Shown: one piece after another, positions 1-64,000 of the stretch
How positions within the stretch are numbered: the stretch's first letter is position 1
Layout: each line of letters begins with the position of its first letter
Source: Devosia sp. Root413D1
GTDB taxonomy: Bacteria > Pseudomonadota > Alphaproteobacteria > Rhizobiales > Devosiaceae
NCBI RefSeq assembly: GCF_001425235.1
Contig: NZ_LMEA01000009.1
Coordinates: forward strand, 62,001-126,000
DNA: 64,000 bases
Direction: 5' to 3'
Notes under the pieces: generated by a model
Seen by the model: the letters and a program-made list of their open reading frames with translations, nothing else
Databases searched by the model: none
Told to the model about the DNA's origin: nothing
Translations under genes and position numbers: made by a program

Positions 1-32
1 ATCAGCTGCGAAATGTTGCTCCGCAACGTGGT

Positions 33-866
33 TCACGTCAACTGCGATGCAATACTTGACAGGTGCCATTCAGCGGTAGCGAGGTCTCCGAGCAACAGTT
101 GGTAGGCTGGTACCTCCACCGCCACCTGCCGCAGCCGCCCGGCAGCGGCGGCTACGCCGGTACGCGGCAGCATCACTTCGCCCATCAATCGCCCGAAAGC
201 ATCCTTGCTGACGATCGGCCGCGCCGCCGAGCGCCCACCGTGGTTCGCAACGAGGAATACCATGGCGTCAAGCCGGCCCGGGCGAATCGCCCATGGCCGT
301 CCGCCCACCGCGGGACTGATCGAGCGGACAATCGAGCCGTCCCAGTTGTGAACAGAGGGCGCTTGCCAGACCTGATCCGGCAGCTTCGCGACCAGGTGCA
401 GGCTCCCCTCTTTCACCCGCAGGGTTCGAGGACGCGCCACCACCTCGCTGTCCCGAATGACCAGGTGTTCGTCGCCCTCGACGTCATAGCCGGCCAGCGC
501 CAGATGCAAAGCGAGTGTACTCTTGCCCGATCCCTTGTGCCCGACCAGCAGGACGCGGCGCCCGCCGATCATCACCGTGGCCCCATGCAGGAACGGGGCG
601 CCCGGCTCACCTTCGACCAGATCGGCGAGGATGATCCGGTGCATGGCGCTGAGCACATGGTTCGGCGTTCCCTCGACGAGTTCGCCCGAGGGCAGGGTGG
701 CCGCGAGAAAACCGTCGCGGAAGCGCACCGGAATATCGAGAACCTCGAGCGGCAGAGCCGGCAATTCTGGCGCCGCTTCGACGAAGCGCAACAGCGAAGC
801 GACCTCGTCGGAGGGGGGATGCAGCCGATACTCTCGCCTCAGGGTGCGGCAGACGATGGGGCGCAA
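33..866 (-). CDS. HPr-kinase-like P-loop ATPase
   Basis: Likely a small-molecule or peptide kinase related to the C-terminal domain of HPr kinase. From the proposed TTG start it is about 277 residues with a Walker A motif GHKGSGKST near residues 109-117 and an acidic GDEH stretch near 131-134. The reading frame is open further upstream, but that part lies inside the PqqD-like gene in another frame, so a TTG overlapping that gene's end by 28 bases is the best start. It is co-directional with the PqqD-like and glycosyltransferase genes. In lasso-peptide and some polysaccharide loci the same pair (PqqD-like carrier plus HPrK-like kinase) occurs; the substrate here is unknown. The operon may continue past the left edge. 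Confidence 0.7.
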   Translation of the reverse strand: MRPIVCRTLRREYRLHPPSDEVASLLRFVEAAPELPALPLEVLDIPVRFRDGFLAATLPSGELVEGTPNHVLSAMHRIILADLVEGEPGAPFLHGATVMIGGRRVLLVGHKGSGKSTLALHLALAGYDVEGDEHLVIRDSEVVARPRTLRVKEGSLHLVAKLPDQVWQAPSVHNWDGSIVRSISPAVGGRPWAIRPGRLDAMVFLVANHGGRSAARPIVSKDAFGRLMGEVMLPRTGVAAAAGRLRQVAVEVPAYQLLLGDLATAEWHLSSIASQLT

Positions 867-1135
867 ACCACCAGCCCTTCGTCGAGCAGCGAGGCGAGGC
901 AGTCCTTGACTGCCTCGGTCGGCGCCACGTCGAGGCCGAACGCATCGGCGATGAAGGCCTCGATCTCGCCGGCCGTCTTGTTGAGGCCGCACAGTTCGAA
1001 CACGATCAGCGCGGTCGGATTGAGGAAGTGCACGCGCTCGCGTTCGTTCTGGTAGACCATGGCGCCATCCGGTACGCGATTGACCTCGATGCCATCGACG
1101 GAACTGAACTTCGTATCGGGTGCGATCTCAGTCAT
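839..1135 (-). CDS. PqqD-family protein
   Basis: A 98-residue protein with the PqqD core signature FLNPTALIVFELCG at residues 37-50, followed by an acidic helix and a final LLDEGLVV helix. PqqD-fold proteins are peptide-binding (RRE) modules that hand a precursor peptide to a modifying enzyme. The start is backed by an AAAGGAGA ribosome binding site about nine bases upstream. It lies 27 bases after the GT4 gene and its 3' end overlaps the HPr-kinase-like gene. No pyrroloquinoline quinone genes and no evident precursor peptide are in the window, so a PQQ role is unlikely. A role tied to glycan or peptide modification is inference. Confidence 0.8.
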   Translation of the reverse strand: MTEIAPDTKFSSVDGIEVNRVPDGAMVYQNERERVHFLNPTALIVFELCGLNKTAGEIEAFIADAFGLDVAPTEAVKDCLASLLDEGLVVCAPSSAAP

Positions 1136-1162
1136 CGCATCTGGTCTCCTTTGGCCCGCTGG

Positions 1163-2398
1163 TCATCTAGCTGCAATTTCCGAAAGGCGGCAAGCGAGCC
1201 GTTCGATGACGCCACCCCGCTGATACTGCGCGCGGACGATAGACCATGCGGCCTCCACGCGGGTCGCGCTGGCGCGGGCATCGGCGATAGTATCGAGCGT
1301 CGCCTCGGCGAACCCGGCGACACTGTCGGCGAGCAGCAAGTGCTTGCCGCTTTCGAACGGCAGCCCCCTGGCGCCGAGGGTGGTTGCGACCAGCGGCACC
1401 CGGTGCGCGGCGGCTTCGAGCAGTTTCACCCGCGTACCGGCGCCAGCGCGGAGCGGCGCAAGAAACACCGTGGCTCGACCATAGGCATCGGCGACGTCTT
1501 CGATATCGGGTTGAACCTCGACCCTGTCCCGCTGCCCAAGCCGGGCAACCCGGCCGGCATCGCGCCCAACGATCAGCAGACGCAGCGGACGAGCCGCATG
1601 GCGTTGGATGAGAGGCCAGATCTCCTCAACGAGCCAGTTGGCCGCATCGACGTTCGGTGCGTAGCCGAATGAGCCGAGAAACAGCAGCGTTGCGCCATCA
1701 TCTCGCCGATGGGTTTCGGCCGGCACACTCACCGCGTTCTCGATGACCTCGAGCCCGGCGGTCGTCGGGTGGCGGTGCTCGATCAGAGCTGCATCGAGCC
1801 GGCTCGAGATGAACCGGGCGGCAAAGCGCGGGGCTTGCCGCCCGATGAGTGCGGCCATGGCGTCGGCCTCCGCCGCTGCCCAGGCCGAACCGACCGGATC
1901 GCCCGGCTCCAAAGTTGCGGCGATCTCACGGTGGGAGGTCCACTCGTCCTCATCGAGATCAACGGTCGCTCGTGCGGCGTCGAGCACCTGAAGCGCGTCG
2001 CCCAGATAGGAGCGCCCGAGGTGAACGAGGTCATAGCGCTGCGCTCCGACCGCGGTGCGCAGCTCCGCGAGGACCGGCGAAGACAGGTGGCTGGCGAGCG
2101 AACTGCGACCGTAACTACGGAAGGCCGAGAGGCGCGCCGCCGGAACGGCGAGGCGCGCCAGCAGGCTGAAGTGGGTATCCTGCCGCCCGGCGACCGGAAT
2201 GACCGTGGCGGGGACGCCAAGCTCATCGGGCAACGCGGCCGGAGCGTCGTCCCGCCCGACCACCGGCAGGACGACGAGACGCGTCTCGAAGCTCCGGCTC
2301 AGCGCTTCGAGAAACATCCCCTGCCGCATGGCGAGGCCGTTGCCCGACCGTGCCGGCATGATCGGTGCGATGTGCAGGGCCCGCGGCCGCTCGCTCAT
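1163..2398 (-). CDS. Glycosyltransferase, GT4-like
   Basis: A 411-residue GT-B fold glycosyltransferase. The N-terminal half opens with HIAPIMPARSGNGLAMR, the usual glycine-rich acceptor-side loop. The C-terminal half has the nucleotide-sugar binding region including LLEAAAHRVPLVATTLGARGL-type residues with the expected acidic position (EAA) before it. It starts by an ATGA four-base overlap with the upstream GT71-like gene, so the two are translationally coupled. Donor and acceptor are unknown; because the locus makes GDP-hexose derivatives, a GDP-sugar donor is plausible. It probably acts in the cytoplasm on a surface glycan. Confidence 0.85.
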   Translation of the reverse strand: MSERPRALHIAPIMPARSGNGLAMRQGMFLEALSRSFETRLVVLPVVGRDDAPAALPDELGVPATVIPVAGRQDTHFSLLARLAVPAARLSAFRSYGRSSLASHLSSPVLAELRTAVGAQRYDLVHLGRSYLGDALQVLDAARATVDLDEDEWTSHREIAATLEPGDPVGSAWAAAEADAMAALIGRQAPRFAARFISSRLDAALIEHRHPTTAGLEVIENAVSVPAETHRRDDGATLLFLGSFGYAPNVDAANWLVEEIWPLIQRHAARPLRLLIVGRDAGRVARLGQRDRVEVQPDIEDVADAYGRATVFLAPLRAGAGTRVKLLEAAAHRVPLVATTLGARGLPFESGKHLLLADSVAGFAEATLDTIADARASATRVEAAWSIVRAQYQRGGVIERLACRLSEIAAR

Positions 2399-3888
2399 TC
2401 CGGGATCTCGGCCCGGATATAGCCGGTTTCGAACTTCAGGGTGCGATCGACCCTGCTGAGCGGGGGCGGTGGTGTGACCCGCTCCGCCAGGTCCAGCAAC
2501 CGGCTCGCGATAATCGGATCGGTCTGCAATCCGGCGAGCGTCGCGATCCGCTCCCTGACCCCGGGCAGCACCGCAGCGATGAGGCCGAGCGCATCCACCA
2601 GCTGTTGCGACACGCCGGCCGGGCCGCCGAACGCGCCGCCGGCGCGCAGCAGCTCATCGACGAGGCCCGGCGCGGGCAGGGCGACAGGCTCCGCTCCGGC
2701 AACGCCGTAAAGGCTGACGTCGACGATCGGCACCCGGTGGCGCTGCCCGCGCCAGATCCGATCGTCGCCACGTTCAAGCACATAGCCGGGCCGATCGCTG
2801 CCGGAGAGAACGAGCTTGTGGCTGCCTCCGCTATCCTCGACCCACCAGTGCCGGCGGTCGACCGCGCGGCCGGCGCCGACCTCGGCATGCTCTCCCAACC
2901 GGATGGTGAACGCCGGCTCGTCAGCGGATTCGAGCACGAACTCACCCGCGGCGATCAGCTCCTGTTCCACTTCGCGCGCCCCGAGGCTGCGGTCGGGAGC
3001 GGTGAACGCGTGCCCGCTCCAGCGCCGCTCCAGCTCGGCCATCGCCGCGAGGCAGGCGGCCTCATGCTGGAAGCCGAACAGCTTCCGCTGCTCACCGCCA
3101 TATTGCCATTTCGCATTGGTCCGGTGCTGGAACAGGGCGTTGCCGGAAAAGTCCCGCTGCACCAGCATGAACTCGTCGGTATAGGGGCGATGTGACACCA
3201 GCGCATAGGGCGCGCCCAGCATCTGCCAAGCGAGGAGGTAAGTATCCTTGTCGCCATAGATAAGCCGATAGAGGTCGTCGGCCGCCTCGTTGAGCCGAAC
3301 CGCCGCCCGTAGCGCTGCCCCGTGCCGCCGCCGATCGACCAGCATCTGCCCGCTTTCGAGTGACACGGCGCGTCGCGGCTCAAGCCCGAGCAGCGCCCAT
3401 ACGGCGTTGTCGCTCCGCAGGTCGATGATGTCTGGCCAGAACACCGCACCGGCCTCGACATATTCCGGCCAGTCGAAACAGGCCGCCGGGTCCGAAATCG
3501 GCACCTGGTCGGCATCGAGCAGCAAGGCTTCGGCAAAGCCGCTATGCAGCAAGGCAAACGATTTGAGCTGCCAGCCGTCCCGGATATTGGCCCCGGTCGC
3601 CGCAATAACCGGATTGGCGTCGACCAGCCGCACCCCGAGGGGTTCGATCAGCGCCGCCATCGCCGCAGAGACCTCGGCCTGGCCGAAATACCAGAGCTCG
3701 ACCGGCAGCTCGGATTTCAGCGCGTGGCGCAGCATGTGAACCAGCACATAGGCATTGGTGAAGATCCGGGCGCCGCCCGCGACGATCACCAGGCCGCGTC
3801 CCTGCCCCTGAAGCGGGGCCGGCGACGACGCTCTGATGTCAGCGGCCAGACGGCGGATGCGCTCCGCAGCTGCTGCTTGATCGGTCAT
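2395..3888 (-). CDS. GT71 (Mnn1-like) putative mannosyltransferase
   Basis: A 497-residue protein whose first ~270 residues match the alpha-mannosyltransferase family of yeast Mnn1. Visible features are GWQLKSFALLHS, then a metal-binding DAD (residues 125-127) in LLLDADQVP, an ESGQMLVDRRRH block and a YGDKDTYLLAW block. The last ~200 residues, with HWWVEDSGGSH, are not recognised. The ATG at 3888 is chosen over one five codons earlier because an AGGGGGA ribosome binding site sits four bases upstream. It is the first gene of the minus-strand arm and overlaps the GT4 gene. It likely adds a mannose or related hexose to a surface glycan; this is inferred from the family. Confidence 0.78.
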   Translation of the reverse strand: MTDQAAAAERIRRLAADIRASSPAPLQGQGRGLVIVAGGARIFTNAYVLVHMLRHALKSELPVELWYFGQAEVSAAMAALIEPLGVRLVDANPVIAATGANIRDGWQLKSFALLHSGFAEALLLDADQVPISDPAACFDWPEYVEAGAVFWPDIIDLRSDNAVWALLGLEPRRAVSLESGQMLVDRRRHGAALRAAVRLNEAADDLYRLIYGDKDTYLLAWQMLGAPYALVSHRPYTDEFMLVQRDFSGNALFQHRTNAKWQYGGEQRKLFGFQHEAACLAAMAELERRWSGHAFTAPDRSLGAREVEQELIAAGEFVLESADEPAFTIRLGEHAEVGAGRAVDRRHWWVEDSGGSHKLVLSGSDRPGYVLERGDDRIWRGQRHRVPIVDVSLYGVAGAEPVALPAPGLVDELLRAGGAFGGPAGVSQQLVDALGLIAAVLPGVRERIATLAGLQTDPIIASRLLDLAERVTPPPPLSRVDRTLKFETGYIRAEIPE

Positions 3889-3998
3889 GACGTCCCCCTG
3901 CAACTGGCACGGATTACCTGTCGACGGCCGCTTGCGCCTTCTGCGTTCATTAGATTTTATCGCGCCGCAAGGGGCAATAATGTCCGCGCTGGAATCGA

Positions 3999-4754
3999 AT
4001 GCTTCCCAAAGTTCTCATCCTCACGCCAGTCAAAGGGGCCGCCCGGCACCTGCCGCGCTACACCGAACTCGTCGAGCAGCTGGATTGGCCTAAAGACCGG
4101 CTGTCAGTCGCCTTGCTGGAAGGCGACAGCAAGGACGGCACCTTTGCCGTCGCCGAGACGCTGCTGCCACGACTGCGCCAGCGGACTCGCAGGGCCGAGC
4201 TGTTCCAGCGCGATTTCGGCTTCAACATCCCCGATGGCGTGCCGCGCTGGGCCCCCGCCTTCCAGCTGATGCGGCGCGCCGTGCTGGCGCGGGCCCGCAA
4301 TCACCTGCTGTTTCGGGCCCTCGATGACGAGGATTGGGTGCTGTGGATCGATGTCGACGTGATCGACTACCCGGCTGACGTGCTGCGCCGGTTGCTGGCG
4401 ACCGGGTTCGATATCGTGGTGCCCAACTGCGTGAAACGACCGGGCGGCAAGACCTTTGACGAGAACAACTGGGCAGCGGAAGGGACCGTGACGCTGTCGG
4501 ACCGCCGGGGCAGCGGCGCCATGCGCCTCGATGCGGTGGGCGGCACCATGCTGCTGGTCCGGGCCGACCTGCACCGGGATGGCCTGGTGTTTCCGTCTTA
4601 CCCTTATGGCGTTGCCAGTGCGCGCATCCGCAGCCGCCACCCGGTCTGGGGCAAGGGCGAGATCGAGACCGAAGGGCTTGGCGCCATGGCGGCCGATATG
4701 GGGATCCAGTGCTGGGGCCTGCCCGACCTCGAGATCATCCACGCCAATGAGTAG
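3999..4754 (+). CDS. GT62 (Anp1-like) putative mannosyltransferase
   Basis: A 251-residue GT-A fold enzyme of the Anp1/Mnn9 type. It shows the ILTPVKGAARHL start, EGDS at 41-44, the metal-binding DVD at 118-120 in WVLWIDVDVIDYP, and the family's late GGTMLLVRADLHRDGLVFP and IETEGLGAMA blocks. In fungi this family extends Golgi mannan; a bacterial member next to a GT71-like gene suggests a mannan-like polymer here (inference). No strong ribosome binding site precedes the ATG. It heads the plus-strand arm of the glycan locus, with a 110-base divergent promoter region before it, and its end overlaps the FkbM gene by eight bases. Confidence 0.8.
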   Translation: MLPKVLILTPVKGAARHLPRYTELVEQLDWPKDRLSVALLEGDSKDGTFAVAETLLPRLRQRTRRAELFQRDFGFNIPDGVPRWAPAFQLMRRAVLARARNHLLFRALDDEDWVLWIDVDVIDYPADVLRRLLATGFDIVVPNCVKRPGGKTFDENNWAAEGTVTLSDRRGSGAMRLDAVGGTMLLVRADLHRDGLVFPSYPYGVASARIRSRHPVWGKGEIETEGLGAMAADMGIQCWGLPDLEIIHANE

Positions 4755-5601
4755 GCTGTTTCGGGGAGCAGCGTCTCCGGTCACGATCGACATGATCGGC
4801 CTGCCGCGCTTCCGGATGGTAACGCATGGCAGAGGCGATATCTTCGTCTCGAGGGTGATCGAGGACTGGGGCAACTGGGAAGCCAGCAATACCGCCCTGC
4901 TGCTGCAGATGCTCGGCCGGCCTGCCGACTTCATCGATATCGGCGCCAATATCGGCTGGTTCACCCTGGTTGCGGCGCACGCCCTCAGCGGACGCGGACA
5001 GGTTCACAGCTTCGAGCCCGACCCCGCCCATCTCGCAAAGCTCCGGGCCAATGTCTCCGCCAATCACCTCGAAAACGTCACCATCAATAGCTGTGCCCTT
5101 TCAGACAGAAATGGTGACGCGCGCCTCTACCTGAACGCGGTCAACCGCGGCGACAACAGCTTGCTGCCGAGCATCGAGAGGTCGGGCTCGACGCTGGTGC
5201 GGCTGCAGCGGCTCGACGACTACGACGGGCTGAGCCGCGAGCGTCCGCTGATCGTCAAGCTCGACGTACAGGGCAGCGAGATCGATGTGCTGATGGGAGC
5301 GCGGACGTTGCTGACCAGCTACCCACATGACGTGGTGCTGTTCTGCGAGGTGTCGCCGTCGGCCCTGGCGGCGGGCGGGCGTCGCACCGCCGAGCTCGCG
5401 GCGCTGCTCGATGAGTTCGACTTTGCCGCGGCCTTTGTCGATCGGGCGCGTCCCCGGATCATCCCGATGAGTTGGCAGCGACTGGTCGACCATCAGGAAG
5501 ACGACAATCGGCGTCACCCGGGCGCGGATTGCGATATAGTCGCCTTCCGTCGGATCGATGGCTTGATGGCACCGATCTTCACAATGCGAGGGACATCGTG
5601 A
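4747..5601 (+). CDS. FkbM-family methyltransferase
   Basis: A 284-residue SAM-dependent methyltransferase. Motif I is FIDIGANIGWFTL at residues 62-74, followed by the acidic SFEPDP loop and, further on, VKLDVQGSEIDVL, a typical FkbM block. The ATG at 4747 overlaps the end of the GT62-like gene and is preferred over an open upstream extension that lies in another frame of that gene. In glycan loci FkbM enzymes usually O-methylate sugars, often to cap or decorate chains; the target here is inferred. It overlaps the epimerase start by four bases (GTGA). Confidence 0.88.
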   Translation: MSRLFRGAASPVTIDMIGLPRFRMVTHGRGDIFVSRVIEDWGNWEASNTALLLQMLGRPADFIDIGANIGWFTLVAAHALSGRGQVHSFEPDPAHLAKLRANVSANHLENVTINSCALSDRNGDARLYLNAVNRGDNSLLPSIERSGSTLVRLQRLDDYDGLSRERPLIVKLDVQGSEIDVLMGARTLLTSYPHDVVLFCEVSPSALAAGGRRTAELAALLDEFDFAAAFVDRARPRIIPMSWQRLVDHQEDDNRRHPGADCDIVAFRRIDGLMAPIFTMRGTS

Positions 5602-6569
5602 CGCGAAAGATACTGGTTCTGGGAGCTGGGGGCTTTATCGGTTCTCATCTGGTTCGCCGGCTGGCGAACGAAGGCAATGAGGTGCACGGCGCCGACCTCA
5701 AGCGGTCCGAGTTCTCGGCTTCGGCCGCCTATCGGTTCATGATCGCCGACCTCCGCGATCCGCTGGCCTGTGCCGAGGTGTTCGACCGGGGCTATGACGA
5801 GGTCTACCAGCTGGCCGCCGATATGGGGGGCGCCGGCTACATCTTCACCGGCGAGAACGACGCGCAGATCATGCGCAACTCGGCAGCGATCAACCTCAAC
5901 GTCGTCGCCGCCTGCGAGCGCACGCGCGCCGGCCGGCTGTTCTATTCCTCTTCCGCCTGCATCTATCCGGCGCGCAACCAGGTCGATCCTGATCACCCCG
6001 ATTGCAGCGAAGACTCGGCCTATCCCGCCGCCCCCGACAGCGAGTACGGCTGGGAAAAGCTGTTCTCGGAGCGGCTCTATCTTGCCCAGGCGCGGAACCA
6101 CGGCATGCTGGCGCGGATCGCCCGCTTTCACAATGTGTTCGGGCCGGAAGGCGCCTGGCGCGGCGGGCGCGAGAAGGCGCCGGCCGCCATCTGCCGCAAG
6201 GTGGCGGAGGCCCGCGACGGCGACGAGATCGAGGTCTGGGGCGACGGCGAGCAGACCCGGTCGTTCCTCTATGTCGATGAGTGTCTCGAGGGCTCCATCC
6301 GCCTGGCGCGCTCCGATGTCACGAGCCCGGTGAATGTCGGCTCGGACGAGATGGTCAGCATCAACCAGCTGGTGGACATGGTGGCGGCGATCGCCGGCAA
6401 GCGACTGTCGAAACGCCACATCTCCGGCCCCACCGGGGTGCGTGGCCGGTCCTCCGACAACCGCTTCATCGAGCAGAGCCTCGGCTGGCGCCCCAGCATG
6501 CCGCTCCGGGCGGGGCTCGAAAAGACCTATGGCTGGATCGAAAGCCAGGCTCACGCCGTCCCTGCCTGA
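5598..6569 (+). CDS. GDP-mannose 3,5-epimerase
   Basis: A 323-residue extended short-chain dehydrogenase with a GTG start overlapping the methyltransferase stop. It has the GAGGFIGSH dinucleotide loop (9-17), QLAADMGGAGYIFTGEND, and YGWEK. Residues C121, K154, K193 and R282 fall at exactly the spacing of the catalytic C145, K178, K217 and R306 known for the plant enzyme, which I take as strong support. The enzyme converts GDP-D-mannose to GDP-L-galactose (and GDP-L-gulose). It therefore likely supplies an L-hexose donor for the neighbouring glycosyltransferases. GDP-mannose synthesis itself is not encoded in the window. Confidence 0.92.
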   Translation: MTRKILVLGAGGFIGSHLVRRLANEGNEVHGADLKRSEFSASAAYRFMIADLRDPLACAEVFDRGYDEVYQLAADMGGAGYIFTGENDAQIMRNSAAINLNVVAACERTRAGRLFYSSSACIYPARNQVDPDHPDCSEDSAYPAAPDSEYGWEKLFSERLYLAQARNHGMLARIARFHNVFGPEGAWRGGREKAPAAICRKVAEARDGDEIEVWGDGEQTRSFLYVDECLEGSIRLARSDVTSPVNVGSDEMVSINQLVDMVAAIAGKRLSKRHISGPTGVRGRSSDNRFIEQSLGWRPSMPLRAGLEKTYGWIESQAHAVPA

Positions 6570-6598
6570 GCCGTCCGACAATCAACGAGGAGCATGAC

Positions 6599-7516
6599 GT
6601 GTCGCTGTCCGATGCTGATCGGCTGATGCTGTTGACCCCCCGCGCCGGCCGGCTGCGGGCGGTGCTCGATACCGACACCTACAACGAGATCGACGACCAG
6701 TATGCGCTGGTCCAGGCAGTGCTGTCGCCTGAGCGGATCGGCCTCGAGGCGATCTATGCCGCCCCGTTCCACAATTCACGTTCCGATGGTCCCGGCCATG
6801 GCATGGAGTTGAGCTATGGCGAGATTCTGGAGTTGTTGCAGCGGCTCGACATCTCGCCCGAGGGCTTTGTTTATCGCGGCGTCAACGACTATGTCGGCCC
6901 GGCCAAGCTCGCCCGACCGGCGGCGGCTGTGGACGACCTGATTGCCCGGGCCCGCGCCGGCTCGATCGATGATCCGCTCTACGTCATCGCCATCGGCGCC
7001 ATCAGCAATGTCGCCTCGGCTTTGCTCAAGGCCCCCGATATCATCGACCGCACCGTCGTCGTCTGGCTCGGCGGGCATGCCCTCGATTGGCCGCACCAGC
7101 GCGAGTTCAATCTGAAGCAGGATGTCGGCGGCGCCCAGGTGCTGTTCGACAGCGGCGTGCCGCTGGTGCTGGTGCCCTGCATGGGCGTCACCTCGCACCT
7201 GCACAGCACGGTGGCCGAGATCGAGCGCTACGTCGAACCCTGCGGCGATATCGGCAAGTTCCTCGCCATGCGGTTCAAGGAGTATTCTGAGGATCACCTC
7301 GGCTGGTCCAAGGAAATCTGGGACATGGCGGCGGTCGCCTGGCTGCTCGATGCCGACTGGACCCCGAGCGTTCTGGTGCCGACGCCGATCCTCACCACCG
7401 AGATCACCTACAGCACCGATCGCGCGCGCCACCCGATGCGCTACGTCACCCATGTCCGCCGCGACCCGATCCTCAGGGACTTTTTCCTGAAGCTGCAGGC
7501 CGCGACGGCGTTGTAG
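6599..7516 (+). CDS. Inosine/uridine-preferring nucleoside hydrolase family
   Basis: A 305-residue protein of the IUNH fold. The calcium and ribose binding signature DTDTYNEIDD lies at residues 24-33; later blocks include YVIAIGAISNVASAL and a NLKQDVGGAQVL stretch. The GTG at 6599 has CGAGGAG six bases upstream, whereas the nearby ATG at 6594 is out of frame. Members hydrolyse the N-glycosidic bond of ribonucleosides; several relatives act on other N-glycosides. It follows the epimerase by 29 bases, so it appears to be the last gene of the glycan operon, an unusual position for a salvage enzyme. Confidence 0.88.
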   Translation: MSLSDADRLMLLTPRAGRLRAVLDTDTYNEIDDQYALVQAVLSPERIGLEAIYAAPFHNSRSDGPGHGMELSYGEILELLQRLDISPEGFVYRGVNDYVGPAKLARPAAAVDDLIARARAGSIDDPLYVIAIGAISNVASALLKAPDIIDRTVVVWLGGHALDWPHQREFNLKQDVGGAQVLFDSGVPLVLVPCMGVTSHLHSTVAEIERYVEPCGDIGKFLAMRFKEYSEDHLGWSKEIWDMAAVAWLLDADWTPSVLVPTPILTTEITYSTDRARHPMRYVTHVRRDPILRDFFLKLQAATAL

Positions 7517-7695
7517 CGAGAGGGCCTCGGGCGAGCTGATCCACTGCGAAGTGAGCGAAACTGCAGATCGGCGAACTTGCCACCGGGCAGCACCCCAAAC
7601 TCGATGACAGCCGGTGGGTGGGCCCAATCGAAGTCCAATCGGCTTCGCTGACGATCACCCGCAGCCGTCGAGCCAGCAGCCCTGCCGTGCTCCGC

Positions 7696-8703
7696 CTACC
7701 GCGGCACGCGGCCCTCGACCGGGTGGCCCGGGTCGGTGAAGCCGTGGGTCGAGGCGTGGCCCGGGGTGACCAGTCGATCGACCAGCGCCTCGTCCTCGGC
7801 ATCGAGCTTGACGTCGAGGGCGCGGATGTAGCTGTCCCAGTGCGCTTCGGTGCGCGGCCCGGTGATTGCCGCGCTCACCAGCCGGTTGTTGAGCACCCAG
7901 GCCAGCGCGAAGTCGGCGGCGTCGATCCCCTTGCGCCGCGCATGCGCTGCGATCTCCTGGGCGATGGCGAGCGATTCCGGTCGCCACTCGGTTTCGAGAA
8001 TACGCTTGTCGCCGCGCCCGGCGCGGGTATCGGCCGCCGGTTCCTGGCCGGGCTGGTACTTGCCGGTGAGCACGCCGCGCGCCAGTGGCGAATAGGAGAC
8101 GACGCCGAGGCCGTAGTGCTGCGCCGCCGGCAGCTGCTCGGCTTCGGCCGTGCGGTTGACGATGTTGTAGAGCGGCTGGCTGGCAATGGGGCGGTCGATG
8201 CCGAGTTGGTCGGCGAGGTGCGCCACCTCGGCGATGCGCCAGCCGCGGAAGTTGGAGACGCCGAAATAGCGGAGCTTCCCGGCCCGGATCAGGTCGGCGA
8301 TGGCGCGCACCGGCTCCTCGAGCGGCGCATCGAACACCGCGCGGTGGAAGTAGATCAGGTCGATATAGTCGGTGCCGAGCCGCTGCAGCGAATTCTCGAC
8401 CGTTTCGATCACCCATTTGCGCGAGTAGCCGCCGAGGTTCGGGCCCTTCTTGCCCGAGTTGACGAACTTGGTCGCCAGCACCCAGTGGTCGCGATTGGCC
8501 CTGATGCCTTGCCCGACGACTTTCTCGCTCGCCCCGTCGCCATAGACGTCGGCGGTATCGATGAAATTGATCCCCTGCTCGCGCGCCTTGTCGATGATCC
8601 GGAAGGCTTCCGGGTCGGGGGTCTGCTGGCCGAACATCATCGTGCCGAGCGACAGCGGGGATACCTTGAGGGCGCTGCGGCCAAGGTAGCGATAGTCAAC
8701 CAT
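7696..8703 (-). CDS. Aldo/keto reductase
   Basis: A 335-residue NADPH-dependent oxidoreductase of the (beta/alpha)8 AKR family. The catalytic tetrad is visible: D49 and Y54 in FIDTADVYGDG, K79 in LATKF and H120 in IYFHRA. The ATG at 8703 is backed by AGGAGA seven bases upstream; an in-frame ATG eleven codons earlier lacks one. It lies in the same direction as another aldo/keto reductase upstream, separated by a 228-base stretch with an inverted repeat. The substrate is unknown. The 179 bases on its 3' side up to the nucleoside hydrolase hold no convincing gene. Confidence 0.9.
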   Translation of the reverse strand: MVDYRYLGRSALKVSPLSLGTMMFGQQTPDPEAFRIIDKAREQGINFIDTADVYGDGASEKVVGQGIRANRDHWVLATKFVNSGKKGPNLGGYSRKWVIETVENSLQRLGTDYIDLIYFHRAVFDAPLEEPVRAIADLIRAGKLRYFGVSNFRGWRIAEVAHLADQLGIDRPIASQPLYNIVNRTAEAEQLPAAQHYGLGVVSYSPLARGVLTGKYQPGQEPAADTRAGRGDKRILETEWRPESLAIAQEIAAHARRKGIDAADFALAWVLNNRLVSAAITGPRTEAHWDSYIRALDVKLDAEDEALVDRLVTPGHASTHGFTDPGHPVEGRVPR

Positions 8704-8798
8704 GCGTATGTCTCCTGGGTCGTCTGAAGTCTGCAACTGTTACGGGGTGTCTGCTAGAGCGTTTCGCGATTGGGCACGTTCCACGCCCCACCCACCGG

Positions 8799-8880
8799 GT
8801 CATTCCCGCGAAAGCGGGAACCTCTGTCTTGGTGCCTGCTGCACGATCGCAAAAGGAGTTCCCCGCTTCGCGGGGATGAC
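8799..8880. repeat. Palindromic intergenic repeat, family A
   Basis: Two 23-base arms, GTCATTCCCGCGAAAGCGGGAAC and GTTCCCCGCTTCGCGGGGATGAC, face each other across about 36 bases. Each arm is itself a short hairpin. The same arm type recurs at 17786-17865 and as a half copy at 53596. It separates two aldo/keto reductase genes and could act as a transcript-stabilising or terminating structure. Confidence 0.75.
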
Positions 8881-8931
8881 ACCGAGTTTGGTGAACTTGC
8901 AGAGCCTCGGCTGGAGGCTTTCGTGACCACC

Positions 8932-9954
8932 CTAGCCCCGGCGCAACAGCGCAAGCACGTCGCCGCTGGCGGTCTGGCCCGGCGTCGGCGCTTCGTTGCG
9001 GTGGAAGTTCACCTGCTGTGGCTGGTACACCTCCTCGAGCTCGGCGCGCTCGGCTGGCGATAGCTCGATGTCGAGCGCGGCGACCGCGTCGGCGATGTGA
9101 TGCGGCTTGGTGGCGCCGACGATCGGCGCGGTGACAGCTGGATTGTCGAGTAACCAGGCGAGAGCAAGCTGCGCCGGCTTCACGCCGCGGCGCTCGGCCA
9201 GCTCCACCACCCGGTCGACCACCGCTTCGTCGGCGGCGCCGAGAAAATCCTGCACCACCTTGGAGCGCTCCGACCCGGCCCGGCGGCTGCCGGCGAGGAG
9301 GCCGCGCGCCAAGGGGCTGTAGGGGATCACCGCGACGCCCTGGTCGAGGCAAAGCGGCAGCATTTCGCGCTCCTCCTCGCGATAGAGCAGGTTGTACTTG
9401 TTCTGCATCGAGACGAACCGGGCGAGCCCGTTGCGCTCGGCGATGCCCTGCAATTTCATGAACTGCCAGGCATGCATGCTGGAGGCGCCCAGATGCAGCA
9501 CCTTGCCGGCGCGCACCAGGCCATCGAGCGCCTCCATCACCTCTTCGAACGGCGTCAGCGGGTCGAGGCGGTGGATCTGGTAGAGGTCGATATAGTCGGT
9601 GCCAAGCCGGCGCAGGCTGTCATCGACGGCGTGCCGGATGTGTTTTCTCGATAGCCCCTTCTGGTTGAGATCGGGGCCCATGGCGCCGAACACTTTCGTC
9701 GCAATGACGACGCGGTCGCGGCCCGTGCCGAAGCGCGTTATGGCACGGCCGAGGATCTCTTCGCTCAGCCCGCTCGAATAGGAGTCGGCGGTATCGAAGA
9801 AGGTGAAGCCCGCTTCGAACGCTGCCCGATAATGCTCCTGCGCGTCCTCCTCGCTCAGCGCCCAAGCCATCCAGTCTTTCGAACCGTAGCTCGAACAGCC
9901 GAAGGCGAGGCGGGACACCTGGATGCCGGTGGTTCCGAGGGGGACATACTGCAT
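8932..9954 (-). CDS. Aldo/keto reductase
   Basis: A 340-residue AKR-family oxidoreductase with D54 and Y59 in FFDTADSYSSG, K87 in IATKVFG and H128 in YQIHRLD as the catalytic tetrad. The ATG at 9954 is preferred because GGAG lies six bases before it; the ATG two codons earlier has that same GGAG directly against it. It is similar in class but not closely similar in sequence to the AKR gene downstream, so a recent duplication is unlikely. Substrate unknown. It is divergent from the organosulfur-type operon, with a 252-base intergenic region between them. Confidence 0.9.
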   Translation of the reverse strand: MQYVPLGTTGIQVSRLAFGCSSYGSKDWMAWALSEEDAQEHYRAAFEAGFTFFDTADSYSSGLSEEILGRAITRFGTGRDRVVIATKVFGAMGPDLNQKGLSRKHIRHAVDDSLRRLGTDYIDLYQIHRLDPLTPFEEVMEALDGLVRAGKVLHLGASSMHAWQFMKLQGIAERNGLARFVSMQNKYNLLYREEEREMLPLCLDQGVAVIPYSPLARGLLAGSRRAGSERSKVVQDFLGAADEAVVDRVVELAERRGVKPAQLALAWLLDNPAVTAPIVGATKPHHIADAVAALDIELSPAERAELEEVYQPQQVNFHRNEAPTPGQTASGDVLALLRRG

Positions 9955-10043
9955 TCTCATCTCCGTGGGCCGCCGCGACCGGGGCGGCGAATATCGTTCG
10001 CGGCGGCCGGGCCCGGCCTAGACGCATACTTCGCGACAGCACC

Positions 10044-10063
10044 GATAATGAGCACGGATTATC
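10044..10063. promoter_or_regulatory. Dyad upstream of the Ssu-like operon
   Basis: GATAAT and ATTATC form a perfect six-base inverted repeat around eight bases. About two bases further is a second small dyad, GTCTA...TAGAC (10066-10084). Both lie in the 252-base divergent region before the SsuC-like gene and are AT-rich against a GC-rich background, so they may be a regulator site or promoter elements. No regulator gene is adjacent. Confidence 0.4.
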
Positions 10064-10206
10064 TTGTCTATGGAATTAGTAGACTTTAGGTTTTGATCAC
10101 CCTGAGAGGCTTGTGAAGCCGGCTCGGCCGTCGACCTTCCTCGCCGCCCAGCCGATTTCATGCGCCGCTCAGGGACCAGTTTCCTGAAGTCGAACGAGGG
10201 TCTCAG

Positions 10207-11037
10207 ATGTCGCTGCAACAACCGACAGCCGATCAGTCAGCGCTGCAGCCCAGCAATCCCGGCCTGTCGCTGCCGCGGCTGAAACTGCCAGTGATCCTCG
10301 TGGCGCAGATCGCCGTGCTTACCGTGGTGCTGCTCGCCGTGCAGCACGCGGTCGATAGCGGCGCGGTCAAGAGCATCTACCTCGCCTCGCCCACCCAGGT
10401 GCTTGCGGCCTTCCCCAAGCTGGTCGAGGAGCAAAATCTCCTCTTCCACCTCTATGTGACGCTCTCGGAAGCGGCGGTCGGCGTCCTGATCGGCGGCGTG
10501 CTCGGCGTCGCCACCGGCATCTACATGGGGCTGTTTCCACGGGTGAACCAGTTCCTCAACCCGTTCCTCGTCTGGGCCATGGCGGTGCCCAAGGTGACCA
10601 TCATCCCGCTGCTGACGCTGTATCTGGGCATCGGCTACGGCCACAAGGTCTTCATCATCTTCCTGTTCTCGTATTTCCTGTTCGTTTTCAACACCATAGC
10701 CGGCATACGGCAAGTCCAGGAAAGTCATGTGAAGGTGGCCAAGACGCTGGGCGCCTCGCACCGGCAGATCGTCTGGAAAGTGATCCTCCCCAGCGCCATC
10801 CCCTCGATCATGGCGGCCGTGCGCATCGAGGCGGCGACCTGTCTCGTCGCGGCCCTGTTCGCCGAAATGGTCGCCTCGAAGGCCGGCCTCGGCAACCTGC
10901 TCAACAAGCTCACCGGCATCTACGACACCGCCGGCACCTTTGCCCTGGTGATCCTCATCACCACCATCTCGCTCATCATCATCTTCCTGGTCGAATGGCT
11001 GGAGAAGCGGGTGCTGCTCAAATGGAAGTACGCCTGA
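10207..11037 (+). CDS. ABC transporter permease, SsuC/TauC-like
   Basis: A 276-residue inner-membrane permease with about six hydrophobic segments. The cytoplasmic coupling loop that contacts the ATPase is visible in VAKTLGASHRQIVWKVILPSAIP, matching the family pattern. It is the first gene of an importer followed by its binding protein and ATPase, the aliphatic sulfonate/taurine/nitrate class. With three flavin-dependent monooxygenases and a sulfurtransferase downstream, uptake of an organosulfur compound is the best inference. The gene has no regulator beside it. Confidence 0.88.
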   Translation: MSLQQPTADQSALQPSNPGLSLPRLKLPVILVAQIAVLTVVLLAVQHAVDSGAVKSIYLASPTQVLAAFPKLVEEQNLLFHLYVTLSEAAVGVLIGGVLGVATGIYMGLFPRVNQFLNPFLVWAMAVPKVTIIPLLTLYLGIGYGHKVFIIFLFSYFLFVFNTIAGIRQVQESHVKVAKTLGASHRQIVWKVILPSAIPSIMAAVRIEAATCLVAALFAEMVASKAGLGNLLNKLTGIYDTAGTFALVILITTISLIIIFLVEWLEKRVLLKWKYA

Positions 11038-11093
11038 CCGGCGCGCTCCCCCTCACTCTCCACACCTGAACCGACTGACGAAAAGGAACTGCC

Positions 11094-12107
11094 ATGCGCA
11101 GGACGAGACCGCATTTTGTCGCCACCCTCCTTGCCGCCGCAGCGTTGGCGCTTGGTCTGAGCGGCACCGCCACGGCGCAGGACGCGCCGGTTCGCAAAAC
11201 CATCAAGCTGCTCGATACGCTGAGCTACACCCAGCAGCCGATCAATTTCGGCATCGAGAAGGGCTTCTTCGAAGAGGAGGGGCTGGATGTCGAGTTCGTC
11301 GCCGCCCAGGACACCGTCGGCGCCGTCGCGACCAACGAGCTGACCTTCGCTTTCGGCCCGACCAGCACGTTCCTCCGCGCTGCGGCGCTCGGCGCGCCGA
11401 TCAAGATCATCGCCTCGGCCTTCCGCAACAAGGGCGCCTTCTGGCTCATCGCCAAGCCCGAGATCAAGACCATCGCCGACTTGAAGGGCAAGACCGTCGG
11501 CATCGCCACCGAGGGCAGCGGAATGGCCGTCTACACCCGGGTGATCCTGCAAAAGAGCGGCATCGACCCGGATAAGGATGTGACCCTGTTCGCCAATGGC
11601 ACCCAGGCCCAGGCTTATGGCACGCTGACCGAGGGCCAGGTCGATGCCACCATCATCCACCAGCCCTTCGCCGCCCTGGGCGAGCTCGAGGGTAAGGCGC
11701 ATGTGCTGGCGCGCGGTTGGGAGTTCCTGCCGACCTATCACACCGGTGTGCTGATTGCCGGCGACGACGTCATCGCCAACGATCCGGAGCTCTTGGAGCG
11801 CGGGCTGCGCGCCTACTTCAAGTCGTACGAATACGCCAAGGCGCATTACGACGAATACATCCCGTGGTTGCAGGCCCGGCTGAAGCTCGACCCCGAGGCG
11901 GTGCGCCAGGCCGTCGAGCAGGAAGATGACATCTGGGAAGACAACCCGGATGTCGATCCGGTCGCCATTGCCGACACCCAGCAGATCGAGATCGAGCAGG
12001 GCAACCAGGACGCTCCCTACGACGCCAGCAAGTACATCGACCTGCGCTTCATCCCCAAAGACTACGTCAAGGCCTTCTCCTATCCGGCCGACAAGTCCCA
12101 GGGCTGA
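11094..12107 (+). CDS. ABC substrate-binding protein, SsuA/NMT1-like
   Basis: A 337-residue periplasmic binding protein with a Sec signal peptide (charged start, hydrophobic core about residues 10-26, cleavage after TATAQ). The mature part has NFGIEKGFFEEEGLDVEFV and ADLKGKTVGIATEGS, the typical NMT1/SsuA core. The Shine-Dalgarno AAAGGAA lies seven bases before the ATG. The C-terminal region is rich in acidic residues (EQEDDIWEDNPD). It sits between permease and ATPase genes, a slightly unusual order. The ligand cannot be read from sequence; sulfonates, sulfate esters or thiophene-type compounds are candidates. Confidence 0.87.
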   Translation: MRRTRPHFVATLLAAAALALGLSGTATAQDAPVRKTIKLLDTLSYTQQPINFGIEKGFFEEEGLDVEFVAAQDTVGAVATNELTFAFGPTSTFLRAAALGAPIKIIASAFRNKGAFWLIAKPEIKTIADLKGKTVGIATEGSGMAVYTRVILQKSGIDPDKDVTLFANGTQAQAYGTLTEGQVDATIIHQPFAALGELEGKAHVLARGWEFLPTYHTGVLIAGDDVIANDPELLERGLRAYFKSYEYAKAHYDEYIPWLQARLKLDPEAVRQAVEQEDDIWEDNPDVDPVAIADTQQIEIEQGNQDAPYDASKYIDLRFIPKDYVKAFSYPADKSQG

Positions 12108-12137
12108 GCCCCGCTACGCCCAACCAGGAAGTCGATC

Positions 12138-12914
12138 ATGTCAGTGTTCACCGTCACCGCGCTCGACAAGGTGTTCCCCGGAGCATCGCCGGTCCGCGCC
12201 CTCGACAAGATCGACCTCACGATCGAGGCGGGCGAGTTCGTCGTCCTCCTCGGCCCTTCCGGCTGCGGCAAGAGCACGCTGCTCGAGATCCTCGCCGGGC
12301 TGCAATTGCCGAGCGCCGGCGAAGCCCGCTTCCACGATCAACCAATCGCCGGGCCGGGCGGCCGCGGGCTCGGCGTCGTGTTTCAGGATGCCTCGCTGAT
12401 GCCGTGGCGCACCATCGCCGCCAATGTCGGGCTCGGGCTCGAAATCCGCGGCGAAAGCAAAGCCAATGCGCAGCGCATCATCGATCGGCACCTGGATCAG
12501 GTCGGCCTCACCGGCTTCGGCAGCAAGTACCCGCACCAGATCTCGGGCGGCATGAAGCAGCGCGCCGGCATCGCCCGGGCGCTGGTCAATGACCCCGAAG
12601 TGCTGCTGATGGATGAGCCGTTCGGCGCCGTCGACTACATCACTCGGATCAAGCTGCAGGAAGACCTGATCTCGATCTGGCAGCAGCACAACAAGACCAT
12701 CGTCTTCGTCACCCACGATGTCGGCGAAGCGGTGTTCCTTGCCGATCGCATCGTGCTGCTGTCACCGCGCCCCGGCCGTATCGCAGAGACCTTTGCCCTC
12801 GACCTGCCGCGGCCGCGCCGGCGCGGCGATCTCGAACTGCTGAAGCAGGAAGCCCGCGTCTACGAAGCGCTGCACGCGCTCGAGGCAGAGGCGCAGACCC
12901 ACGCTGCCGCGTAA
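12138..12914 (+). CDS. ABC transporter ATP-binding protein, SsuB/TauB-like
   Basis: A 258-residue ATPase with Walker A GPSGCGKST at 39-47, the signature ISGGMKQR, and Walker B LLMDEPFGAVD; a switch histidine follows in VFVTHDVGEAVFLADR. It completes the importer with the two preceding genes and powers uptake at the cytoplasmic face of the membrane. Spacing to the first monooxygenase is 27 bases, supporting one transcript. It is the only importer ATPase gene in the whole window, although two other ABC importers lack one. Confidence 0.92.
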   Translation: MSVFTVTALDKVFPGASPVRALDKIDLTIEAGEFVVLLGPSGCGKSTLLEILAGLQLPSAGEARFHDQPIAGPGGRGLGVVFQDASLMPWRTIAANVGLGLEIRGESKANAQRIIDRHLDQVGLTGFGSKYPHQISGGMKQRAGIARALVNDPEVLLMDEPFGAVDYITRIKLQEDLISIWQQHNKTIVFVTHDVGEAVFLADRIVLLSPRPGRIAETFALDLPRPRRRGDLELLKQEARVYEALHALEAEAQTHAAA

Positions 12915-12941
12915 CCCCATTGCATTGAAGGAATTTCGGTC

Positions 12942-14072
12942 ATGACCACGCCAAAGCAGATCCGTCTCGGCTACCTCTACGAGCCGCATGGCAGCCACCC
13001 CTCCGGTTGGCGCCACGCCGGCGGCCGGCATAACCCCTTCGCCGCTGCTGAGATCGTAGCGCTCGCCCGTCTCGCCGAAGCCGGCAAGTTCGATTTCTTC
13101 GCCATCGGCGACCGGCTGACCGCCGACGCTACGGACGCCGCCAACCCCTCGCTGGCGGCGCGCACCGAGCCCTTCACCACGGCCTCGTTCCTCGCCACCA
13201 AGACCAGCCGCATCGGCCTGCTGGTTACGGCCAACGCCAGCTACTACGAGCCCTACAACCTCGCCCGGCTCACCGCCTCGCTCGATCACGTCACCCATGG
13301 CCGGGCGGTGTGGAACGTCGCCACCGGCGCCACCGCGCCGGCAGCGAAGAACTACAGCCAGTCCGAGGCCGACGCCGCAGCGCACTATGGCCGCGCCGGT
13401 GAAGCGATCGACGTGATCCGCGAGCTCTGGGACAGCTGGGAGGATGGCGCCTTCATCCGCGACAAGGCGACCGGCGCCTTCGTCGACGGTGACAAGATCC
13501 ACCCGATCAACCACCAGGGCCAGCTGTTCAGCGTCAAGGGCCCGCTCAACGTCGCCCGCCCGCCGCAAGGCCAACTGGTGCTGGCGCACGAGGCTGGCAC
13601 GCCGCTCGCCAACGAGTTGGCCGGCCGCGAAGCCGATATCGTGTTGTCGCGCCCCCTCGATATCGCCGCCGGCAAGGCCTTGCGCGATGAGCTCCGCCAG
13701 GCTGCCACGGCGCAGGGCCGCGATCCCGACGCCCTCTGGGTACTGGTCGAGATCACCCCGATCGTGGCCGAGACCGATGCGGCCGCCGAAGCGCTGCTCG
13801 CCGAGCTCAACGGCCTCGGCGGCACCATCTCCGGTGCGGTCATCGTCGGCGGGGCCGAGCGGATCGCCGATCAGCTGGCGGCCTGGGTTTCGGCCGGCGC
13901 TGCCGACGGTTTTGTCGTGCGGTCCGCCACCTTGCCCGACCAGCTCAACCAGTTCGTCGAGCGCGTCATCCCGGAGCTGCAGCGGCGCGGCCTCGCCCGC
14001 ACCGAGTACCGTGCTGCGACGCTGCGCGAGAATCTCGAGCTGCCCGCCGTCCCGAACCGTCTCGTCGCCTGA
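12942..14072 (+). CDS. LLM-class flavin-dependent monooxygenase, short form
   Basis: A 376-residue luciferase-like monooxygenase of the NtaA/SnaA/DszA group, with AGKFDFFAIGDRL near 46-58, LVTANASYYEPYNLARLTASLDH and GRAVWNVATGA. Such enzymes use reduced flavin and oxygen to cleave C-S, C-N or hydroxylate organosulfur and chelator substrates. Compared with the next two genes it lacks roughly 70 residues between the ITPIVAETD block and the final barrel helices, so it is a natural short form rather than an obviously broken gene. A separate flavin reductase would be needed; none is encoded nearby. Confidence 0.88.
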   Translation: MTTPKQIRLGYLYEPHGSHPSGWRHAGGRHNPFAAAEIVALARLAEAGKFDFFAIGDRLTADATDAANPSLAARTEPFTTASFLATKTSRIGLLVTANASYYEPYNLARLTASLDHVTHGRAVWNVATGATAPAAKNYSQSEADAAAHYGRAGEAIDVIRELWDSWEDGAFIRDKATGAFVDGDKIHPINHQGQLFSVKGPLNVARPPQGQLVLAHEAGTPLANELAGREADIVLSRPLDIAAGKALRDELRQAATAQGRDPDALWVLVEITPIVAETDAAAEALLAELNGLGGTISGAVIVGGAERIADQLAAWVSAGAADGFVVRSATLPDQLNQFVERVIPELQRRGLARTEYRAATLRENLELPAVPNRLVA

Positions 14073-14085
14073 GGAGCCCTGGATC

Positions 14086-15522
14086 ATGACCGAATTGAAA
14101 CGCGAACTGCATCTGGGCCTGATGTTCTGGGGCACCGGCACCCACCCCGCCGGCTGGCGCTGGCCCACGGCCAAGGCCGATGCTGCCTATGACATCGAGT
14201 ATCTGCAGCAGGTGACGCAACTGGTCGAAAAGGCCAAGTTCGATTTCCTGTTCTTGGGCGACAAGCTGGCCAGTGAGCCCGGGCTGCAGACCACCAACCC
14301 GGCGCAGATGTCGCGCCTTGAGCCGTTCGCCGCCGGCGCCAGCCTTGCCGCCGCGACGTCTCAGATCGGCATCGTGGTGACCGCCAACCCGACCTATTAC
14401 GACCCGTTCACCCTGGCCCGGCTGTTCGCCTCGCTCGATCATCTGAGCCAGGGCCGCGCCTCGTGGAACATCGTCACTGGCGCCGATCCGCATGCCGCCG
14501 CCAACTTCTCGCGCGATGCCCATTGGGATGCCGAACAGCGCTATGACTGGGCCGACGAGTTCGTCGGCATCGTCAAGGACCTGTGGGACAGCTGGGAGGA
14601 TGGCGCCTGGAACCCCGATGCGCAAACCGGCAGGGCGCTCGAGCCGGCCAAGGTCCATGCCCTCAACCACAAGGGCCAGCATTTCACCGTTGCCGGGCCG
14701 CTCGATGCGCCGCGCCCGCCACAGGGGCACCCGATCATCCTTCACGCCGGCACCTCCGATCGCTCGCGCGAACTGGGGGCCCGCGATGCCGATGCGATCT
14801 TCACCAGCCACGCCACCATCGAGAGCGCTCAGGCCTATTACCGCGACATCAAGGATCGGGCGCACAAGTATGGCCGCACCGATGCCGATATCGCCATCCT
14901 GCCCAGCCTCACCCCGATCGTTGCGCCGACCACTGCCGAGGCGGTGGCGATCTACGATCAGCTCAACAGCTACCTGACCCTCGATCCCGAGGACAAACCC
15001 GAGGGCCCGGGCGCCTTCGGCGGACGCGGCGGAGCCAAGAACCGCAACCTGACCACGGCCTCGAAAGCCTTCGGCGTCGACCTCCTCGATAACGACCATG
15101 ATGCGCCGGTGCCACCCAGCGTGCTCGTCGCGGCCAGCGACGAGGGTAAGCGCCTGTTCGCCGAAATCACCCGGCTGACCCGCCGCACCGTCGATGGCCC
15201 GCAGCGTATCACCTATCGCGACCTGATTATCGGGGCGAGCCGCGGCACCAGCACCGTGGTCGGCAACCCCGACGAAGTCGCCGACTACATCGAGGCGTGG
15301 TTCACTGATGGCGCCGCCGACGGCTTCAACATCTTCCCCGCCTATGTCGCAGGGGCAGTGGAGGCCTTCGTCGACCTGGTGGTGCCGGTGCTGCAGGCGC
15401 GCGGCATCTACCGCACCGACTATGCCGGCCCCACCTTCCGCCACCATCTCGGCCTCGAGCGGCCGGAGAACCGGCTGGTTGCCCGAGCCCGGGCCGCTGC
15501 CGAACGAAAAACTGCTGTCTGA
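14086..15522 (+). CDS. LLM-class flavin-dependent monooxygenase
   Basis: A 478-residue luciferase-like monooxygenase of the NtaA/SnaA/DszA group. It carries KFDFLFLGDKLA, TTNPAQMSRLEPFAAGASLA, VTANPTYYDPF and GRASWNIVTGADPHAAANF, all typical. The ATG at 14086 has GAGGAG nine bases upstream, built into the stop region of the previous gene. It is closely similar along its length to the next gene, indicating tandem duplication. Likely oxidises an imported organosulfur or related compound; the exact reaction is not readable from sequence. Confidence 0.9.
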   Translation: MTELKRELHLGLMFWGTGTHPAGWRWPTAKADAAYDIEYLQQVTQLVEKAKFDFLFLGDKLASEPGLQTTNPAQMSRLEPFAAGASLAAATSQIGIVVTANPTYYDPFTLARLFASLDHLSQGRASWNIVTGADPHAAANFSRDAHWDAEQRYDWADEFVGIVKDLWDSWEDGAWNPDAQTGRALEPAKVHALNHKGQHFTVAGPLDAPRPPQGHPIILHAGTSDRSRELGARDADAIFTSHATIESAQAYYRDIKDRAHKYGRTDADIAILPSLTPIVAPTTAEAVAIYDQLNSYLTLDPEDKPEGPGAFGGRGGAKNRNLTTASKAFGVDLLDNDHDAPVPPSVLVAASDEGKRLFAEITRLTRRTVDGPQRITYRDLIIGASRGTSTVVGNPDEVADYIEAWFTDGAADGFNIFPAYVAGAVEAFVDLVVPVLQARGIYRTDYAGPTFRHHLGLERPENRLVARARAAAERKTAV

Positions 15523-15533
15523 GGAGTACCAGT

Positions 15534-16907
15534 ATGGGCAAGCGCCAGCGCGAACTGCATTTCGGCCTGATGTTCTGGGCCGGCGGCACGCATCCGTCGG
15601 GCTGGCGCATGCCCAGCTCGCACGCCGCGGCAGCCTTCGACATCGCGTTCCTGCAACAGGTGACGCAGATCGCCGAGCGAGCCAAGTTCGACTTCCTGTT
15701 TCTTGGTGACCGGCTGGCGAGCGACCCGAGCCTGCAAACCACCAACCCCTCGCAGATGTCGCGGCTCGAGCCGTTCGTCTCCGGCGCCAGCCTTGCCGCG
15801 GCCACCAGCCATATCGGCATCGTCGTGACCGCCAACCCGACCTACTACGACCCCTACAACGTGGCGCGCCTGTTCGCTTCGCTCGACCATCTGAGTGAGG
15901 GGCGCGCCTCGTGGAACCTCGTCACCGGCGCCGACGCGATCGCCGCCGCCAATTTCTCGCGCGACGCGCACTGGGACACCGAGCAGCGTTACGACTGGGC
16001 CGACGAGTTCGTCGCTGCGACCAAGAGCCTGTGGGACAGCTGGGACGACGAGGTGCGGCCGGCCGGGCACCACGGGCGCTATTTCGACATTGCCGGACCG
16101 CTGACCGTCCGTCGCCCGCCGCAGGGCCATCCGGTGCTCCTCCACGCCGGCACCTCGGACCGCTCGCGTGAACTGGGGGCGCGCGATGCCGACGTGATCT
16201 TCGCCGGCCAGCCGACCATCGAGAGCGCCAAGGCGTATTACGACGACATCAAGAGCCGCGCCGCCAAATATGGCCGCGGCCCCGACGAGATCGCCATCCT
16301 GCCCGGCCTCACCCCGATCGTCGCCCCGACCACCGAAGAGGCGGTCGCCATCTACGATCAGCTGAACAGCTTCATCGCGCTCGATCCCGAAGGCGAGGCG
16401 AGCGGCGAGAAGCACTATGGCGCGCTCGGCCGCGGCGCGCGGCTGCGCAACCTCGGCTCGGTCTCCGACGTCATCGGCGTCGATGTCCGCGGTTCCGGCA
16501 TCGACGATCCCGTGCCGCAGCGCGTGTTCGACGAAGCCAATGCCGATGGCCGCAAGGTCTTCGCCGCGATCACCAGGCTGACCCGCCGCACCGTCGGCGG
16601 CGAACGGCCGATCACTTTTCGCGACCTGATATTGGGGATCACCGGCATGGGCGCGGTGGTGGTTGGCAACCCCGAGGAGATCGCCGACTACATCGAGCAC
16701 TGGTTCAACGAGAAGGCGGCGGATGGCTTCAACATCTTCCCCGCCTATGTGCCCGACGCGGTGTCCGCCTTCGCCGATCTGGTGGTGCCGCTGCTGCAGG
16801 CGCGCGGCATCTATCGCAAAGACTATTCCGGCCCGACCTTCCGCGACCACCTCGGCCTCGAGGTCCCGGCCAATACCCTCATCAAGCATGCCGACGCCGC
16901 GGAGTAA
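15534..16907 (+). CDS. LLM-class flavin-dependent monooxygenase
   Basis: A 457-residue paralogue of the preceding enzyme, with the same blocks (FDFLFLGDRLA, TTNPSQMSRLEPF, VTANPTYYDPY, GRASWNLVTGAD) and the same C-terminal GPTFRDHLGLE ending. It lacks a short stretch present in the paralogue between the DSWDD and HHGRYF regions, which lies near the substrate side. A GAGGAG site lies eight bases before the ATG. Together with its two neighbours it forms a three-enzyme set, which suggests either successive oxidations or a range of substrates. Confidence 0.9.
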   Translation: MGKRQRELHFGLMFWAGGTHPSGWRMPSSHAAAAFDIAFLQQVTQIAERAKFDFLFLGDRLASDPSLQTTNPSQMSRLEPFVSGASLAAATSHIGIVVTANPTYYDPYNVARLFASLDHLSEGRASWNLVTGADAIAAANFSRDAHWDTEQRYDWADEFVAATKSLWDSWDDEVRPAGHHGRYFDIAGPLTVRRPPQGHPVLLHAGTSDRSRELGARDADVIFAGQPTIESAKAYYDDIKSRAAKYGRGPDEIAILPGLTPIVAPTTEEAVAIYDQLNSFIALDPEGEASGEKHYGALGRGARLRNLGSVSDVIGVDVRGSGIDDPVPQRVFDEANADGRKVFAAITRLTRRTVGGERPITFRDLILGITGMGAVVVGNPEEIADYIEHWFNEKAADGFNIFPAYVPDAVSAFADLVVPLLQARGIYRKDYSGPTFRDHLGLEVPANTLIKHADAAE

Positions 16908-16911
16908 TCGG

Positions 16912-17733
16912 ATGACCATCGACCATCGCGCCAAGGTGCTGATTACCGCGAGGGAACTCGACGCCCTCCTCACTGCCGGCCGGGCGCCGGTGCTCCTCGA
17001 TATTGGCGGTGTTCGCCCTGGTGCGACGGACGCGCGCAGCACCGGGCTGCCCGGCGCCGTACCGGTGGATCTCGCTACCGAGCTTGCCGGGCCCGGTGGC
17101 GGCACCCTCGGCAACCGGCCGCTGCCTGACATCACCGAGCTCGAGGCCAATGCCCGGCGCTGGGGCATCCGCGAGGGCGCAGCTGTCGTGGTCTATGACG
17201 ACAAGCATGGGCTGCAGGCGGCGCGCGCCTGGTGGGTGCTGCGCTGGGCCGGCATCGAAAACGTGCGGCTGCTCGACGGCGGCCTCAGCAGCTGGCTCGC
17301 CGCCGGCTACGCCACGGCCGAGCTGACCCGCGTGCCGGACCTCGGCAATATCAGGCTCAGCCACGGCCACCTGCCGGTGCTCGATGCCGATGCCGCCGCC
17401 CGGCAGCCGCACCGCGGCGTGCTGCTCGATGCCCGTGACGCCAATGCCTATGAAACCAGCGGCCACATTCCCGGCGCCCTGAACGCCCCGGCCAAAGGCA
17501 ACCTCTCGGCGGCCGGCACCTTCGCCTCGGCCGAAGACCTGCGCCTCCGCTTCGCGGCCCTGGGCGCGCTGGGCGCCGATGTCGGCGTTACCTGCGGCGC
17601 CGGCGTTTCGGCCGCCCACGACATCCTGGCGCTGGCCAGCCTCGGCCAACCGGCTGCGTTGTTCGTCGGCTCGTGGAGCGCCTGGAGCGCCGATCCGGCG
17701 AGGCCGGTGGCGACGGGGCCTTCGCCGGGGTGA
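16912..17733 (+). CDS. Two-domain rhodanese sulfurtransferase
   Basis: A 273-residue thiosulfate/3-mercaptopyruvate sulfurtransferase type protein. The N-terminal rhodanese domain has VVVYDDKHGLQAARAWW, inactive as usual; the C-terminal domain has C228 in the loop VTCGAGVSA, where most relatives have CGSGVTA. The ATG at 16912 has GGAG seven bases upstream and follows the monooxygenase stop by four bases. Its place at the end of the importer/monooxygenase operon supports a sulfur role, such as handling sulfite or sulfane sulfur released by the monooxygenases (inference). Confidence 0.88.
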   Translation: MTIDHRAKVLITARELDALLTAGRAPVLLDIGGVRPGATDARSTGLPGAVPVDLATELAGPGGGTLGNRPLPDITELEANARRWGIREGAAVVVYDDKHGLQAARAWWVLRWAGIENVRLLDGGLSSWLAAGYATAELTRVPDLGNIRLSHGHLPVLDADAAARQPHRGVLLDARDANAYETSGHIPGALNAPAKGNLSAAGTFASAEDLRLRFAALGALGADVGVTCGAGVSAAHDILALASLGQPAALFVGSWSAWSADPARPVATGPSPG

Positions 17734-17785
17734 GGTAGCAGCCTTTGCTCACCATCGGGCTGCACAAGCTGATCCACCAACTCGG

Positions 17786-17865
17786 TGTCATCCCAGCGAA
17801 AGCTGGGACCCATCTATCCGCTGGCGCGGGCTGCGAGTTGGGTCCCAGCTTTCGCTGGGATGACA
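17786..17865. repeat. 27-bp perfect inverted repeat, family A
   Basis: Arms of 27 bases at 17786-17812 and 17839-17865 are perfect reverse complements around a 26-base loop. Each arm contains the CCCAGCGAAAGCTGGG mini-hairpin. It lies between convergent operons, 52 bases after the sulfurtransferase stop, and may serve as a bidirectional terminator although no T-run follows. Confidence 0.85.
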
Positions 17866-17925
17866 GCCGGTGGGGAGGAGAGGGGGGAGCTCATCTCGAC
17901 TGAAGGCTTATCGAGGGCGGTCCGC

Positions 17926-18600
17926 CTACGCCCCCCGCGCCGCCTCGACGATCGGCGCCACCGCCCGCCGCAGCCCTTTCGGCTCCAGCCCGGTCACCAC
18001 GGCGCCAACCAGAATAGCCCCGATCCCCGCCGCCTTCAGCCGCGGCGCATCCGCTGCGGTGAACTTCTTCTGGCTCGGCGCGATCACCGGGCGGCCCGCC
18101 ATCGTGACGATCTCGGCAAAGCGCGTGAGGTCAGCATCGTTGAGCGGCTGGCCATATTCGGCAAAGCGCCCGATCGAGGCTTCGACCATGGCGCCGGGGA
18201 TGGCGCGGATGGCGTCGATATCGGCCTCACCGCTGTCGCTGTCGAGCGCCAGGATCGGCTTCAGCTGCGATTGCAGCAGATGCGGCTGCACGTGCTGCAG
18301 ATAGATGTTCCAGCCTTCGACGCCGTAATCGGCCAGCGCCTCGAGCTCATCAAGGCTCGGCTGGGTTTCCTGCCCGCTCATCACCAGCATGGGTTTGCCC
18401 AGTTTCGCCAGCGCTTCGATGAACCCGCGTTCCTCGCTGAAACTGCCGAACGTGGTGCCGCTGGCCCGGTGATAGGCGTTGAGGTGGAACTTCAGCCCGA
18501 ACACCCCGGCATCGACCGCCGCCTTGGCGAGGTCGAGATCATGCCGGCCGAGGGAAACCAGCACCGGCAACTCTCCGGCGCGCATTGCAGCTTCGATCAT
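17926..18600 (-). CDS. TIM-barrel-like protein of unknown function
   Basis: A 224-residue cytoplasmic protein not assigned to a named family. It alternates short hydrophobic strands and helices (VLVSLGRHD, GVFGLKFHLN, KPMLVMSG, EGWNIYLQHV, GRPVIAPSQ) and ends with AAGIGAILVGAVVTG, a phosphate-binding-like loop as in TIM-barrel epimerases and aldolases such as NanE. Four bases separate it from the permease gene upstream, so it is the last gene of the LacI-controlled sugar operon. An isomerase, epimerase or aldolase role on the imported sugar or its phosphate is inference. Confidence 0.65.
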   Translation of the reverse strand: MIEAAMRAGELPVLVSLGRHDLDLAKAAVDAGVFGLKFHLNAYHRASGTTFGSFSEERGFIEALAKLGKPMLVMSGQETQPSLDELEALADYGVEGWNIYLQHVQPHLLQSQLKPILALDSDSGEADIDAIRAIPGAMVEASIGRFAEYGQPLNDADLTRFAEIVTMAGRPVIAPSQKKFTAADAPRLKAAGIGAILVGAVVTGLEPKGLRRAVAPIVEAARGA

Positions 18601-18604
18601 CGTC

Positions 18605-19462
18605 TCAGCCCTTCAAGCCAGTATGAGCCAACCCTTCGATGAATTGGCGCTGCGCGAAGATGAACACCACCAGCACCGGCAGGGCGGTGAGCGTTGCGGC
18701 GGCGAGCTGGGTGTTCCACATCGGCCCCTGGTAGACGTCGACATACTGGGTCAGCGCCTGCGGCAGGGTGAAATTGCCGGGGGTGGTGAGGAAGACGATC
18801 GGCTCGAGATAGAGGTTCCACGAGTGGAGGAAGGTGAAGATGGCGACCGCCGCCAGCGCCGGCTTCGCCAAGGGCAGGGCGATCTGCCAGAAGATGCCGA
18901 AGCGGCTCAGCCCATCGACCCGCGCCGCCTCCTCGAGCTCCACCGGCAGCGCGATGAAGAACTGCCGCATCACGAAGGTGGCAAAGACGCTGGGGGCGCC
19001 GAAGATCGGCACGAGGATCAGTGGCCAGTGGGTGTTCACCAGCCCCCATTTGAGGAACATCTGGAACAGCGGCACGATGGTGACTTCCGACGGGATCAGC
19101 AGCCCCAGCAGCACCACCATGAAGATCAGGTTGGCGCCCGGGAACTTGATCCGCGCGAAGGCGTAGCCGGCCATCGAGGAGACCGCCATCGTCCCCACGG
19201 TGACGATCGCCGCGATGTAGCAGGAGTTCCAGTACTGCTGCGCGAAGGGCTGCAGCTTGAACACTTCCGCATAAGTCGACCAGTCGAAGCGCGACGGGAT
19301 CAGCTCGGGCGGGAAGGCGAAAATGTCAGAGATCGGCTTCACCGAGCTCGTCACCATCCACCAGGTCGGAAAGACGAAGGGGATGGCGAGCACGCAGAGC
19401 AGGCCATAGAGCGCGACACGGGCGCGCGGTGAGATGTCGTTGGGGGAGCTCTCAGTTTTCAT
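18605..19462 (-). CDS. Sugar ABC permease, MalG-like
   Basis: A 285-residue inner-membrane permease with six hydrophobic segments. The coupling motif EEAARVDGLSRFGIFWQIALPL is the standard EAA loop. It overlaps the upstream MalF-like permease by 11 bases, so the pair is translationally coupled and would form the heterodimeric pore of a CUT1 carbohydrate importer. No ATPase gene is in this operon. The substrate is unknown. Confidence 0.9.
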   Translation of the reverse strand: MKTESSPNDISPRARVALYGLLCVLAIPFVFPTWWMVTSSVKPISDIFAFPPELIPSRFDWSTYAEVFKLQPFAQQYWNSCYIAAIVTVGTMAVSSMAGYAFARIKFPGANLIFMVVLLGLLIPSEVTIVPLFQMFLKWGLVNTHWPLILVPIFGAPSVFATFVMRQFFIALPVELEEAARVDGLSRFGIFWQIALPLAKPALAAVAIFTFLHSWNLYLEPIVFLTTPGNFTLPQALTQYVDVYQGPMWNTQLAAATLTALPVLVVFIFAQRQFIEGLAHTGLKG

Positions 19463-20378
19463 AGAAGACGATCCGTTTGCGCATCTGCCACTGCGCGAAG
19501 GTGAGCACTGCGACGATCAGGAAGAGGAGGATCGAGATGGTGGCGCCGTAGCCGAAGCGGTGGAACTGGAAGGCCTGCTGGTAGAGGTAGTAGACCAGAA
19601 CCGTAGTCGACATCCCCGGCCCGCCCTGCGTCAGCACTGCGATCTGCGCGAACACCTGGAGCGAACCCACAATGGTGATGATCATGGTGAGCAGGATCGT
19701 CGGCGAGATCAGCGGCACGGTGATCGCATGGAACTGCGTCCAGCGGCTGGCGCCATCGACGCGCGCCGCCTCGTAGAGCTCGCGCGGCACCCCCTGCAGC
19801 GCCGCAAGGAACAGCACCATGTTAAGCCCGACATTCTTGAACACCTGCACGACGATCACCGAGGCCATCGCGGTGGGCGGCGAGCGGAGCCAGTTGGGCC
19901 CGGTGACGCCTATGACCTGCAGCAGCCCGTTGATGCCGCCATTGGCCTGCAGCAGGAAGTTCCAGACGATGGTCCAGGCGACCAGCGACACCACCACCGG
20001 TGAAAAGAAGATCGTGCGGAACACCGTAATGCCCCTCAGCTTCTGGTTCACGAGAATGGCGAGCAGCAGCGCGAGCGACAGGTTGAACACCACCAGCCCG
20101 GCCGAAAAGATCGCCGTGGCGCCGAGCACTTCCGGCAGCGCCGGATCGGCCGCGAGCTTCTTGTAGTTCGCATCGCCGACGAAGCGGAATGTGCCGGCCA
20201 GCACGTTCCACTCATGCAGCGAGTACCAGACCACCAGCCCGAGCGGGATCAAGACGAACAAGACGATGCCGCAGAGCTGTGGCGCGATGAACAGGTAACC
20301 CGCGAGGCTATCCCGCCGCTCCATGGTCCAGAACGGCCGCTTGCGCGATCGGTCAGCGGTGAGAGCGGCAGTGGGCAT
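19452..20378 (-). CDS. Sugar ABC permease, MalF-like
   Basis: A 308-residue CUT1 permease with about six membrane segments, starting with LAGYLFIAPQLCGIVLFVLIP and carrying the EAA loop YEAARVDGASRWTQFHAITVPL. The ATG at 20378 is chosen because AGGA lies six bases upstream; the frame is open for 17 more codons without such a site. Between it and the binding-protein gene lies a 256-base stretch holding a palindromic repeat. It pairs with the MalG-like permease. Confidence 0.9.
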   Translation of the reverse strand: MPTAALTADRSRKRPFWTMERRDSLAGYLFIAPQLCGIVLFVLIPLGLVVWYSLHEWNVLAGTFRFVGDANYKKLAADPALPEVLGATAIFSAGLVVFNLSLALLLAILVNQKLRGITVFRTIFFSPVVVSLVAWTIVWNFLLQANGGINGLLQVIGVTGPNWLRSPPTAMASVIVVQVFKNVGLNMVLFLAALQGVPRELYEAARVDGASRWTQFHAITVPLISPTILLTMIITIVGSLQVFAQIAVLTQGGPGMSTTVLVYYLYQQAFQFHRFGYGATISILLFLIVAVLTFAQWQMRKRIVFYEN

Positions 20379-20433
20379 TGGGAGTCCTGTGGGCATGGGC
20401 AGTTGGATAGTGTCGAGCGGTCGGGGCACGGAT

Positions 20434-20604
20434 CCCTTCTCCCCTCAGGGGAGAAGGTGGCGCGGAGCGCCGGATGAGGGGTGAAGAGCGGCGGCATGCT
20501 GGCTCTTCGAGCATGTGGAGAGATCGCACCCCTCACCCAGCTCCGCTAACTCGCTGGCGCTCGTAAGCTTCGCTGCCCTCTCCCCTAAGGGGCGAGGGGT
20601 GAGG
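20434..20604. repeat. Long inverted intergenic repeat, family B (diverged)
   Basis: Opens with CCTTCTCCCCTCAGGGGAGAAGG followed by a GCGCCGGATGAGGGGTG segment and closes with CACCCCTCACCC and a CCCTCTCCCCTAAGGGGCGAGGGG hairpin. It is a variant of the elements at 29916, 49905 and 53700. It lies inside the sugar operon between the binding-protein and permease genes, where an mRNA hairpin would set unequal expression of the two. Confidence 0.7.
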
Positions 20605-20634
20605 CCACACGCAGCGGCCACCCCCAACCATTCA

Positions 20635-21885
20635 TCACAGCATCGGCTGGATCCGGTCGCACACCGATTTCAGCACTGCCGGCACATCCGCATCGGCCAC
20701 CCACAGCGCGTCGAGCGCGGCGCGGGCCGTCTGCTGGATTTCGGCGAAGCCGGCATGGCCGGGCTTCACCTTGCCGGTCGAGATGCCCTTGATCACCACG
20801 TTCTCGATCTGGGTAGCCGAGAGCAGCGGGTTGGCGGCGCCGAGCACTTCGGCATTGAGCAGGCTCGAACGCGGCGGCGGGAAGAATTTTGCCAGCTTCT
20901 TGGCATTGTCCGGGTTGCTGAAGAAGGCGAGGAAGTCGGCGGCAACCGCAGGGTTCTTGCCCGAGGCGAAGACGCCGATGCCGGCCTGGCCGATCACGGC
21001 ATATTCACCCGCCGGGCCCGAAGGCAGCGGCACCAGGTCCCAGTTGAACGGGTTCTCTTTGGGGAGGAGCGAAGCGCGGGAAATCTGCGTGATGGTCATT
21101 GCCGCGTCGCCGGCGAAGAAATCGGCGGTGACGCCGGGGCCGGGGATCGCCTTGTCGGTGAAGATCGCCTTGTGGATGAAGCTCATCGCGTCGACCATCG
21201 GCTGCTCGGTAAAGGTGCAGGTCTTGCCGTCGGCGCTCCACGGCGAGGCGCCCCAGCCGTTCCAGATCGAGGCGAGGTTGTCCCACACCTTGTAGTCGAA
21301 ATCGCGGACGATCAGCCCCTGCTTGCCGGCAGCGGCGACGGCGGTGTTGATCGCCTCAGCCTTGTCCCAGGTCCATTCGCCGGCCGCGATCAGCTCCGCC
21401 GGGGTCTGCTGCCCGGCGGCCTTGATCACGTCGTTGTTGACGAACATGCCGAACGGCGAGGTGGAGAACGGATAGGCGTAGATCTCGCCATCCGCCGTCC
21501 ATAGCGACAGTGCGCTCTCGGTGACGTCGGCGAGGTTGTAGTCGGCTACTCCCTCGAACGTCGCTTTCAGCGGCGACAGCGCACCCGAGCTGACGAAATC
21601 GCCGGCCGTGGTCTCGAGGATCCAGGCGAGGTCCGGGGCATTGCCGCCTGCGATCTGCGTGGTCAGTGTCGTGGTGTAGCCGTCGAAGGGCAGCGAGTCG
21701 AAGCTGACCTTCACCTCCGGGTGCTGCGCCGTGTAAGCGGCGGCGATCTCGTTGAACAGCTTGAGGTGCGCCTCGTTGGCGCTCCAGATCGCCATGCGGA
21801 TATCCTGGGCGATGGCCGGCACTGCTGCCAGCGGGAGTGCGATGCCGGCTGCGAGAGCCGCCAGTCTCAGGTCGAACAGTTTCAT
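20635..21885 (-). CDS. Sugar ABC substrate-binding protein
   Basis: A 416-residue family 1 extracellular solute-binding protein. The Sec signal peptide ends near PAIAQ (about residue 27). The mature part contains AAAYTAQHPEVKVSFDSLPFDG, GNAPDLAWI and a YAYPFSTSPFGMFVNND block typical of CUT1 sugar binders. AAGGAGG lies five bases before the ATG. It is the third gene after the LacI regulator; its two permeases follow downstream. Ligand not predictable from sequence. Confidence 0.9.
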   Translation of the reverse strand: MKLFDLRLAALAAGIALPLAAVPAIAQDIRMAIWSANEAHLKLFNEIAAAYTAQHPEVKVSFDSLPFDGYTTTLTTQIAGGNAPDLAWILETTAGDFVSSGALSPLKATFEGVADYNLADVTESALSLWTADGEIYAYPFSTSPFGMFVNNDVIKAAGQQTPAELIAAGEWTWDKAEAINTAVAAAGKQGLIVRDFDYKVWDNLASIWNGWGASPWSADGKTCTFTEQPMVDAMSFIHKAIFTDKAIPGPGVTADFFAGDAAMTITQISRASLLPKENPFNWDLVPLPSGPAGEYAVIGQAGIGVFASGKNPAVAADFLAFFSNPDNAKKLAKFFPPPRSSLLNAEVLGAANPLLSATQIENVVIKGISTGKVKPGHAGFAEIQQTARAALDALWVADADVPAVLKSVCDRIQPML

Positions 21886-21981
21886 GGTTTCCTCCTTTGT
21901 CGTCGTCTTCTGGTCGTCGTTGGTCGTTGTCTTTCCGGATGCCCGCGGGTTGAAGCGGCCCGTACCTGGTCGCCCAGGCGG

Positions 21982-23592
21982 TCAGTAGCCCCTGACATCG
22001 GGCCAGCGGGTCTCGATGCCTTCGGCATAGAGCCGGGCCTGGAAGTCGGTGAGCAGCGCGTCGTCGGCCTGCACCTGGTGCGGCGTCACCCCGTGGTCGA
22101 GGCAGTAGGCGGCGAGCAGCCCGGCGACTTCGCCGATGTTCCACTCCACCGGGTGCAGCCGGTAGCAGCCATTGGTGATGTGGGTGGTGCCGATGGTCTT
22201 GCCGGCGGGGATCAGGTTAGTGGTCCGCTCCGGCAGCAGCGCGCCGAGCGGGATCTCGAACGGGCACGAAGCCACGTCGATATAGTTGTCGCCGCCGGTC
22301 GAGGGGTGCAGGTCGATCCGGTACATGCCGATGCCGACGCTGTCGCGATAGTGGACCGCGCCGCGCTCGCCGCGCACGTCGTAGGAGAGGTCCTGCTCGA
22401 CGATGGTGGTCACCGCCTTGATGCGGCGGCTCTCGCGGATATAGGGCGCCATGGCGAGGCCATGGTTGGTGCCGGTGATGTCACCGCGCAGCCGCAGGCC
22501 CGGGAAGCCCTGGCCGCCATCTTCGCGCGGCGCCTCGGTCTGCAGCCAGTAGAACACCGAGTAGGCGAGATCGGCCGCGTCGCGGATCCGCTCGTCATAG
22601 ACGGCTTCCGGCACATCGATGATCGGATATTCGAAATAGTCGAGCATCGGCCAGTTCACGAGGCAGATATCGGAGGCGTAGGCACCGTCGACGAAATTGC
22701 GCCGCGCCGCGATGCGCCTGAAAGTCCAGAGGTTCCCGTCGCCGGGGTTCTTGCGCTGGTCGGCATCGACCAGGGTCGGGTCATCATCCGGGTTCGGGGT
22801 GAAACTGCGCACCGTGGTTTCGAGGGTGCGCGGATGCGGCGCCACGAAGCCGATCAGCGGCCCGCCCCAGAAGCTCGGGGTATAGGCGCGCCACTTGTCG
22901 TAGTTGCGCGGCTTGTCGCCCACCTGGTTGCCCTCGACATGGTCGATGGCAAAGCAGATCGACACCGCCTGCGAATTGGTCGGCTGCGCCTCGGCCGGCG
23001 CCGAAGGCTCGCCGGTATCGCGCTGGCTCTCGAAGCCGGTGACATATTCGGTACCGGTCATCGGCAGCAGGTCGCCGAGCTCGGTGGCCTCGATGATGTA
23101 TTTGCCGGTGACGACGATGCTCTCGCCGCTGTCGCGATGCCGCAGCGTCACCGCCCGCACCCGGTCGCCGTCGACCTCCGCCGAGATCGGCTTGTAGGGC
23201 TGCAGCACGGTGAGCTTGCCGCCGCCGCGATAGGGCATCAGCATCGCTTCCATCACCGCGAGGCCGACACGCGGCTCATGGCAGAGCCGCGACACGAACC
23301 CGGCGCCCGGGTTGAGGTCGCCCCAGGCGCGGCTCTGCTCGGTCAGCGGATAATGGTCACGATAATATTGCCGGATGCCGTTGCGCAGCGCCCGATACGA
23401 GCGGGTGATGCCGAACTGCTCGACCCAGCTGTGCTCGTCGGGCGGCACCGCCTGGCTGGTCATCTGCCCGCCCAGCCAGTCGAACTCCTCCGTCATCACC
23501 ACGCTGCGGCCCGAGCGCAGCGCGCCGAGCGCCGCCGCCACGCCGCCGAGGCCGCCACCGATGATCGCGATATCTGCCGAGTATTCTTTCAC
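21982..23592 (-). CDS. FAD-dependent oxidoreductase
   Basis: A 536-residue flavoprotein with the N-terminal dinucleotide motif IIGGGLGGVAAALGALRSGR and the WLGGQMTSQ block, typical of the FAD-dependent oxidoreductases in Pfam FAD_oxidored. A later block TNLIPAGKTIGTTHITNGCYRLHP is also typical. The GTG start is preferred because the longer open frame runs through the LacI gene in another frame. It lies between LacI and the sugar-binding protein, so it probably oxidises the imported carbohydrate or a glycoside derivative; this role is inference. Confidence 0.83.
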   Translation of the reverse strand: MKEYSADIAIIGGGLGGVAAALGALRSGRSVVMTEEFDWLGGQMTSQAVPPDEHSWVEQFGITRSYRALRNGIRQYYRDHYPLTEQSRAWGDLNPGAGFVSRLCHEPRVGLAVMEAMLMPYRGGGKLTVLQPYKPISAEVDGDRVRAVTLRHRDSGESIVVTGKYIIEATELGDLLPMTGTEYVTGFESQRDTGEPSAPAEAQPTNSQAVSICFAIDHVEGNQVGDKPRNYDKWRAYTPSFWGGPLIGFVAPHPRTLETTVRSFTPNPDDDPTLVDADQRKNPGDGNLWTFRRIAARRNFVDGAYASDICLVNWPMLDYFEYPIIDVPEAVYDERIRDAADLAYSVFYWLQTEAPREDGGQGFPGLRLRGDITGTNHGLAMAPYIRESRRIKAVTTIVEQDLSYDVRGERGAVHYRDSVGIGMYRIDLHPSTGGDNYIDVASCPFEIPLGALLPERTTNLIPAGKTIGTTHITNGCYRLHPVEWNIGEVAGLLAAYCLDHGVTPHQVQADDALLTDFQARLYAEGIETRWPDVRGY

Positions 23593-23632
23593 TTCAAATC
23601 CGTCTGGTTGGTCGCGATGTGGGAAAAGTCGG

Positions 23633-24688
23633 TCAACTCGTCGCCTTATCGCTTGGGTGGATAGCGCCGAGGGTGTCGCCCTCGACCGGCTCGCATGGCA
23701 GCACCACCTGCTCGCCGGCCGAGCCGGCCTCGATCCGCTCGCACAGCATCTGCGTGGCGCGCCGCGCCATTTCTTCGCGCGGCACCGAAAAGGTGGTGAA
23801 ACGGGTGCCCGACTGCATGGGGCGGAGGTGGCTGCCGAGCACGACGATCGACAGGTCGCCCGGCACCGCGAGGTTCTGCGAACGCGCCGCGGCATCGACG
23901 ATCACCGCGTCGGCCATTTCGGTGAAGAACACCACGCTGGCGCCCGACGCACGGATCGCCTCGAGCATCGGCAGCGCCTTGCCGCCGACCTCGGGAATAT
24001 GCAGCACCAGCTCCGCCTCGGCGATCGCGGAGGCAAAACCGGCCCAGCGATCGACCGAGGATTCAGCGCCCTTGCTCGGTCCGACATAGGCGAGCCGCGT
24101 ATGCCCCTTGGCCTTGGCCCGCCGCACCATCTCGGCTGTCGCCTCGACGTAGTCGGCGCCGACATAGGGCACTGGCGCGCCGGTCGGGCCGCCAATCGGG
24201 TCACGGCGACCGACAGCGACGAACGGATAATCCCCGGCCACCAGCCGCTTCAGCTCGGCCCGGTCGAACTCGCGCCCGAGGATGACGCAGCCGTCGGCCA
24301 GCCGCAGCCGGTTGTTCTCGTCAAAAATGTTGCGCTTGCCGCGGTTGGCGGGGGCGCCGGTGAGCAGCAGCAGGTCATAGCCCAGCGTCTGCGCCGTCTC
24401 TTCGATGCCGAACAGGAATGGCGCAAAGAAATCCGCCTGGGCGCTCGGAAACGCCGGCTCGTAGGTGAACACCCCGAGAATGCGGTTCAGCCCCTTGGCC
24501 ATCCGCCGGGCAATCGGGTCGGCGACATAACCGGTCTCGCGGATCGCCTTCTGCACCCGCTCGCGCGTCTCGTCCGGAATGCGTCCTTCGGCCGCCTTGG
24601 CATCGTTCAGCACCAGCGACACCGTCGCCTGGCTGACCCCGGCAATGCGCGCAATATCCCGCTGTGTCAGCCGCCCTGCCTTGGCCAA
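23633..24688 (-). CDS. LacI-family transcription regulator
   Basis: A 351-residue regulator with the N-terminal LacI helix-turn-helix (TQRDIARIAGVSQATVSLVLN, residues 8-28) and hinge, then a periplasmic-binding-like sensor domain. The start is a TTG with GGAGGA four bases upstream. It is the first gene of the operon it probably controls: FAD oxidoreductase, binding protein, two permeases and the TIM-barrel protein follow on the same strand. A tandem palindrome 28-60 bases upstream is the likely autoregulatory operator. Confidence 0.93.
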   Translation of the reverse strand: MAKAGRLTQRDIARIAGVSQATVSLVLNDAKAAEGRIPDETRERVQKAIRETGYVADPIARRMAKGLNRILGVFTYEPAFPSAQADFFAPFLFGIEETAQTLGYDLLLLTGAPANRGKRNIFDENNRLRLADGCVILGREFDRAELKRLVAGDYPFVAVGRRDPIGGPTGAPVPYVGADYVEATAEMVRRAKAKGHTRLAYVGPSKGAESSVDRWAGFASAIAEAELVLHIPEVGGKALPMLEAIRASGASVVFFTEMADAVIVDAAARSQNLAVPGDLSIVVLGSHLRPMQSGTRFTTFSVPREEMARRATQMLCERIEAGSAGEQVVLPCEPVEGDTLGAIHPSDKATS

Positions 24689-24715
24689 GCCGTCCTCCCC
24701 GACGCCCTTTGCATT

Positions 24716-24748
24716 GCTAATGCGTATTAGCTGCTAATGCGTATTAGC
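24716..24748. promoter_or_regulatory. Tandem LacI-type operator
   Basis: Two identical 16-base copies of GCTAATGCGTATTAGC, at 24716-24731 and 24733-24748, are separated by one base. Each is a near palindrome with six-base perfect outer arms. They lie 28-60 bases upstream of the LacI start, in the promoter region, so repression of the whole operon with release by sugar is the likely logic. Confidence 0.85.
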
Positions 24749-24897
24749 GGAGAGTCCGAACGTAAGTCAAGGGAGCCGGACAGCGAGAGTTGACGACGCT
24801 GGACGATCGTGACCGGGGACGAGAAGGGGATGCAGCTTGCTGTAACAACGCCGTGCAATCAGACTGGCCATGTAGGCGATACCAAGGTTAGCGCCAA

Positions 24898-25341
24898 ATG
24901 GTGACCTTCTTCGACCCGGGCCCCGAGCTTGATGGCGCTGGTGGACAACGGCTTGAAAGGGCACTCGGACATGCCCTTCCCGGCGACTACGGCGCGTTCT
25001 TGCGGTCCCACAATGGCGGTCGGCCTGAGCCCTGCTACGTGCCGATTCCCGACTTCCCGGGCGGAATCGTGGACGTTCAAGTTTTACTCGGATGGGGTGC
25101 CAAACCCCAATCCTCTGATATTCGTTGGGCACTGCCGGAGGTTCGGGCGCGGTTCCCAGATGACACCCTATTGCCCATAGCGTGGGATTCGTCCGGAAAC
25201 CTGTTCGTGCTGAGATTTGACGACGGACGGGCCACCGCAGTGGAGTATGCAGATCTCCTGGCCCGACCCGCAGAGTTTCATTTTGTCGCTTTGAGCTTCA
25301 CGGCGTTCGTGAACAGCCTGAGGTCGGTTCCCTACTCGTGA
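24898..25341 (+). CDS. SMI1/KNR4 (SUKH) domain protein
   Basis: A 147-residue cytoplasmic protein with the SUKH signature LPGDYGAFLRSHNGG near residues 28-42 and a central IAWDSSGNLFVLRFDD strand pair. SUKH proteins in bacteria are commonly immunity proteins for secreted nuclease toxins. No toxin gene or secretion system is adjacent, so this is an orphan. Its stop overlaps the end of the convergent cyclic-nucleotide-binding-domain gene by ten bases. The ribosome binding site is weak. Regulation by the upstream LacI operator is not suggested since that lies about 150 bases away and faces the other way. Confidence 0.75.
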   Translation: MVTFFDPGPELDGAGGQRLERALGHALPGDYGAFLRSHNGGRPEPCYVPIPDFPGGIVDVQVLLGWGAKPQSSDIRWALPEVRARFPDDTLLPIAWDSSGNLFVLRFDDGRATAVEYADLLARPAEFHFVALSFTAFVNSLRSVPYS

Positions 25342-25808
25342 TCCGCCCACTTGCCCGCGCGCGGTGTCACCTTCGGCGTCGCCAGCATCGCAGTGAGGAT
25401 CCGGCTCATCAGGGCCTGTTCCTGCTTCTTGCCTTCGGCGCCGCGGCGGAGATCGACGAGCAGGGCGGAGGTGGCGTTGAGGCGGGCGCAGGCGAGGGTG
25501 GCGATGTGGAGGGCGAAATCCGGGTTCTGTGACAGCACATCGAGTGCTTCCTCGATCACCCGGACGCGCACCGTGGTTTCGGCGGTGACGGTGGCGCTGT
25601 GCGGCGTGGCGAGCAGCACCGCCATCTCGCCGATGATCGCCCAGGGCTCGTCGATACGGGCGATATCGACGCCGTCGCGCGACACGGTGAGCCGGCCGGC
25701 CTCGAGCAGGTAGAGCCGCCCCGAATAGCTGCCTTCGGTGGTGAGCCGCTCACCTGGCTTGAGCGTTTCGAGGGGCAGCGAGACGGCGAGGGCGGCGAGG
25801 GTGGACAT
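25332..25808 (-). CDS. Cyclic nucleotide-binding domain protein
   Basis: A 158-residue single-domain protein. It has the CNB beta-roll: KPGERLTTEGSYSGRLYLLEAGRLTV, then a phosphate-binding-cassette-like stretch IIGEMAVLLATPHSATVTAET, then a helical tail. It lacks the C-terminal helix-turn-helix of Crp/Fnr regulators, so it is probably not a DNA-binding activator by itself. The ATG at 25808 begins the recognisable domain; the frame remains open upstream but with low-complexity sequence. Function unknown. The 222 bases upstream, to the FGGY kinase end, hold no convincing gene. Confidence 0.8.
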   Translation of the reverse strand: MSTLAALAVSLPLETLKPGERLTTEGSYSGRLYLLEAGRLTVSRDGVDIARIDEPWAIIGEMAVLLATPHSATVTAETTVRVRVIEEALDVLSQNPDFALHIATLACARLNATSALLVDLRRGAEGKKQEQALMSRILTAMLATPKVTPRAGKWADHE

Positions 25809-26030
25809 CGGCAGATTCCGGCAGGTTCGGGGCGGCAGACTGGTGGAGCTTAGGTGAACGCTCGATGAAAGTCGCGGGGAGTGGTGCGCCGGCTCATCAG
25901 CCGGCGGCCTTCTCCTGCTCGCCGGGCTGCTCAACATAGCGGGTGTCGCGCTCCTTCTGTGTCACCATGCTGACCTGCATGTACCTGAACGACGCGATGC
26001 ACCCCGGACATTGAGGAGAGCGACCGGCCC

Positions 26031-27635
26031 TCAGCGGATCTGGCGGCCGGCGCCCTGCAAGGTCTCGAATGCGGCAAAGCGCCTGTCATGCCAGGCGCGC
26101 GTCGCGGCCGAAGGCTGGTAGCGTTCGGCGATGTGCGACATGGCCGCCATGGCGGCTGCCGCGTCGGCATAACGGGCCGACGCCACTGCGCCCAGAATGG
26201 CCGAGCCCAGCAGCACCGGCTCCTCTGCCGCCGGCGCGGACACCTCGACCCCGGTCGCGTCGGCGAGCAGTTGCCGCACCAGCGGCGATTGGGCCGCGCC
26301 ACCGCTGACCACGATCTCGTCGATGGCGATGCCCTGGCGGCGCGAGGCGGCAAGGATCTGCCGCACGCCATAGCCGAGGCTTGCGACGCCGGCGACATAG
26401 AGCCCGACGAGGCTGTCCAATCCGCGCTCCATGCCGAGCCCGGCGACAACAGCCCGGGCCTCCGGATCGGCGAACGGCGCGCGGTTGCCGAGGAACTCGG
26501 GCACCACGTGCAGGCCGCCGACCAGTGCTGGCACGTCGGATTGCTTGAGCCGCTCCGCCGCCGTGCGGCTCAGCCAGGCGACCAGCCCGAGGCCCTCGGC
26601 TTTGGCTCTGGTCTCGGCCTCCGGCGCGGCGGGGTGGAAGCGCACCAACTGGTCGATCGCCGCCCCGGCCGCCGACTGGCCGCCTTCGCTGAGCCAGAAC
26701 CCCGGCACCATGGCCGAGAAGTACGGCCCCCAGACGCCATCGACGAAGGCCGGCTCTGCCGTTGAGGTCATCGTGCAGGCCGAGGTGCCGAACACATAGG
26801 CCATGCGCCGTTCGACGCTGCCGCTGCGATCCTGCGCCCCGACCGTACCGAGCCCGCCGGCATGTGCATCGATCAGCCCGGCGGCCACCGGCACACCGGG
26901 CACGAGGCCGAGTTCTGCGGCGGCCTCAGCCAGCAGCCCGCCCGCCAGCGGCGTGCCTGCCGCGACGATTTCGGTGCCGATGCGGGCAAAGCCTTCATCG
27001 GCCAGCACCCCGAGGCCGATGGAGCGGAAATACTCGGCGTCCCAGCGCTGTTCATGCGCGAGGTAGGTCCATTTGCAGGTCACCGTGCAGATCGAGCGCG
27101 CGAGGCTGCCGGTGGCGCGCCAGCTGAGGAAATCCGGCAGGTCGAAGAACTGCGAGGCGCTCTCGAAGCTCTTCGGCATCTGCTCCTTGAGCCAGAGCAG
27201 CTTCGGCGTCTGCATCTCGGGCGAGATGGAACCGCCGACATAGCGCAGCACTGCGTGTCCGCCGCGGTTGATCCGCGCTGCCTGTTCGCGTGCGCGGTGA
27301 TCCATCCAGACGACGATATTGCGCTCGCGCTCACCCGAGGCGCTGACCGAGACTGGTCTGCCACCTTCCCCCAGCACCACCAGCGAGCAGGTCGCATCAA
27401 AGCCGATGCCGGCAATGCTCTCGGGCGCCACGCCCGCTTCGCTCACCGCCTGGCGGACACTGCGGCAGACCGCGGCCCAGATGTCCTCGCTCGATTGCTC
27501 GGCGATGCCGCCGGCCGCCTGGAACAACGCGATATCGTGCTTGCCGACGCCGAGCTGCCGGCCGTTCGCGTCGAACACGCCGGCGCGGGCGCTGCCGGTG
27601 CCCACGTCGACACCGATGAAATGCTGTTGCGCCAT
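26031..27635 (-). CDS. FGGY-family kinase, probable D-ribulokinase
   Basis: A 534-residue carbohydrate kinase with two actin-like domains. It begins FIGVDVGTGSARAGVFD (phosphate 1 loop), has WMDHRAREQA and EMQTPKLLWLKEQ, and ends with VSGGAAQSPLVRQLLADATG, the adenosine-binding block. These match the ribulokinase branch of FGGY kinases. The gene follows a ribitol 2-dehydrogenase directly, so phosphorylation of D-ribulose to D-ribulose 5-phosphate is the likely step. An ATG four codons upstream, overlapping the dehydrogenase by 11 bases, is an alternative start. It is the last gene of the operon. Confidence 0.87.
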   Translation of the reverse strand: MAQQHFIGVDVGTGSARAGVFDANGRQLGVGKHDIALFQAAGGIAEQSSEDIWAAVCRSVRQAVSEAGVAPESIAGIGFDATCSLVVLGEGGRPVSVSASGERERNIVVWMDHRAREQAARINRGGHAVLRYVGGSISPEMQTPKLLWLKEQMPKSFESASQFFDLPDFLSWRATGSLARSICTVTCKWTYLAHEQRWDAEYFRSIGLGVLADEGFARIGTEIVAAGTPLAGGLLAEAAAELGLVPGVPVAAGLIDAHAGGLGTVGAQDRSGSVERRMAYVFGTSACTMTSTAEPAFVDGVWGPYFSAMVPGFWLSEGGQSAAGAAIDQLVRFHPAAPEAETRAKAEGLGLVAWLSRTAAERLKQSDVPALVGGLHVVPEFLGNRAPFADPEARAVVAGLGMERGLDSLVGLYVAGVASLGYGVRQILAASRRQGIAIDEIVVSGGAAQSPLVRQLLADATGVEVSAPAAEEPVLLGSAILGAVASARYADAAAAMAAMSHIAERYQPSAATRAWHDRRFAAFETLQGAGRQIR

Positions 27636-27636
27636 C

Positions 27637-28365
27637 TCAGAGATCATTGCTCTGCGGCAGGATGACGAGGTCGCGTATCGTCACCTTGCGCGATCGGGTC
27701 AGCATGAACAGCACTGCTTCCGCCACCTCGGTCGGCTCCATCAGGTCGCCGGCCGCCAGGGCCGCCTCGAGCTTCTCCTTGGGCCAGTCGCTCAGCAGCG
27801 CCGTGACCACCGGCCCCGGCTGCACGGCGCCGACGCGGATGCCGTGCTGTTTCACCTGCCGGCGCAGGGTGTGCACGAACGCCTGCATGGCGTGCTTGGA
27901 GGCGGTGTAGATCGGCTCGCCGACCACCGGCACCACGCCGGCCACTGAGCTCGTGACGATGATGTCGCCGGTCTTTCGCTCGATCATGTGCGGCAGCACC
28001 GCGTGCACCGAGCGGAACACCGCATTGATGTTGAGGTTGAGCATGCGGTCCCACTGGTCCGGGTCGCCAGCGGCGAAATCGCCCCCGACATAGGCGCCGG
28101 CATTGGCGTGGAAAATGTCGAGCTGCCCCGCCTGCTCGAGGATCCCCGGCAGCATCTGCGCCACGCTTCTGGGCTCGGTGAGGTCGATCACCAGCGGCAT
28201 GGCGTTGGGCCCGAGTTCTGCGCAGAGCCGCTGCAGCTTGTCGGCGGCGCGGTCGATCAGCACGACGCGCGCCCCGGCGGCAAGCAGCGTCCGCGCGCAT
28301 TCGAGCCCGATCCCCGATGCGGCGCCGGTGATCGCCGCGACTTTTCCGTTGAGGTTGGCGCTCAT
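27637..28365 (-). CDS. rbtD: Ribitol 2-dehydrogenase
   Basis: A 242-residue short-chain dehydrogenase with GAASGIG at 14-20, the NAG block at 88-90 in [10 protein letters not shown], and S140, Y153 and K157 as the catalytic set. Its opening [19 protein letters not shown] and its ending [12 protein letters not shown] agree with my memory of the Klebsiella ribitol dehydrogenase nearly residue for residue, which is the main basis for the name. It oxidises ribitol to D-ribulose with NAD. The ATG overlaps the HAD gene stop by four bases, and the ribulokinase follows at once, giving a complete ribitol to ribulose 5-phosphate route. Confidence 0.9.
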
Positions 28366-29111
28366 TGCATTTTCCCCGATTGCTGCGTCCTTGATGCCAG
28401 TGCGTCGTCGGCGGCGGCAAGCGCCGCCGGCAGTTCCTCGGCGCCCATCGCGACACGGAAGGCTCCCGCCGCCTTGAGCAGGGCGCGTCGTCCCGGACGC
28501 GGATCGGCCGGATCGACAAAGCCGATCGGCACCATGCCGGCGGCGACCGCCGAACTGATGCCATGCGGGCTATCGTCCACCATGACGCAGTGCGCCGGAT
28601 CCACCGCGAGCTCTTTGGCGCAGTAGAGCAGCAGGTCGGGGGCGGGCTTCGGCCGCTTCACCTGTTCGGCGCTGAACACGAACGGCGCAAAGCTCTGCCA
28701 TAGCGGCAGCTGCCCCAGGCTCGCACCCAGCCGCTCCAGCGTGCTGTTGGAGGCGACGCATTTCGGCCGCTCGAGCGCCGCGACCACCTCGGCAATTCCC
28801 GGCATGGCGGTGAGCGTCGTGGCGAACTCGGCATAGAGCCGCTGGTGCCAGCCCGTGAACAGGCCCTCGAGATCCTCGAGCCCATAATCGCGCGCGCACA
28901 TGGCGCGGATGTCCCGCTCGGAATTGCCGGTAAAGCGTCGATGCGCCTCCTGCGGCGTGATGGCGACGCCGGCCGCCGCCAGCGCTTCGGCCAGTGTGCG
29001 GCTGGCGATCGGCTCGCTGTCGATCAGCACACCGTCGCAGTCGAAAATCACAAGCCCGATATGGTCGAGCGTGGCCGCCGCGCGGGGTGGCAGGGTATCG
29101 GAAATAGTCAC
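28362..29111 (-). CDS. HAD-family (subfamily IA) phosphatase
   Basis: A 249-residue haloacid-dehalogenase-type hydrolase. Motif I is [11 protein letters not shown] with nucleophile D24 and acid D26; motif II lies at [11 protein letters not shown]; motif III/IV at [12 protein letters not shown] and VMVDDSPHG. The GTG start overlaps the UgpQ stop by four bases (GTGA). Small sugar or polyol phosphates are the usual substrates. Placed between a phosphodiesterase and ribitol dehydrogenase, it could remove phosphate from ribitol 5-phosphate; HAD enzymes with that activity are known, but assignment here is inference. Confidence 0.88.
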
Positions 29112-29845
29112 GCCTTTGCGCCCCGGATGCTGACGGCCCGATCGGGGCGGTCGGTGGTGATCTGGCGGATCGGCTTGTCGAGCCACAACTTCAGGTCCGC
29201 CTCTTCGTTCGGCACCCAGGCGCCCAGCCGCTCGAGCGGCACTTGGGCCGTGATGGCGTCCCATTCGGCGAGCAGCAGGCTCTTTTCCACCGCGACGATG
29301 TGCGAGAGCTCGAGCATGGTGCTGAGCCCCGCCTTGAGCCCCAGCCGCTCGGCCGAGTTGCGGTCGAACGACGAGAGCCGGCGGATATGCGGCGCCACCC
29401 GGCCGATCTCGACCAGGATCTCCTCGTGAAAGCTGGTGAGGATGCTGCGCTCGGCCAGCCCGAACCGGTCGATCAGTGCCGCAGCTTCTGCCTCGAGCCC
29501 GGGATAGGCCACGTGTCCGACGCCGGCCTTCAGCTCCACATGCAGCTCCATCGTGCCATCACGGAAGATCTCGAACACCTCCTCGAGTGTCGGGATCGCC
29601 TCGCCGTCACTGTCCTTGAGCCGGACGTTGCGGTGTTCTCCTGCCGGGAGCGCCGCGACCGGGCCGCTATGGTCGGTGGTGCGGTCGAGCGTCGGATCGT
29701 GGATCACCAGCAGCTCGCCATCGGTGGTCAGGTGCACGTCGAACTCGACGCCCTCGACCGGCATTGCCGCAAGCTTTCGAAAACCGGAGAGCGAATTCTC
29801 CGGCCACAGGTTCCGGCCACCGCGGTGGCCGATGATCATTACCAT
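29108..29845 (-). CDS. ugpQ: Glycerophosphodiester phosphodiesterase
   Basis: A 245-residue GDPD TIM-barrel enzyme. It has IIGHRGGRNLWPENS (H7, R8, E16), EGVEFDVHLTTDGELLVIHD (E34, D36, H49) and the later HVELKAG motif, so the metal and acid-base residues are intact. It has no signal peptide, so it acts in the cytoplasm after import. Next to UgpBAE homologues the natural name is UgpQ, which cleaves glycerophosphodiesters to sn-glycerol 3-phosphate and an alcohol. With ribitol genes downstream, a ribitol-containing diester is an attractive alternative substrate. Confidence 0.88.
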   Translation of the reverse strand: MVMIIGHRGGRNLWPENSLSGFRKLAAMPVEGVEFDVHLTTDGELLVIHDPTLDRTTDHSGPVAALPAGEHRNVRLKDSDGEAIPTLEEVFEIFRDGTMELHVELKAGVGHVAYPGLEAEAAALIDRFGLAERSILTSFHEEILVEIGRVAPHIRRLSSFDRNSAERLGLKAGLSTMLELSHIVAVEKSLLLAEWDAITAQVPLERLGAWVPNEEADLKLWLDKPIRQITTDRPDRAVSIRGAKA

Positions 29846-29915
29846 CGTAGAGTTCCTTCAGGGAAATACATGAAAAGCCACTGACTGCGCTGAAGCGCTG
29901 ACAGCAGTTGGAGGG

Positions 29916-30070
29916 CCTTCTCCCCTTGTGGGAGAAGGTGGCCGAAGGCCGGATGAGGGATATCTCTCCGCGTACTGGGTCGCTCCTCGCTTCGCTCGGA
30001 GCGCGCTACACTGCGTTGCTCGGTACCCCTCATCCGCCCTTCGGGCACCTTCTCCCACAAGGGGAGAAGG
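29916..30070. repeat. Long inverted intergenic repeat, family B
   Basis: A 155-base element. The ends CCTTCTCCCCTTGTGGGAGAAGG and its counterpart at 30048-30070 are hairpins facing each other. Inside are inverted GGCCGGATGAGGG / CCCTCATCCGCCC segments and a GCGCTACACTGCGTTGC core shared with the copies at 49905 and 53700. It fills the gap between the UgpE and UgpQ genes, where UgpC stands in the Escherichia coli operon. Confidence 0.85.
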
Positions 30071-30143
30071 CGATCGCTGCACCGCCAGTGGCTCCCCATA
30101 TGCGACAGCCCTGCCCGTTGGACGAGGATCGCGCCGGTACCCC

Positions 30144-31064
30144 TCACTTCCCTGCATCGACCAACCCACGGGTGAACCACCTCTGCATCACAAGGATCAC
30201 CAGGGCCGGCGGCAGCATGACGAACAAAGCCGCGCTCATCGCGATGTTCCAGGCCGGCGCCGCGTCGGAGACGGGAACCAGCTCCTTCAGCCCCAGGATC
30301 GCGGTCTGCATCTCCGGGCCGGTGGTGAACAGCAGCGGCCACAGGTACTGGTTCCAGCCGAACAGGAAGAGGATGATGCCGAGCGCCGCGATATTGGCGC
30401 GGGAGAGCGGCAGCAGCACATGCCAGAAAAAGCGCAGCGGGCCTGCTCCATCGAGCTTGGCCGCTTCGCACAATTCGTCCGGTACGGTCAGAAAGAACTG
30501 GCGGAACAGGAAGGTCGCTGAGGCCGAGGCGATCAGCGGCAGGATCAGCCCGGCATAGGAGTTGACGAGGTTCCACTGCAGCGCCGCCTCGATCCGGTAG
30601 CCGGTGAGGCTCTCGACCAGCCCCCCGAGCCCGGTCGTGCCGACCACCCAGCGCAGCGGCCCGCCGGCATCGGCCACTGCCTCGTAGGTCGGGATGATCC
30701 GCACCTCGACCGGCAGCATCAGCGACACGAAGATCAGCCAGAACGCCGTCATCCGGAACGGGAAGCGGAAATAGGTGATGGCGAAGGCGGCGAGCAGCGA
30801 CACCACGAGCTTCCCCACCACGATCCCGAGCGTCACGATGATCGAGTTGAGGAAGGCGCGCGAGAAATTGCCCTCGTTCCAGGCGGTGGCGAGGTTGTCG
30901 ATGAGGTGCGCCCCCGGCAGCAGCGGGAACGGCGTCTGCTGCACCTCCTGCAGCGTCAGGGAGCCCGCCACCAGGGCGAAGTAGAGCGGCAGGCAGACCG
31001 CCGCGGCGCCAATGAGCAGCACCGCATGGCAGAAGATCGAGAGCGTGAGGCTACGGCCCACCAT
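30144..31064 (-). CDS. ugpE: ABC permease, UgpE-like
   Basis: A 306-residue permease. Beyond six membrane segments it carries stretches diagnostic for UgpE: FRFPFRMTAFWLIFVSLMLP, VEVRIIPTYE, SYAGLILPLIASASATFLF and the EAA loop DELCEAAKLDGAGPLRFF. It starts two bases after the UgpA stop. With UgpA it would form the pore for sn-glycerol 3-phosphate or glycerophosphodiesters. The UgpC ATPase gene that normally follows is absent; the next 298 bases contain only a repeat element. Confidence 0.92.
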   Translation of the reverse strand: MVGRSLTLSIFCHAVLLIGAAAVCLPLYFALVAGSLTLQEVQQTPFPLLPGAHLIDNLATAWNEGNFSRAFLNSIIVTLGIVVGKLVVSLLAAFAITYFRFPFRMTAFWLIFVSLMLPVEVRIIPTYEAVADAGGPLRWVVGTTGLGGLVESLTGYRIEAALQWNLVNSYAGLILPLIASASATFLFRQFFLTVPDELCEAAKLDGAGPLRFFWHVLLPLSRANIAALGIILFLFGWNQYLWPLLFTTGPEMQTAILGLKELVPVSDAAPAWNIAMSAALFVMLPPALVILVMQRWFTRGLVDAGK

Positions 31065-31066
31065 CG

Positions 31067-32074
31067 CTACACCCCGTAATTGACTTTGCGCTCGAGGGCG
31101 CGGAACTGCAGCACCGTGAACACCACGGCGACGATCATCAGCACCACCGACTGGGCGGCGGACGAGCCGAGGTCGAGCTGCACGAAGCCATCCTGGTAGA
31201 CCTTGTAGACGAGGCTGTTGGTCGCTCCGGCCGGGCCGCCCCGCGTCATCGCGTCGATCACGCCAAAGGTCTCGAACAGGCCGTAGACGAAGTTCATGAC
31301 GATGAGAAAGAAGATGGTTGGGGTGATCAGCGGCACCGAGATGGCGAAGAACCGCCGGATATGCCCGGCGCCGTCGAGCGTCGCCGCTTCGAGCAGCGAG
31401 GCGGGCACCGCGAGCAGCGCCGCGACGAGGAAGATGTAGTCGTAGCAGACATGCTTCCAGACCGAGGCGATGATCACCAAGAGCTGCGCATCGAACGGCC
31501 GCCGGTTCGGATCCCACGGAATGCCGATCGCTTGCAGCATCTCGGCAATCGGCCCGACCGCCGGGTTGAACAGGAACGCCCAGATCACCCCGGAGATCAC
31601 CGGCGCGATGGCATAGGGCATCAGGATAATGCTGCGGTAGAGGCCGCGCCCGCGGATCACATAATCGGTGGCAAAGGCGAACAGCCCCGCGAGCCCGAGC
31701 GTCAAGACGTTCTGCACCACCGAGAACCACAGCGTGAACACCGCGCTGTCGCGGTAGTCGGCGCTGGCGAACAGGGCGAGGAAATTGTCGAGCCCGACGA
31801 AGATCTGGATGCCGCCGAACGGATCGACCTGCACGAAGGCCAGCGACAGCGCCTTGTAGGACGGAATGAAGAAGAAGAAGACGAGGATCAGCAGCTGTGG
31901 CGTCAGCAGCCCCGCGGCCAGCCACGGCTGGCGGAAATGCGCGGTCTTCAGCCCGGCGCTTGAGGCGCGCGGGAACAGCCGGCCGAGCGCCAGTCCACCC
32001 GAGGTCCGGGGGCGGCGGCTGGCGCCGCCCCCGATCTCGATGCTGCCATCAGCCGCCGGCATGGAGCTTCTCAT
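31067..32074 (-). CDS. ugpA: ABC permease, UgpA-like
   Basis: A 335-residue permease with an unusually long polar N-terminal tail of about 45 residues before PWLAAGLLTPQLLILVFFFF. UgpA-type blocks include FFFIPSYKALSLAFVQVDPFG, MPYAIAPVISGVIWAFLFNP and the EAA loop LEAATLDGAGHIRRFFAISVPL. An internal ATG four codons downstream is an alternative start. It overlaps the UgpB gene end by 26 bases, supporting translational coupling. Confidence 0.9.
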   Translation of the reverse strand: MRSSMPAADGSIEIGGGASRRPRTSGGLALGRLFPRASSAGLKTAHFRQPWLAAGLLTPQLLILVFFFFIPSYKALSLAFVQVDPFGGIQIFVGLDNFLALFASADYRDSAVFTLWFSVVQNVLTLGLAGLFAFATDYVIRGRGLYRSIILMPYAIAPVISGVIWAFLFNPAVGPIAEMLQAIGIPWDPNRRPFDAQLLVIIASVWKHVCYDYIFLVAALLAVPASLLEAATLDGAGHIRRFFAISVPLITPTIFFLIVMNFVYGLFETFGVIDAMTRGGPAGATNSLVYKVYQDGFVQLDLGSSAAQSVVLMIVAVVFTVLQFRALERKVNYGV

Positions 32075-33395
32075 ACTGGCGGAGGATCTGGTTGCCCTGT
32101 TCGACCGCCGCGTCGAGCGCCTGCTGCGCCGTCTTCTCGCCGGTCCACACGCTCTGCACTTCCTTGACCAGGAGCTGCATCGACTGGTTGTGGTTGCCGA
32201 AGCGGAAGCCGCGCGAGTTGTCGGTCGGCGTGCCGCGGCTCAGCTGCAGGATGGCGATTTCCCGGGTCGGGTGCTCGTCATAATAGCCATCCGCCTTGAT
32301 CGCCTCATAGGCGGTCATCGTCACCGGCACATAGCCGGTTTCTTTGCTCCACCAGGCCTGGGTGGCCGGCGAGGCGACGAAATCGAGGAACGCCGCGGCG
32401 CCGGCATATTCGGCGTCCGTCTCGCCCTTCATCACCCACAGGGCGCCGCCACCGATGGTGCTGTTCTTGGGTTCGACCCCTTCCTCATGCGGCAGGAAGG
32501 TGGCGCTCCAGTTGAACTTGGCCGTCGACTCGACGCCGGCATGCGCCGCGGTCGAGGCCACGAAGGTCGAGCACTGGCCCGAGGTGAACAGCTGGTCGGG
32601 GGCGAGGCCCTGTCCGGCGAGCTGCAGCACCCCATCATTCATCCAGCTCTGCAGCCGTTCCAGCTGGCCCACCACCATCGGGCTCTGGTTGAAGATGAAC
32701 TCGGTATCGAGTCCGCCAAAACCGTTGGCCTTGGTGCCCCAGGGCTGATCCTGGATGGCGGCGTAGTTCTCCAGCATGCTCCAGAAGAAATCGTTGGCCA
32801 GCACCATCGAGCAGTCGGACACGCCCTTTTCCTTGATGGCGCGCAGCTGGGTGTCGATCTCCTGCCAGGTCTCGCCGGGCTTGTCGAAGCCGGCCGCCTT
32901 GAAGTGATCGGCGTTGTACCAGAAGATCGGCGTCGAGCTGTTGAACGGCATCGCGGCGGGCTTGCCGTCGACGAGGAAGAAGCCGGCGACAGGGGCGACG
33001 AAGTCGTCCCACTTGATGTCATAGCCCTGCTTTTCCATCAGCTCGGGCACCGGCACCACGGCGCCGGAATTGAGCATGGTGAGAAAGCCGCGCTCGGCTG
33101 CCTGCACCAGGGTTGGCTGCTGGCCGACGCGATAGGCGGCCACCATCGCCGCCATGGTCTCTTCGTAATTGCCCTTGTTGATGCCGACCAGCTCGTACTT
33201 GTCCTGGCTGGCGTTGAAATCGACGATCAGCTTGTCGACGATTTCGGCCAGCCGGCCACCGAGCGCGTGCCACCATTCGATCTTGGTGCGCTCCTCTGCC
33301 ATTGCCCCGCCTGCCTGCAAGACCAGCGCAGCCACGGCAGCGCCGGCCAGCAGCCGGCCGATCACGGCACCATGGCCGCGTTTGTTGCCTGTCAT
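32049..33395 (-). CDS. ugpB: ABC substrate-binding protein, UgpB-like
   Basis: A 448-residue periplasmic binding protein with a Sec signal peptide ending near GGAMA (residue 33). The mature part follows UgpB closely: KIEWWHALGGRLAEIVDKL, AAMPFNSSTPIFWYNADHF, then WSMLENYAAIQDQPWGTKAN and GYVPVT. UgpB binds sn-glycerol 3-phosphate and glycerophosphodiesters. GGAGAG lies five bases before the ATG. It is the first gene of the operon, 212 bases from the divergent SorC regulator. Binding of a ribitol phosphate would be a variation on the family's ligand and is inference. Confidence 0.9.
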   Translation of the reverse strand: MTGNKRGHGAVIGRLLAGAAVAALVLQAGGAMAEERTKIEWWHALGGRLAEIVDKLIVDFNASQDKYELVGINKGNYEETMAAMVAAYRVGQQPTLVQAAERGFLTMLNSGAVVPVPELMEKQGYDIKWDDFVAPVAGFFLVDGKPAAMPFNSSTPIFWYNADHFKAAGFDKPGETWQEIDTQLRAIKEKGVSDCSMVLANDFFWSMLENYAAIQDQPWGTKANGFGGLDTEFIFNQSPMVVGQLERLQSWMNDGVLQLAGQGLAPDQLFTSGQCSTFVASTAAHAGVESTAKFNWSATFLPHEEGVEPKNSTIGGGALWVMKGETDAEYAGAAAFLDFVASPATQAWWSKETGYVPVTMTAYEAIKADGYYDEHPTREIAILQLSRGTPTDNSRGFRFGNHNQSMQLLVKEVQSVWTGEKTAQQALDAAVEQGNQILRQYEKLHAGG

Positions 33396-33474
33396 TTTTC
33401 TCTCCTCTCGAGCCTCGCCGTCTTTCCTTGGCCGGTTGCTCCGGCGTGACCCGCTTCATGGCGGCGAGGTACGA

Positions 33475-33521
33475 AGGCTAGTGGTCACCGTTTACAAATG
33501 TCAAGCATCTGTTACAAATGT
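33475..33521 (-). promoter_or_regulatory. Putative ugpB promoter with SorC operator repeats
   Basis: Two direct copies of TTACAAATGT (33492-33501 and 33512-33521 on the plus strand) are spaced 20 bases apart, about two helical turns. On the minus strand a TTGACA at 33504-33499 overlaps the first copy, with a weak TAGCCT -10 eighteen bases later. The arrangement fits repression of the ugpB operon by the divergent SorC-family regulator. Confidence 0.6.
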
Positions 33522-33607
33522 ATGACACTGCCATGGAGATGCGATTGACAGCCGACCCGGGAGTCATGTCCATGCTGAGCCGGACCTGAGGGCGAGGGCA
33601 CATCAGC

Positions 33608-34585
33608 GTGGCAATACCAGCGCCGCAGGGCATGTCGGACGAGCAGATGTCGGTGCGCGTCGTCTGGCTCTATTTCATGGAGGGGCGCACCCAGGGCGAG
33701 ATCGCCGATGCCCTCTCCACCAACCGTCTGCGCGTCAACCGCATCATCAGCGAGGCCCGGCGCACCGGTCTCGTCACCATCACGCTCAACTCCAAGCTCG
33801 CCTCATGCGTCGAGCTAGAGCAGCAGCTGATCAAGGCTTTCGGGCTGAAGCGCGCCATCATCGTTCCCACCCCCGAGGATTCGGCGCTGGTGCCGGTGCT
33901 GCTGGGGCAGGCGACGGCCGATTATGTCGGCCAGTTGCTCGCCGATGGCACCATGACCGGGGTCGGCGTCGGCTGGGGCACCACCCTGCGCGAAACGGTG
34001 CGGCACATGCCCTCGCTGAAGCGCCCCGAGCTGCTGGTCAACTCGGTGATGGGCGGGCTGACCCGCGGCATCGAGATCAACACCTTCGACATTGCCGGCG
34101 ATCTTGCGCGGCACCTCGGCGCCGATTGCGCTTATCTGGCCGCCCCGATCTATGCCGGCAGCCCGCAATCGCACGACGCCATCATGACGCAGGACGTGTT
34201 CCAGGAGGCGTTCGAGCGGATCGGCCGCAACGACCTGATCCTCCTGACCATCGGCGATATGACCGAGCGCTCGCTGCTGATGCGCTATGGCCTGCCGCGC
34301 GACGTCACCATCGACGAGCTGGTGGCATCAGGCGCCGTGGGCGACGTGATGGCCCAGTTCGTCGATGCCGCCGGCCAGCCCATCGACCACCCGATCAACC
34401 GCCGCGCCATCGCCCTGCCGCTCGAAGCCTTGCGCAAGGTGCCCAACGTGGTGTTCGCCTCAGGCGGCGCCAACAAAACCCACGCCATCGCCGCCGTGCT
34501 GCGTTCGGGGCTGGGGAGTGCGCTCGTGTGCGATGAGGCGACGGCTCGGGCGGCGATGGGGATTGCGCTGGGGGCGGTGGGGTAA
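33608..34585 (+). CDS. SorC-family sugar-responsive regulator
   Basis: A 325-residue regulator. The N-terminal helix-turn-helix is in FMEGRTQGEIADALSTNRLRVNRIISEAR; the rest is the SorC sugar-phosphate-binding domain, with GVGWGTTLRETV and the late FASGGANKTHAIAAVLRSG block. Such proteins sense phosphorylated sugars. The GTG at 33608 has GAGGGCGAGGG upstream; an ATG eight codons later is possible. It is divergent from the Ugp/ribitol operon and most likely controls it, perhaps in response to ribulose or ribitol phosphate (inference). Confidence 0.9.
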   Translation: MAIPAPQGMSDEQMSVRVVWLYFMEGRTQGEIADALSTNRLRVNRIISEARRTGLVTITLNSKLASCVELEQQLIKAFGLKRAIIVPTPEDSALVPVLLGQATADYVGQLLADGTMTGVGVGWGTTLRETVRHMPSLKRPELLVNSVMGGLTRGIEINTFDIAGDLARHLGADCAYLAAPIYAGSPQSHDAIMTQDVFQEAFERIGRNDLILLTIGDMTERSLLMRYGLPRDVTIDELVASGAVGDVMAQFVDAAGQPIDHPINRRAIALPLEALRKVPNVVFASGGANKTHAIAAVLRSGLGSALVCDEATARAAMGIALGAVG

Positions 34586-35157
34586 GTCCGCCAGGGGGAG
34601 TGCTCTTAAGCCGATCGCATGGAGGGCGTTTCACTATTGAGCCTTGTAGGACGGCTCTGACCCCGACACGGGCGATTCTCACGACAGCGGGAACCTCTCC
34701 TTTCTGGCGCCAAGGGCAACGATCCGCGACTGGCGATGACCGTCGGACTGCCGGCGCCGGAGCTACAGATGGCGGTGATCGATGCGGTGCATCCGGGGCG
34801 TTTGAGGGAGCAAGTCGTTCGGCGGACCCGGAGCTTCGGAGTTGTGGCAAGTTGCAGGACTGGCACACAGGCCGACGGCAGTCCGCGGTAGAAGCAAGCC
34901 GCTGCTTCACCGTGATCGGGTGTTTCGAGCGGGCCATCCCGCATTAGCAAAGTGAGCACGACCAACGTGTGAACCGACCGCCACCGTGCAACCTGCCGTT
35001 TCTCTTTCCATCAGGTAAGTTGCGCGAGGACGACCCTTTATGCACCCACGGTCACCTTCCCGCACCAACACTGCTGGACGGTAACAACGCGAGCCGCCGT
35101 TGACGCAGCCCAATACCAGCCGCATAACACTACGCCAATGCTAAAGGGGGGTGTGTA
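34586..35157. other. Gene-poor stretch at left edge of atypical island
   Basis: These 572 bases hold no convincing gene. Short open frames exist on both strands, for example one of about 52 codons from 34734, but none has a recognised domain or good ribosome binding site; some could be remnants. Base composition begins to shift toward lower GC near the right end. No tRNA, integrase or clear direct repeat was seen that would define an attachment site. Confidence 0.5.
35100..35128 (+). promoter_or_regulatory. Putative promoter of the AIPR gene
   Basis: TTGACG at 35100-35105 and CATAAC at 35123-35128 are separated by 17 bases, a good fit to a housekeeping sigma-70 promoter. The start codon of the AIPR gene lies 30 bases further, preceded by an AGGGGGG ribosome binding site. 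Confidence 0.55.
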
Positions 35158-36855
35158 GTGGAAGATCAGGTACTTAACGCGTATCTTCGCGATTTTTCTC
35201 AGTCATTCGACCTGTCGGATCTGAGTGAGGCTAGTGCATTCGAGTATTTTTCCGCTTACTGCGTGTTCTTTAGAGATTTTTCAGAGAACACCGTCCTTGA
35301 GGATATGGTCGTATCGGGCGGGCTGGACACGGCAATAGATGCCGCTGGTATTTTCCTAAACGATATTAGTGTGACCACGTCGGCTCAGGTTGACGAAATT
35401 GCTACGAGGCAGCGCGTGGACGCAGACTTTGTCTTCGTTCAGTCCAAAACAAGCAGATCGCTCAACGCCGCCGAGATTGGCAGCTTCGTTCAAGGCGTAA
35501 GAGAATTTTTCTCAGAGCGACACATGCCGACAAACGAGGATATAGCCGAGCGCCGCGAACTGTCGGATCACGTCTTCACAAAGAGTGTTCGGATGCGGGC
35601 CAAACCGAGGCTGCATTTATACTACGCGTATGGCGGATCGTTCAAGAGCGATCCGAACATCGTGGCAAGAGTAACATCTGGCACCAACGACCTCAAAAGA
35701 TTGAATCTATTCTCCGAAGTTAATTTCACGTTCCTGGACGCGAATAAACTTCAAGAACGGTATCAAGAAGTCAATCTGCGGATCGAGAAGGAGATACAGA
35801 TCAATGAATATGCATCGTTACCTGCGATCCAAGGCATACGACAGGCCTATATTGGGGTGTTGCCGTGTCTCGAGCTTGTGAATTTGCTTTCAAATTCGGA
35901 TGGAAAGCTACAGAAATCTCTGTTCAATGAGAATGTGAGAGACTTTCTGAGCAGAAATCCAGTAAACGACGAAATAGCTGAGACGATAAAGTCCAAAACG
36001 AACCAAGGTAGATTGGCCGCCTTAAATAACGGCATTACAATAGTCGCGAGAGACATCAGGATAATTGGGAAGAAATTCACCCTAAGCGATTTTCAGATCG
36101 TCAATGGCTGCCAGACTAGTCACATAATTTTCGAGAATCAACATCATCTTCAAGCAGACACCTCGATAGCCGTAAAGATTATTGAAGCCGAGGACAGGGA
36201 GTTGGTCAACGAGATCGTCCGAGCAACGAACCGGCAGACTGAGGTGAAGGACGAGGCATTTGTGGTGTTGGCCGACTTTCACAAAAGACTGGAACGCTTC
36301 TTTTGGAGCATGGATTCTGACGCGGCGTATAAATTGGTATATGAGCGCAGAAAAAGGCAATATGCGGACTCGACATTCACGGCCGCCAATATTGTTACGC
36401 TAACGTCTTTGACCAACAGTTTTGTTAGTTGTGTGCTGGAGAATCCTGTCGACGCCGTCGATTATTATGGGGTTCTGCTTCATCGATATCAGGATGGGAT
36501 ATACCAGAACGATCACTCGTTATGGTCGTATCTTGTGGCGGCGACCGTTCTTAGAGAAATTGAGAAGCTCTGTGTTGGAAAGAACCGACCAAGTCTTTGG
36601 AAGTTCCGCTTCATCATAGCATTGATGGTTCGTCAGAGTTTCGGCAAACTCCCGCCATTGCAAAACGACAGGTCTCAGAAGGCGTATGCAGACGAGGCCC
36701 TTAAGGTGGTCAGGAATAGGAGAGAGTTCACCCGTCGAGTCGAGGCTGTCGAATTGCAGCTAGCAAACGCAATCCTAGCCCAAGGGCCTCAGTTTGATAA
36801 ACGTAACGCCCATCAAGATCGCCGGTTCGTGGATAGCCTCATTGCCACTCCGTAG
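35158..36855 (+). CDS. AIPR-family abortive infection protein
   Basis: A 565-residue protein with a GTG start and an AGGGGGG ribosome binding site. The AIPR family core is clear: NNGITIVA at 290-297, DFQIVNGCQTS at 311-321 and ATNRQTEVKDEAF at 356-368. The N-terminal part has G-L-D57-T-A-I-D61 and FVFVQSKTS with Q95 and K97, a pattern like the D...QxK site of restriction-endonuclease-like nucleases. The family is named from phage abortive infection. Base use is clearly AT-richer than the flanks (27 of 60 G+C in the first line versus 41 of 60 in a SorC line), indicating transfer. It is followed by a HEPN-motif gene on the same strand. Confidence 0.88.
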   Translation: MEDQVLNAYLRDFSQSFDLSDLSEASAFEYFSAYCVFFRDFSENTVLEDMVVSGGLDTAIDAAGIFLNDISVTTSAQVDEIATRQRVDADFVFVQSKTSRSLNAAEIGSFVQGVREFFSERHMPTNEDIAERRELSDHVFTKSVRMRAKPRLHLYYAYGGSFKSDPNIVARVTSGTNDLKRLNLFSEVNFTFLDANKLQERYQEVNLRIEKEIQINEYASLPAIQGIRQAYIGVLPCLELVNLLSNSDGKLQKSLFNENVRDFLSRNPVNDEIAETIKSKTNQGRLAALNNGITIVARDIRIIGKKFTLSDFQIVNGCQTSHIIFENQHHLQADTSIAVKIIEAEDRELVNEIVRATNRQTEVKDEAFVVLADFHKRLERFFWSMDSDAAYKLVYERRKRQYADSTFTAANIVTLTSLTNSFVSCVLENPVDAVDYYGVLLHRYQDGIYQNDHSLWSYLVAATVLREIEKLCVGKNRPSLWKFRFIIALMVRQSFGKLPPLQNDRSQKAYADEALKVVRNRREFTRRVEAVELQLANAILAQGPQFDKRNAHQDRRFVDSLIATP

Positions 36856-36964
36856 TTCGCAGCGGAGGTGGCCGCCAACGTACTATCCCGTCCGCGACGA
36901 GTCGGCGTAGCGATCTGCGCCGATATCGTTGCGGTTGGAACCAAAGAATTGTCACGGCGCCCTG

Positions 36965-38290
36965 ATGTCGCAAGCAAGCACTGAACGCCAATGTGTTGAA
37001 CTCCTACTGGCATCCATCACGGCGCGCATGGGCGACGATGGCCTTCGTGCCGCATTCATGTTTGGTCCGCCTGGCTCTCAAAGTTGGGAGCGAAACATGG
37101 GAACTGAGCTTTACTACCACGCCAGGGAGCTGACACTTGCTTGCCTCTATCTTCGCAGGCATGGACCTCCCTATCTTCGCGCGCTTCCAATGGAGCGGAT
37201 ATGGGGGCTCCTCCAGGGCTTTATTGCCGAGAACTATTGGCATCTCTTCGACGAGACATGGGCGAAGCCATTTGACGGGACCTACGCGGATCACGTTTCT
37301 GCATCGACCAAAGATATTTTGGCTAGGCAGCTGGCGGCGTCGTTGATCTTCAGGCCTGTGGCGGAGTTAACTCTCTACCCCCTCGTCCCTGTCCAGGTAA
37401 AGGCGGCCTTTAGATCGGAGCCTTTTTCAGTTGTTTCGCCCTCAACGCTCGTGAGGGGTGAGATACCGACTGAACTAGAGCGCTGGGTAGAGCCGGATGC
37501 GTTTCCTCCGCTGACCGACTGGAAAGGTCGCCGTGATGTCGGAGTTTCCAGTTGGCTTGCTGTCCGTTCGCCCGTAGAGGATGCTGCTGACAAGGTCAGA
37601 GCAGCAATACTCGGTGCAATCGCCCTTACGCCACTTCCCATGTATACTTACCTGTTCTCTGGGAGACGCATCTTTGGCGGCCGGTGTACGATTACAGGAG
37701 ATGGTGGGGCCACAACGTCATTTAGCGCTGGTCACACCCCTCCCCTGATGCACGATATTGTCGTCACCGAGGCTGACCACGCCTGGCTCTCGATGCTAGC
37801 AGAAAAGTTAGGTTCGAACACCAAGACAGCACGGCGAGAACTGCGTTCCCTAGAGTACTTCTATCGAGCATGGCCGTTGGGCAAATCAGAGAGATTTCCG
37901 ATCCTGTGCATGGCACTCGACGCGGTTTTTGGCGATGCGAACGGAGCTACTCAGGCGGTAATCGACGGTATCCAAGTAGCCCTCGGTAGTCATGTGCCGG
38001 ACGCACGTCTACGACGACTGATGAGCCTGCGTGCCGCCGTCATCCATGGCGGAGCGCCCGACGTCTACGACTCCAGCAAGTACGCAGAATACTACTCAGA
38101 GTACGCTGTCGACCCAATCTATGACCTCGAACTGATCACGGCGGCATGCCTGCGAGCGAGGGTGTTCAATGGTGCTCTCGTTCCTCACTCCGATCCGAAT
38201 GGGGAGATCGTTCACGAACATCAAAAGGCCGGGCGCCTTCCAAAGCAGTATCTCCGGCCAAGCATTCTAGACGTTGCTGGTACGCCGTAG
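36965..38290 (+). CDS. Unrecognised protein with C-terminal HEPN-like R-x4-H motif
   Basis: A 441-residue cytoplasmic protein without a family name I can give. The C-terminal third reads like an ApeA-type HEPN domain: FPILCMALDAVFGD, then SLRAAVIHGG with R356 and H361 forming the R-x4-H RNase motif, followed by a tyrosine-rich YAEYYSEYAVDP segment. The first 300 residues are mixed and contain no motif I know. The ATG at 36965 is chosen by codon use; a TTG twelve codons earlier is possible and no good ribosome binding site is seen. It lies 109 bases after the AIPR gene in the same island, so a joint defence role is likely but inferred. Confidence 0.65.
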   Translation: MSQASTERQCVELLLASITARMGDDGLRAAFMFGPPGSQSWERNMGTELYYHARELTLACLYLRRHGPPYLRALPMERIWGLLQGFIAENYWHLFDETWAKPFDGTYADHVSASTKDILARQLAASLIFRPVAELTLYPLVPVQVKAAFRSEPFSVVSPSTLVRGEIPTELERWVEPDAFPPLTDWKGRRDVGVSSWLAVRSPVEDAADKVRAAILGAIALTPLPMYTYLFSGRRIFGGRCTITGDGGATTSFSAGHTPPLMHDIVVTEADHAWLSMLAEKLGSNTKTARRELRSLEYFYRAWPLGKSERFPILCMALDAVFGDANGATQAVIDGIQVALGSHVPDARLRRLMSLRAAVIHGGAPDVYDSSKYAEYYSEYAVDPIYDLELITAACLRARVFNGALVPHSDPNGEIVHEHQKAGRLPKQYLRPSILDVAGTP

Positions 38291-38387
38291 TATTAAGTGC
38301 GTGGCACCCAATGCTGCCACTGGCTAAATCTCGTGTGGGGCGTGGCCAGCTATTGCTCGCGAGTTCGTCGGGAATCGAAAGCCGCCC

Positions 38388-40193
38388 TCACTCATCCCCC
38401 ATCTTCAGCGCCTTGATAAACGCTTCCTGCGGGATCTCGACGCTGCCGAACTGGCGCATCTTTTTCTTGCCCGCCTTCTGCTTCTCGAGCAGTTTCCGCT
38501 TACGGGTCGCGTCGCCGCCATAGCACTTCGCCGTCACGTCCTTGCGCATGGCGCGCACGGTTTCGCGGGCGATGATCTTGCCGCCGATGGCGGCCTGGAT
38601 CGGGATCACGAACAGGTGCGGCGGGATCAGGTCCTTGAGCTTTTCGCACATGATGCGGCCGCGCGTTTCGGCGACATTGCGGTGCACCAGCATCGAAAGC
38701 GCGTCGACCGGCTCGGCATTGACCAGGATCGAGAGCTTCACCAGGTCGCCCTCGCGGTAATCGGCGAGCGTATAGTCGAAGCTGGCATAACCCTTCGAGA
38801 TCGACTTCAGCCGATCGTAGAAATCGAACACCACTTCGTTGAGCGGCAGGTCATACTCGACCATGGCGCGGTTGCCGACATAGGTCATGTTGCGCTGGAT
38901 GCCGCGCCGATCCTGGCAGAGTTTCAGGATCGAGCCGAGATACTCGTCGGGGGTGAGGATGGTGGCCTTGATCCACGGCTCGCTGATGTGGTCGATGCGC
39001 ACCACGTCCGGCAGGTCGGCCGGGTTGTGCAGCATCAGCACCTCGCCATTGGTGAGGTGCACCTCGTAGACCACCGATGGCGCGGTGGCGATCAGATCAA
39101 GGTTGAACTCGCGGCTCAGCCGTTCCTGGATGATTTCGAGGTGCAAAAGCCCGAGAAAGCCGCAGCGGAAGCCGAAGCCGAGAGCCGCCGAGGTTTCCAT
39201 CTCGTAGCTGAAGCTCGCGTCGTTGAGCCGGAGCTTGCCCATGGCAGCGCGCAGCTCCTCGAAATCCGAGGCGTCGACCGGGAACAAGCCGCAGAACACG
39301 ACCGGCTGCGCCGGGCGGAAGCCGGGGAAGGCGCTGGCCGTCGGGCGGCGATCGTCGGTGATGGTGTCGCCGACATTGGTATCGGCCACTTCCTTGATCG
39401 AGGCGGTGAAAAAGCCGATCTCGCCGGGGCCGAGTTCGCTGATATCGACGAGTTTGGGGGTGAACACGCCGACGCGGTCGAGCTCGTAGGCCGCGTTGGC
39501 GTTCATCATCCGGATCTTCTGGCCCTTCTTCACCGTGCCATCGATGACGCGGATCAGCACCACGACGCCGAGATAGGTGTCGTACCAGCTGTCGACCAGC
39601 AGCGCCTTCAGCGGCGCGTTGATATCGCCCTTGGGCGCCGGCAGGCGCTCGACGATGGCTTCCAGCACCTTGTCGATGTTGAGGCCCGACTTGGCGGAAA
39701 TCTCCACTGCGTCCGAGGCATCGATGCCGATCACATCCTCGATCTGCTGCTTGACGCGCGGGATATCGGCGGCCGGCAGGTCGATCTTGTTGAGCACGGT
39801 CACCAACTCATGGTTGGCATCCATGGCGTGGTAGACATTGGCGAGGGTCTGCGCCTCGACGCCCTGGCTGGCATCGACGACCAGCAGCGAGCCCTCGACG
39901 GCGGCCAGCGACCGGCTGACCTCATAGGCGAAGTCGACATGGCCGGGCGTGTCGATCAGGTTGAGGATATAGGTCTCGCCGTCGGTGTGCTTGTAGGTCA
40001 GCCGGACGGTCTGCGCCTTGATGGTGATGCCGCGCTCACGCTCGATATCCATCGAGTCGAGCACCTGCTCCTTCATCTCGCGCAGCTCGAGGCCGCCCGT
40101 GAGCTGGATCAGCCGATCGGCGAGCGTCGATTTGCCATGGTCGATATGGGCGACGATGGAGAAGTTGCGAATATGGTCGAGCGGTACGGACAT
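38388..40193 (-). CDS. lepA: Elongation factor 4 (LepA)
   Basis: A 601-residue translational GTPase of the usual length. The P-loop is AHIDHGKST (15-23), G2/G3 lie in [11 protein letters not shown] and DTPGHVDF, G4 is NKID. The C-terminal part has the LepA-specific domain with [18 protein letters not shown] and the basic end [20 protein letters not shown]. It acts on stalled or mistranslocated ribosomes. It is a core chromosomal gene and marks the right boundary of the atypical island. Confidence 0.98.
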
Positions 40194-40401
40194 GGGCCGC
40201 TGATACCAGAGCCGGGTGACGGGGCAAAGATGGTTTATCGGGGGTTAACAGCAGCAGATGCGTAGCCACGCCCGCGCTGCGATGATGTGACCGCGCCGCG
40301 CCCGGGCGTGCTAGGCTTCCTCCGCGGCGCGATGGACAGCCCGGCCACGCGCTGATCCCCGCGAGGCGCGGGGGTTGGGTCAGAGCGGGCAGGGGCGGAA
40401 A

Positions 40402-41037
40402 ATGGCAGACAGCAGCGACTACGCAGCGCGTTTCGACGTCGATTATCCCGGCCAGATGGACCGGCTGACCACCTTCTTTCGCCTGATCTGGGCGATCCCG
40501 ATCCTCATCGTGCTGGGCCTCCTCTCCGACACCGGCGGCTACTATTATTACGATGCGGCCGGCAACGCGGTGAAATCGGCGGGCGGCGGCATCACCGCCG
40601 GGCTGTTCCTCGCCACCGTGCTTATGCTGGTGTTCCGGCAGTTTTATCCGCGCTGGTGGTTCGATTTCGGCGTCGAGCTGGCGCGCTTCGGCGCCCGGGT
40701 CAGCGCCTATCTGTTCCTGCTGACCGACAAGTATCCCTCGACGGTCGACGCGCAATCGGTGCATCTCGAGGTCGCCTATCCCGAGGCGGCAGAGCTCAAC
40801 CGCTGGCTGCCGCTGGTCAAATGGCTGCTGGCGATCCCGCACTATGTAGTTCTGGCAGTGCTCGGCCTCGTCGCCCTGCTGGTGACGATCGTTGCGTGGT
40901 TCGCCATCCTGTTCACCGGCACCTACCCACGCGGCATGTTCGATTTCGTCGTCGGCGTCGGCCGCTGGGCCACCCGGGTCTGGGCCTATGCCTTCCTCCT
41001 CGTCACCGATGTCTACCCGCCGTTCAGCCTGCGCTAG
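40402..41037 (+). CDS. DUF4389 membrane protein
   Basis: A 211-residue integral membrane protein. It shows the internal duplication of DUF4389: FFRLIWAIPILIVLG near the N-terminus and WLLAIPHYVVLAVLG in the second half, each followed by a further hydrophobic segment and YPRWWFDF / YPRGMFDF loops. AGGGGCGG precedes the ATG by four bases. Function is unknown. It is divergent from lepA across 208 bases with no recognisable gene. Confidence 0.85.
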   Translation: MADSSDYAARFDVDYPGQMDRLTTFFRLIWAIPILIVLGLLSDTGGYYYYDAAGNAVKSAGGGITAGLFLATVLMLVFRQFYPRWWFDFGVELARFGARVSAYLFLLTDKYPSTVDAQSVHLEVAYPEAAELNRWLPLVKWLLAIPHYVVLAVLGLVALLVTIVAWFAILFTGTYPRGMFDFVVGVGRWATRVWAYAFLLVTDVYPPFSLR

Positions 41038-41148
41038 CGAGAGGATTTAAAGCCTGACACGCGCTGGCAGGGTAACTGCGCTACATGGCTTCCGGAGCGC
41101 TGGGCTGGGCCGGATTTGGCCGGTCGGCAGCGTCACTGGAGGGATGAG

Positions 41149-41616
41149 ATGGATTCGGAGACACGGCGCGGCTTTGCGTTCAACCATGGCGACTGGGTGG
41201 TCACCAACCGGCGGCTGAAGGCCCGCGGCGTCGGCTCAACCGAGTGGGACGTGTTCACCTCCTATGAGACGGCGCAGCTGTTGCTCGGCGGCATGGTGTC
41301 GGTGGATGAGAGCGACTTCCCGACCAAAGGCTTCAAGGGCATGACGCTGAGGATCTACAACCCCGAACGCGACGAGTGGGCGATCTACTGGATCAACTCG
41401 GAGAAAGGCGTGCTGGAGCCGCCGGTGTTCGGCCGCTTCGAATACGGTCGCGGCAGCTTTGCCGGCGACGACATGGATGGCGACCGGCCGGTCAAAGTGC
41501 TGTTCGACTGGAGCGGCGCCGACACCGAAACCCCCCGCTGGAGCCAGGCATTTTCGTACGATGGCGGCGATAGCTGGGAAACCAACTGGATCATGGAGTT
41601 TAGGCGGCCGGAGTAG
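41149..41616 (+). CDS. DUF1579-like calycin-fold protein
   Basis: A 155-residue soluble protein. Sequence features are a tryptophan-rich beta pattern: HGDWVVTNRRLKARGVGSTEWDVF, LRIYNPERDEWAIYWIN, GRFEYGRGSF and a WSQAFSYDGGDSWETNW ending, which fits the lipocalin/calycin-like DUF1579 group. The ATG at 41149 has GGAGGGA upstream. No catalytic motif; ligand binding is a guess. It stands alone, between a DUF4389 gene and a palindromic repeat. Confidence 0.75.
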   Translation: MDSETRRGFAFNHGDWVVTNRRLKARGVGSTEWDVFTSYETAQLLLGGMVSVDESDFPTKGFKGMTLRIYNPERDEWAIYWINSEKGVLEPPVFGRFEYGRGSFAGDDMDGDRPVKVLFDWSGADTETPRWSQAFSYDGGDSWETNWIMEFRRPE

Positions 41617-41639
41617 GGCTGTCGGAATGAGTTGAGCTG

Positions 41640-41753
41640 AACTGCCCCTCACCCCGACCCTCTCCCCGGCGGGGAGAGGGGGCGTTGGGGCACAGTCGAT
41701 GCAAAGTGCGTCCCCTCTCCCCTCTGGGGAGAGGGTCAGGGTGAGGGGCAGTT
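41640..41753. repeat. Inverted intergenic repeat, family C
   Basis: AACTGCCCCTCACCC at the left end and GGGTGAGGGGCAGTT at the right are 15-base perfect reverse complements. Inside are CCCTCTCCCCGGCGGGGAGAGGG and CCCTCTCCCCTCTGGGGAGAGGG hairpins. Related elements lie at 46317 and 58566. Confidence 0.85.
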
Positions 41754-41843
41754 CATTCAATCGCGAAGCCCAGGGATCCGCCAAAACCGGGTCGCTTCTC
41801 CCCACCACCTCCGGCAAATGTCTCCCGAGCAAAGGAGACCGCC

Positions 41844-42320
41844 ATGACCCTGCATTATTCCGGAATGCCCTCAGACCTTGCCGCCGCCTACCGTGCCGGC
41901 GCCCCCGACGCCAATGGCCAGGCGCCGGAGCGGCGCATCTCCGATGGCGACGGGGTGCCGTGCCGGCATTGCCTCGAGAACGTCGCGGCCGGCGAGCCTT
42001 ACCTCGTCCTCGCCTATCGCCCGTTCCCGGCGCCGCAGCCCTATGCCGAACTCGGGCCGATCTTCCTGCATGCCGAGGCCTGCCCGGCCTATGAACCCGC
42101 CGCCGGCCTGCCGGAGCGCGAACAGCGCGGCACCAGCGGTCGCATCTTGCGCGGTTACGGCGCCGACGACAGGATCGTCTACGGCACCGGAATCGTGGTG
42201 GGGAACGATGGCATCGAGGCAGCAGCTGAGGCGATCCTCGAGCGCGCGGACGTCGCTTACGTCCATATGCGCTCGGCCACCAATAACTGCTTCACCCTCC
42301 GGATCGACCGCGCAACCTGA
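41844..42320 (+). CDS. DUF1203 protein
   Basis: A 158-residue soluble protein with the DUF1203 layout: CRHCLENVAAGEPYLVLAYRPF near residues 40-61, PYAELGPIFLHAEAC, then a C-terminal YVHMRSATNNCFTLR. Two CxxC-like cysteines at the start of the first block may bind a metal. A GGAGA precedes the ATG. Function unknown. It ends 25 bases before the extensin-like gene on the same strand, so the two may be co-transcribed. Confidence 0.87.
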   Translation: MTLHYSGMPSDLAAAYRAGAPDANGQAPERRISDGDGVPCRHCLENVAAGEPYLVLAYRPFPAPQPYAELGPIFLHAEACPAYEPAAGLPEREQRGTSGRILRGYGADDRIVYGTGIVVGNDGIEAAAEAILERADVAYVHMRSATNNCFTLRIDRAT

Positions 42321-42345
42321 TGCGGGGTCGCCGCGTTCGGGGTGC

Positions 42346-43158
42346 ATGCGGTTCATCTTCGCCTGCCTTCTCGCCAGCATGAGCTTTGCCGCCCTGGCGC
42401 AACAGGCAGGCGACACGACCGTGCCGCTTCCCAAGCCGCGGCCGGCGGAACTCTCCGCCGAACCGGCGGTGAAATTGCCCCGCCATCGCCCGGCGGCAAC
42501 GCCCGACAAGCCCGCGCCGAAGCCGCCCGCCGCCGATCCGATCGGCCCGCCGCTACCGCCCGGCGAACATGTTGCCGAGCCGGCAGAACCGACGGCCCGC
42601 ATCTACCAGACGGCGTGCCCCGCCGTTCTGCTCGGCAAGGTCGAGGCCAAGGCGCTGCCACCGATCGAAGAAAAACAATGTGGCACCCAATCGCCGCTCT
42701 CGGTCACCGGGGTGCTGGCCAATGGGCGGATGGTGCCGGTGGCGGGCGGCGTCGAGACCGATTGCGGCATCGCCTCGGCCCTGCCTGACTGGATCGAATC
42801 GATCGACAGCTACCTTATGGCGCGCGACAACACGCGGATCGCCGAAGTGGTGGTCGGCACCTCCTACATGTGCCGCAACGTCAACAATGGCAGCACCGGT
42901 AACCTCAGCTTCCACGCCTTCGCCGATGCGCTCGACGTGGTCGGCTTCAAGCTCGAAGACGGCCGCTTCGTCACCGTCGATGGCGGCTGGAGGGACGCGC
43001 TCTCACCCGAGGGCCGGCTGCTGCGCTTCGCTCACGATTCCGCCTGCGCCCATTTCACCACCGTGCTCGGCCCCGAGGCCAATGCCGAGCATCACGACCA
43101 CCTGCATGTCGATCTCGGCTGCCACGGCAAGACCTGCACGGCGCGGCTCTGTGAATAG
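42346..43158 (+). CDS. Extensin-like (M15-fold) secreted protein
   Basis: A 270-residue exported protein: Sec signal MRFIFACLLASMSFAALAQ, then a proline-rich linker (PKPRPAE, KPAPKPPAADP) and the extensin-like C-terminal domain. That domain contains four or more cysteines, LSFHAFADALDVVGF and HHDHLHVDLGCHG, where the histidines and aspartate match the zinc-site arrangement of D-Ala-D-Ala carboxypeptidase-like folds. A role in periplasmic peptidoglycan processing is plausible but unproven for this family. The longer open frame upstream is discarded because it overlaps DUF1203 in another frame. Confidence 0.87.
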   Translation: MRFIFACLLASMSFAALAQQAGDTTVPLPKPRPAELSAEPAVKLPRHRPAATPDKPAPKPPAADPIGPPLPPGEHVAEPAEPTARIYQTACPAVLLGKVEAKALPPIEEKQCGTQSPLSVTGVLANGRMVPVAGGVETDCGIASALPDWIESIDSYLMARDNTRIAEVVVGTSYMCRNVNNGSTGNLSFHAFADALDVVGFKLEDGRFVTVDGGWRDALSPEGRLLRFAHDSACAHFTTVLGPEANAEHHDHLHVDLGCHGKTCTARLCE

Positions 43159-43160
43159 CG

Positions 43161-43637
43161 TCAGGCGCTGCGGTCGGTGAACACTGCCGCGATCAGCAGC
43201 AGCAGCGCCAGGATCGTGGCCCCCAGCCGCGCCGCATGCCAGCTCCACCAGCTGTTGCGCAGCGTTTCCCAATCAGTGGGAAGGGCATCGGCGGACCAGC
43301 CCATCACCGCGTCGTTGATCGGCTGGTTAAGCAAGCGGGTGATCAGCCCGGCAGCGACGAGGCCGAGCGCCGCGGCGCCATAGAGCATCAGCACTGTCGG
43401 CCGCTGGCGCGCCAGCACGGCCAGGACGACGACCATGACGATCGCGGCAAGCCCCATCAGCGGCAGCAGCGTATTGAGGCCGCGCACCGCGCCCTGATGC
43501 ACCTCGACAAAGCTCGTGGGCGAATAGCGGGTAATGTCGTAGCCGAACCAGATTCCGTACATGCTGCCGGCCAACAGGCCGACGAGCAGCAGGGAAAGCG
43601 CTTGTCCGATGGTGGATAGATAGCCGAGGCCAGGCAT
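43161..43637 (-). CDS. DUF1772-like membrane protein
   Basis: A 158-residue protein with four hydrophobic segments (starting near 10, 60, 85 and 135) and NTLLPLMGLAAI, WWSWHAARLGATILALLL, the pattern of DUF1772 / anthrone-oxygenase-like membrane proteins. Its end lies two bases from the convergent extensin-like stop. It is divergent from a TetR regulator, and a 15-base palindrome lies in the shared promoter, so it is the likely regulatory target. Function unknown. Confidence 0.8.
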   Translation of the reverse strand: MPGLGYLSTIGQALSLLLVGLLAGSMYGIWFGYDITRYSPTSFVEVHQGAVRGLNTLLPLMGLAAIVMVVVLAVLARQRPTVLMLYGAAALGLVAAGLITRLLNQPINDAVMGWSADALPTDWETLRNSWWSWHAARLGATILALLLLIAAVFTDRSA

Positions 43638-43677
43638 AGGATATGGGCTCCTCTCGACGCTGGAGCTGTAATTACAA

Positions 43678-43692
43678 TACAGTGTCACTGTA
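43678..43692. promoter_or_regulatory. TetR operator palindrome
   Basis: TACAGTGTCACTGTA is a perfect 15-base palindrome around one central base. It lies in the 80-base region between the divergent DUF1772 and TetR genes, 26 bases before the regulator start, so it probably controls both. Confidence 0.8.
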
Positions 43693-43717
43693 GTCAATAT
43701 GGTAATGGCATAGCGAA

Positions 43718-44365
43718 TTGACCGATCAGCCTGAACCCCGCCGAAAATACCAGTCCCGCCTGCGCCAGCAGCAGGCCGCCGATACGCGTGGCGCCATTGT
43801 CGCGGCGGCGCGCCAGCTGTTCGTTGCCAATGGATGGCAGGGGACGACCATCGCTGCCGTGGCCCGCGTCGCAGGGGTATCGGCGGAGAGCGTCTACGCC
43901 GTGTTCGGCAACAAATCCGCACTGCTGCTCGGGGTGGTGCAGAGCGCGGTGCGGCGTGGCGATCCGGCGACGCCGCTGGTCGAACAGGCCGGCCCGCGGG
44001 CCGTGGCGGCTGCCCGCGACCAGCCCGAGGTGCTCAGGCTGTTCGCCCGCGATATCGTGCAGGTGCTCTCGGCGGTAGCCGAGATCGTGGCGGTGCTGCG
44101 CGTCGCGGCTGAAACCGACCCCGAAATGGCGAAGGTCTATGACGCGATCCATGCCGGGCGACGCGAGAACCTGGCGCTGGTGGCGAAGGCGCTGGCCGGC
44201 AAGGGGCCGTTGCGCGACGGCATGAGCCAGGCCGCGGCCCTGGCCCAGATCTGGCGCCTCGCCAGCCCCGAACTGTTTCTGATGCTGACCCGGATCGAGG
44301 GTTTTACGCCGGAGCAGTACGCCGCCTGGCTCGAGCACACGCTGGGGCAGCTGCTGCTGCCGTAG
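43718..44365 (+). CDS. TetR-family regulator
   Basis: A 215-residue regulator with the TetR helix-turn-helix in IVAAARQLFVANGWQGTTIAAVARVAGVSAESVYAVFGNKSALL (about 27-70). The remaining helices form the ligand-binding domain. The start is a TTG, the only start codon between an in-frame stop and the DNA-binding domain. It is divergent from the DUF1772 gene across a palindromic operator and convergent with the GNAT gene. The inducer is unknown. Confidence 0.88.
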   Translation: MTDQPEPRRKYQSRLRQQQAADTRGAIVAAARQLFVANGWQGTTIAAVARVAGVSAESVYAVFGNKSALLLGVVQSAVRRGDPATPLVEQAGPRAVAAARDQPEVLRLFARDIVQVLSAVAEIVAVLRVAAETDPEMAKVYDAIHAGRRENLALVAKALAGKGPLRDGMSQAAALAQIWRLASPELFLMLTRIEGFTPEQYAAWLEHTLGQLLLP

Positions 44366-44368
44366 CGA

Positions 44369-44878
44369 TCAAACGATCGGCGAGTTGTCCTTGCGCATGA
44401 AGGCGACCACCATCACCGTGCCGTCCTCGAAGCGGTATTCGCCGCGGCCGCTGACGTGGTAGCCGAAGGCGGAGTAAAAGCTCTTGGCATTGAGCGAGGC
44501 GCGGACGTTGAGTTCGTGCACGCCGTGGGCGCTGACCGCCGCTTCCATGGCCGCGAGCAGGGTGCGGCCGATGCCGCGGCGCGCCGCTTCCGGCGCCACG
44601 TAGCAGGCCGAGATCTCGCCGGCCTCCGGCACGACGACGCCGAAGCCGACCAGTGTGCCGTGCTGTTCAGCGACCAGCGTCAGCCCGCCATCTTCCTGGG
44701 TCTCGCGATAGCGCCGCTCGGCACTGGCCAGCGTCACCGGTGCGCTCCAGTGCGCCAGCACCTCTTGCGGATAGAACGGCGCTGCCAGCTGATGCACGGC
44801 GACATGGTGCAGCGCGGCAATCGCCAGCGCATCGCCCAGCCGCGCCGGGCGGATCACCATGGGAGGGGCGGCGTTCAT
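44369..44878 (-). CDS. GNAT-family N-acetyltransferase
   Basis: A 169-residue acetyltransferase. The acetyl-CoA loop is in ISACYVAPEAARRGIGRTLLAAME (RRGIGR), followed by LNVRASLNAKSFYSAFGY and a final beta strand. The ATG at 44878 begins the recognisable domain (MVIRPARLGDALAIAALH). It starts seven bases after the stop of a 46-residue protein gene, so the two probably share a transcript. Substrate unknown. Confidence 0.88.
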   Translation of the reverse strand: MNAAPPMVIRPARLGDALAIAALHHVAVHQLAAPFYPQEVLAHWSAPVTLASAERRYRETQEDGGLTLVAEQHGTLVGFGVVVPEAGEISACYVAPEAARRGIGRTLLAAMEAAVSAHGVHELNVRASLNAKSFYSAFGYHVSGRGEYRFEDGTVMVVAFMRKDNSPIV

Positions 44879-44885
44879 CGCTGGC

Positions 44886-45026
44886 TCAGAGCGCGTCGTC
44901 TTCGCGGCGCGGATGGTGCGTCGGCAGGTCAGCCCAGTCACGCGGGGTCCAGGTGGTGGACCAGTCGCGGGTCTGCGGCTTGGGCGAACGGTTACGGAGC
45001 TTCGAGAACAGGTCTTTCATCTTCAT
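44886..45026 (-). CDS. Small protein, 46 aa, with ADLP-x-HHP motif
   Basis: A short open frame of 46 codons with a strong GGGAGAAG site seven bases before its ATG. It begins MKMKDLFSKLRNRSPK and has WTPRDWADLPTHHPRRED at the C-terminus; three tryptophans and many charged residues are present, with no membrane segment. The motifs LFSxLR and ADLPxxHPRx(D/E)D recur in a second small protein at 46494-46652, which supports both being real. Function unknown. It is followed by a GNAT gene. Confidence 0.72.
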   Translation of the reverse strand: MKMKDLFSKLRNRSPKPQTRDWSTTWTPRDWADLPTHHPRREDDAL

Positions 45027-45122
45027 CTTTCTTCTCCCAACTAGGGAAGGCGCCAAGCGCCATGGGCGGTCGATCTAGTCGCGACCCGCTGAACGCCCCA
45101 TGAACTGGCCTGTCAGGCGGAA

Positions 45123-46286
45123 ATGCACTACAGCAGCCGCATGTCGCACCTCCCCGATGCCCAGCCGCGTGAGTTCGATCCGAACGCGCCGTTCGAGATT
45201 TTCCTCGTCGCCACTCCCGGGCTCGAGGCGGCCTTGCGCGCCGAAGCGGCTGCGCTGGGCTTCGAGAAACCCCAGCAGGTCGAGGGCGGCGTCACCATCA
45301 CCGGCGGCTGGCCCGAGGTCTGGCGCGCCAATCTAGAGCTGCGCGGCGCCAGCCGCGTACTGGCCCGCTTCGCGACGTTCCGCGCCATGCACCTGGCCCA
45401 GCTCGACAAGCGGGCGCGGAAGCTCCCCTGGGCGGCGCTGCTTCGGCCCGACGTGCCAGTGGCGGTCGAGGCCAGCTGCCGCAAATCGAAAATCTATCAC
45501 GCCGGGGCTGCCGCGCAGCGCGTCGCCACCGCCATCCGCGAGGAACTGGGCGCCACTGTCGTCGACAAGGCGCCGCTCACCGTCATGGCGCGGATCGAAG
45601 ACGATCTCGTCACCATCAGCGTCGACACTTCCGGCGAGCTGCTGCACAAGCGCGGCCACAAGGAAGCGGTGAACCGCGCGCCGATGCGCGAGACCATGGC
45701 GGCCCTGTTCCTCAGCCAGTGCGGTTACACCGGCGACGAGCCGGTGCTCGACCCGATGTGCGGCTCGGGCACCTTCGTCATCGAAGCGGCGGAGATCGCC
45801 GCCGGCCTGCAAGCGGGCCGCTCACGGACGTTCGCCTTCGAACAGCTGGCAAGCTTCGATCGCGCCAAGTGGGACGCGCTGCGCACCACCACGCGCCGCG
45901 AACCGACGGTGCGGTTCTATGGCAGCGATCGCGATGCCGGCGCCATCGAAATGAGCAAGGCCAATGCCGAGCGCGCCGGCATCGCCGGGCTGACCGAGTT
46001 CCGACAACTGCCGGTCGGCGAACTCGAGCGCCCGCCGGGACCGCCCGGCCTCGTGATCGTCAACCCACCCTTCGGCACCCGCATCGGCGAAAGCGCCTCG
46101 CTCGGCCCGCTCTACCGCAGCCTCGGCAGCGTACTGCGCGAACGCTTCTCCGGCTGGCGCGTCGGCCTGATCACCACAGAAGCGGGGCTGGCCCGGGCCA
46201 CAGCGCTGCCGTTCCTGCCGAATGGCGCGCCAGTGCTGCATGGCGGGCTGCGGGTGACGCTGTATCGGACGGATGTGCTGGCTTAG
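45123..46286 (+). CDS. THUMP-domain class I RNA methyltransferase
   Basis: A 387-residue SAM-dependent methyltransferase like the N-terminal half of RlmL. The first ~170 residues hold a THUMP-type RNA-binding region (FLVATPGLEAALRAEA ... SGELLHKRGHK). The catalytic domain has motif I DPMCGSGTFVIEAAE and motif IV NPPFGTRIGE, the NPPF typical of guanine- or adenine-N methylation. N2-methylation of a guanine in 23S rRNA is the closest known activity. AGGCGGA lies directly before the ATG, and an alternative ATG is six codons downstream. Confidence 0.9.
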   Translation: MHYSSRMSHLPDAQPREFDPNAPFEIFLVATPGLEAALRAEAAALGFEKPQQVEGGVTITGGWPEVWRANLELRGASRVLARFATFRAMHLAQLDKRARKLPWAALLRPDVPVAVEASCRKSKIYHAGAAAQRVATAIREELGATVVDKAPLTVMARIEDDLVTISVDTSGELLHKRGHKEAVNRAPMRETMAALFLSQCGYTGDEPVLDPMCGSGTFVIEAAEIAAGLQAGRSRTFAFEQLASFDRAKWDALRTTTRREPTVRFYGSDRDAGAIEMSKANAERAGIAGLTEFRQLPVGELERPPGPPGLVIVNPPFGTRIGESASLGPLYRSLGSVLRERFSGWRVGLITTEAGLARATALPFLPNGAPVLHGGLRVTLYRTDVLA

Positions 46287-46316
46287 GCAGTTTCACGCCG
46301 GCGGCGCCCCCAGCGT

Positions 46317-46468
46317 CCCCTCGCCCCTCTGGGGAGAGGGTTAGGGTGAGGGGTAGCCAAGCACACTGACGGTTGCCTTCAGGACGATGATCCGGCGCGC
46401 GTGGCGCCCCTCACCCCGCGATGAGGCCTTCGGCCTCTTCGCCGCCCTCTCCCCAGAGGGGCGAGGGG
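46317..46468. repeat. Inverted intergenic repeat, family C
   Basis: Perfect 24-base arms at 46317-46340 and 46445-46468 (CCCCTCGCCCCTCTGGGGAGAGGG and its reverse complement). Between them are GGGTGAGGGGTAG and CCCCTCACCCC segments in opposite orientation. It lies between the methyltransferase and a convergent small gene. Confidence 0.85.
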
Positions 46469-46493
46469 GCGGGGTGGCACGGCCAGTGCGTGT

Positions 46494-46652
46494 CTAAGCC
46501 CCGATGCAGTCGTCAAACCGCGGGTGATACACCGGCAAATCCGCCAGCTCACGCGCGCTCATGCAGCTCAGCGGGTCGTCGCCCGTCTCATCGCCGTCGA
46601 TCTCGAACAGTCGCGCCAGCCAGAGGCGCAGTTCACTGAACAGGTTGTACAT
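46494..46652 (-). CDS. Small protein, 52 aa, with ADLP-x-YHP motif
   Basis: A 52-codon gene with a near-perfect AAGGAGGG site seven bases before the ATG at 46652. The protein begins MYNLFSELRLWLARLFEID, a short amphipathic helix, then an acidic linker, and ends SARELADLPVYHPRFDD. It shares LFSxLR and ADLPxxHPRx(D/E)D with the 46-residue protein at 44886-45026. No membrane segment. It is divergent from a LysR regulator across 97 bases, so it may be that regulator's target. Function unknown. Confidence 0.78.
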   Translation of the reverse strand: MYNLFSELRLWLARLFEIDGDETGDDPLSCMSARELADLPVYHPRFDDCIGA

Positions 46653-46749
46653 TTTGAAGCCCTCCTTGGGTGCGGTGTACGGCCTAATATGTGCTGTGAG
46701 GCTACGCGCGCCAATCGACAAGAATTTGCGATGGGTATAGAAAATCTAT

Positions 46750-47667
46750 ATGCCGAGCCCGTTCCCCATTCCGCTCAATGCCATCCGCGCCATCGAGATC
46801 GTGGCGCGCCGCGGTGCGCTTGCCCCAGCCGCCGAGGAACTCGGGGTGACGCCGGGCGCCGTCAGCCAGCATCTGCGCCGGGCCGAGGAGCGGCTGGGGC
46901 TCGAGCTGTTCGAGCGCACCCCGCAGGGCCTGCGTCCGACTGCGGCCTTGCGCCAGATCCTGCCGCAGCTGACCAGCGGTTTCACCGCGCTGGCTGATGC
47001 GGTGGGCAACCTCAAGCCCGGCGACGAGAAGGTGCTGACCCTCACCGTCGGCAGCGTCTTTGCCTCGCGCTGGCTGATCTGGCGCATCGCCAAGTTCAAC
47101 AAGCTGCACCCCGAAATCGAAGTGCGGCTGGTGGTGACCGGCACGATGATCGATCTCGTCCACTCCGACATCGATTTCGGCATCCGCTTCGGCCGCGGCA
47201 ACTGGCCGGGGCTGAAGGCCGAGCTGGTCGGCGGGGCGCGCTACAGCCCGGTGGCGGCGCCGTCGATGGCGAAACTGCTGCACACGCCGGCCGATCTCGC
47301 CCGTGTGCCGCTGATCCGCGACACTTCCTCTATGCTGCCCTGGGAGCCGTGGTTCGCGGCGGCCGAAGCGCCACCACTCGAACTCACCGGCCCGCGCTAC
47401 GACGACCCGGCTCTGGCCTTCGACGCTGCGATCTCGGAGCAGGGCGTGCTGATGGCGGTGGATATGATGGCGGCCGACGCGGTCAGCGACGGCCGCCTGG
47501 TCCGCCCCTTCGCCACCTCGGTCGAAAGCGACCTCGGCTACTGGCTGATCGTCGCCGAAGGCCGGCGCGAGCCGAAAAAGGTCCGCCTGTTCCGCGAATG
47601 GCTGCGGGCCGAGGTGCCGGATTCAGCCGAGGGCTATGTGGCGCAGGTGAAGCGGCGGGAGGGGTAG
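46750..47667 (+). CDS. LysR-family regulator, GcvA-like
   Basis: A 305-residue regulator. The N-terminal winged helix-turn-helix is PLNAIRAIEIVARRGALAPAAEELGVTPGAVSQHLRRAEERLG (8-50), with the GcvA-type VSQHLRRLE form; the effector domain contains VGSVFASRWLIWRIAKF and DFGIRFGRGNWPGL. Members of this branch often control amino-acid metabolism or beta-lactamase genes. No beta-lactamase or glycine-cleavage gene is adjacent; its nearest divergent neighbour is the 52-residue protein gene. Confidence 0.92.
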   Translation: MPSPFPIPLNAIRAIEIVARRGALAPAAEELGVTPGAVSQHLRRAEERLGLELFERTPQGLRPTAALRQILPQLTSGFTALADAVGNLKPGDEKVLTLTVGSVFASRWLIWRIAKFNKLHPEIEVRLVVTGTMIDLVHSDIDFGIRFGRGNWPGLKAELVGGARYSPVAAPSMAKLLHTPADLARVPLIRDTSSMLPWEPWFAAAEAPPLELTGPRYDDPALAFDAAISEQGVLMAVDMMAADAVSDGRLVRPFATSVESDLGYWLIVAEGRREPKKVRLFREWLRAEVPDSAEGYVAQVKRREG

Positions 47668-47684
47668 GGGGGCGGCGCGCGTGG

Positions 47685-47823
47685 CCTCCCCCACCCAGCT
47701 TCGCTACAGGCTTCGCCCAGCTCCGCTACCCTCCCCACAAGGGGGAGGGAGACGATCGAGCCAGCCGGACTATCAGTCATCTCTCCCTCCCCTTGATGGG
47801 GAGGGATCAAGGGTGGGGTGGGG
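47685..47823. repeat. Intergenic palindromic repeat
   Basis: CCCTCCCCACAAGGGGGAGGG and CCCTCCCCTTGATGGGGAGGG are hairpin arms about 35 bases apart, flanked by outer CCCCCACCCAGC and GGGTGGGGTGGGG segments in opposite orientation. Variant of the family B/C elements. Lies between convergent LysR and beta-propeller genes. Confidence 0.7.
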
Positions 47824-47843
47824 CCGCTTGCGCCGGGCGAGCC

Positions 47844-48698
47844 TCACTCCACCGTCAACGCCACCAGTTCCCCGGTCTGCGTCAGCGGCACATAGACCAC
47901 CTTCCCCTCAACCCACAGGTCCGCCGCTCCCGGCGCCAGCGTGGTCAGCGTCGTCACCTTGTCGTCGGCATAGCTGAGGATGGTACCAGCCGGGTTGTCG
48001 TCGAACACCAGGCTGTCGCCGAGCCGGGCGACGCCGTCGGTGAGGGCGATTTCCATGGCGCCAGTCAGTGGCGTGATGGCTTTGGTGGCGAGGTCCACTG
48101 CCTGCAGCCCGCCTTTGCTGTCGAACGTGAAGTCGGGCTTCATGCCGGTGCCCATCGAGCCGACGATCAGCGTCTTGCCGTCGATGAACAACCCGTTCGG
48201 GGTGGCGAGCTGCTCGTCGGCCAGCCACTTCTCCACTGTGCCGCCGGCAAGCTTGTAGATCGCCGAGCCCATCAGGTCGCTGACATAGATATCGGTGCCG
48301 TCGCTGGTGACGTCATTGGGGAACATCGCCCCCTCGAGCGCGTGGGTGGTGACGATCGAGCCGTCGCTCAGCTTGATCTCGACCAGCCCATTGCTGTCGG
48401 CGACGAACAGGCTGTCGCCGACGATCGCCATGCCCTTGGGGTCGGTGAGGCCGGTGGTCCACTGCTCGGTGACGAGCTTGCCGTCGGGCGAGACGAGGGA
48501 GAGGTAGCCGTCGGCGCCGCCATCGGGCCCGAAGGTTACCATGTTGGTGACGATCAGCCGGTTGTTGGCTGTGTCGAAAATCACCGATTCCGGCATTTTC
48601 AGCCCGCCCAGCCGCCAGCTCTCGGTGGCGCTCTGAGCTGAGGCGCCAAGGGTGGCGGCCGCAACGAGGCCGATGGCGAGGCTCAATCGCAAAAACAT
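47844..48698 (-). CDS. Secreted SMP-30/NHL-like beta-propeller protein
   Basis: A 284-residue exported protein with a Sec signal peptide ending LGASA near residue 20. The mature part is a run of about six propeller-blade strands of the SMP-30/gluconolactonase type, such as ESVIFDTANNRLIVTNM, GLTDPKGMAIVGDSLFVAD, NDVTSDGTDIYVSDLMG and NGLFIDGKTLIVGS. GGAGGAAG lies five bases before the ATG at 48698. Likely a periplasmic hydrolase or binding protein; the catalytic metal ligands cannot be fixed from sequence alone. Confidence 0.83.
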   Translation of the reverse strand: MFLRLSLAIGLVAAATLGASAQSATESWRLGGLKMPESVIFDTANNRLIVTNMVTFGPDGGADGYLSLVSPDGKLVTEQWTTGLTDPKGMAIVGDSLFVADSNGLVEIKLSDGSIVTTHALEGAMFPNDVTSDGTDIYVSDLMGSAIYKLAGGTVEKWLADEQLATPNGLFIDGKTLIVGSMGTGMKPDFTFDSKGGLQAVDLATKAITPLTGAMEIALTDGVARLGDSLVFDDNPAGTILSYADDKVTTLTTLAPGAADLWVEGKVVYVPLTQTGELVALTVE

Positions 48699-48840
48699 GG
48701 GTCTTCCTCCGATTATCGATTTTGGCCGGCCTCCGCAGGCGTGCCGGCGGCGCGAGCCTATGCGCACTCGAACAAGGTTCGGCCTTTGCTCGATATCAGC
48801 GAAAGGCATGACCGGGGGTTGTCGGACTCGTTGTTCATGC

Positions 48841-48855
48841 TTAGAATAATTCTAA
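48841..48855. promoter_or_regulatory. Iron control element (Irr box) upstream of mbfA
   Basis: TTAGAATAATTCTAA is a perfect 15-base palindrome apart from its central base, extended by an A to fit the alphaproteobacterial ICE pattern TTTAGAA-N-TTCTAAA. It ends 20 bases before the mbfA start. In Bradyrhizobium and Agrobacterium mbfA is repressed by Irr at such a box. Confidence 0.85.
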
Positions 48856-48874
48856 ACTGAATGGCTAGAGCGCT

Positions 48875-49858
48875 ATGTTTGCACGACTTCTCCACCCGCA
48901 TCTGCGGGATTTCCTCTCGCTCGACGAACGCGAGATCCTCTCCCTGGCGGTTGCCGCCGAAGAAGAGGATGGCGCCATCTACGCCGAAATCGCCGAGCGC
49001 TTCGCCTCGCGCTACCCGGCGACGGCAAAAGTGTTCGAGGGCATGGCAGCCGAGGAAGACGGGCACCGGCGCCGGCTGCTCGACCTCTATGTGGAAAAGT
49101 TCGGTTCGCGCCTCGTGCCGATCCGGCGCGAGCACGTGCGTGGCTTCATTGAGCGCAAGCCCGTCTGGCTGATGGAAACCATGAGCCTCGAAGCGGTACG
49201 CCAGCTGGCCTTCGAGATGGAGGCGGCGGCGTCGCGCTTCTACACCGAGGCGGCCGGCCGAACGACGGATGTCGAAGTGCGGAAGCTGCTCGGCGACCTC
49301 GCTGTGGAGGAGCGTGAGCACGCCAACCTGGCCGGCAAGCTCGAAGAGCAGGCGCTCGGCGTCGAGGAGCGGGCCGCCGAAAAGAGCGAGGAGCACCGGC
49401 AGTTCCTTCTGACCTATGTGCAGCCCGGCCTCGCCGGGCTGATGGATGGCTCGGTATCGACACTGGCGCCGGTGTTCGCCGCGGCCTTTGCCACCGGCAA
49501 TACCTGGTCGACCTTCCTCGTCGGCCTCGCCGCCGCCGTGGGCGCCGGCATTTCGATGGGCTTTACCGAAGCCGCCGCCGATGACGGCAAGCTTACCGGC
49601 CGTGGCTCACCCATCACCCGCGGCGTCGTCACCGGCGCCATGACCACGCTGGGTGGCCTGGGCCATGCCATGCCCTACCTGATCCCGCATTTCTGGACCG
49701 CGACCGGCGTCGCCGTCGCCGTGGTGGTGATCGAGCTCTGGGCCATCGCCTTCATCCAGAACCGCTACATGCAGACCCCGTTCTGGCGCGCCGCCTTGCA
49801 GGTGGTGGTCGGCGGGGCGCTGGTCTTTGCGGCGGGGATAATTATTGGCAGTGCTTAG
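48875..49858 (+). CDS. mbfA: Membrane-bound ferritin-like iron exporter MbfA
   Basis: A 327-residue protein of fused architecture. The N-terminal ~165 residues are a ferritin-like (rubrerythrin/erythrin-vacuolar) domain with repeated glutamates and ExxH pairs (AAEEEDGAIYAEI, GMAAEEDGHRRRL, FEMEAAASRFY, LAVEEREHANL). The C-terminal ~150 residues are a CCC1/VIT1-like membrane domain starting at QPGLAGLMDGSVSTLAPVFAAAF. It exports iron at the inner membrane and guards against iron and peroxide stress. The iron box just upstream predicts derepression under high iron. No strong ribosome binding site. Confidence 0.95.
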   Translation: MFARLLHPHLRDFLSLDEREILSLAVAAEEEDGAIYAEIAERFASRYPATAKVFEGMAAEEDGHRRRLLDLYVEKFGSRLVPIRREHVRGFIERKPVWLMETMSLEAVRQLAFEMEAAASRFYTEAAGRTTDVEVRKLLGDLAVEEREHANLAGKLEEQALGVEERAAEKSEEHRQFLLTYVQPGLAGLMDGSVSTLAPVFAAAFATGNTWSTFLVGLAAAVGAGISMGFTEAAADDGKLTGRGSPITRGVVTGAMTTLGGLGHAMPYLIPHFWTATGVAVAVVVIELWAIAFIQNRYMQTPFWRAALQVVVGGALVFAAGIIIGSA

Positions 49859-49904
49859 GCTGCATGCAATCGCACGTGGGGAGCCGCTGACAGCAGACGT
49901 GGTG

Positions 49905-50061
49905 CCTTCTCCCCTTGTGGGAGAAGGTGCCCGAAGGGCGGATGAGGGGTATCTCTCCGCGTACTCGGACGCTCCTCGCTTACGCTCGGATCGCGCTACA
50001 CTTCGTTGCGCGGCCCCCTCATCCGGCGCTGCGCGCCACCTTCTCCCACATGGGGAGAAGG
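49905..50061. repeat. Long inverted intergenic repeat, family B
   Basis: A 157-base copy with hairpin ends CCTTCTCCCCTTGTGGGAGAAGG and CCTTCTCCCACATGGGGAGAAGG, and the shared inner segments GGATGAGGGGTATCTCTCCGCG and GCGCTACACTTCGTTGCGC. Closest in sequence to the element at 53700. Confidence 0.88.
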
Positions 50062-50156
50062 CAAACCGAAGCGCATCATGCCATCCTCCAGGAAACGGCG
50101 GAGCGTCCCAATTCCGCGGCAGCCTCTCATCCCGGGCCGGCGGCTATGGTCGTCGC

Positions 50157-50291
50157 TCAGTTGGCGACGACGAAGAACACCACGAGCACCAGCACGGCGA
50201 ACAGCCCGACCAGGAATGGCCATGGCAGCAAGTGCAGTTCGTGCTGGGTTTCGAGTCCGTGATCGACGTTTTCGTGGCGGATACCCTGCAT
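50157..50291 (-). CDS. Small single-span membrane protein, 44 aa
   Basis: A 44-codon gene with GGGAGG six bases before the ATG at 50291. The N-terminus is polar (MQGIRHENVDHGLETQHELH); the C-terminal half is one hydrophobic span, FLVGLFAVLVLVVFFVVAN, ending at the stop. This is the layout of a small tail-anchored or single-pass inner-membrane protein. It lies downstream of and in the same direction as the DUF6463-like gene. No family recognised. Confidence 0.7.
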   Translation of the reverse strand: MQGIRHENVDHGLETQHELHLLPWPFLVGLFAVLVLVVFFVVAN

Positions 50292-50340
50292 AGGCGGCCT
50301 CCCGTGATCGTTGCCGGGGCCAAGGGCGCCGGCTCAGCGA

Positions 50341-50760
50341 TCATAGCACTCTCCGCCGTGAGGCGGAACTGCTCACGCCGGAACGCGCCGCCAGCACCAG
50401 CAGCACCGCCGGAATGAGCCCGAGCGGATAGCCGCTCGGCTCCATCACCAGCCCGGCCAGCAACGCCCAGGCGCCAATGCCCCAGCCGACAAAGGCCGGC
50501 GGCACGAGGCCGCGCCGGTCCATCCACAGCACCAGCGCGCCAAACACCAGCATCGGCAGCGCGAAGCTGCCGAGCGTGGCGTGGAACACCGCGCCATTGG
50601 CCGCCATGTCGGGGCTTTGCGTTGCCACCGGCTGCCAGTGTTCGAGCGTCCACAGCTGCCCCGACAGCCATGCCGGCAGCAGCGCGATGGCGTCCATGCC
50701 GAGCACGATCAGGTGCAGCACGCTCATCCCGATCATCGTCCATCCAGCCCATTTCAGCAT
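50341..50760 (-). CDS. DUF6463-like membrane protein
   Basis: A 139-residue membrane protein with four hydrophobic segments: MIGMSVLHLIVLGMDAIALL, ATLGSFALPMLVFGALVLWM, FVGWGIGAWALLAGLVM and LGLIPAVLLVLAA. AGGAGG lies five bases before the ATG. It begins ten bases after a 44-residue gene and follows the paired palindromes of the divergent TetR gene, so that regulator probably controls it. DUF6463 assignment is from overall layout; function unknown. Confidence 0.75.
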   Translation of the reverse strand: MLKWAGWTMIGMSVLHLIVLGMDAIALLPAWLSGQLWTLEHWQPVATQSPDMAANGAVFHATLGSFALPMLVFGALVLWMDRRGLVPPAFVGWGIGAWALLAGLVMEPSGYPLGLIPAVLLVLAARSGVSSSASRRRVL

Positions 50761-50770
50761 CCGAACCTCC

Positions 50771-50905
50771 TCAGGCTTTCGAGCGCGGCAGCGCCGCGAT
50801 GACGATGGCGGCGAGGCGCAGCGCGCCGCATTCGATGCGGATGCCGCAGACGGCGAGCCGCCATCCCGCTCGGGCCTCGGCCTTGGCTGTTTGAGGTGCG
50901 CTCAT
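50771..50905 (-). CDS. Small protein, 44 aa, first gene of TetR-linked operon
   Basis: A 44-codon gene starting at 50905 with GGAGGG seven bases upstream. The protein starts MSAPQTAKAEARAGWRLAV and has a weakly hydrophobic arginine-containing middle (CGALRLAAIVIAAL). It lies directly between the operator palindromes and the DUF6463-like gene, in the same direction and ten bases from it. Its position and ribosome binding site support expression; no family is recognised. Confidence 0.6.
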   Translation of the reverse strand: MSAPQTAKAEARAGWRLAVCGIRIECGALRLAAIVIAALPRSKA

Positions 50906-50935
50906 CTTGGATCCCTCCAGTGCATTGCAGGCGAC

Positions 50936-50990
50936 CATACGGTGCCGTATGTATCGGCATCCTCGACGCTCGTCCATACGGTAGCGTATG
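50936..50990. promoter_or_regulatory. Paired TetR operators
   Basis: CATACGGTGCCGTATG (50936-50951) and CATACGGTAGCGTATG (50975-50990) are two imperfect 16-base palindromes with the same half-site, 39 bases apart. They lie between the divergent 44-residue gene and the TetR gene, likely one over each promoter. Confidence 0.8.
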
Positions 50991-51041
50991 GATGCGACGG
51001 CAGGTCGCGGTCAGAAGATTTGGCGGCAGGAGATCAATGAC

Positions 51042-51602
51042 GTGAGCAAAGCCGAGAGCCTCAGCCGCATGGATTGGACCGTTGCCGCCACCGTGGCGCT
51101 CGGCGCGGCGGGTGTGGACGGGGTACGGGTCGAGGCTCTGGCGCGGCAGCTCAAGACTTCGAAGGGCTCGTTCTACTGGCACTTCCGCGATCGCGCCGAC
51201 CTGCTCGATGCGCTGCTGACGCTGTGGGAAGACGAAGGCACCGAGCAGGTCATCGCCGCCGCGGCGCACCTGCCGACGCCGGCCGCGCGGCTCGATGCCG
51301 TGCTCGAGGAAGCCGTGCAGTTCGATGTGCATGGGGCCGAGGTGTCGGCGGTCGAAGGCGCCATCCGCGCCTGGGCCGGCCAGGACGAGGCGACGGCAGC
51401 GCGGGTCCGCACCATCGACGCGCGCCGCGTCGACTATCTTCGCGATGAGCTGCTGCTGGCGGGACACGCCCCGGACGTGGCGCAGCGCCGCGCCGAAGGG
51501 CTGTATTTGGCGCTGCTCGGCTACTACGCCGCCCACCGCTACGCCTCGCCCTCGGCCACAGGGGATGCCCTTGCGGTGCTGCTACGGCTGGCGGTGGACT
51601 AG
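51042..51602 (+). CDS. TetR-family regulator
   Basis: A 186-residue regulator with the helix-turn-helix AAGVDGVRVEALARQLKTSKGSFYWHFRDRADLLDALL near residues 20-57. The GTG at 51042 is preferred because AGGAG lies nine bases upstream and because an earlier in-frame start would overlap the operator palindrome. Divergent from the small-protein/DUF6463 operon, which it likely represses. Inducer unknown. Confidence 0.87.
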   Translation: MSKAESLSRMDWTVAATVALGAAGVDGVRVEALARQLKTSKGSFYWHFRDRADLLDALLTLWEDEGTEQVIAAAAHLPTPAARLDAVLEEAVQFDVHGAEVSAVEGAIRAWAGQDEATAARVRTIDARRVDYLRDELLLAGHAPDVAQRRAEGLYLALLGYYAAHRYASPSATGDALAVLLRLAVD

Positions 51603-51624
51603 CGCGCCGGACCTTCAGTCGGCC

Positions 51625-51812
51625 GCCCTCTCCCGCTTGTGGGGGAGGGGGGACCACGCGAAAGCGTGGTGGGAGGGGGGAGCCCCACGCGTTGAAAGTG
51701 GGTCATGCTTCCCTCACCGGCAGTGAGCGGATGGGGCAGAGCCGGCGTTTGCGGCTCCCCCCTCCCACCGTCCTTTCGGACGGTTCCCCCTCCCCCGCAA
51801 GCGGGAGAGGGC
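51625..51812. repeat. Large inverted intergenic repeat
   Basis: Outer arms GCCCTCTCCCGCTTGTGGGGGA and TCCCCCGCAAGCGGGAGAGGGC face each other over about 140 bases. Inside are CCACGCGAAAGCGTGG and CCGTCCTTTCGGACGG mini-hairpins beside inverted GGGAGGGGGGAGCC / GGCTCCCCCCTCCC. Located between convergent TetR and lipid-kinase genes. Confidence 0.82.
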
Positions 51813-51842
51813 GTCCCGACTGCCAAGTCAGCGGGTGGGCAA

Positions 51843-52736
51843 TCAGCCCCCCGCCGGCGGTGCGAACACCGTGATCGCACCCGGGCGGATGCGGAAATGT
51901 GCCGGGGTCTGGGTGACGATGTCGCCGTCGAGATTGACCGGGCGCGGCTTCCTGGTGCGGATGTCGAACTCGACGCAACGGGCGGTGCGCACTTCTTCCC
52001 AGGCGCCATGCGTGCCGGAACGGAAGGCGCTCAGCATCAGCGCCAGCTTCCAGACATTGTCGATCTCGAGGCTGTAGAGGTCGAGCGTGCCGTCCTCGAT
52101 GCTGGCATCCTGCTCGATCACCGTGCCGCCGCCATAGTGCCGGCCATTGCCCACCGCGATCTGGTAGGTTTTGACGTGCGAGGTGCCTTCGCGGTTGATG
52201 ATGGTGGCGCTGAACGGCCGCGCCTGCATCAGCACCTTGAGCGCGCCGATGGCATAGCCGAGCCGACCCCAGCGCCGCTTGGTCTCGGCGCTGAGCCCCA
52301 TGGCGAGGTCGGCGCCGAGCCCGATGGTCGCGACATTGAAGAACGGGTGGCCGTTGACGTCGCCGAGGTCGACCCGGCGCTGGTTGCCGGCGATGATGAT
52401 GTCGGCAGCGAGGTCGAGCTGCGTCGGGATCTCGAGGGTGCGGGCCAGGTCGTTGGCCGTGCCCATCGGCAGGATGCCCATTGGCAGCCCCGCCGCGACC
52501 ACGCCATTGGCCGCCGCGTTGATGGTACCGTCGCCACCGCAGACGATGGCGAGGTCGGCCTCGTGCCGGCGCCTGACGATGTCGGCCGCCACTTCACCCG
52601 GCGAGCTGAACCGCTCGATCGCCACGTCGATGCCGCCGGCTTCCAGCCGGTTAACAATCGGATCGAGGCTCTCGGTACCGCGCCGGGCATTGGGATTGAC
52701 CAGCATCAGCGCCCGACGGCGCGCGGGAAGGCTCAT
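51843..52736 (-). CDS. Diacylglycerol/sphingosine-type lipid kinase
   Basis: A 297-residue cytosolic or membrane-associated kinase of the DagK/YegS catalytic fold. VNPNARRG lies at 13-20, the nucleotide-binding GGDGTINAAANG at 67-78 and LPMGTANDLARTL soon after; these three blocks are diagnostic. The C-terminal part is the beta-sandwich lipid-binding domain (DIRTRKPRPVNLDGD). Phosphorylation of a lipid alcohol such as diacylglycerol is expected. It stands alone. Confidence 0.92.
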   Translation of the reverse strand: MSLPARRRALMLVNPNARRGTESLDPIVNRLEAGGIDVAIERFSSPGEVAADIVRRRHEADLAIVCGGDGTINAAANGVVAAGLPMGILPMGTANDLARTLEIPTQLDLAADIIIAGNQRRVDLGDVNGHPFFNVATIGLGADLAMGLSAETKRRWGRLGYAIGALKVLMQARPFSATIINREGTSHVKTYQIAVGNGRHYGGGTVIEQDASIEDGTLDLYSLEIDNVWKLALMLSAFRSGTHGAWEEVRTARCVEFDIRTRKPRPVNLDGDIVTQTPAHFRIRPGAITVFAPPAGG

Positions 52737-52894
52737 AGGCAGGGCTCACGTTGCGAACGGCCGTAGATGGAGGCGCAGCCATGAAACCGCAAGAGCGGCC
52801 AGATGCCGCCGCCGATGGGTTGCCACCGTCCTCACCTCCCCCCGATCCCGAGTGGGTGGAACAAACTGTGCAATCTAGCGGCGAACGATCGAGG

Positions 52895-53530
52895 CTAGAT
52901 GCCGCCGCGCGCCTTCACCAACTCGCGCATCGCCGGCGCTTCGGCGTCGGTTTCCGCCGCGAGACCGTGCGCCACGCCGACCCGGTCAAGCTCGGGCCGG
53001 TTCTGGCTGGCCTTGAACTTGGCGTCGATGGCGGCGATCTCGATCTCGATGCCGACAATGCCCTTGAGCTGGCTGGCGATAAAGGCGTCCGGCGCGTCCG
53101 ACACCGCCCATGGCTTCTGCCGGCTGCCCTCGTGCTGCGCCGTCAGCGCCGAGACATTGGCATGCAGCCACGCGGCGTCGTCGATTATCCGGGCGCTGCC
53201 CCGCGCCTGGACGATGGCATAGTTCCAGGTCGGCACGACTTTGCCGTCCACTGCCTTCTGCGGGTACCAGCTGGGCGTGATGTAGTGCTCGGTGCCCTGG
53301 AACACCACCAGCACGTCAGGGTTCTGGCCCAGCGCTTTCCATTGCGGGTTGGCCCGCGACATGTGGCAGCGCAGCGTCCCCAGCGGGCCTTCCGCTGCGT
53401 AGAGCAGGAACGGGATCGGGTTGGCCAGCAGCCCCTCGCCGGCCGAGATCAACAGCCCGAGCGGATGCGCGGCGATGAACGCCTGCTGCGTTTCGAGATC
53501 GGTCTCGCGGAAGGCAGGTGGCTGGTACAT
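52895..53530 (-). CDS. PaiB-like FMN-binding protein
   Basis: A 211-residue protein of the PaiB family (FMN-binding split barrel, called a negative transcriptional regulator). It starts MYQPPAFRETDLETQQAFI, the usual PaiB opening, and has LRCHMSRANPQWKAL, FQGTEHYITPSWYP and KVVPTWNYAIVQARG. GAGG lies six bases before the ATG. In Bacillus PaiB affects protease and sporulation genes; here the role is unknown and no PaiA partner is adjacent. Confidence 0.93.
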   Translation of the reverse strand: MYQPPAFRETDLETQQAFIAAHPLGLLISAGEGLLANPIPFLLYAAEGPLGTLRCHMSRANPQWKALGQNPDVLVVFQGTEHYITPSWYPQKAVDGKVVPTWNYAIVQARGSARIIDDAAWLHANVSALTAQHEGSRQKPWAVSDAPDAFIASQLKGIVGIEIEIAAIDAKFKASQNRPELDRVGVAHGLAAETDAEAPAMRELVKARGGI

Positions 53531-53595
53531 GGATGCCTCGAACGTGCTGCGATGATTGCCAGGTCATTTTCATCGATAAGCTGAACCACTCGCGA

Positions 53596-53853
53596 TGTCA
53601 TCCCAGCGAAAGCTCCACCCTCATCCGGATCTTTCGGTTTTCGCCTCCCTCCCCCTTGAGGGCAATCGCATATGGAAGCCACCGGCCGTTGTGTGAGTGC
53701 CTTCTCCCCTTGTGGGAGAAGGTGCCCGAGGGGCGGATGAGGGGTTCTCTCCGCGTACGGTGTCGCTCGTCGCTTTCGCTCCGACCGCGCTACACTTCGT
53801 TGCGCGGCCCCCTCATCCGGCCTTCGGCCACCTTCTCCCACAAGGGGAGAAGG
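53596..53853. repeat. Repeat-filled 454-base intergenic stretch
   Basis: Between the PaiB-like and GyrI-like genes no coding potential is seen. It contains a half copy of a family A arm (TGTCATCCCAGCGAAAGCT at 53596-53614) that stops abruptly, and a full family B element (53700-53853) with hairpin ends CCTTCTCCCCTTGTGGGAGAAGG and CCTTCTCCCACAAGGGGAGAAGG. Beyond it, near 53892-53938, is a shorter CCCCTCCCC / GGGGAGGGG palindrome. Confidence 0.8.
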
Positions 53854-53984
53854 CCATCCAACTGCTGTCAGAGCCCATATGCGAGCCCAAACCCCTCCCC
53901 TCCTAGGGGACGCGTAGCGCCCCGTGGGGGAGGGGAGCGCTCGGCTTCCGCCAGCGGACAAGAGAACGATGGCTGAACAGCGTT

Positions 53985-54428
53985 TCAGCCGAGGCGCAGC
54001 GGCTCCGGTTCGAGCGCCACGTGCAGCTCGTGCCGCCCGGCCGGCAGGCCGGGCAGGTAGCCGAAATCGAGCTTGTAGTCGGTGGCCTTCAGCCCCGCCA
54101 CGGCGGCATGCGCATAGAGCTTCTCGAAGCCGGCGGCGATCTCGACCAGCGGGCCGTCGTGCACGATCCTGAGGTAGCGCTGCGCCGGGATGACGATCCG
54201 CACCATGCCGTCGGGCACCTCGGTTTTCTTCGCCGCGAGGTAGCCGACCAGCTCGCGGTAGATGCCGTTGTCGCGTGAGATCGATACCTCGAGAAACGAG
54301 CTGGCGCCGGTATCGGTCTCGAACAGCCGGGTCCAGGCGGCCGGGATGGCTTTGGGCAAGTCGTTCCAGTGCGCCTCGACCAGCACGCCGATGGCGTGCA
54401 TCTCCGGCAGTTCGACGGTCTCGATCAT
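53985..54428 (-). CDS. GyrI-like effector-binding domain protein
   Basis: A 147-residue protein formed by one GyrI-like/AraC-effector-binding domain: VELPEMHAIGVLVEAHWNDLPKAIPAAW, then MVRIVIPAQRYLRIVHDGP and FEKLYAHAAVAG, with an ending rich in YLPGLPAGRHELHVAL. It lacks any DNA-binding region. The ATG overlaps the GMC oxidoreductase stop by four bases, so it is the second gene of that operon. Such domains bind small hydrophobic or cationic molecules; a link to the oxidoreductase substrate is inference. Confidence 0.82.
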   Translation of the reverse strand: MIETVELPEMHAIGVLVEAHWNDLPKAIPAAWTRLFETDTGASSFLEVSISRDNGIYRELVGYLAAKKTEVPDGMVRIVIPAQRYLRIVHDGPLVEIAAGFEKLYAHAAVAGLKATDYKLDFGYLPGLPAGRHELHVALEPEPLRLG

Positions 54429-56047
54429 CGATAATCCTCAGCGATCAGGCTCGCCGCCTTGCTCCCGATCGCCATGGCGGCGGCATTGGTATTGGCCGAC
54501 GGAATGGCCGGAATGATCGAGCAGTCGATGACCCGCAGGCCCTCGACGCCGCGCACCCTGAGCCGCGCATCGACTACCGCCATCGGATCGTCGTCGCGCC
54601 CCATCTTCAGCGAGCCCGACGGGTGATAGTTGGTCTTCACCGTCTCCTGGGCAAAGCGGGTCATGCCGGCGAGATCGGTAACATCCTTGCCCGGCAGGAT
54701 CTCTTCTTTGATCTTCGATAGGAACGGTTCGGTATCGAGCAGCCGGCGCGCATGCCGCATCGAAGCGAGGGTGAGCCGCAGATCTTCCGGGTCGCCGAAG
54801 AAGTTGCAGTCGACCAAAGGCTGCGCCGCCGGGTCGGCCGAACGCAGCCGCACTGTGCCGCGCGCCTTGGGGCGCAACAGGCATGAGGTGAAGGTGACGC
54901 CCCAGGTCGGCTGGGCCTTCGACACGTCCCGGTCCTGGTAGACGATCGGTGCGCAATAGAGCTGGATGGTCGGCCGCTCGCCGCCATCGGGATCGTAGAA
55001 CAGGCAGGATTCGATGCCGGTGGTGGTCACCGGGCCCGAGTTGAACAAGAGGTACTGCAGGCCGTTGCGGAACATAGGCCAGCCCTTGTCCTGGCCGAAA
55101 TAGCCCGACTTGCCCTTGGTGGTGGCGATCACCGGGACCTCGTGGTGGTCCTGCAAATTCGAGCCGACACCGGGCAGGTCGGCGAGCACGGGGATCTGGA
55201 AATCGTCGAGGTGGTCGGCCGGCCCGATGCCGCTCAGCATCATCAGCTTGGCCGAATTGTAGGTGCCCGCGCCGACCAGCACTTCGCGCCCGGCCCGTGC
55301 CTCATGCGGATCGCCATCGCGGGTATAGGCGACGCCGACGGCGCGGCCGTTCTCGATGATGATCCGGTCGACCCGCGCCTCGGTGACGATGGTCAGCCGC
55401 CGGTCGCGCCGTAGCGGGTCGAGGAAGGCTTTCTTGCCGTCCGAGCGTTCCTTGTAGCGGCCCCATTGCCCGTAGGTGTGCTGCATGATGCCCACCCCGT
55501 TCTGCCGCTCACCGTTGAAATCGGGGTTGTAGCGGTGGCCGAGCCCCTGCGCCGCGAGCAGGAAATCCTCGGTGGTATCGGAGATATGGCCGGGATCGGA
55601 GACGCGCAGGTTCCCCGAAATGCCGTGGAACTGGTCATTGAAGCGGGTGTTGCGCTCCAGCCCGCGGAAATGCCCCAGCATATCCGCATAGCTCCACTCT
55701 TCGGCATTGCCGAGCCCGGCGGCCCAGCCGTCATAGTCTTCCTTCTGGCCGCGCATATAGACCATGGCGTTGACGGCGCTGCCGCCGCCCAGTGCCTTCG
55801 CCACCGGCACGATCGGCGCCCGGCCGCCCAGTTGCGGCTGCGGCACCGTCTTGTGCATTTCGAGGAAAGTGTCCTGCGCCAGGTACTTCATGTAGCCGGC
55901 CGGCATCGCCATGATCCGGTTGGTCGAGCGCGGCCCGCGCTCGATGATCAGCACCGAATAGCCGAACTCCTTGACCAGCCGCATCGCCGCCACCGACGCC
56001 GCCGAGCCGCCGCCGCAGATGATGAAATCGAAGCTCCGTTCGGCCAT
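54425..56047 (-). CDS. GMC-family oxidoreductase
   Basis: A 540-residue FAD enzyme of the glucose-methanol-choline family. It has FIICGGGSAASVAAMRL near 8-24, ALGGGSAVNAMVYMRG, GAGTYNSAKLMMLSGIGP and, at the end, the catalytic-region NYHPSGSLKMG with its histidine and the final IPSANTNAAAMAIGSKAASL. The ATG at 56047 has AAGGGA seven bases upstream. It likely oxidises a primary alcohol such as choline or a long-chain or polyol alcohol. It is followed by the GyrI-like gene in overlap. Confidence 0.93.
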   Translation of the reverse strand: MAERSFDFIICGGGSAASVAAMRLVKEFGYSVLIIERGPRSTNRIMAMPAGYMKYLAQDTFLEMHKTVPQPQLGGRAPIVPVAKALGGGSAVNAMVYMRGQKEDYDGWAAGLGNAEEWSYADMLGHFRGLERNTRFNDQFHGISGNLRVSDPGHISDTTEDFLLAAQGLGHRYNPDFNGERQNGVGIMQHTYGQWGRYKERSDGKKAFLDPLRRDRRLTIVTEARVDRIIIENGRAVGVAYTRDGDPHEARAGREVLVGAGTYNSAKLMMLSGIGPADHLDDFQIPVLADLPGVGSNLQDHHEVPVIATTKGKSGYFGQDKGWPMFRNGLQYLLFNSGPVTTTGIESCLFYDPDGGERPTIQLYCAPIVYQDRDVSKAQPTWGVTFTSCLLRPKARGTVRLRSADPAAQPLVDCNFFGDPEDLRLTLASMRHARRLLDTEPFLSKIKEEILPGKDVTDLAGMTRFAQETVKTNYHPSGSLKMGRDDDPMAVVDARLRVRGVEGLRVIDCSIIPAIPSANTNAAAMAIGSKAASLIAEDYR

Positions 56048-56230
56048 GTGGAATCCCTTGCAACGCGCTCGTTTTAGCCGCCCGGCGGAGTGTTGGATAG
56101 GCTGCCATCGTCTTGAGCTGTTGCAGCAATTCGGCAACGGGGTCGTTCAAATCTCTCAGTAAACCGCGGACTCGGCTTGCCAGAATTCTGTTGTGGTGCA
56201 AGTCTTTCGCCCAGTTGTTGAGGGCGGACC

Positions 56231-57142
56231 ATGTCAGTTTTGCGCGTGACTAAAGCAGCGCTGCTTGCCAGCGTGTTTTCGATTCCGTTCGGTTTTGCGG
56301 CATCTGCCGCCGACCTGATCCTCACCTCGCCGGAGCCGGTCGAAGATCAGTATGTCGATCTGGTGCTGCCGGCGGTTTCTGCGATCAACGGCAAGCTGGA
56401 GCTGGATTTCGGCGGCATCACCGATCCGGAGAGCGCCACCTTCCGCGCCGCCGGCTCACTATCGGTGCCGATCGGCGAGCGCTTCGGCGTCCAGGGTGAC
56501 GTAGCCATCGGCAATATCGATGACAGCTGGTCGTTCGGTGGGGCGCTGCACGCTTTCACCCGCGACCCCTCGTCCTATCTGCTCGGGGTCACCGCCGGCG
56601 TGGTTGTCGCCGATGGCGCGCGGCTCGCCGCGATCGGTCCCGAAGCGGAACTCTATCTCGACCGGATCAGCCTCGAAGGCTGGGCCGGCTGGGCGGCGAT
56701 CGACTATGACGACATCGCGATGCCCGACGAGAACGGCTTCTTCGCTATCGGCGATGTGGCCTGGTATCCGACCGATGACTGGCGCCTCAGCCTCGGCGCC
56801 GCCTCGATCCTCGGGCGTGAATCGCTCAAGCTCGCCACCGAATACCAGTTCAGCGGCCTCGGCTTTCCGCTTTCGGGCGTGGGCGAAGTGCGCGCCTACG
56901 ATACCGGCGCCTACAGCTTCCGCGTCGGCATCAAGGGCTACCTCGGCGATCCCGACAAGAGCCTCATCGACCGCCACCGCCAGGACGACCCGCCGAACCG
57001 CGCGCTGGACCTGTTCAGCGCGGCCGGGGATCTGCTCACGGCGGAGCCGGATGGGCCGCCGGATGAGCCGTGCCCTTCCGAGAACGAGTCATGGCAACTC
57101 GTCGAAGGCGAATGGGTCTGCGAGTATAATAATGAGAGTTGA
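56231..57142 (+). CDS. Exported protein, probable outer-membrane beta-barrel
   Basis: A 303-residue secreted protein with a Sec signal peptide ending ASA near residue 26. The mature region alternates polar and hydrophobic residues in short strands (GKLELDFGGI, FGVQGDVAIGNI, SWSFGGALHAF, ISLEGWAGWAAIDY, FFAIGDVAWYP, SFRVGIKGYLG), which suggests an outer-membrane barrel. The last 60 residues are polar and acidic and contain a C-x(n)-C pair. No family recognised. It is divergent from the GMC gene. Confidence 0.65.
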   Translation: MSVLRVTKAALLASVFSIPFGFAASAADLILTSPEPVEDQYVDLVLPAVSAINGKLELDFGGITDPESATFRAAGSLSVPIGERFGVQGDVAIGNIDDSWSFGGALHAFTRDPSSYLLGVTAGVVVADGARLAAIGPEAELYLDRISLEGWAGWAAIDYDDIAMPDENGFFAIGDVAWYPTDDWRLSLGAASILGRESLKLATEYQFSGLGFPLSGVGEVRAYDTGAYSFRVGIKGYLGDPDKSLIDRHRQDDPPNRALDLFSAAGDLLTAEPDGPPDEPCPSENESWQLVEGEWVCEYNNES

Positions 57143-57185
57143 TTCAGCCGCCGCGGCGGGCTGGTAGGCTTCAGCAAGTTCAGTG

Positions 57186-58511
57186 CTATGGGCGCGGCGG
57201 TGTCCGCGCCCATTCGTTTATGTACTCGATATACTTGCCTGCAGCGGTAAGCGGGATCTCGCGGACGGGTACAAATCGGACTTCCGCATCCGGGAAGAAA
57301 GCGGCGTGGAATGCCGACCTGGCTGAGGCCTCGTCCGCTACCACTGACCCGTCGCGCGGCACATAACGGACCTCGAACTGCAACGGCCCCACCTGGGCGA
57401 TCTGCCAGAAGCTGCAGTTCAACGCCGTGCGCGCACCACTGCCCAACATGGTTGCGATCTGCCGACCGTCGGGATGGCTGAAAATAGCGATGGACCGTCC
57501 TTCGATCGCCGCCAGCACCGGCAGATGGCGTCCGCATGTGCAGGGTGGGCCGAAGCGAGCGATGTCGCCTTGCTCGTAGCGGATGAGCGGCTGGGCGGTA
57601 CTGACGAAGGGCGTGATGATGACGCGGCCACTGGCACCGGGGGCCACTGCGTGGCCCGCTTCGTCGACGATCTCCACCAGCACGCTCTCAGAGTTGACGT
57701 GCATGCCCGTACCATGGTCGCAGGGATAGGCGATCGGACCGCCCTCCTTGGAGCTGTAGAGCTCGAGCGATCTGGCTCCGAATACCCGCCGGCACGCAGC
57801 CTTGTCCTCGTCGTCCATGTGCCCACCTTGGGCGAGCACATAGTGCAGCTTGAGCTCAAGGCCGAGCCGCTCGGCTTCGAGTGCCAGTACATGCAGGGTC
57901 TTGGGTCCGGTGGAATAATAGCGCGAGCCCGTGCGCCTGATGAACTCCAGGTTCTCCCGCATGGTGGCGTCGCTGTGCAACTCGAACGCCTGCCCGAGTT
58001 GCGCTGCCGCGTCCCACGAAGGGCCCCAGCGTCCGCGCGTTAGTCCGTGCGGATAGACTGAGCGGGCGTCGGATCCGATGCGCGCAGTGTATGCCGCCGA
58101 CCAGTCTAGATCGTGCCATCGCTGGGCCCGCCATCGATTGGCGTTGCTTGTGAGAAAAGTAAGCCGGTTGCTGGTGATTTGGACCGGCTCGCCGGTCGAG
58201 CCGGAGCTGGCAACCGTGCTGGACTGACCGTGTCCCAGCGGCACTTCGAGCGCCAGCATCGCGGCGCGATGAGCGCTCATATCGTGACGTGTTACGATGG
58301 GGATTTCTTCCCACCGCCCCCAGTCGATATCGCCGGTGGCGGTGAACACCGGATCGAGGCGCTTCTCGTAGAACGGCACATTGGCGCGCGCATGTCGCAG
58401 CAGTTGCGCCAGCTGGCTGCGCTGGTAATCGAGCATGGTCTCGGGGAGCCAATACTGGCTCTCCATCAGCATGTCGTAGAACTCGTGCTGCAAGTCGCGC
58501 GCCTGGGCCAT
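57186..58511 (-). CDS. Phenylacetate-CoA-ligase/CapK-like adenylate-forming enzyme
   Basis: A 441-residue adenylate-forming enzyme. It has the AMP-binding loop SSGSTGEPVQITSN in the first half, an ARSLELYSSKEGGPIAYPC block, then TQPLIRYEQGDIA and a CTCGRHLPVL cysteine pair like the PaaK/CapK group. The ATG at 58511 is a choice by domain start; no strong ribosome binding site is visible. It likely activates a carboxylic acid as adenylate or CoA ester; substrate unknown. It lies alone between the barrel-protein gene and a repeat. Confidence 0.82.
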   Translation of the reverse strand: MAQARDLQHEFYDMLMESQYWLPETMLDYQRSQLAQLLRHARANVPFYEKRLDPVFTATGDIDWGRWEEIPIVTRHDMSAHRAAMLALEVPLGHGQSSTVASSGSTGEPVQITSNRLTFLTSNANRWRAQRWHDLDWSAAYTARIGSDARSVYPHGLTRGRWGPSWDAAAQLGQAFELHSDATMRENLEFIRRTGSRYYSTGPKTLHVLALEAERLGLELKLHYVLAQGGHMDDEDKAACRRVFGARSLELYSSKEGGPIAYPCDHGTGMHVNSESVLVEIVDEAGHAVAPGASGRVIITPFVSTAQPLIRYEQGDIARFGPPCTCGRHLPVLAAIEGRSIAIFSHPDGRQIATMLGSGARTALNCSFWQIAQVGPLQFEVRYVPRDGSVVADEASARSAFHAAFFPDAEVRFVPVREIPLTAAGKYIEYINEWARTPPRP

Positions 58512-58565
58512 CGGTGGACTAAAGCCGAGCCGGGCGACGGGAGCAAGCGTCGTCCGGCCCCGCCG

Positions 58566-58689
58566 CTTGGCGCCCCTCACCTTCACCCTGACCCTCTCCC
58601 CAGAGGGGCGAGGGGACGCACTTTGCACCGCCCGTGCCACATCGCGCCCTCGCCCCTCTGGGGAGAGGGCTGGGGTGAGGGGCGCCAAG
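58566..58689. repeat. Inverted intergenic repeat, family C
   Basis: Perfect 16-base ends CTTGGCGCCCCTCACC and GGTGAGGGGCGCCAAG, with CCCTCTCCCCAGAGGGGCGAGGG and CCCTCGCCCCTCTGGGGAGAGGG inside, again mutually inverted. It separates the ligase-like gene from a LysR gene. Confidence 0.87.
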
Positions 58690-58704
58690 CACTCCGAGGC
58701 CAGC

Positions 58705-59640
58705 CTAAGCCGCGTTCGCCGCGGTCGGGGGCAAGAGCGTGGTTTCGAGGATGGTGCCGTTCTTCCGGCACTCCTCGGCGATCTCGGTGGCGAAGTCGCG
58801 CAGCATCTCGCGGTCAAGCACCGCGGCGTTGCGCACCACCATGGCGATGTCGCGATGCACCGGGTCGACATCGATGGGCGTGATCTCGGTGAGGCGGCCG
58901 GCGGCGATGTCGTCGGCGACGGCGGAATAGACGAAGAAGCCGACGCCTTCGCCCCGGATGGCGATCCGCCGCGCCGGCCCGGTGGGCAGCTCCACCGACA
59001 CCGCGGCGCGCCGGAACAGCGCCAGCGCCGCGTCAGGATAGACCTGCCACCAGTTGATCGAGATCAGTCGCGGCACACGCTTCAGCACATCCTCGATCCG
59101 GGGTTCGAGCCCCAGTTCGGCGGCGATCTGCGGCGTCGTCACCATCGGCACCCGCTCGCGCAGCACCAACAACGGCACCAGGTCGGTGACCAGCGGATCG
59201 AGGTTGGGCCAGCAGAGGATACCGAGTTCGACATCACGCTCGCGCAGCATGGCGGCGATCTGGCTCTGCCGGCCCTCGTGGATCACCACGTCGACCGACG
59301 GATATTTCTGCTGGAAGCGCAGCAGCGACTCGGTGACCAGCGGCGAGACGAGGCTGCGCAGCGAGCCGATGGAGACCCGGCCGCGCTCCACCCGGCGCAG
59401 CGCTTCCTTGGCCTCCTGCGCCGCCTGCAGGATGCGGCGCGCGTAGGGCAGAAACGTCATGCCCTGGTCGGTGAGCGCGATATTGCGGCCGCGATGGAAC
59501 AGCGGCACGCCCAACAGGTCCTCGAGCGCCCGCATCCGCATCGACACTGTCGCCTGCGTGACGTTGAGCTTGGCCGCGGCTTTGGTGAAGCTCAGATCCT
59601 GCGCAATCCGGTCGAAGGTTCTGATCTGGTCGAGGTCCAT
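58705..59640 (-). CDS. LysR-family regulator
   Basis: A 311-residue regulator with the helix-turn-helix at residues 2-46 (LDQIRTFDRIAQDLSFTKAAAKLNVTQATVSMRMRALEDLLG) and a CysB-type effector domain with VSIGSLRSLVSPLVTESLL and GVGFFVYSAVADDIAAGRL. It lies upstream of, and in the same direction as, the ligase-like gene across a repeat element; control of that gene is possible but unproven. The upstream 219 bases hold no gene. Confidence 0.9.
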   Translation of the reverse strand: MDLDQIRTFDRIAQDLSFTKAAAKLNVTQATVSMRMRALEDLLGVPLFHRGRNIALTDQGMTFLPYARRILQAAQEAKEALRRVERGRVSIGSLRSLVSPLVTESLLRFQQKYPSVDVVIHEGRQSQIAAMLRERDVELGILCWPNLDPLVTDLVPLLVLRERVPMVTTPQIAAELGLEPRIEDVLKRVPRLISINWWQVYPDAALALFRRAAVSVELPTGPARRIAIRGEGVGFFVYSAVADDIAAGRLTEITPIDVDPVHRDIAMVVRNAAVLDREMLRDFATEIAEECRKNGTILETTLLPPTAANAA

Positions 59641-59801
59641 GATAGGCGACGCTTATGGAGGTTGCACCCTGGGGCCTCGGACGAGGCTTTTACATTGGAC
59701 ATGCTGATAACGGCCATCGGCGAATGTCAACAGAAATATGTCAGTAAGGCTGACCAATATCCTGGGCGTTGGCAGGATCGTGCCCCAAGCTGGATGCGGC
59801 A

Positions 59802-59822
59802 CCTCCCCCGTGACGGGGGAGG
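59802..59822. terminator. Perfect hairpin downstream of trhO
   Basis: CCTCCCCCG, loop TGA, CGGGGGAGG: a nine-base perfect stem 38 bases after the trhO stop. No T-run follows on the minus strand, so it may be a repeat remnant rather than an intrinsic terminator. Confidence 0.4.
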
Positions 59823-59859
59823 ATGGGTGGGGGTGTGCGGAGCCCGGATGTTTCTCGCT

Positions 59860-60855
59860 TCAGTCGACCGACTGCTTCCGCCGCGCCAGCTTCGCCGCCT
59901 TGTTCCGCGCCGCCGCTGCCGCCGCATCGTCCCCCAGATGCGCCTCGCCCCGCGCCCGCGCCAGTTCCATCTGCCGCTCGCGCTCAGTGGCGCCAGCCGG
60001 GGCCGCTTCGGCACATTCCTGGCAGAGCGAGCCGACGGCTTCGTGCGGACGCATCGGGTTGCGGCAGGCGCGACACAGCACCGCTTCGCCCTCAGCCAAC
60101 CCATGCACCACCGAGACGCGCTCGTCGAACACGAAGCACACGCCGTTGAAGCGGCTTTCGGCCTCGGGGACGGTCTCGAGATATTTGAGGATGCCGCCCT
60201 TCAGATGGAACACTTCCTTAAAACCCTGCGACAGCATGTAGGCCGAGGCCTTCTCGCAGCGGATGCCGCCGGTGCAGAACATCGCGACTTTCGGATGCTG
60301 GGCCGGATCGAGTTTCGCCACGTAATCCTTGAACTCGGTAAAGCTCTGCGTCGCCGGATCGCGGGCATTGGCGAAGCTGCCGAGCTTCACTTCATAATCG
60401 TTCCGGGTATCGATCAGCGTCACATCGTTACGGCTGATCAGCCGGTTCCAGTCGCGGGCCTCGACATAGTTGCCGACGAGCTTGCTGGGGTCGGCTTCGG
60501 GCGCCCGCAGCGTCACGATTTCGGGCTTCAGCCGTACTTTCATCCTGAGGAACGGCATCTCGGTCGCGCTGGAGAGTTTGGCCTCGGCGCCGGCGAGGCG
60601 GCCGGCCCAGAGCGGCGCCGCCTCGAACCAGGCCATCAGCTCGTCGATCGCGGTGGGCGTGCCGGCAACCGTGCCGTTGATCCCCTCCGGCGCCAGGATG
60701 AAGGTGCCGCGGATGCCCCTCGCACAGCAGAACAGCGCCAGCTCCGGCTGCAGCGCTGCACAATCTTTGAAATCCGCAAACTTGTAGAGCGCCAGCACCT
60801 TGAAACGGTTCAGGCGTTCGGACAGATTGGCGGCGGTTTCTAAAAGCTCGGACAT
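59860..60855 (-). CDS. trhO: tRNA uridine(34) hydroxylase TrhO (rhodanese type)
   Basis: A 331-residue cytoplasmic protein of the TrhO (UPF0176) family. The N-terminal acylphosphatase-like domain reads LYKFADFKDCAALQPEL ... GTFILAPEGINGTVAG; the rhodanese domain has VTLIDTRNDYEVKLG and the active-site loop FCTGGIRCEKASAYML. The tail has CRACRNPM and CQECAEAAP, a likely zinc-binding set, then a basic helix. It hydroxylates wobble uridine of some tRNAs using oxygen. The longer open frame upstream overlaps the opposite AKR gene and is discarded. Confidence 0.95.
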   Translation of the reverse strand: MSELLETAANLSERLNRFKVLALYKFADFKDCAALQPELALFCCARGIRGTFILAPEGINGTVAGTPTAIDELMAWFEAAPLWAGRLAGAEAKLSSATEMPFLRMKVRLKPEIVTLRAPEADPSKLVGNYVEARDWNRLISRNDVTLIDTRNDYEVKLGSFANARDPATQSFTEFKDYVAKLDPAQHPKVAMFCTGGIRCEKASAYMLSQGFKEVFHLKGGILKYLETVPEAESRFNGVCFVFDERVSVVHGLAEGEAVLCRACRNPMRPHEAVGSLCQECAEAAPAGATERERQMELARARGEAHLGDDAAAAAARNKAAKLARRKQSVD

Positions 60856-60975
60856 CGCGGCGGGTGTAGCATCCGGCGGCTGCAACGAGCAAATCGGCCG
60901 GAGCGTTTCCAGGAAAAGTGTCCCGCGGTTTTCCGGTTCGGAAGCGCGACAATCAAGCAAATTCGGAGGAATGAA

Positions 60976-62004
60976 ATGACCTATCGGGCCAGCGACGCTC
61001 GCTATGGCGGCGGCATGCAGTATCGCTACACCGGGCGTTCCGGGCTGAAGCTGCCGGTGATCAGCCTGGGGCTGTGGCAGAATTTCGGTGGCACACGCGA
61101 CTATCCCAGCGCCTTCGAAATGCTGAGCTACGCTTTCGACAAGGGCGTCACCCATTTCGACCTCGCCAACAATTACGGCCCCCCGCCGGGCGCTGCCGAA
61201 GAGCTGTTCGGCGACGTGATGGCGCGCGATTTCCGCCCCTACCGCGACGAGATGATCATTTCGTCCAAGGCCGGCTGGACCATGTGGGACGGGCCGTACG
61301 GCGACCGCGGCTCGCGCAAGTACATCCTCGCCTCGGCCGATCAGAGCCTGAAGCGCATGGGGATCGAGTATTTCGATATCTTCTACTCGCACCGCTACGA
61401 CTCCGAGACGCCGCTTGAGGAGACGATGGGGGCGCTGGCGCAGCTGCATCGGCAGGGCAAGGCGCTCTATGTCGGCATCTCGATGTATCCGGAAAAGCAG
61501 ACCCGCGAGGCAGTGCGGATTTTGAAGGACATGGGCGTGCCCTGCCTGATCCACCAGCCCAACTATTCGATCCTCAACCGCTGGATCGAGGAAGACGGCA
61601 CCATGGCCGCCTGCGACGAGCTGGGCGTCGGCATCATCGCCTTCTCGCCGCTGCAGCAGGGCATCCTGTCGGGCAAGTACAACACCCTGAAGGGCGACCT
61701 TTCCGGCACCCGCGCCTCGGAAAACTACTCGCTCTCGGCCAACCGGCTGGAGCCGCGCATCCTCGAGGCCGTCGACAAGCTCGGCGAGATTGCCCGGGCG
61801 CGCAAGCAAACCATGGTCCAGCTGGCGCTCGCCTGGGTGCTGCGCAAACGGGAAGTGACCTCGGCGCTGATCGGCATCCGCACGCTCGAGCAGCTCAAGG
61901 ATTGCCTCGGCGTACTCGACAACCTCGAGCTCTCGGCCGAGGAGATCGCGGCGATCGACGCTGCCGCCAAAGGCGGCCTGATCGACAGCCGGCCCGGGCG
62001 GTAG
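60976..62004 (+). CDS. YghZ-like aldo/keto reductase
   Basis: A 342-residue AKR of the YghZ (L-glyceraldehyde 3-phosphate reductase) branch: YRYTGRSGLKLPVISLGLWQNFG, FDLANNYGPPPGAAEE, IISSKAGWTMWDGPYGDRGSRKY, the branch-specific YGDRGSRKY, and YSHRYDSETPLEE. The catalytic tyrosine, lysine and histidine are intact. GGAGGA lies five bases before the ATG. It detoxifies or reduces small aldehydes such as methylglyoxal in characterised relatives. Confidence 0.93.
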   Translation: MTYRASDARYGGGMQYRYTGRSGLKLPVISLGLWQNFGGTRDYPSAFEMLSYAFDKGVTHFDLANNYGPPPGAAEELFGDVMARDFRPYRDEMIISSKAGWTMWDGPYGDRGSRKYILASADQSLKRMGIEYFDIFYSHRYDSETPLEETMGALAQLHRQGKALYVGISMYPEKQTREAVRILKDMGVPCLIHQPNYSILNRWIEEDGTMAACDELGVGIIAFSPLQQGILSGKYNTLKGDLSGTRASENYSLSANRLEPRILEAVDKLGEIARARKQTMVQLALAWVLRKREVTSALIGIRTLEQLKDCLGVLDNLELSAEEIAAIDAAAKGGLIDSRPGR

Positions 62005-62065
62005 TCGGGCGACGAAGGGCCACTTGCTCGATCTCTCGGCCATCTCTCCCCTTGCGGGAGAGAAA

Positions 62066-62198
62066 GCGATTTCTTGGGCTTAGCGTTTGCTAAGTCCTAG
62101 AAATCGCAAGAGAGGGGATCTGGAGGGCACGGTGGCTCCTCACGCCCCCCTCTCTTGCGAAAACTAAGGACTTAGCTGTGCTAAGCCCAAGTTTTCGC
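62066..62198. repeat. Pair of covarying hairpins in opposite orientation
   Basis: Hairpin 1 has 19-base arms at 62066-62084 and 62089-62107 with loop GTTT; hairpin 2 has arms at 62157-62176 and 62180-62198 with loop TGT. Read in the same sense they differ in the lower stem, GCGATTTCT/AGAAATCGC versus GCGAAAACT/AGTTTTCGC, a compensated change. Outer CTCTCCCCTTGCGGGAGA and TCTCCCCCGCCAAGGGGGAGA hairpins flank the pair. Confidence 0.85.
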
Positions 62199-62245
62199 TT
62201 TCTCCCCCGCCAAGGGGGAGATGTGACCGGTGATTGTGGCAGGTC

Positions 62246-63535
62246 TCACGCCCGCTCGTCCCGGCAGTAGTTCAGCAGCATCGCCGTCAGCACGACGTAG
62301 AGCGCGTTGTGCATGGGGAAGCTCAGCATCGTGTCGGGCAACCCCAGCACGAAATAACTCACTGCCAGCAGGCTGCAGCCATAAAGCCGGGTTCGATACT
62401 GGCTATCGCGCGGCGAGAACAGGCACGACACGATCGGCAGCACCAGCAGCACCAGATAGGTGGCGAGGCCGAGCACACCGGCGGCGACGCCAAAATTCAG
62501 CGCGTCGTCGTGCAGATGCGGCAGGCGGGCGTGCACCAGGTTTTCGGGTGCAAGATGCGGCACGATGGATTGCATCAGCTGGCCCCAGCCATGCCCGAAG
62601 ATCGGCGCGTCGAGATACGCCGCCACCCCGGCGCGATAGAGGATGAAGCGAACATCAGTGCCCAGATCTGCCGGGTCTTCGCCGCCCGCCAGCATCGACA
62701 GCGCGTCGAACATTGCGGACGACGAGCGGGCGCCCACCAGGTCGGCGACATAGGCAACAATGCCGAAGCCGACAAGCAGCAACAGGCTGATCGCCAACGC
62801 CTTGGCCTTGTGCTCCACCAGCAGCACCGCACCGACGAACAGCAGGATCGGGAAGGCGACCAGCGCCGCGCGTGAGCCGGAAGCAAAGATCACCACCAGC
62901 GCCATCAGCGGGCCCAACAGGTAGATGAAGCGCTGCCGGCCCGACGAAGCTGCGGCGCCGATCATGGCGAAAAAGCCGATGATCAGTGCTGTGTTGGAGA
63001 GCCGGATCGGATCGGTGATCGCCGAGCCCATGCCGGCGCGTTCGGCGCCAAGCACGTAGGTATAGAACACCGCCAGCAGCATCCCGGCGGCGGTGCCGAA
63101 GAGCGCGAAATCGGCGACCTTGCGGGAGTTGCTGGCCCCCGCGGCGCGGCGGAACAACGTCGCGAGCGGCGCATAGAGCAGCATGGTGGAAAAGCCCAGC
63201 ACCGGCACCAGGTCGGCCGGCTGCCTCGCCGTCGCAACGGCACTGACGAACAGCAGGGTAAAGGCGGCAATGAACAGCTTGTCCGGCAGCTCGAAGCGCA
63301 GCCGGACAGCCCGCTGTGTCACGATGAAATAGACGAATACCGCGCCGAACAGGAAGAACAGCGCGTGCGCGGTGAGGTAGCCAAGAATCGACGACAGGCC
63401 GATCGCCGTGACCAGCACGGCGCGCCGCAGCAGCGTCTCGAAACGCGGCGTCGCCGGTACCAGTGGCAGCTCGGTGATCGCCAGGAGTTCCGGCGCTACC
63501 CGGCTGATTGCCTCGACCTTGTCGCCGATCCGCAT
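62246..63535 (-). CDS. O-antigen ligase/polymerase-like membrane protein
   Basis: A 429-residue integral membrane protein with about 12 hydrophobic segments. The Wzy_C-type block lies in the large periplasmic loop: GVAAYLDAPIFGHGWGQLMQ, then HARLPHLHDDALNFGVAAGVLG, with the histidine-rich LPHLHDDALNF typical of O-antigen ligases (H for acceptor/donor chemistry). An arginine in FILYRAGV, also conserved in the group, is present. GGAG lies five bases before the ATG at 63535. It may ligate or polymerise a surface glycan. It is 10 bases after the pheT stop. Confidence 0.88.
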   Translation of the reverse strand: MRIGDKVEAISRVAPELLAITELPLVPATPRFETLLRRAVLVTAIGLSSILGYLTAHALFFLFGAVFVYFIVTQRAVRLRFELPDKLFIAAFTLLFVSAVATARQPADLVPVLGFSTMLLYAPLATLFRRAAGASNSRKVADFALFGTAAGMLLAVFYTYVLGAERAGMGSAITDPIRLSNTALIIGFFAMIGAAASSGRQRFIYLLGPLMALVVIFASGSRAALVAFPILLFVGAVLLVEHKAKALAISLLLLVGFGIVAYVADLVGARSSSAMFDALSMLAGGEDPADLGTDVRFILYRAGVAAYLDAPIFGHGWGQLMQSIVPHLAPENLVHARLPHLHDDALNFGVAAGVLGLATYLVLLVLPIVSCLFSPRDSQYRTRLYGCSLLAVSYFVLGLPDTMLSFPMHNALYVVLTAMLLNYCRDERA

Positions 63536-63545
63536 GTGCTCTCCG

Positions 63546-64000
63546 TCAGCCCCGCAACACGCCGCCGGTCGCCTTGGTGACCGCGGCAACGATCACAGTT
63601 GCCACCTTTTCGATCTCCTCGTCGGTCAGCGTCTTGTCGCTGGGTTGCAGCGTCACGGCGATGCCGACCGATTTCTTGTCGTCGGCGATGCCCTTACCTT
63701 CGAACACATCGAACACCGACACTTCCGTAATCAGCGTTCTGTCGGCGTTCCTGGCGGCGCGCAGGATCGTCGCCGCCGGCACCGAGCGGTCGACGAGGAA
63801 GGCGAAGTCGCGGCTCAGCGGCATCAGGTCGCTGAGCTTCAGCGCCGGCTTCGAGCGGGTCGGTTTCTTCCGCGGTTCCGGGATCGCGTCGAGATCGAGC
63901 TCGAATGCCGCCACCGGTCCAGTAAGGTCGAACTTTTCGAGCTCGCTCGGGTGCACTTCACCGAACCAGCCGATGGTCAGCTTGGGGCCGAGCTGAATGC
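63546..64000 (-). CDS. pheT: Phenylalanyl-tRNA synthetase beta subunit, C-terminal part
   Basis: The 3' part (about 151 residues) of pheT; the gene runs past the right edge. It covers the end of the B8-like region (LGPKLTIGWFGEVHPSELEKFDL) and the ferredoxin-fold anticodon-binding domain, with LKLSDLMPLSRDFAFLVDR, VSVFDVFEGKGIADDKKSVGIAVTLQPSDKTLTDEEI and the final ATGGVLRG. The protein charges tRNA-Phe as an alpha2-beta2 enzyme with PheS. Confidence 0.95.
   Translation of the reverse strand, partial: IQLGPKLTIGWFGEVHPSELEKFDLTGPVAAFELDLDAIPEPRKKPTRSKPALKLSDLMPLSRDFAFLVDRSVPAATILRAARNADRTLITEVSVFDVFEGKGIADDKKSVGIAVTLQPSDKTLTDEEIEKVATVIVAAVTKATGGVLRG

Follow-up and report, generated by a model that had tools for sequence, protein, structure and literature searches.

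Gene content and base composition of the SorC–lepA interval

The analysed window, a 64,000 nt stretch of the Devosia sp. Root413D1 genome, contains two same-strand genes (here gene A and gene B) located between the gene for a SorC-family regulator and the core gene lepA. The initial annotation had placed an AIPR gene followed by a 441-residue gene at this position, and the open reading frames, their order and their strand were borne out, as were the flanking genes, since Pfam recognised a SorC-type sugar-binding domain on one side and LepA on the other. The features are as follows:

33608..34585, + strand: SorC-family transcriptional regulator, flanking the exchange site on the left (Pfam Sugar-bind, E 3.7e-58)
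34586..35157, no strand: left boundary region of the island (similarity to SorC remnants in two relatives stops at 34582 and 34599)
35158..36855, + strand: gene A, AIPR/AbiU1-like, 565 aa, GTG start (Pfam PF10592, PADLOC AbiU PDLC02357, motif conservation)
36965..38290, + strand: gene B, 441 aa from ATG, unnamed family, candidate HEPN-type RNase (R356/H361 invariance, relatives at 42–46% identity)
38030..38047, + strand: codons of R356-A-A-V-I-H361, candidate RNase motif (computed from the ATG at 36965)
38291..38387, no strand: right boundary of the island (similarity to the nine loci compared from the same genus runs out at the lepA stop, 38381–38392)
38388..40193, − strand: lepA, core gene, flanking the exchange site on the right (Pfam LepA_C, E 1.1e-48)

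The gap between the genes is 109 nt, or 73 nt when counted from an alternative in-frame TTG start of gene B at 36929, which would give a protein of 453 aa. Both genes are AT-richer than their flanks, as had been noted from sampled lines, with a GC content of 0.481 for gene A and 0.565 for gene B, compared with 0.675 for SorC, 0.626 for lepA and 0.655 for the window. Their GC3 values (0.55 and 0.58, respectively) lie below those of the other listed frames, six of which (some probably spurious) are at 0.64–0.72 and the rest at 0.76–0.92. By this alien composition genes A and B constitute a probably foreign island, and as their GC contents also differ from each other, they perhaps have different sources. 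Promoter and terminator scans of the gene pair gave site counts no higher than shuffled sequence, while a repeat search of positions 34500–38500 returned two weak two-copy families, and inverted repeats and terminal repeats were not found. No integrase or transposase adjoining the island was seen on inspection of the frame listing by eye.

Gene A belongs to the AIPR/AbiU family

Judged by its profile matches, gene A is a member of the AIPR/AbiU family and so is related to a gene known for phage resistance. Residues 256–437 match the Pfam AIPR domain (PF10592, E 1.5e-38, 133.7 bits against a cut-off of 25), and residues 2–508 match PADLOC AbiU (PDLC02357, E 2.2e-115, 384.8 bits). The nuclease-like D...QxK N-terminus previously proposed is present as D61...Q95-x-K97, with D61 and Q95 invariant in 14/14 aligned AIPR proteins, but K97 kept in only 10 and replaced in 4 of the 14 (counted by hand on the alignment). 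We read this as a putative PD-(D/E)xK nuclease motif, whereas the available part of PMC3506569 assigns to AIPR proteins an N-terminal HEPN domain, and not a PD-(D/E)xK domain.

Weak matches of gene A to MzaE were also obtained (NCBIfam E 1e-9, PADLOC E 5e-7), and an identity as MzaE was rejected, as the NCBIfam equivalog score is 37.5 bits where the cut-off is 1050. The MZA system shares with this locus the AIPR domain of MzaE, but differs in that gene A scores far under the MzaE cut-off and that no other MZA components were seen beside gene A by eye.

Gene B represents an unnamed family with an invariant R-x4-H motif

Gene B was initially considered unrecognised, and this was upheld by the absence of matches in Pfam (none below E 0.2), NCBIfam, PADLOC and the PDB sequences (none up to E 10). 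The C-terminal R-x4-H seen at that time also proved well founded, as R356 and H361 are invariant in 8/8 aligned members of the family, down to 20% identity. H361 is the sole invariant His in this alignment, which has three invariant Arg; with three invariant Arg and one invariant His placed randomly, an R-x4-6-H pair arose by chance in 2% of draws. Directly after the R, most members have a small residue (A, G or S). With gene B, the candidate defence RNases gain an as yet unnamed family in which the R-x4-H is strictly conserved.

The distribution of gene B is patchy, being absent from 60 relatives and present in 5/397 genomes of the order, a count that includes the window's own, and it was not found in phages and viral contigs. 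Among the titles and passages surveyed in open-licence PMC literature on AbiU, AIPR, HEPN and lepA-hotspot topics, none describes it. Relatives of gene B were located near a UvrD and OLD-like pair (L002), near a protein of 1740 aa whose STAND/NACHT matches all stay below threshold (L003) and 1.1 kb from an AAA_21 ATPase gene (L022), and an N-terminal fragment of a relative follows a TIR/bSEFIR gene (L006). At three further loci (L005, L020 and L021) no clear defence neighbour was seen by eye.

Gene B as a possible HEPN-type ribonuclease

The R356-x4-H361 pair, present in all eight members, corresponds to the conserved Rx4-6H motif of the HEPN superfamily, whose fold has four helices with the motif closing helix 3. 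AlphaFold2 models (five rows each) had a pLDDT of 70.2 for the whole protein and 71.8 for the C-terminal 230 residues; a predicted helix at 346–361 ends with the motif, and the next helices are at 371–380 and 384–400 (pLDDT block means 74–91). According to the available text of PMC3710099, the HEPN motif ends one helix and precedes the next. On these predictions gene B may be a HEPN-type ribonuclease, its motif lying where the HEPN active site would be.

The likeness to ApeA suggested in the initial annotation fared less well. ApeA-type HEPN proteins (PF18739, some with ApeA_NTD1, PF18862) resemble gene B in their length, large N-terminal region, C-terminal R-x4-H and, as judged by eye, a comparable succession of helices, but none of the eight gene B members matched the HEPN_Apea or ApeA NTD profiles. 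A hmmscan of these members at E up to 10 gave three irrelevant weak matches in Pfam (best 0.093) without any HEPN domain, and none in PADLOC, and three Foldseek searches with the gene B models returned no match at E 0.001 or better. In hhalign, the probability for whole-length gene B was 0.5% to ApeA-type HEPN and 0.3% to AbiU2, no better than the 0.3% to an unrelated control, and C-terminal slices gave 0.1–0.9% against 0.3–1.1% for control slices, although local alignments to the ApeA slice were roughly in motif register at a score that is not significant. The hhalign result says little, however, because the same comparison also failed between ApeA-type HEPN and Lactococcus AbiU2 (0.1%), both accepted HEPN families.

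Gene B might alternatively be a defence protein outside the HEPN superfamily, with an R-x4-H that is structural or part of another helical domain. The missing HEPN profile match in any member, the control-level hhalign values and the lack of Foldseek matches for either model fit this, as does the A, G or S after the R, where HEPN proteins usually carry a polar residue (mostly N, D or H) according to the available part of PMC3710099. The full conservation of R356 and H361, the latter without any other invariant His, and the HEPN-like placement of the motif at a helix end with a further helix behind it speak against such a protein, and the hhalign negative carries little weight in its favour; we consider it unlikely.

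Genes A and B were not found together at the other loci sampled

The pair had been put forward as an undescribed two-component anti-phage system, in which one protein senses or cuts DNA and the other degrades RNA. The novelty holds only in part: the probably foreign island with a defence gene and an otherwise unrecognised gene B stands, but the AIPR half is PADLOC AbiU, and AIPR with HEPN is the known AbiU1/AbiU2 layout. AbiU is made up of abiU1 and abiU2 (PMC3985639, available part), and AbiU2 is listed as a HEPN family retaining the Rx4-6H motif in the accessible text of PMC3710099. This layout was found on a Lactococcus plasmid (L013), where, as in the window, an AIPR gene is followed by a same-strand gene for an R-x4-H protein; gene A shares the family through its PADLOC AbiU and Pfam AIPR matches. 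In contrast to gene B, the lactococcal partner matches HEPN_AbiU2 (E 3e-8), and the Lactococcus AIPR protein is 23% identical to gene A. Gene B did not match PF18734 (HEPN_AbiU2) and is not recognisably AbiU2, and Lactococcus AbiU2 as phmmer query had no match in any other locus scanned.

The lactococcal precedent, together with the shared strand and short gap that fit an operon, would allow for a two-gene AbiU-type system in which a HEPN partner has replaced AbiU2 and both proteins act jointly, by DNA sensing or cutting and by RNA cutting. The profile searches do not agree with this, as AIPR was absent at 8/8 gene B loci outside the window and gene B was absent at 69/69 AIPR loci, within flanks as sampled, which for several AIPR loci are short; locus L004 is just 3.8 kb in all. 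Homologues of gene B were never beside an AIPR gene in the loci sampled, an outcome that the initial annotation had itself named as speaking against its proposal, and the two-component system was not supported, although a rare pairing could be missed because just eight gene B loci were found. With the absent AbiU2 match and the difference in base composition (0.481 versus 0.565) also opposing it, we regard a joint system as rather unlikely. A bolder version, that gene B founds a new, sparse HEPN-type defence RNase family which here substitutes for AbiU2 beside an AbiU1-like AIPR nuclease, such that AIPR proteins would work with interchangeable, unrelated RNase effectors, appears more doubtful still.

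The lepA 3′ end as a recurrent site of defence modules

The firmer finding concerns the site: next to the 3′ end of lepA, defence modules seem to be exchanged within the genus. The lepA gene was detected in 19/19 genomes of the genus, and nine of these carry defence-type modules at its 3′ end, no two of which share similar proteins (blastp E 1e-3). In two relatives, other modules are flanked by what is left of the SorC C-terminus. Low-GC blocks were present in 8/18 lepA flanks versus 0/12 control flanks (p 0.01, or 0.02 when the window's own genome is left out and 0.04 when all 13 controls are included, in each case uncorrected for kinship). None of the titles and passages surveyed in open-licence PMC literature on lepA-hotspot and defence-island topics described a lepA defence hotspot, and lepA in PMC9122126 is an author name.

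A comparable arrangement is the psu-int hotspot of P4 satellites, a single slot holding different defence modules across related genomes, with cargo that includes HEPN systems and with AIPR in the abbreviation list of a figure (PMC9122126, available part). Unlike psu-int, the lepA slot lies between convergent chromosomal genes, with neither an integrase or transposase seen nor terminal repeats. The lepA 3′ end provides an address that can be mined, since unfamiliar genes at this position in further strains make good candidates for anti-phage systems not yet described.

The site also bears on whether gene B is cargo unrelated to defence, carried beside a defence gene, as the three relatives without a clear defence neighbour might suggest. 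Against this stand its position at a site used by defence-type modules in nine of 19 genomes and its sparse, patchy spread, which is as expected of defence genes; we consider this the least probable of the alternatives.

Putative roles of two neighbouring modules

The reading that we favour, with modest confidence, is that genes A and B are two separately acquired single-gene defence modules, lying side by side in a recurrent SorC–lepA exchange site. This is based on the AbiU/AIPR match of gene A, the separate occurrence of the two genes, their different GC contents and the different modules that the site holds in relatives, and is also backed by the defence-like genes adjoining the gene B relatives at L002, L003, L006 and L022; the shared strand and 109 nt gap count against it, since these also fit an operon. 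For gene A, motif and family suggest that the PD-(D/E)xK-like N-terminus is probably what cuts nucleic acid, with the AIPR domain probably setting the timing. For gene B, motif and helix order suggest a candidate HEPN-type RNase in which the N-terminal 200–260 residues would sense infection and the C-terminal R-x4-H would then cleave RNA of the host or the phage. The locus also offers a way to test if AbiU1-type AIPR proteins act alone or need an RNase partner.

Composition and borders of the island

The initial annotation had placed an AT-rich two-gene island between a SorC-family regulator gene and lepA, and this was sound, as both genes and their composition were confirmed:

33608–34585, SorC-family regulator gene, left flank
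35158–36855, + strand, gene A, AIPR/AbiU1-like, 565 aa
36965 (ATG) to 38290 (stop), + strand, gene B, unnamed family, 441 aa
38388–40193, − strand, lepA core gene, right flank, convergent with genes A and B

The G+C content was 48.1% for gene A and 56.5% for gene B, versus 67.5% for SorC, 62.6% for lepA and 65.5% for the window, and GC3 was 0.55 and 0.58, respectively, versus 0.64–0.72 for six other listed window frames (some probably spurious) and 0.76–0.92 for the remainder. None of the 103 overlapping 4.5-kb window stretches outside the island contained a 1-kb block of ≤58% GC. Based on this low G+C and GC3 relative to the window, and the lack of similar blocks outside the island, genes A and B are probably of foreign origin, while their difference in composition hints at different sources. 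No integrase or transposase was seen by eye among the frames neighbouring the island, nor did a repeat search find a terminal repeat flanking it.

The lepA 3′ flank as an apparent exchange site for defence-type modules

In a first alignment with the window, homology to nine same-genus loci stopped at 38381–38392, at the lepA stop codon, with short matches only beyond it (66 bp in locus L086 and, in L087, 75 bp that duplicate the end of lepA). The lepA 3′ flank was subsequently read in 19 genomes of the genus (one flank being just 0.8 kb), and candidate genes, picked by eye for low GC or telling sequence, were searched with Pfam and PADLOC. Nine of the 19 genomes carried a defence-type module at this position, and no similar proteins were found between any two of the nine modules (blastp, E 1e-3).

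Table. Defence-type modules at the lepA 3′ flank, by genome
Own genome (G000): AbiU and gene B
G011: DUF2326 and ABC-3C CTD12 pair
G003: NsnC and partial NsnB, at contig end
G001: DarT and DarG
G010: NsnA/GmrSD_N protein with RiboL-PSP HEPN protein
G017: AAA_21/OLD-like protein
G014: type ISP restriction-modification enzyme
G013: SIR2-like PDC-S65 protein
G015: PD-Lambda-2_B-like M78 protein

G003 and G010 could nevertheless carry components of a single named system (Nsn). In three further genomes (G004, G006 and G018) the flank encoded an HNH_2 protein of unremarkable GC, related among the three (59–66% identical), and in the remaining seven no candidate was chosen by eye, which left their genes outside the Pfam/PADLOC scan. 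The nine flanks with defence-type modules are window 38291–38387 and those in loci L086, L087, L089, L092, L159, L160, L161 and L163.

In G013 and G014 (loci L160 and L161), a C-terminal SorC remnant adjoins the module, with the best pieces 94–96% identical and one G014 piece 60%, and this homology ends at window positions 34582 and 34599. Since SorC is reduced to its C-terminal part in these loci, the exchange site has its left border at the SorC 3′ end, and both borders are thus common to three genomes with three different modules in between.

In 8/18 genomes (the 0.8-kb flank was dropped), a 1-kb block of ≤58% GC lay no more than 4.5 kb from the lepA stop, with G013 narrowly missing the cut-off at 0.582. 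Controls were 13 flanks 3′ of two other window genes, named by eye as a THUMP-type methyltransferase (hit in 11 genomes, of which 10 were used, the G003 flank being too short) and a lipid kinase (3/7 genomes, the other four either falling in the region of the first control or standing at the end of a contig). A single control flank (1/13) contained a low-GC block, that of G001, which runs into the lepA module. The p values serve as a guide only, as the genomes are related: Fisher p was 0.010 without G001 (0/12 control flanks versus 8/18 lepA flanks), 0.045 with all 13 controls kept, and 0.023 without the window's own genome (7/17 versus 0/11). The differing modules are the stronger argument. 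Defence-type modules appear to be exchanged at the lepA 3′ end, and this hotspot is the more useful result. Genes plausibly accumulate at this position because the space separating two convergent genes tolerates insertions and because conserved flanks permit exchange by homologous recombination. The 3′ ends of polA, next to which lie a distant AIPR gene in the window's genome and a gene-B relative in another genome, may form a second site of this kind.

Gene A is an AbiU protein gene

Gene A is of a known kind, AbiU: its product scores against Pfam AIPR at E 1.5e-38 and, over residues 2–508, against the PADLOC AbiU model at E 2.2e-115, with MzaE (MZA system) as a weak second match (37.5 bits versus a cut-off of 1050). 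Across 14 aligned AIPR proteins, D61 and Q95 were invariant, as were NNG (290–292), VNG-x-Q (315–319) and N-x-Q (358–360), and K97 was retained in 10/14 by hand count. We infer that D...QxK may represent a PD-(D/E)xK-type active site, and infection would probably release this putative AIPR-controlled nuclease. Relatives were found in 64 plasmid records, at 51 loci on viral contigs and in 27/297 genomes of the order, a count that includes the window's own and many partial matches. The window's genome has a second, distant AIPR gene (27% identity), adjoining the 3′ end of polA (identified by Pfam) and convergent with it (L061 5505–7271; G000:C9:278510–280114).

Genes A and B as two probably separate genes

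One profile per family was compared with open frames of ≥60 aa from the window, eight gene-B loci and 69 AIPR loci (51 on viral contigs, 12 genomic and six on plasmids), with flanks of uneven and sometimes short length. The AIPR profile matched 69/69 AIPR and 0/8 gene-B loci, and the gene-B profile 8/8 gene-B and 0/69 AIPR loci, leaving the window as the sole locus matching both. A plasmid of Lactococcus cremoris (L013) carries an AbiU1/AbiU2-type pair, AIPR (3917–5686) followed by HEPN_AbiU2 (5944–6969). The available text of PMC3985639 describes AbiU as abiU1 plus abiU2, and reports that when genes of two-component Abi systems from lactococci, including abiU2, were cloned in E. coli, growth was inhibited by AbiEii alone. 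The layout of genes A and B is similar, but gene B could not be recognised as AbiU2 by profile search or profile comparison. Since no other scanned locus matches both profiles and gene B is not recognisably AbiU2, these sequence comparisons favour two separate genes. The two-component system proposed initially is unsupported so far, and of the candidate undescribed system the AIPR half proved to be known, while gene B does belong to an unnamed family.

Gene B as a candidate HEPN protein

Gene B had neither a curated family match nor a sequence relative in PDB. In its 8-row alignment R356 and H361 were both invariant, H361 being the sole invariant histidine, and an R-x4-6-H spacing is expected in 2% of draws under random placement; judged by sequence, gene B represents a family that has no name but whose motif is promising. 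In two predicted models the motif ends helix 346–361, before the next helices, which agrees with the available description in a survey of the HEPN superfamily, where the motif lies at a helix end before the next helix (PMC3710099). The motif noted initially was upheld in 8/8 members, but the other tests were negative or lacked power: a HEPN profile match was found in 0/8, profile-profile comparison with HEPN families gave control-level scores, and searches of PDB and BFVD yielded no structure significantly similar to the models. The profile-profile method also missed the link between two accepted HEPN families. A HEPN protein is a candidate identity and our leading idea rather than a result. 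By analogy with HEPN effectors, an N-terminal sensor region would probably free a C-terminal R-x4-H ribonuclease, halting the infected cell.

Gene B was absent from 60 relatives of the window's genome, and in 385 genomes of the class the window's own gene was the sole match. Four relatives came from a scan of GTDB genomes. Among 397 genomes of the order, four others contained relatives; one of these, locus L014, sits on a contig equal in length to that of L005 and is almost certainly the same record, which leaves three new ones. In a phylum sample (398 genomes) the matches were the window's own, the L014 genome and two discounted 30-residue matches (E 6e-4 to 8e-4). An N-terminal fragment is present on a Croceicoccus plasmid (L006), where an annotated gene for an IS256 transposase extends over its end; a TIR/bSEFIR gene (5105–6375) also overlaps the fragment by a few bases. 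Another relative (L021 7454–8713) starts ~17 bp past polA, and the most distant one (L022 7183–8610; 20% identity, motif retained) is divergent from an AAA_21 ATPase gene (9755–11560) ~1.1 kb away.
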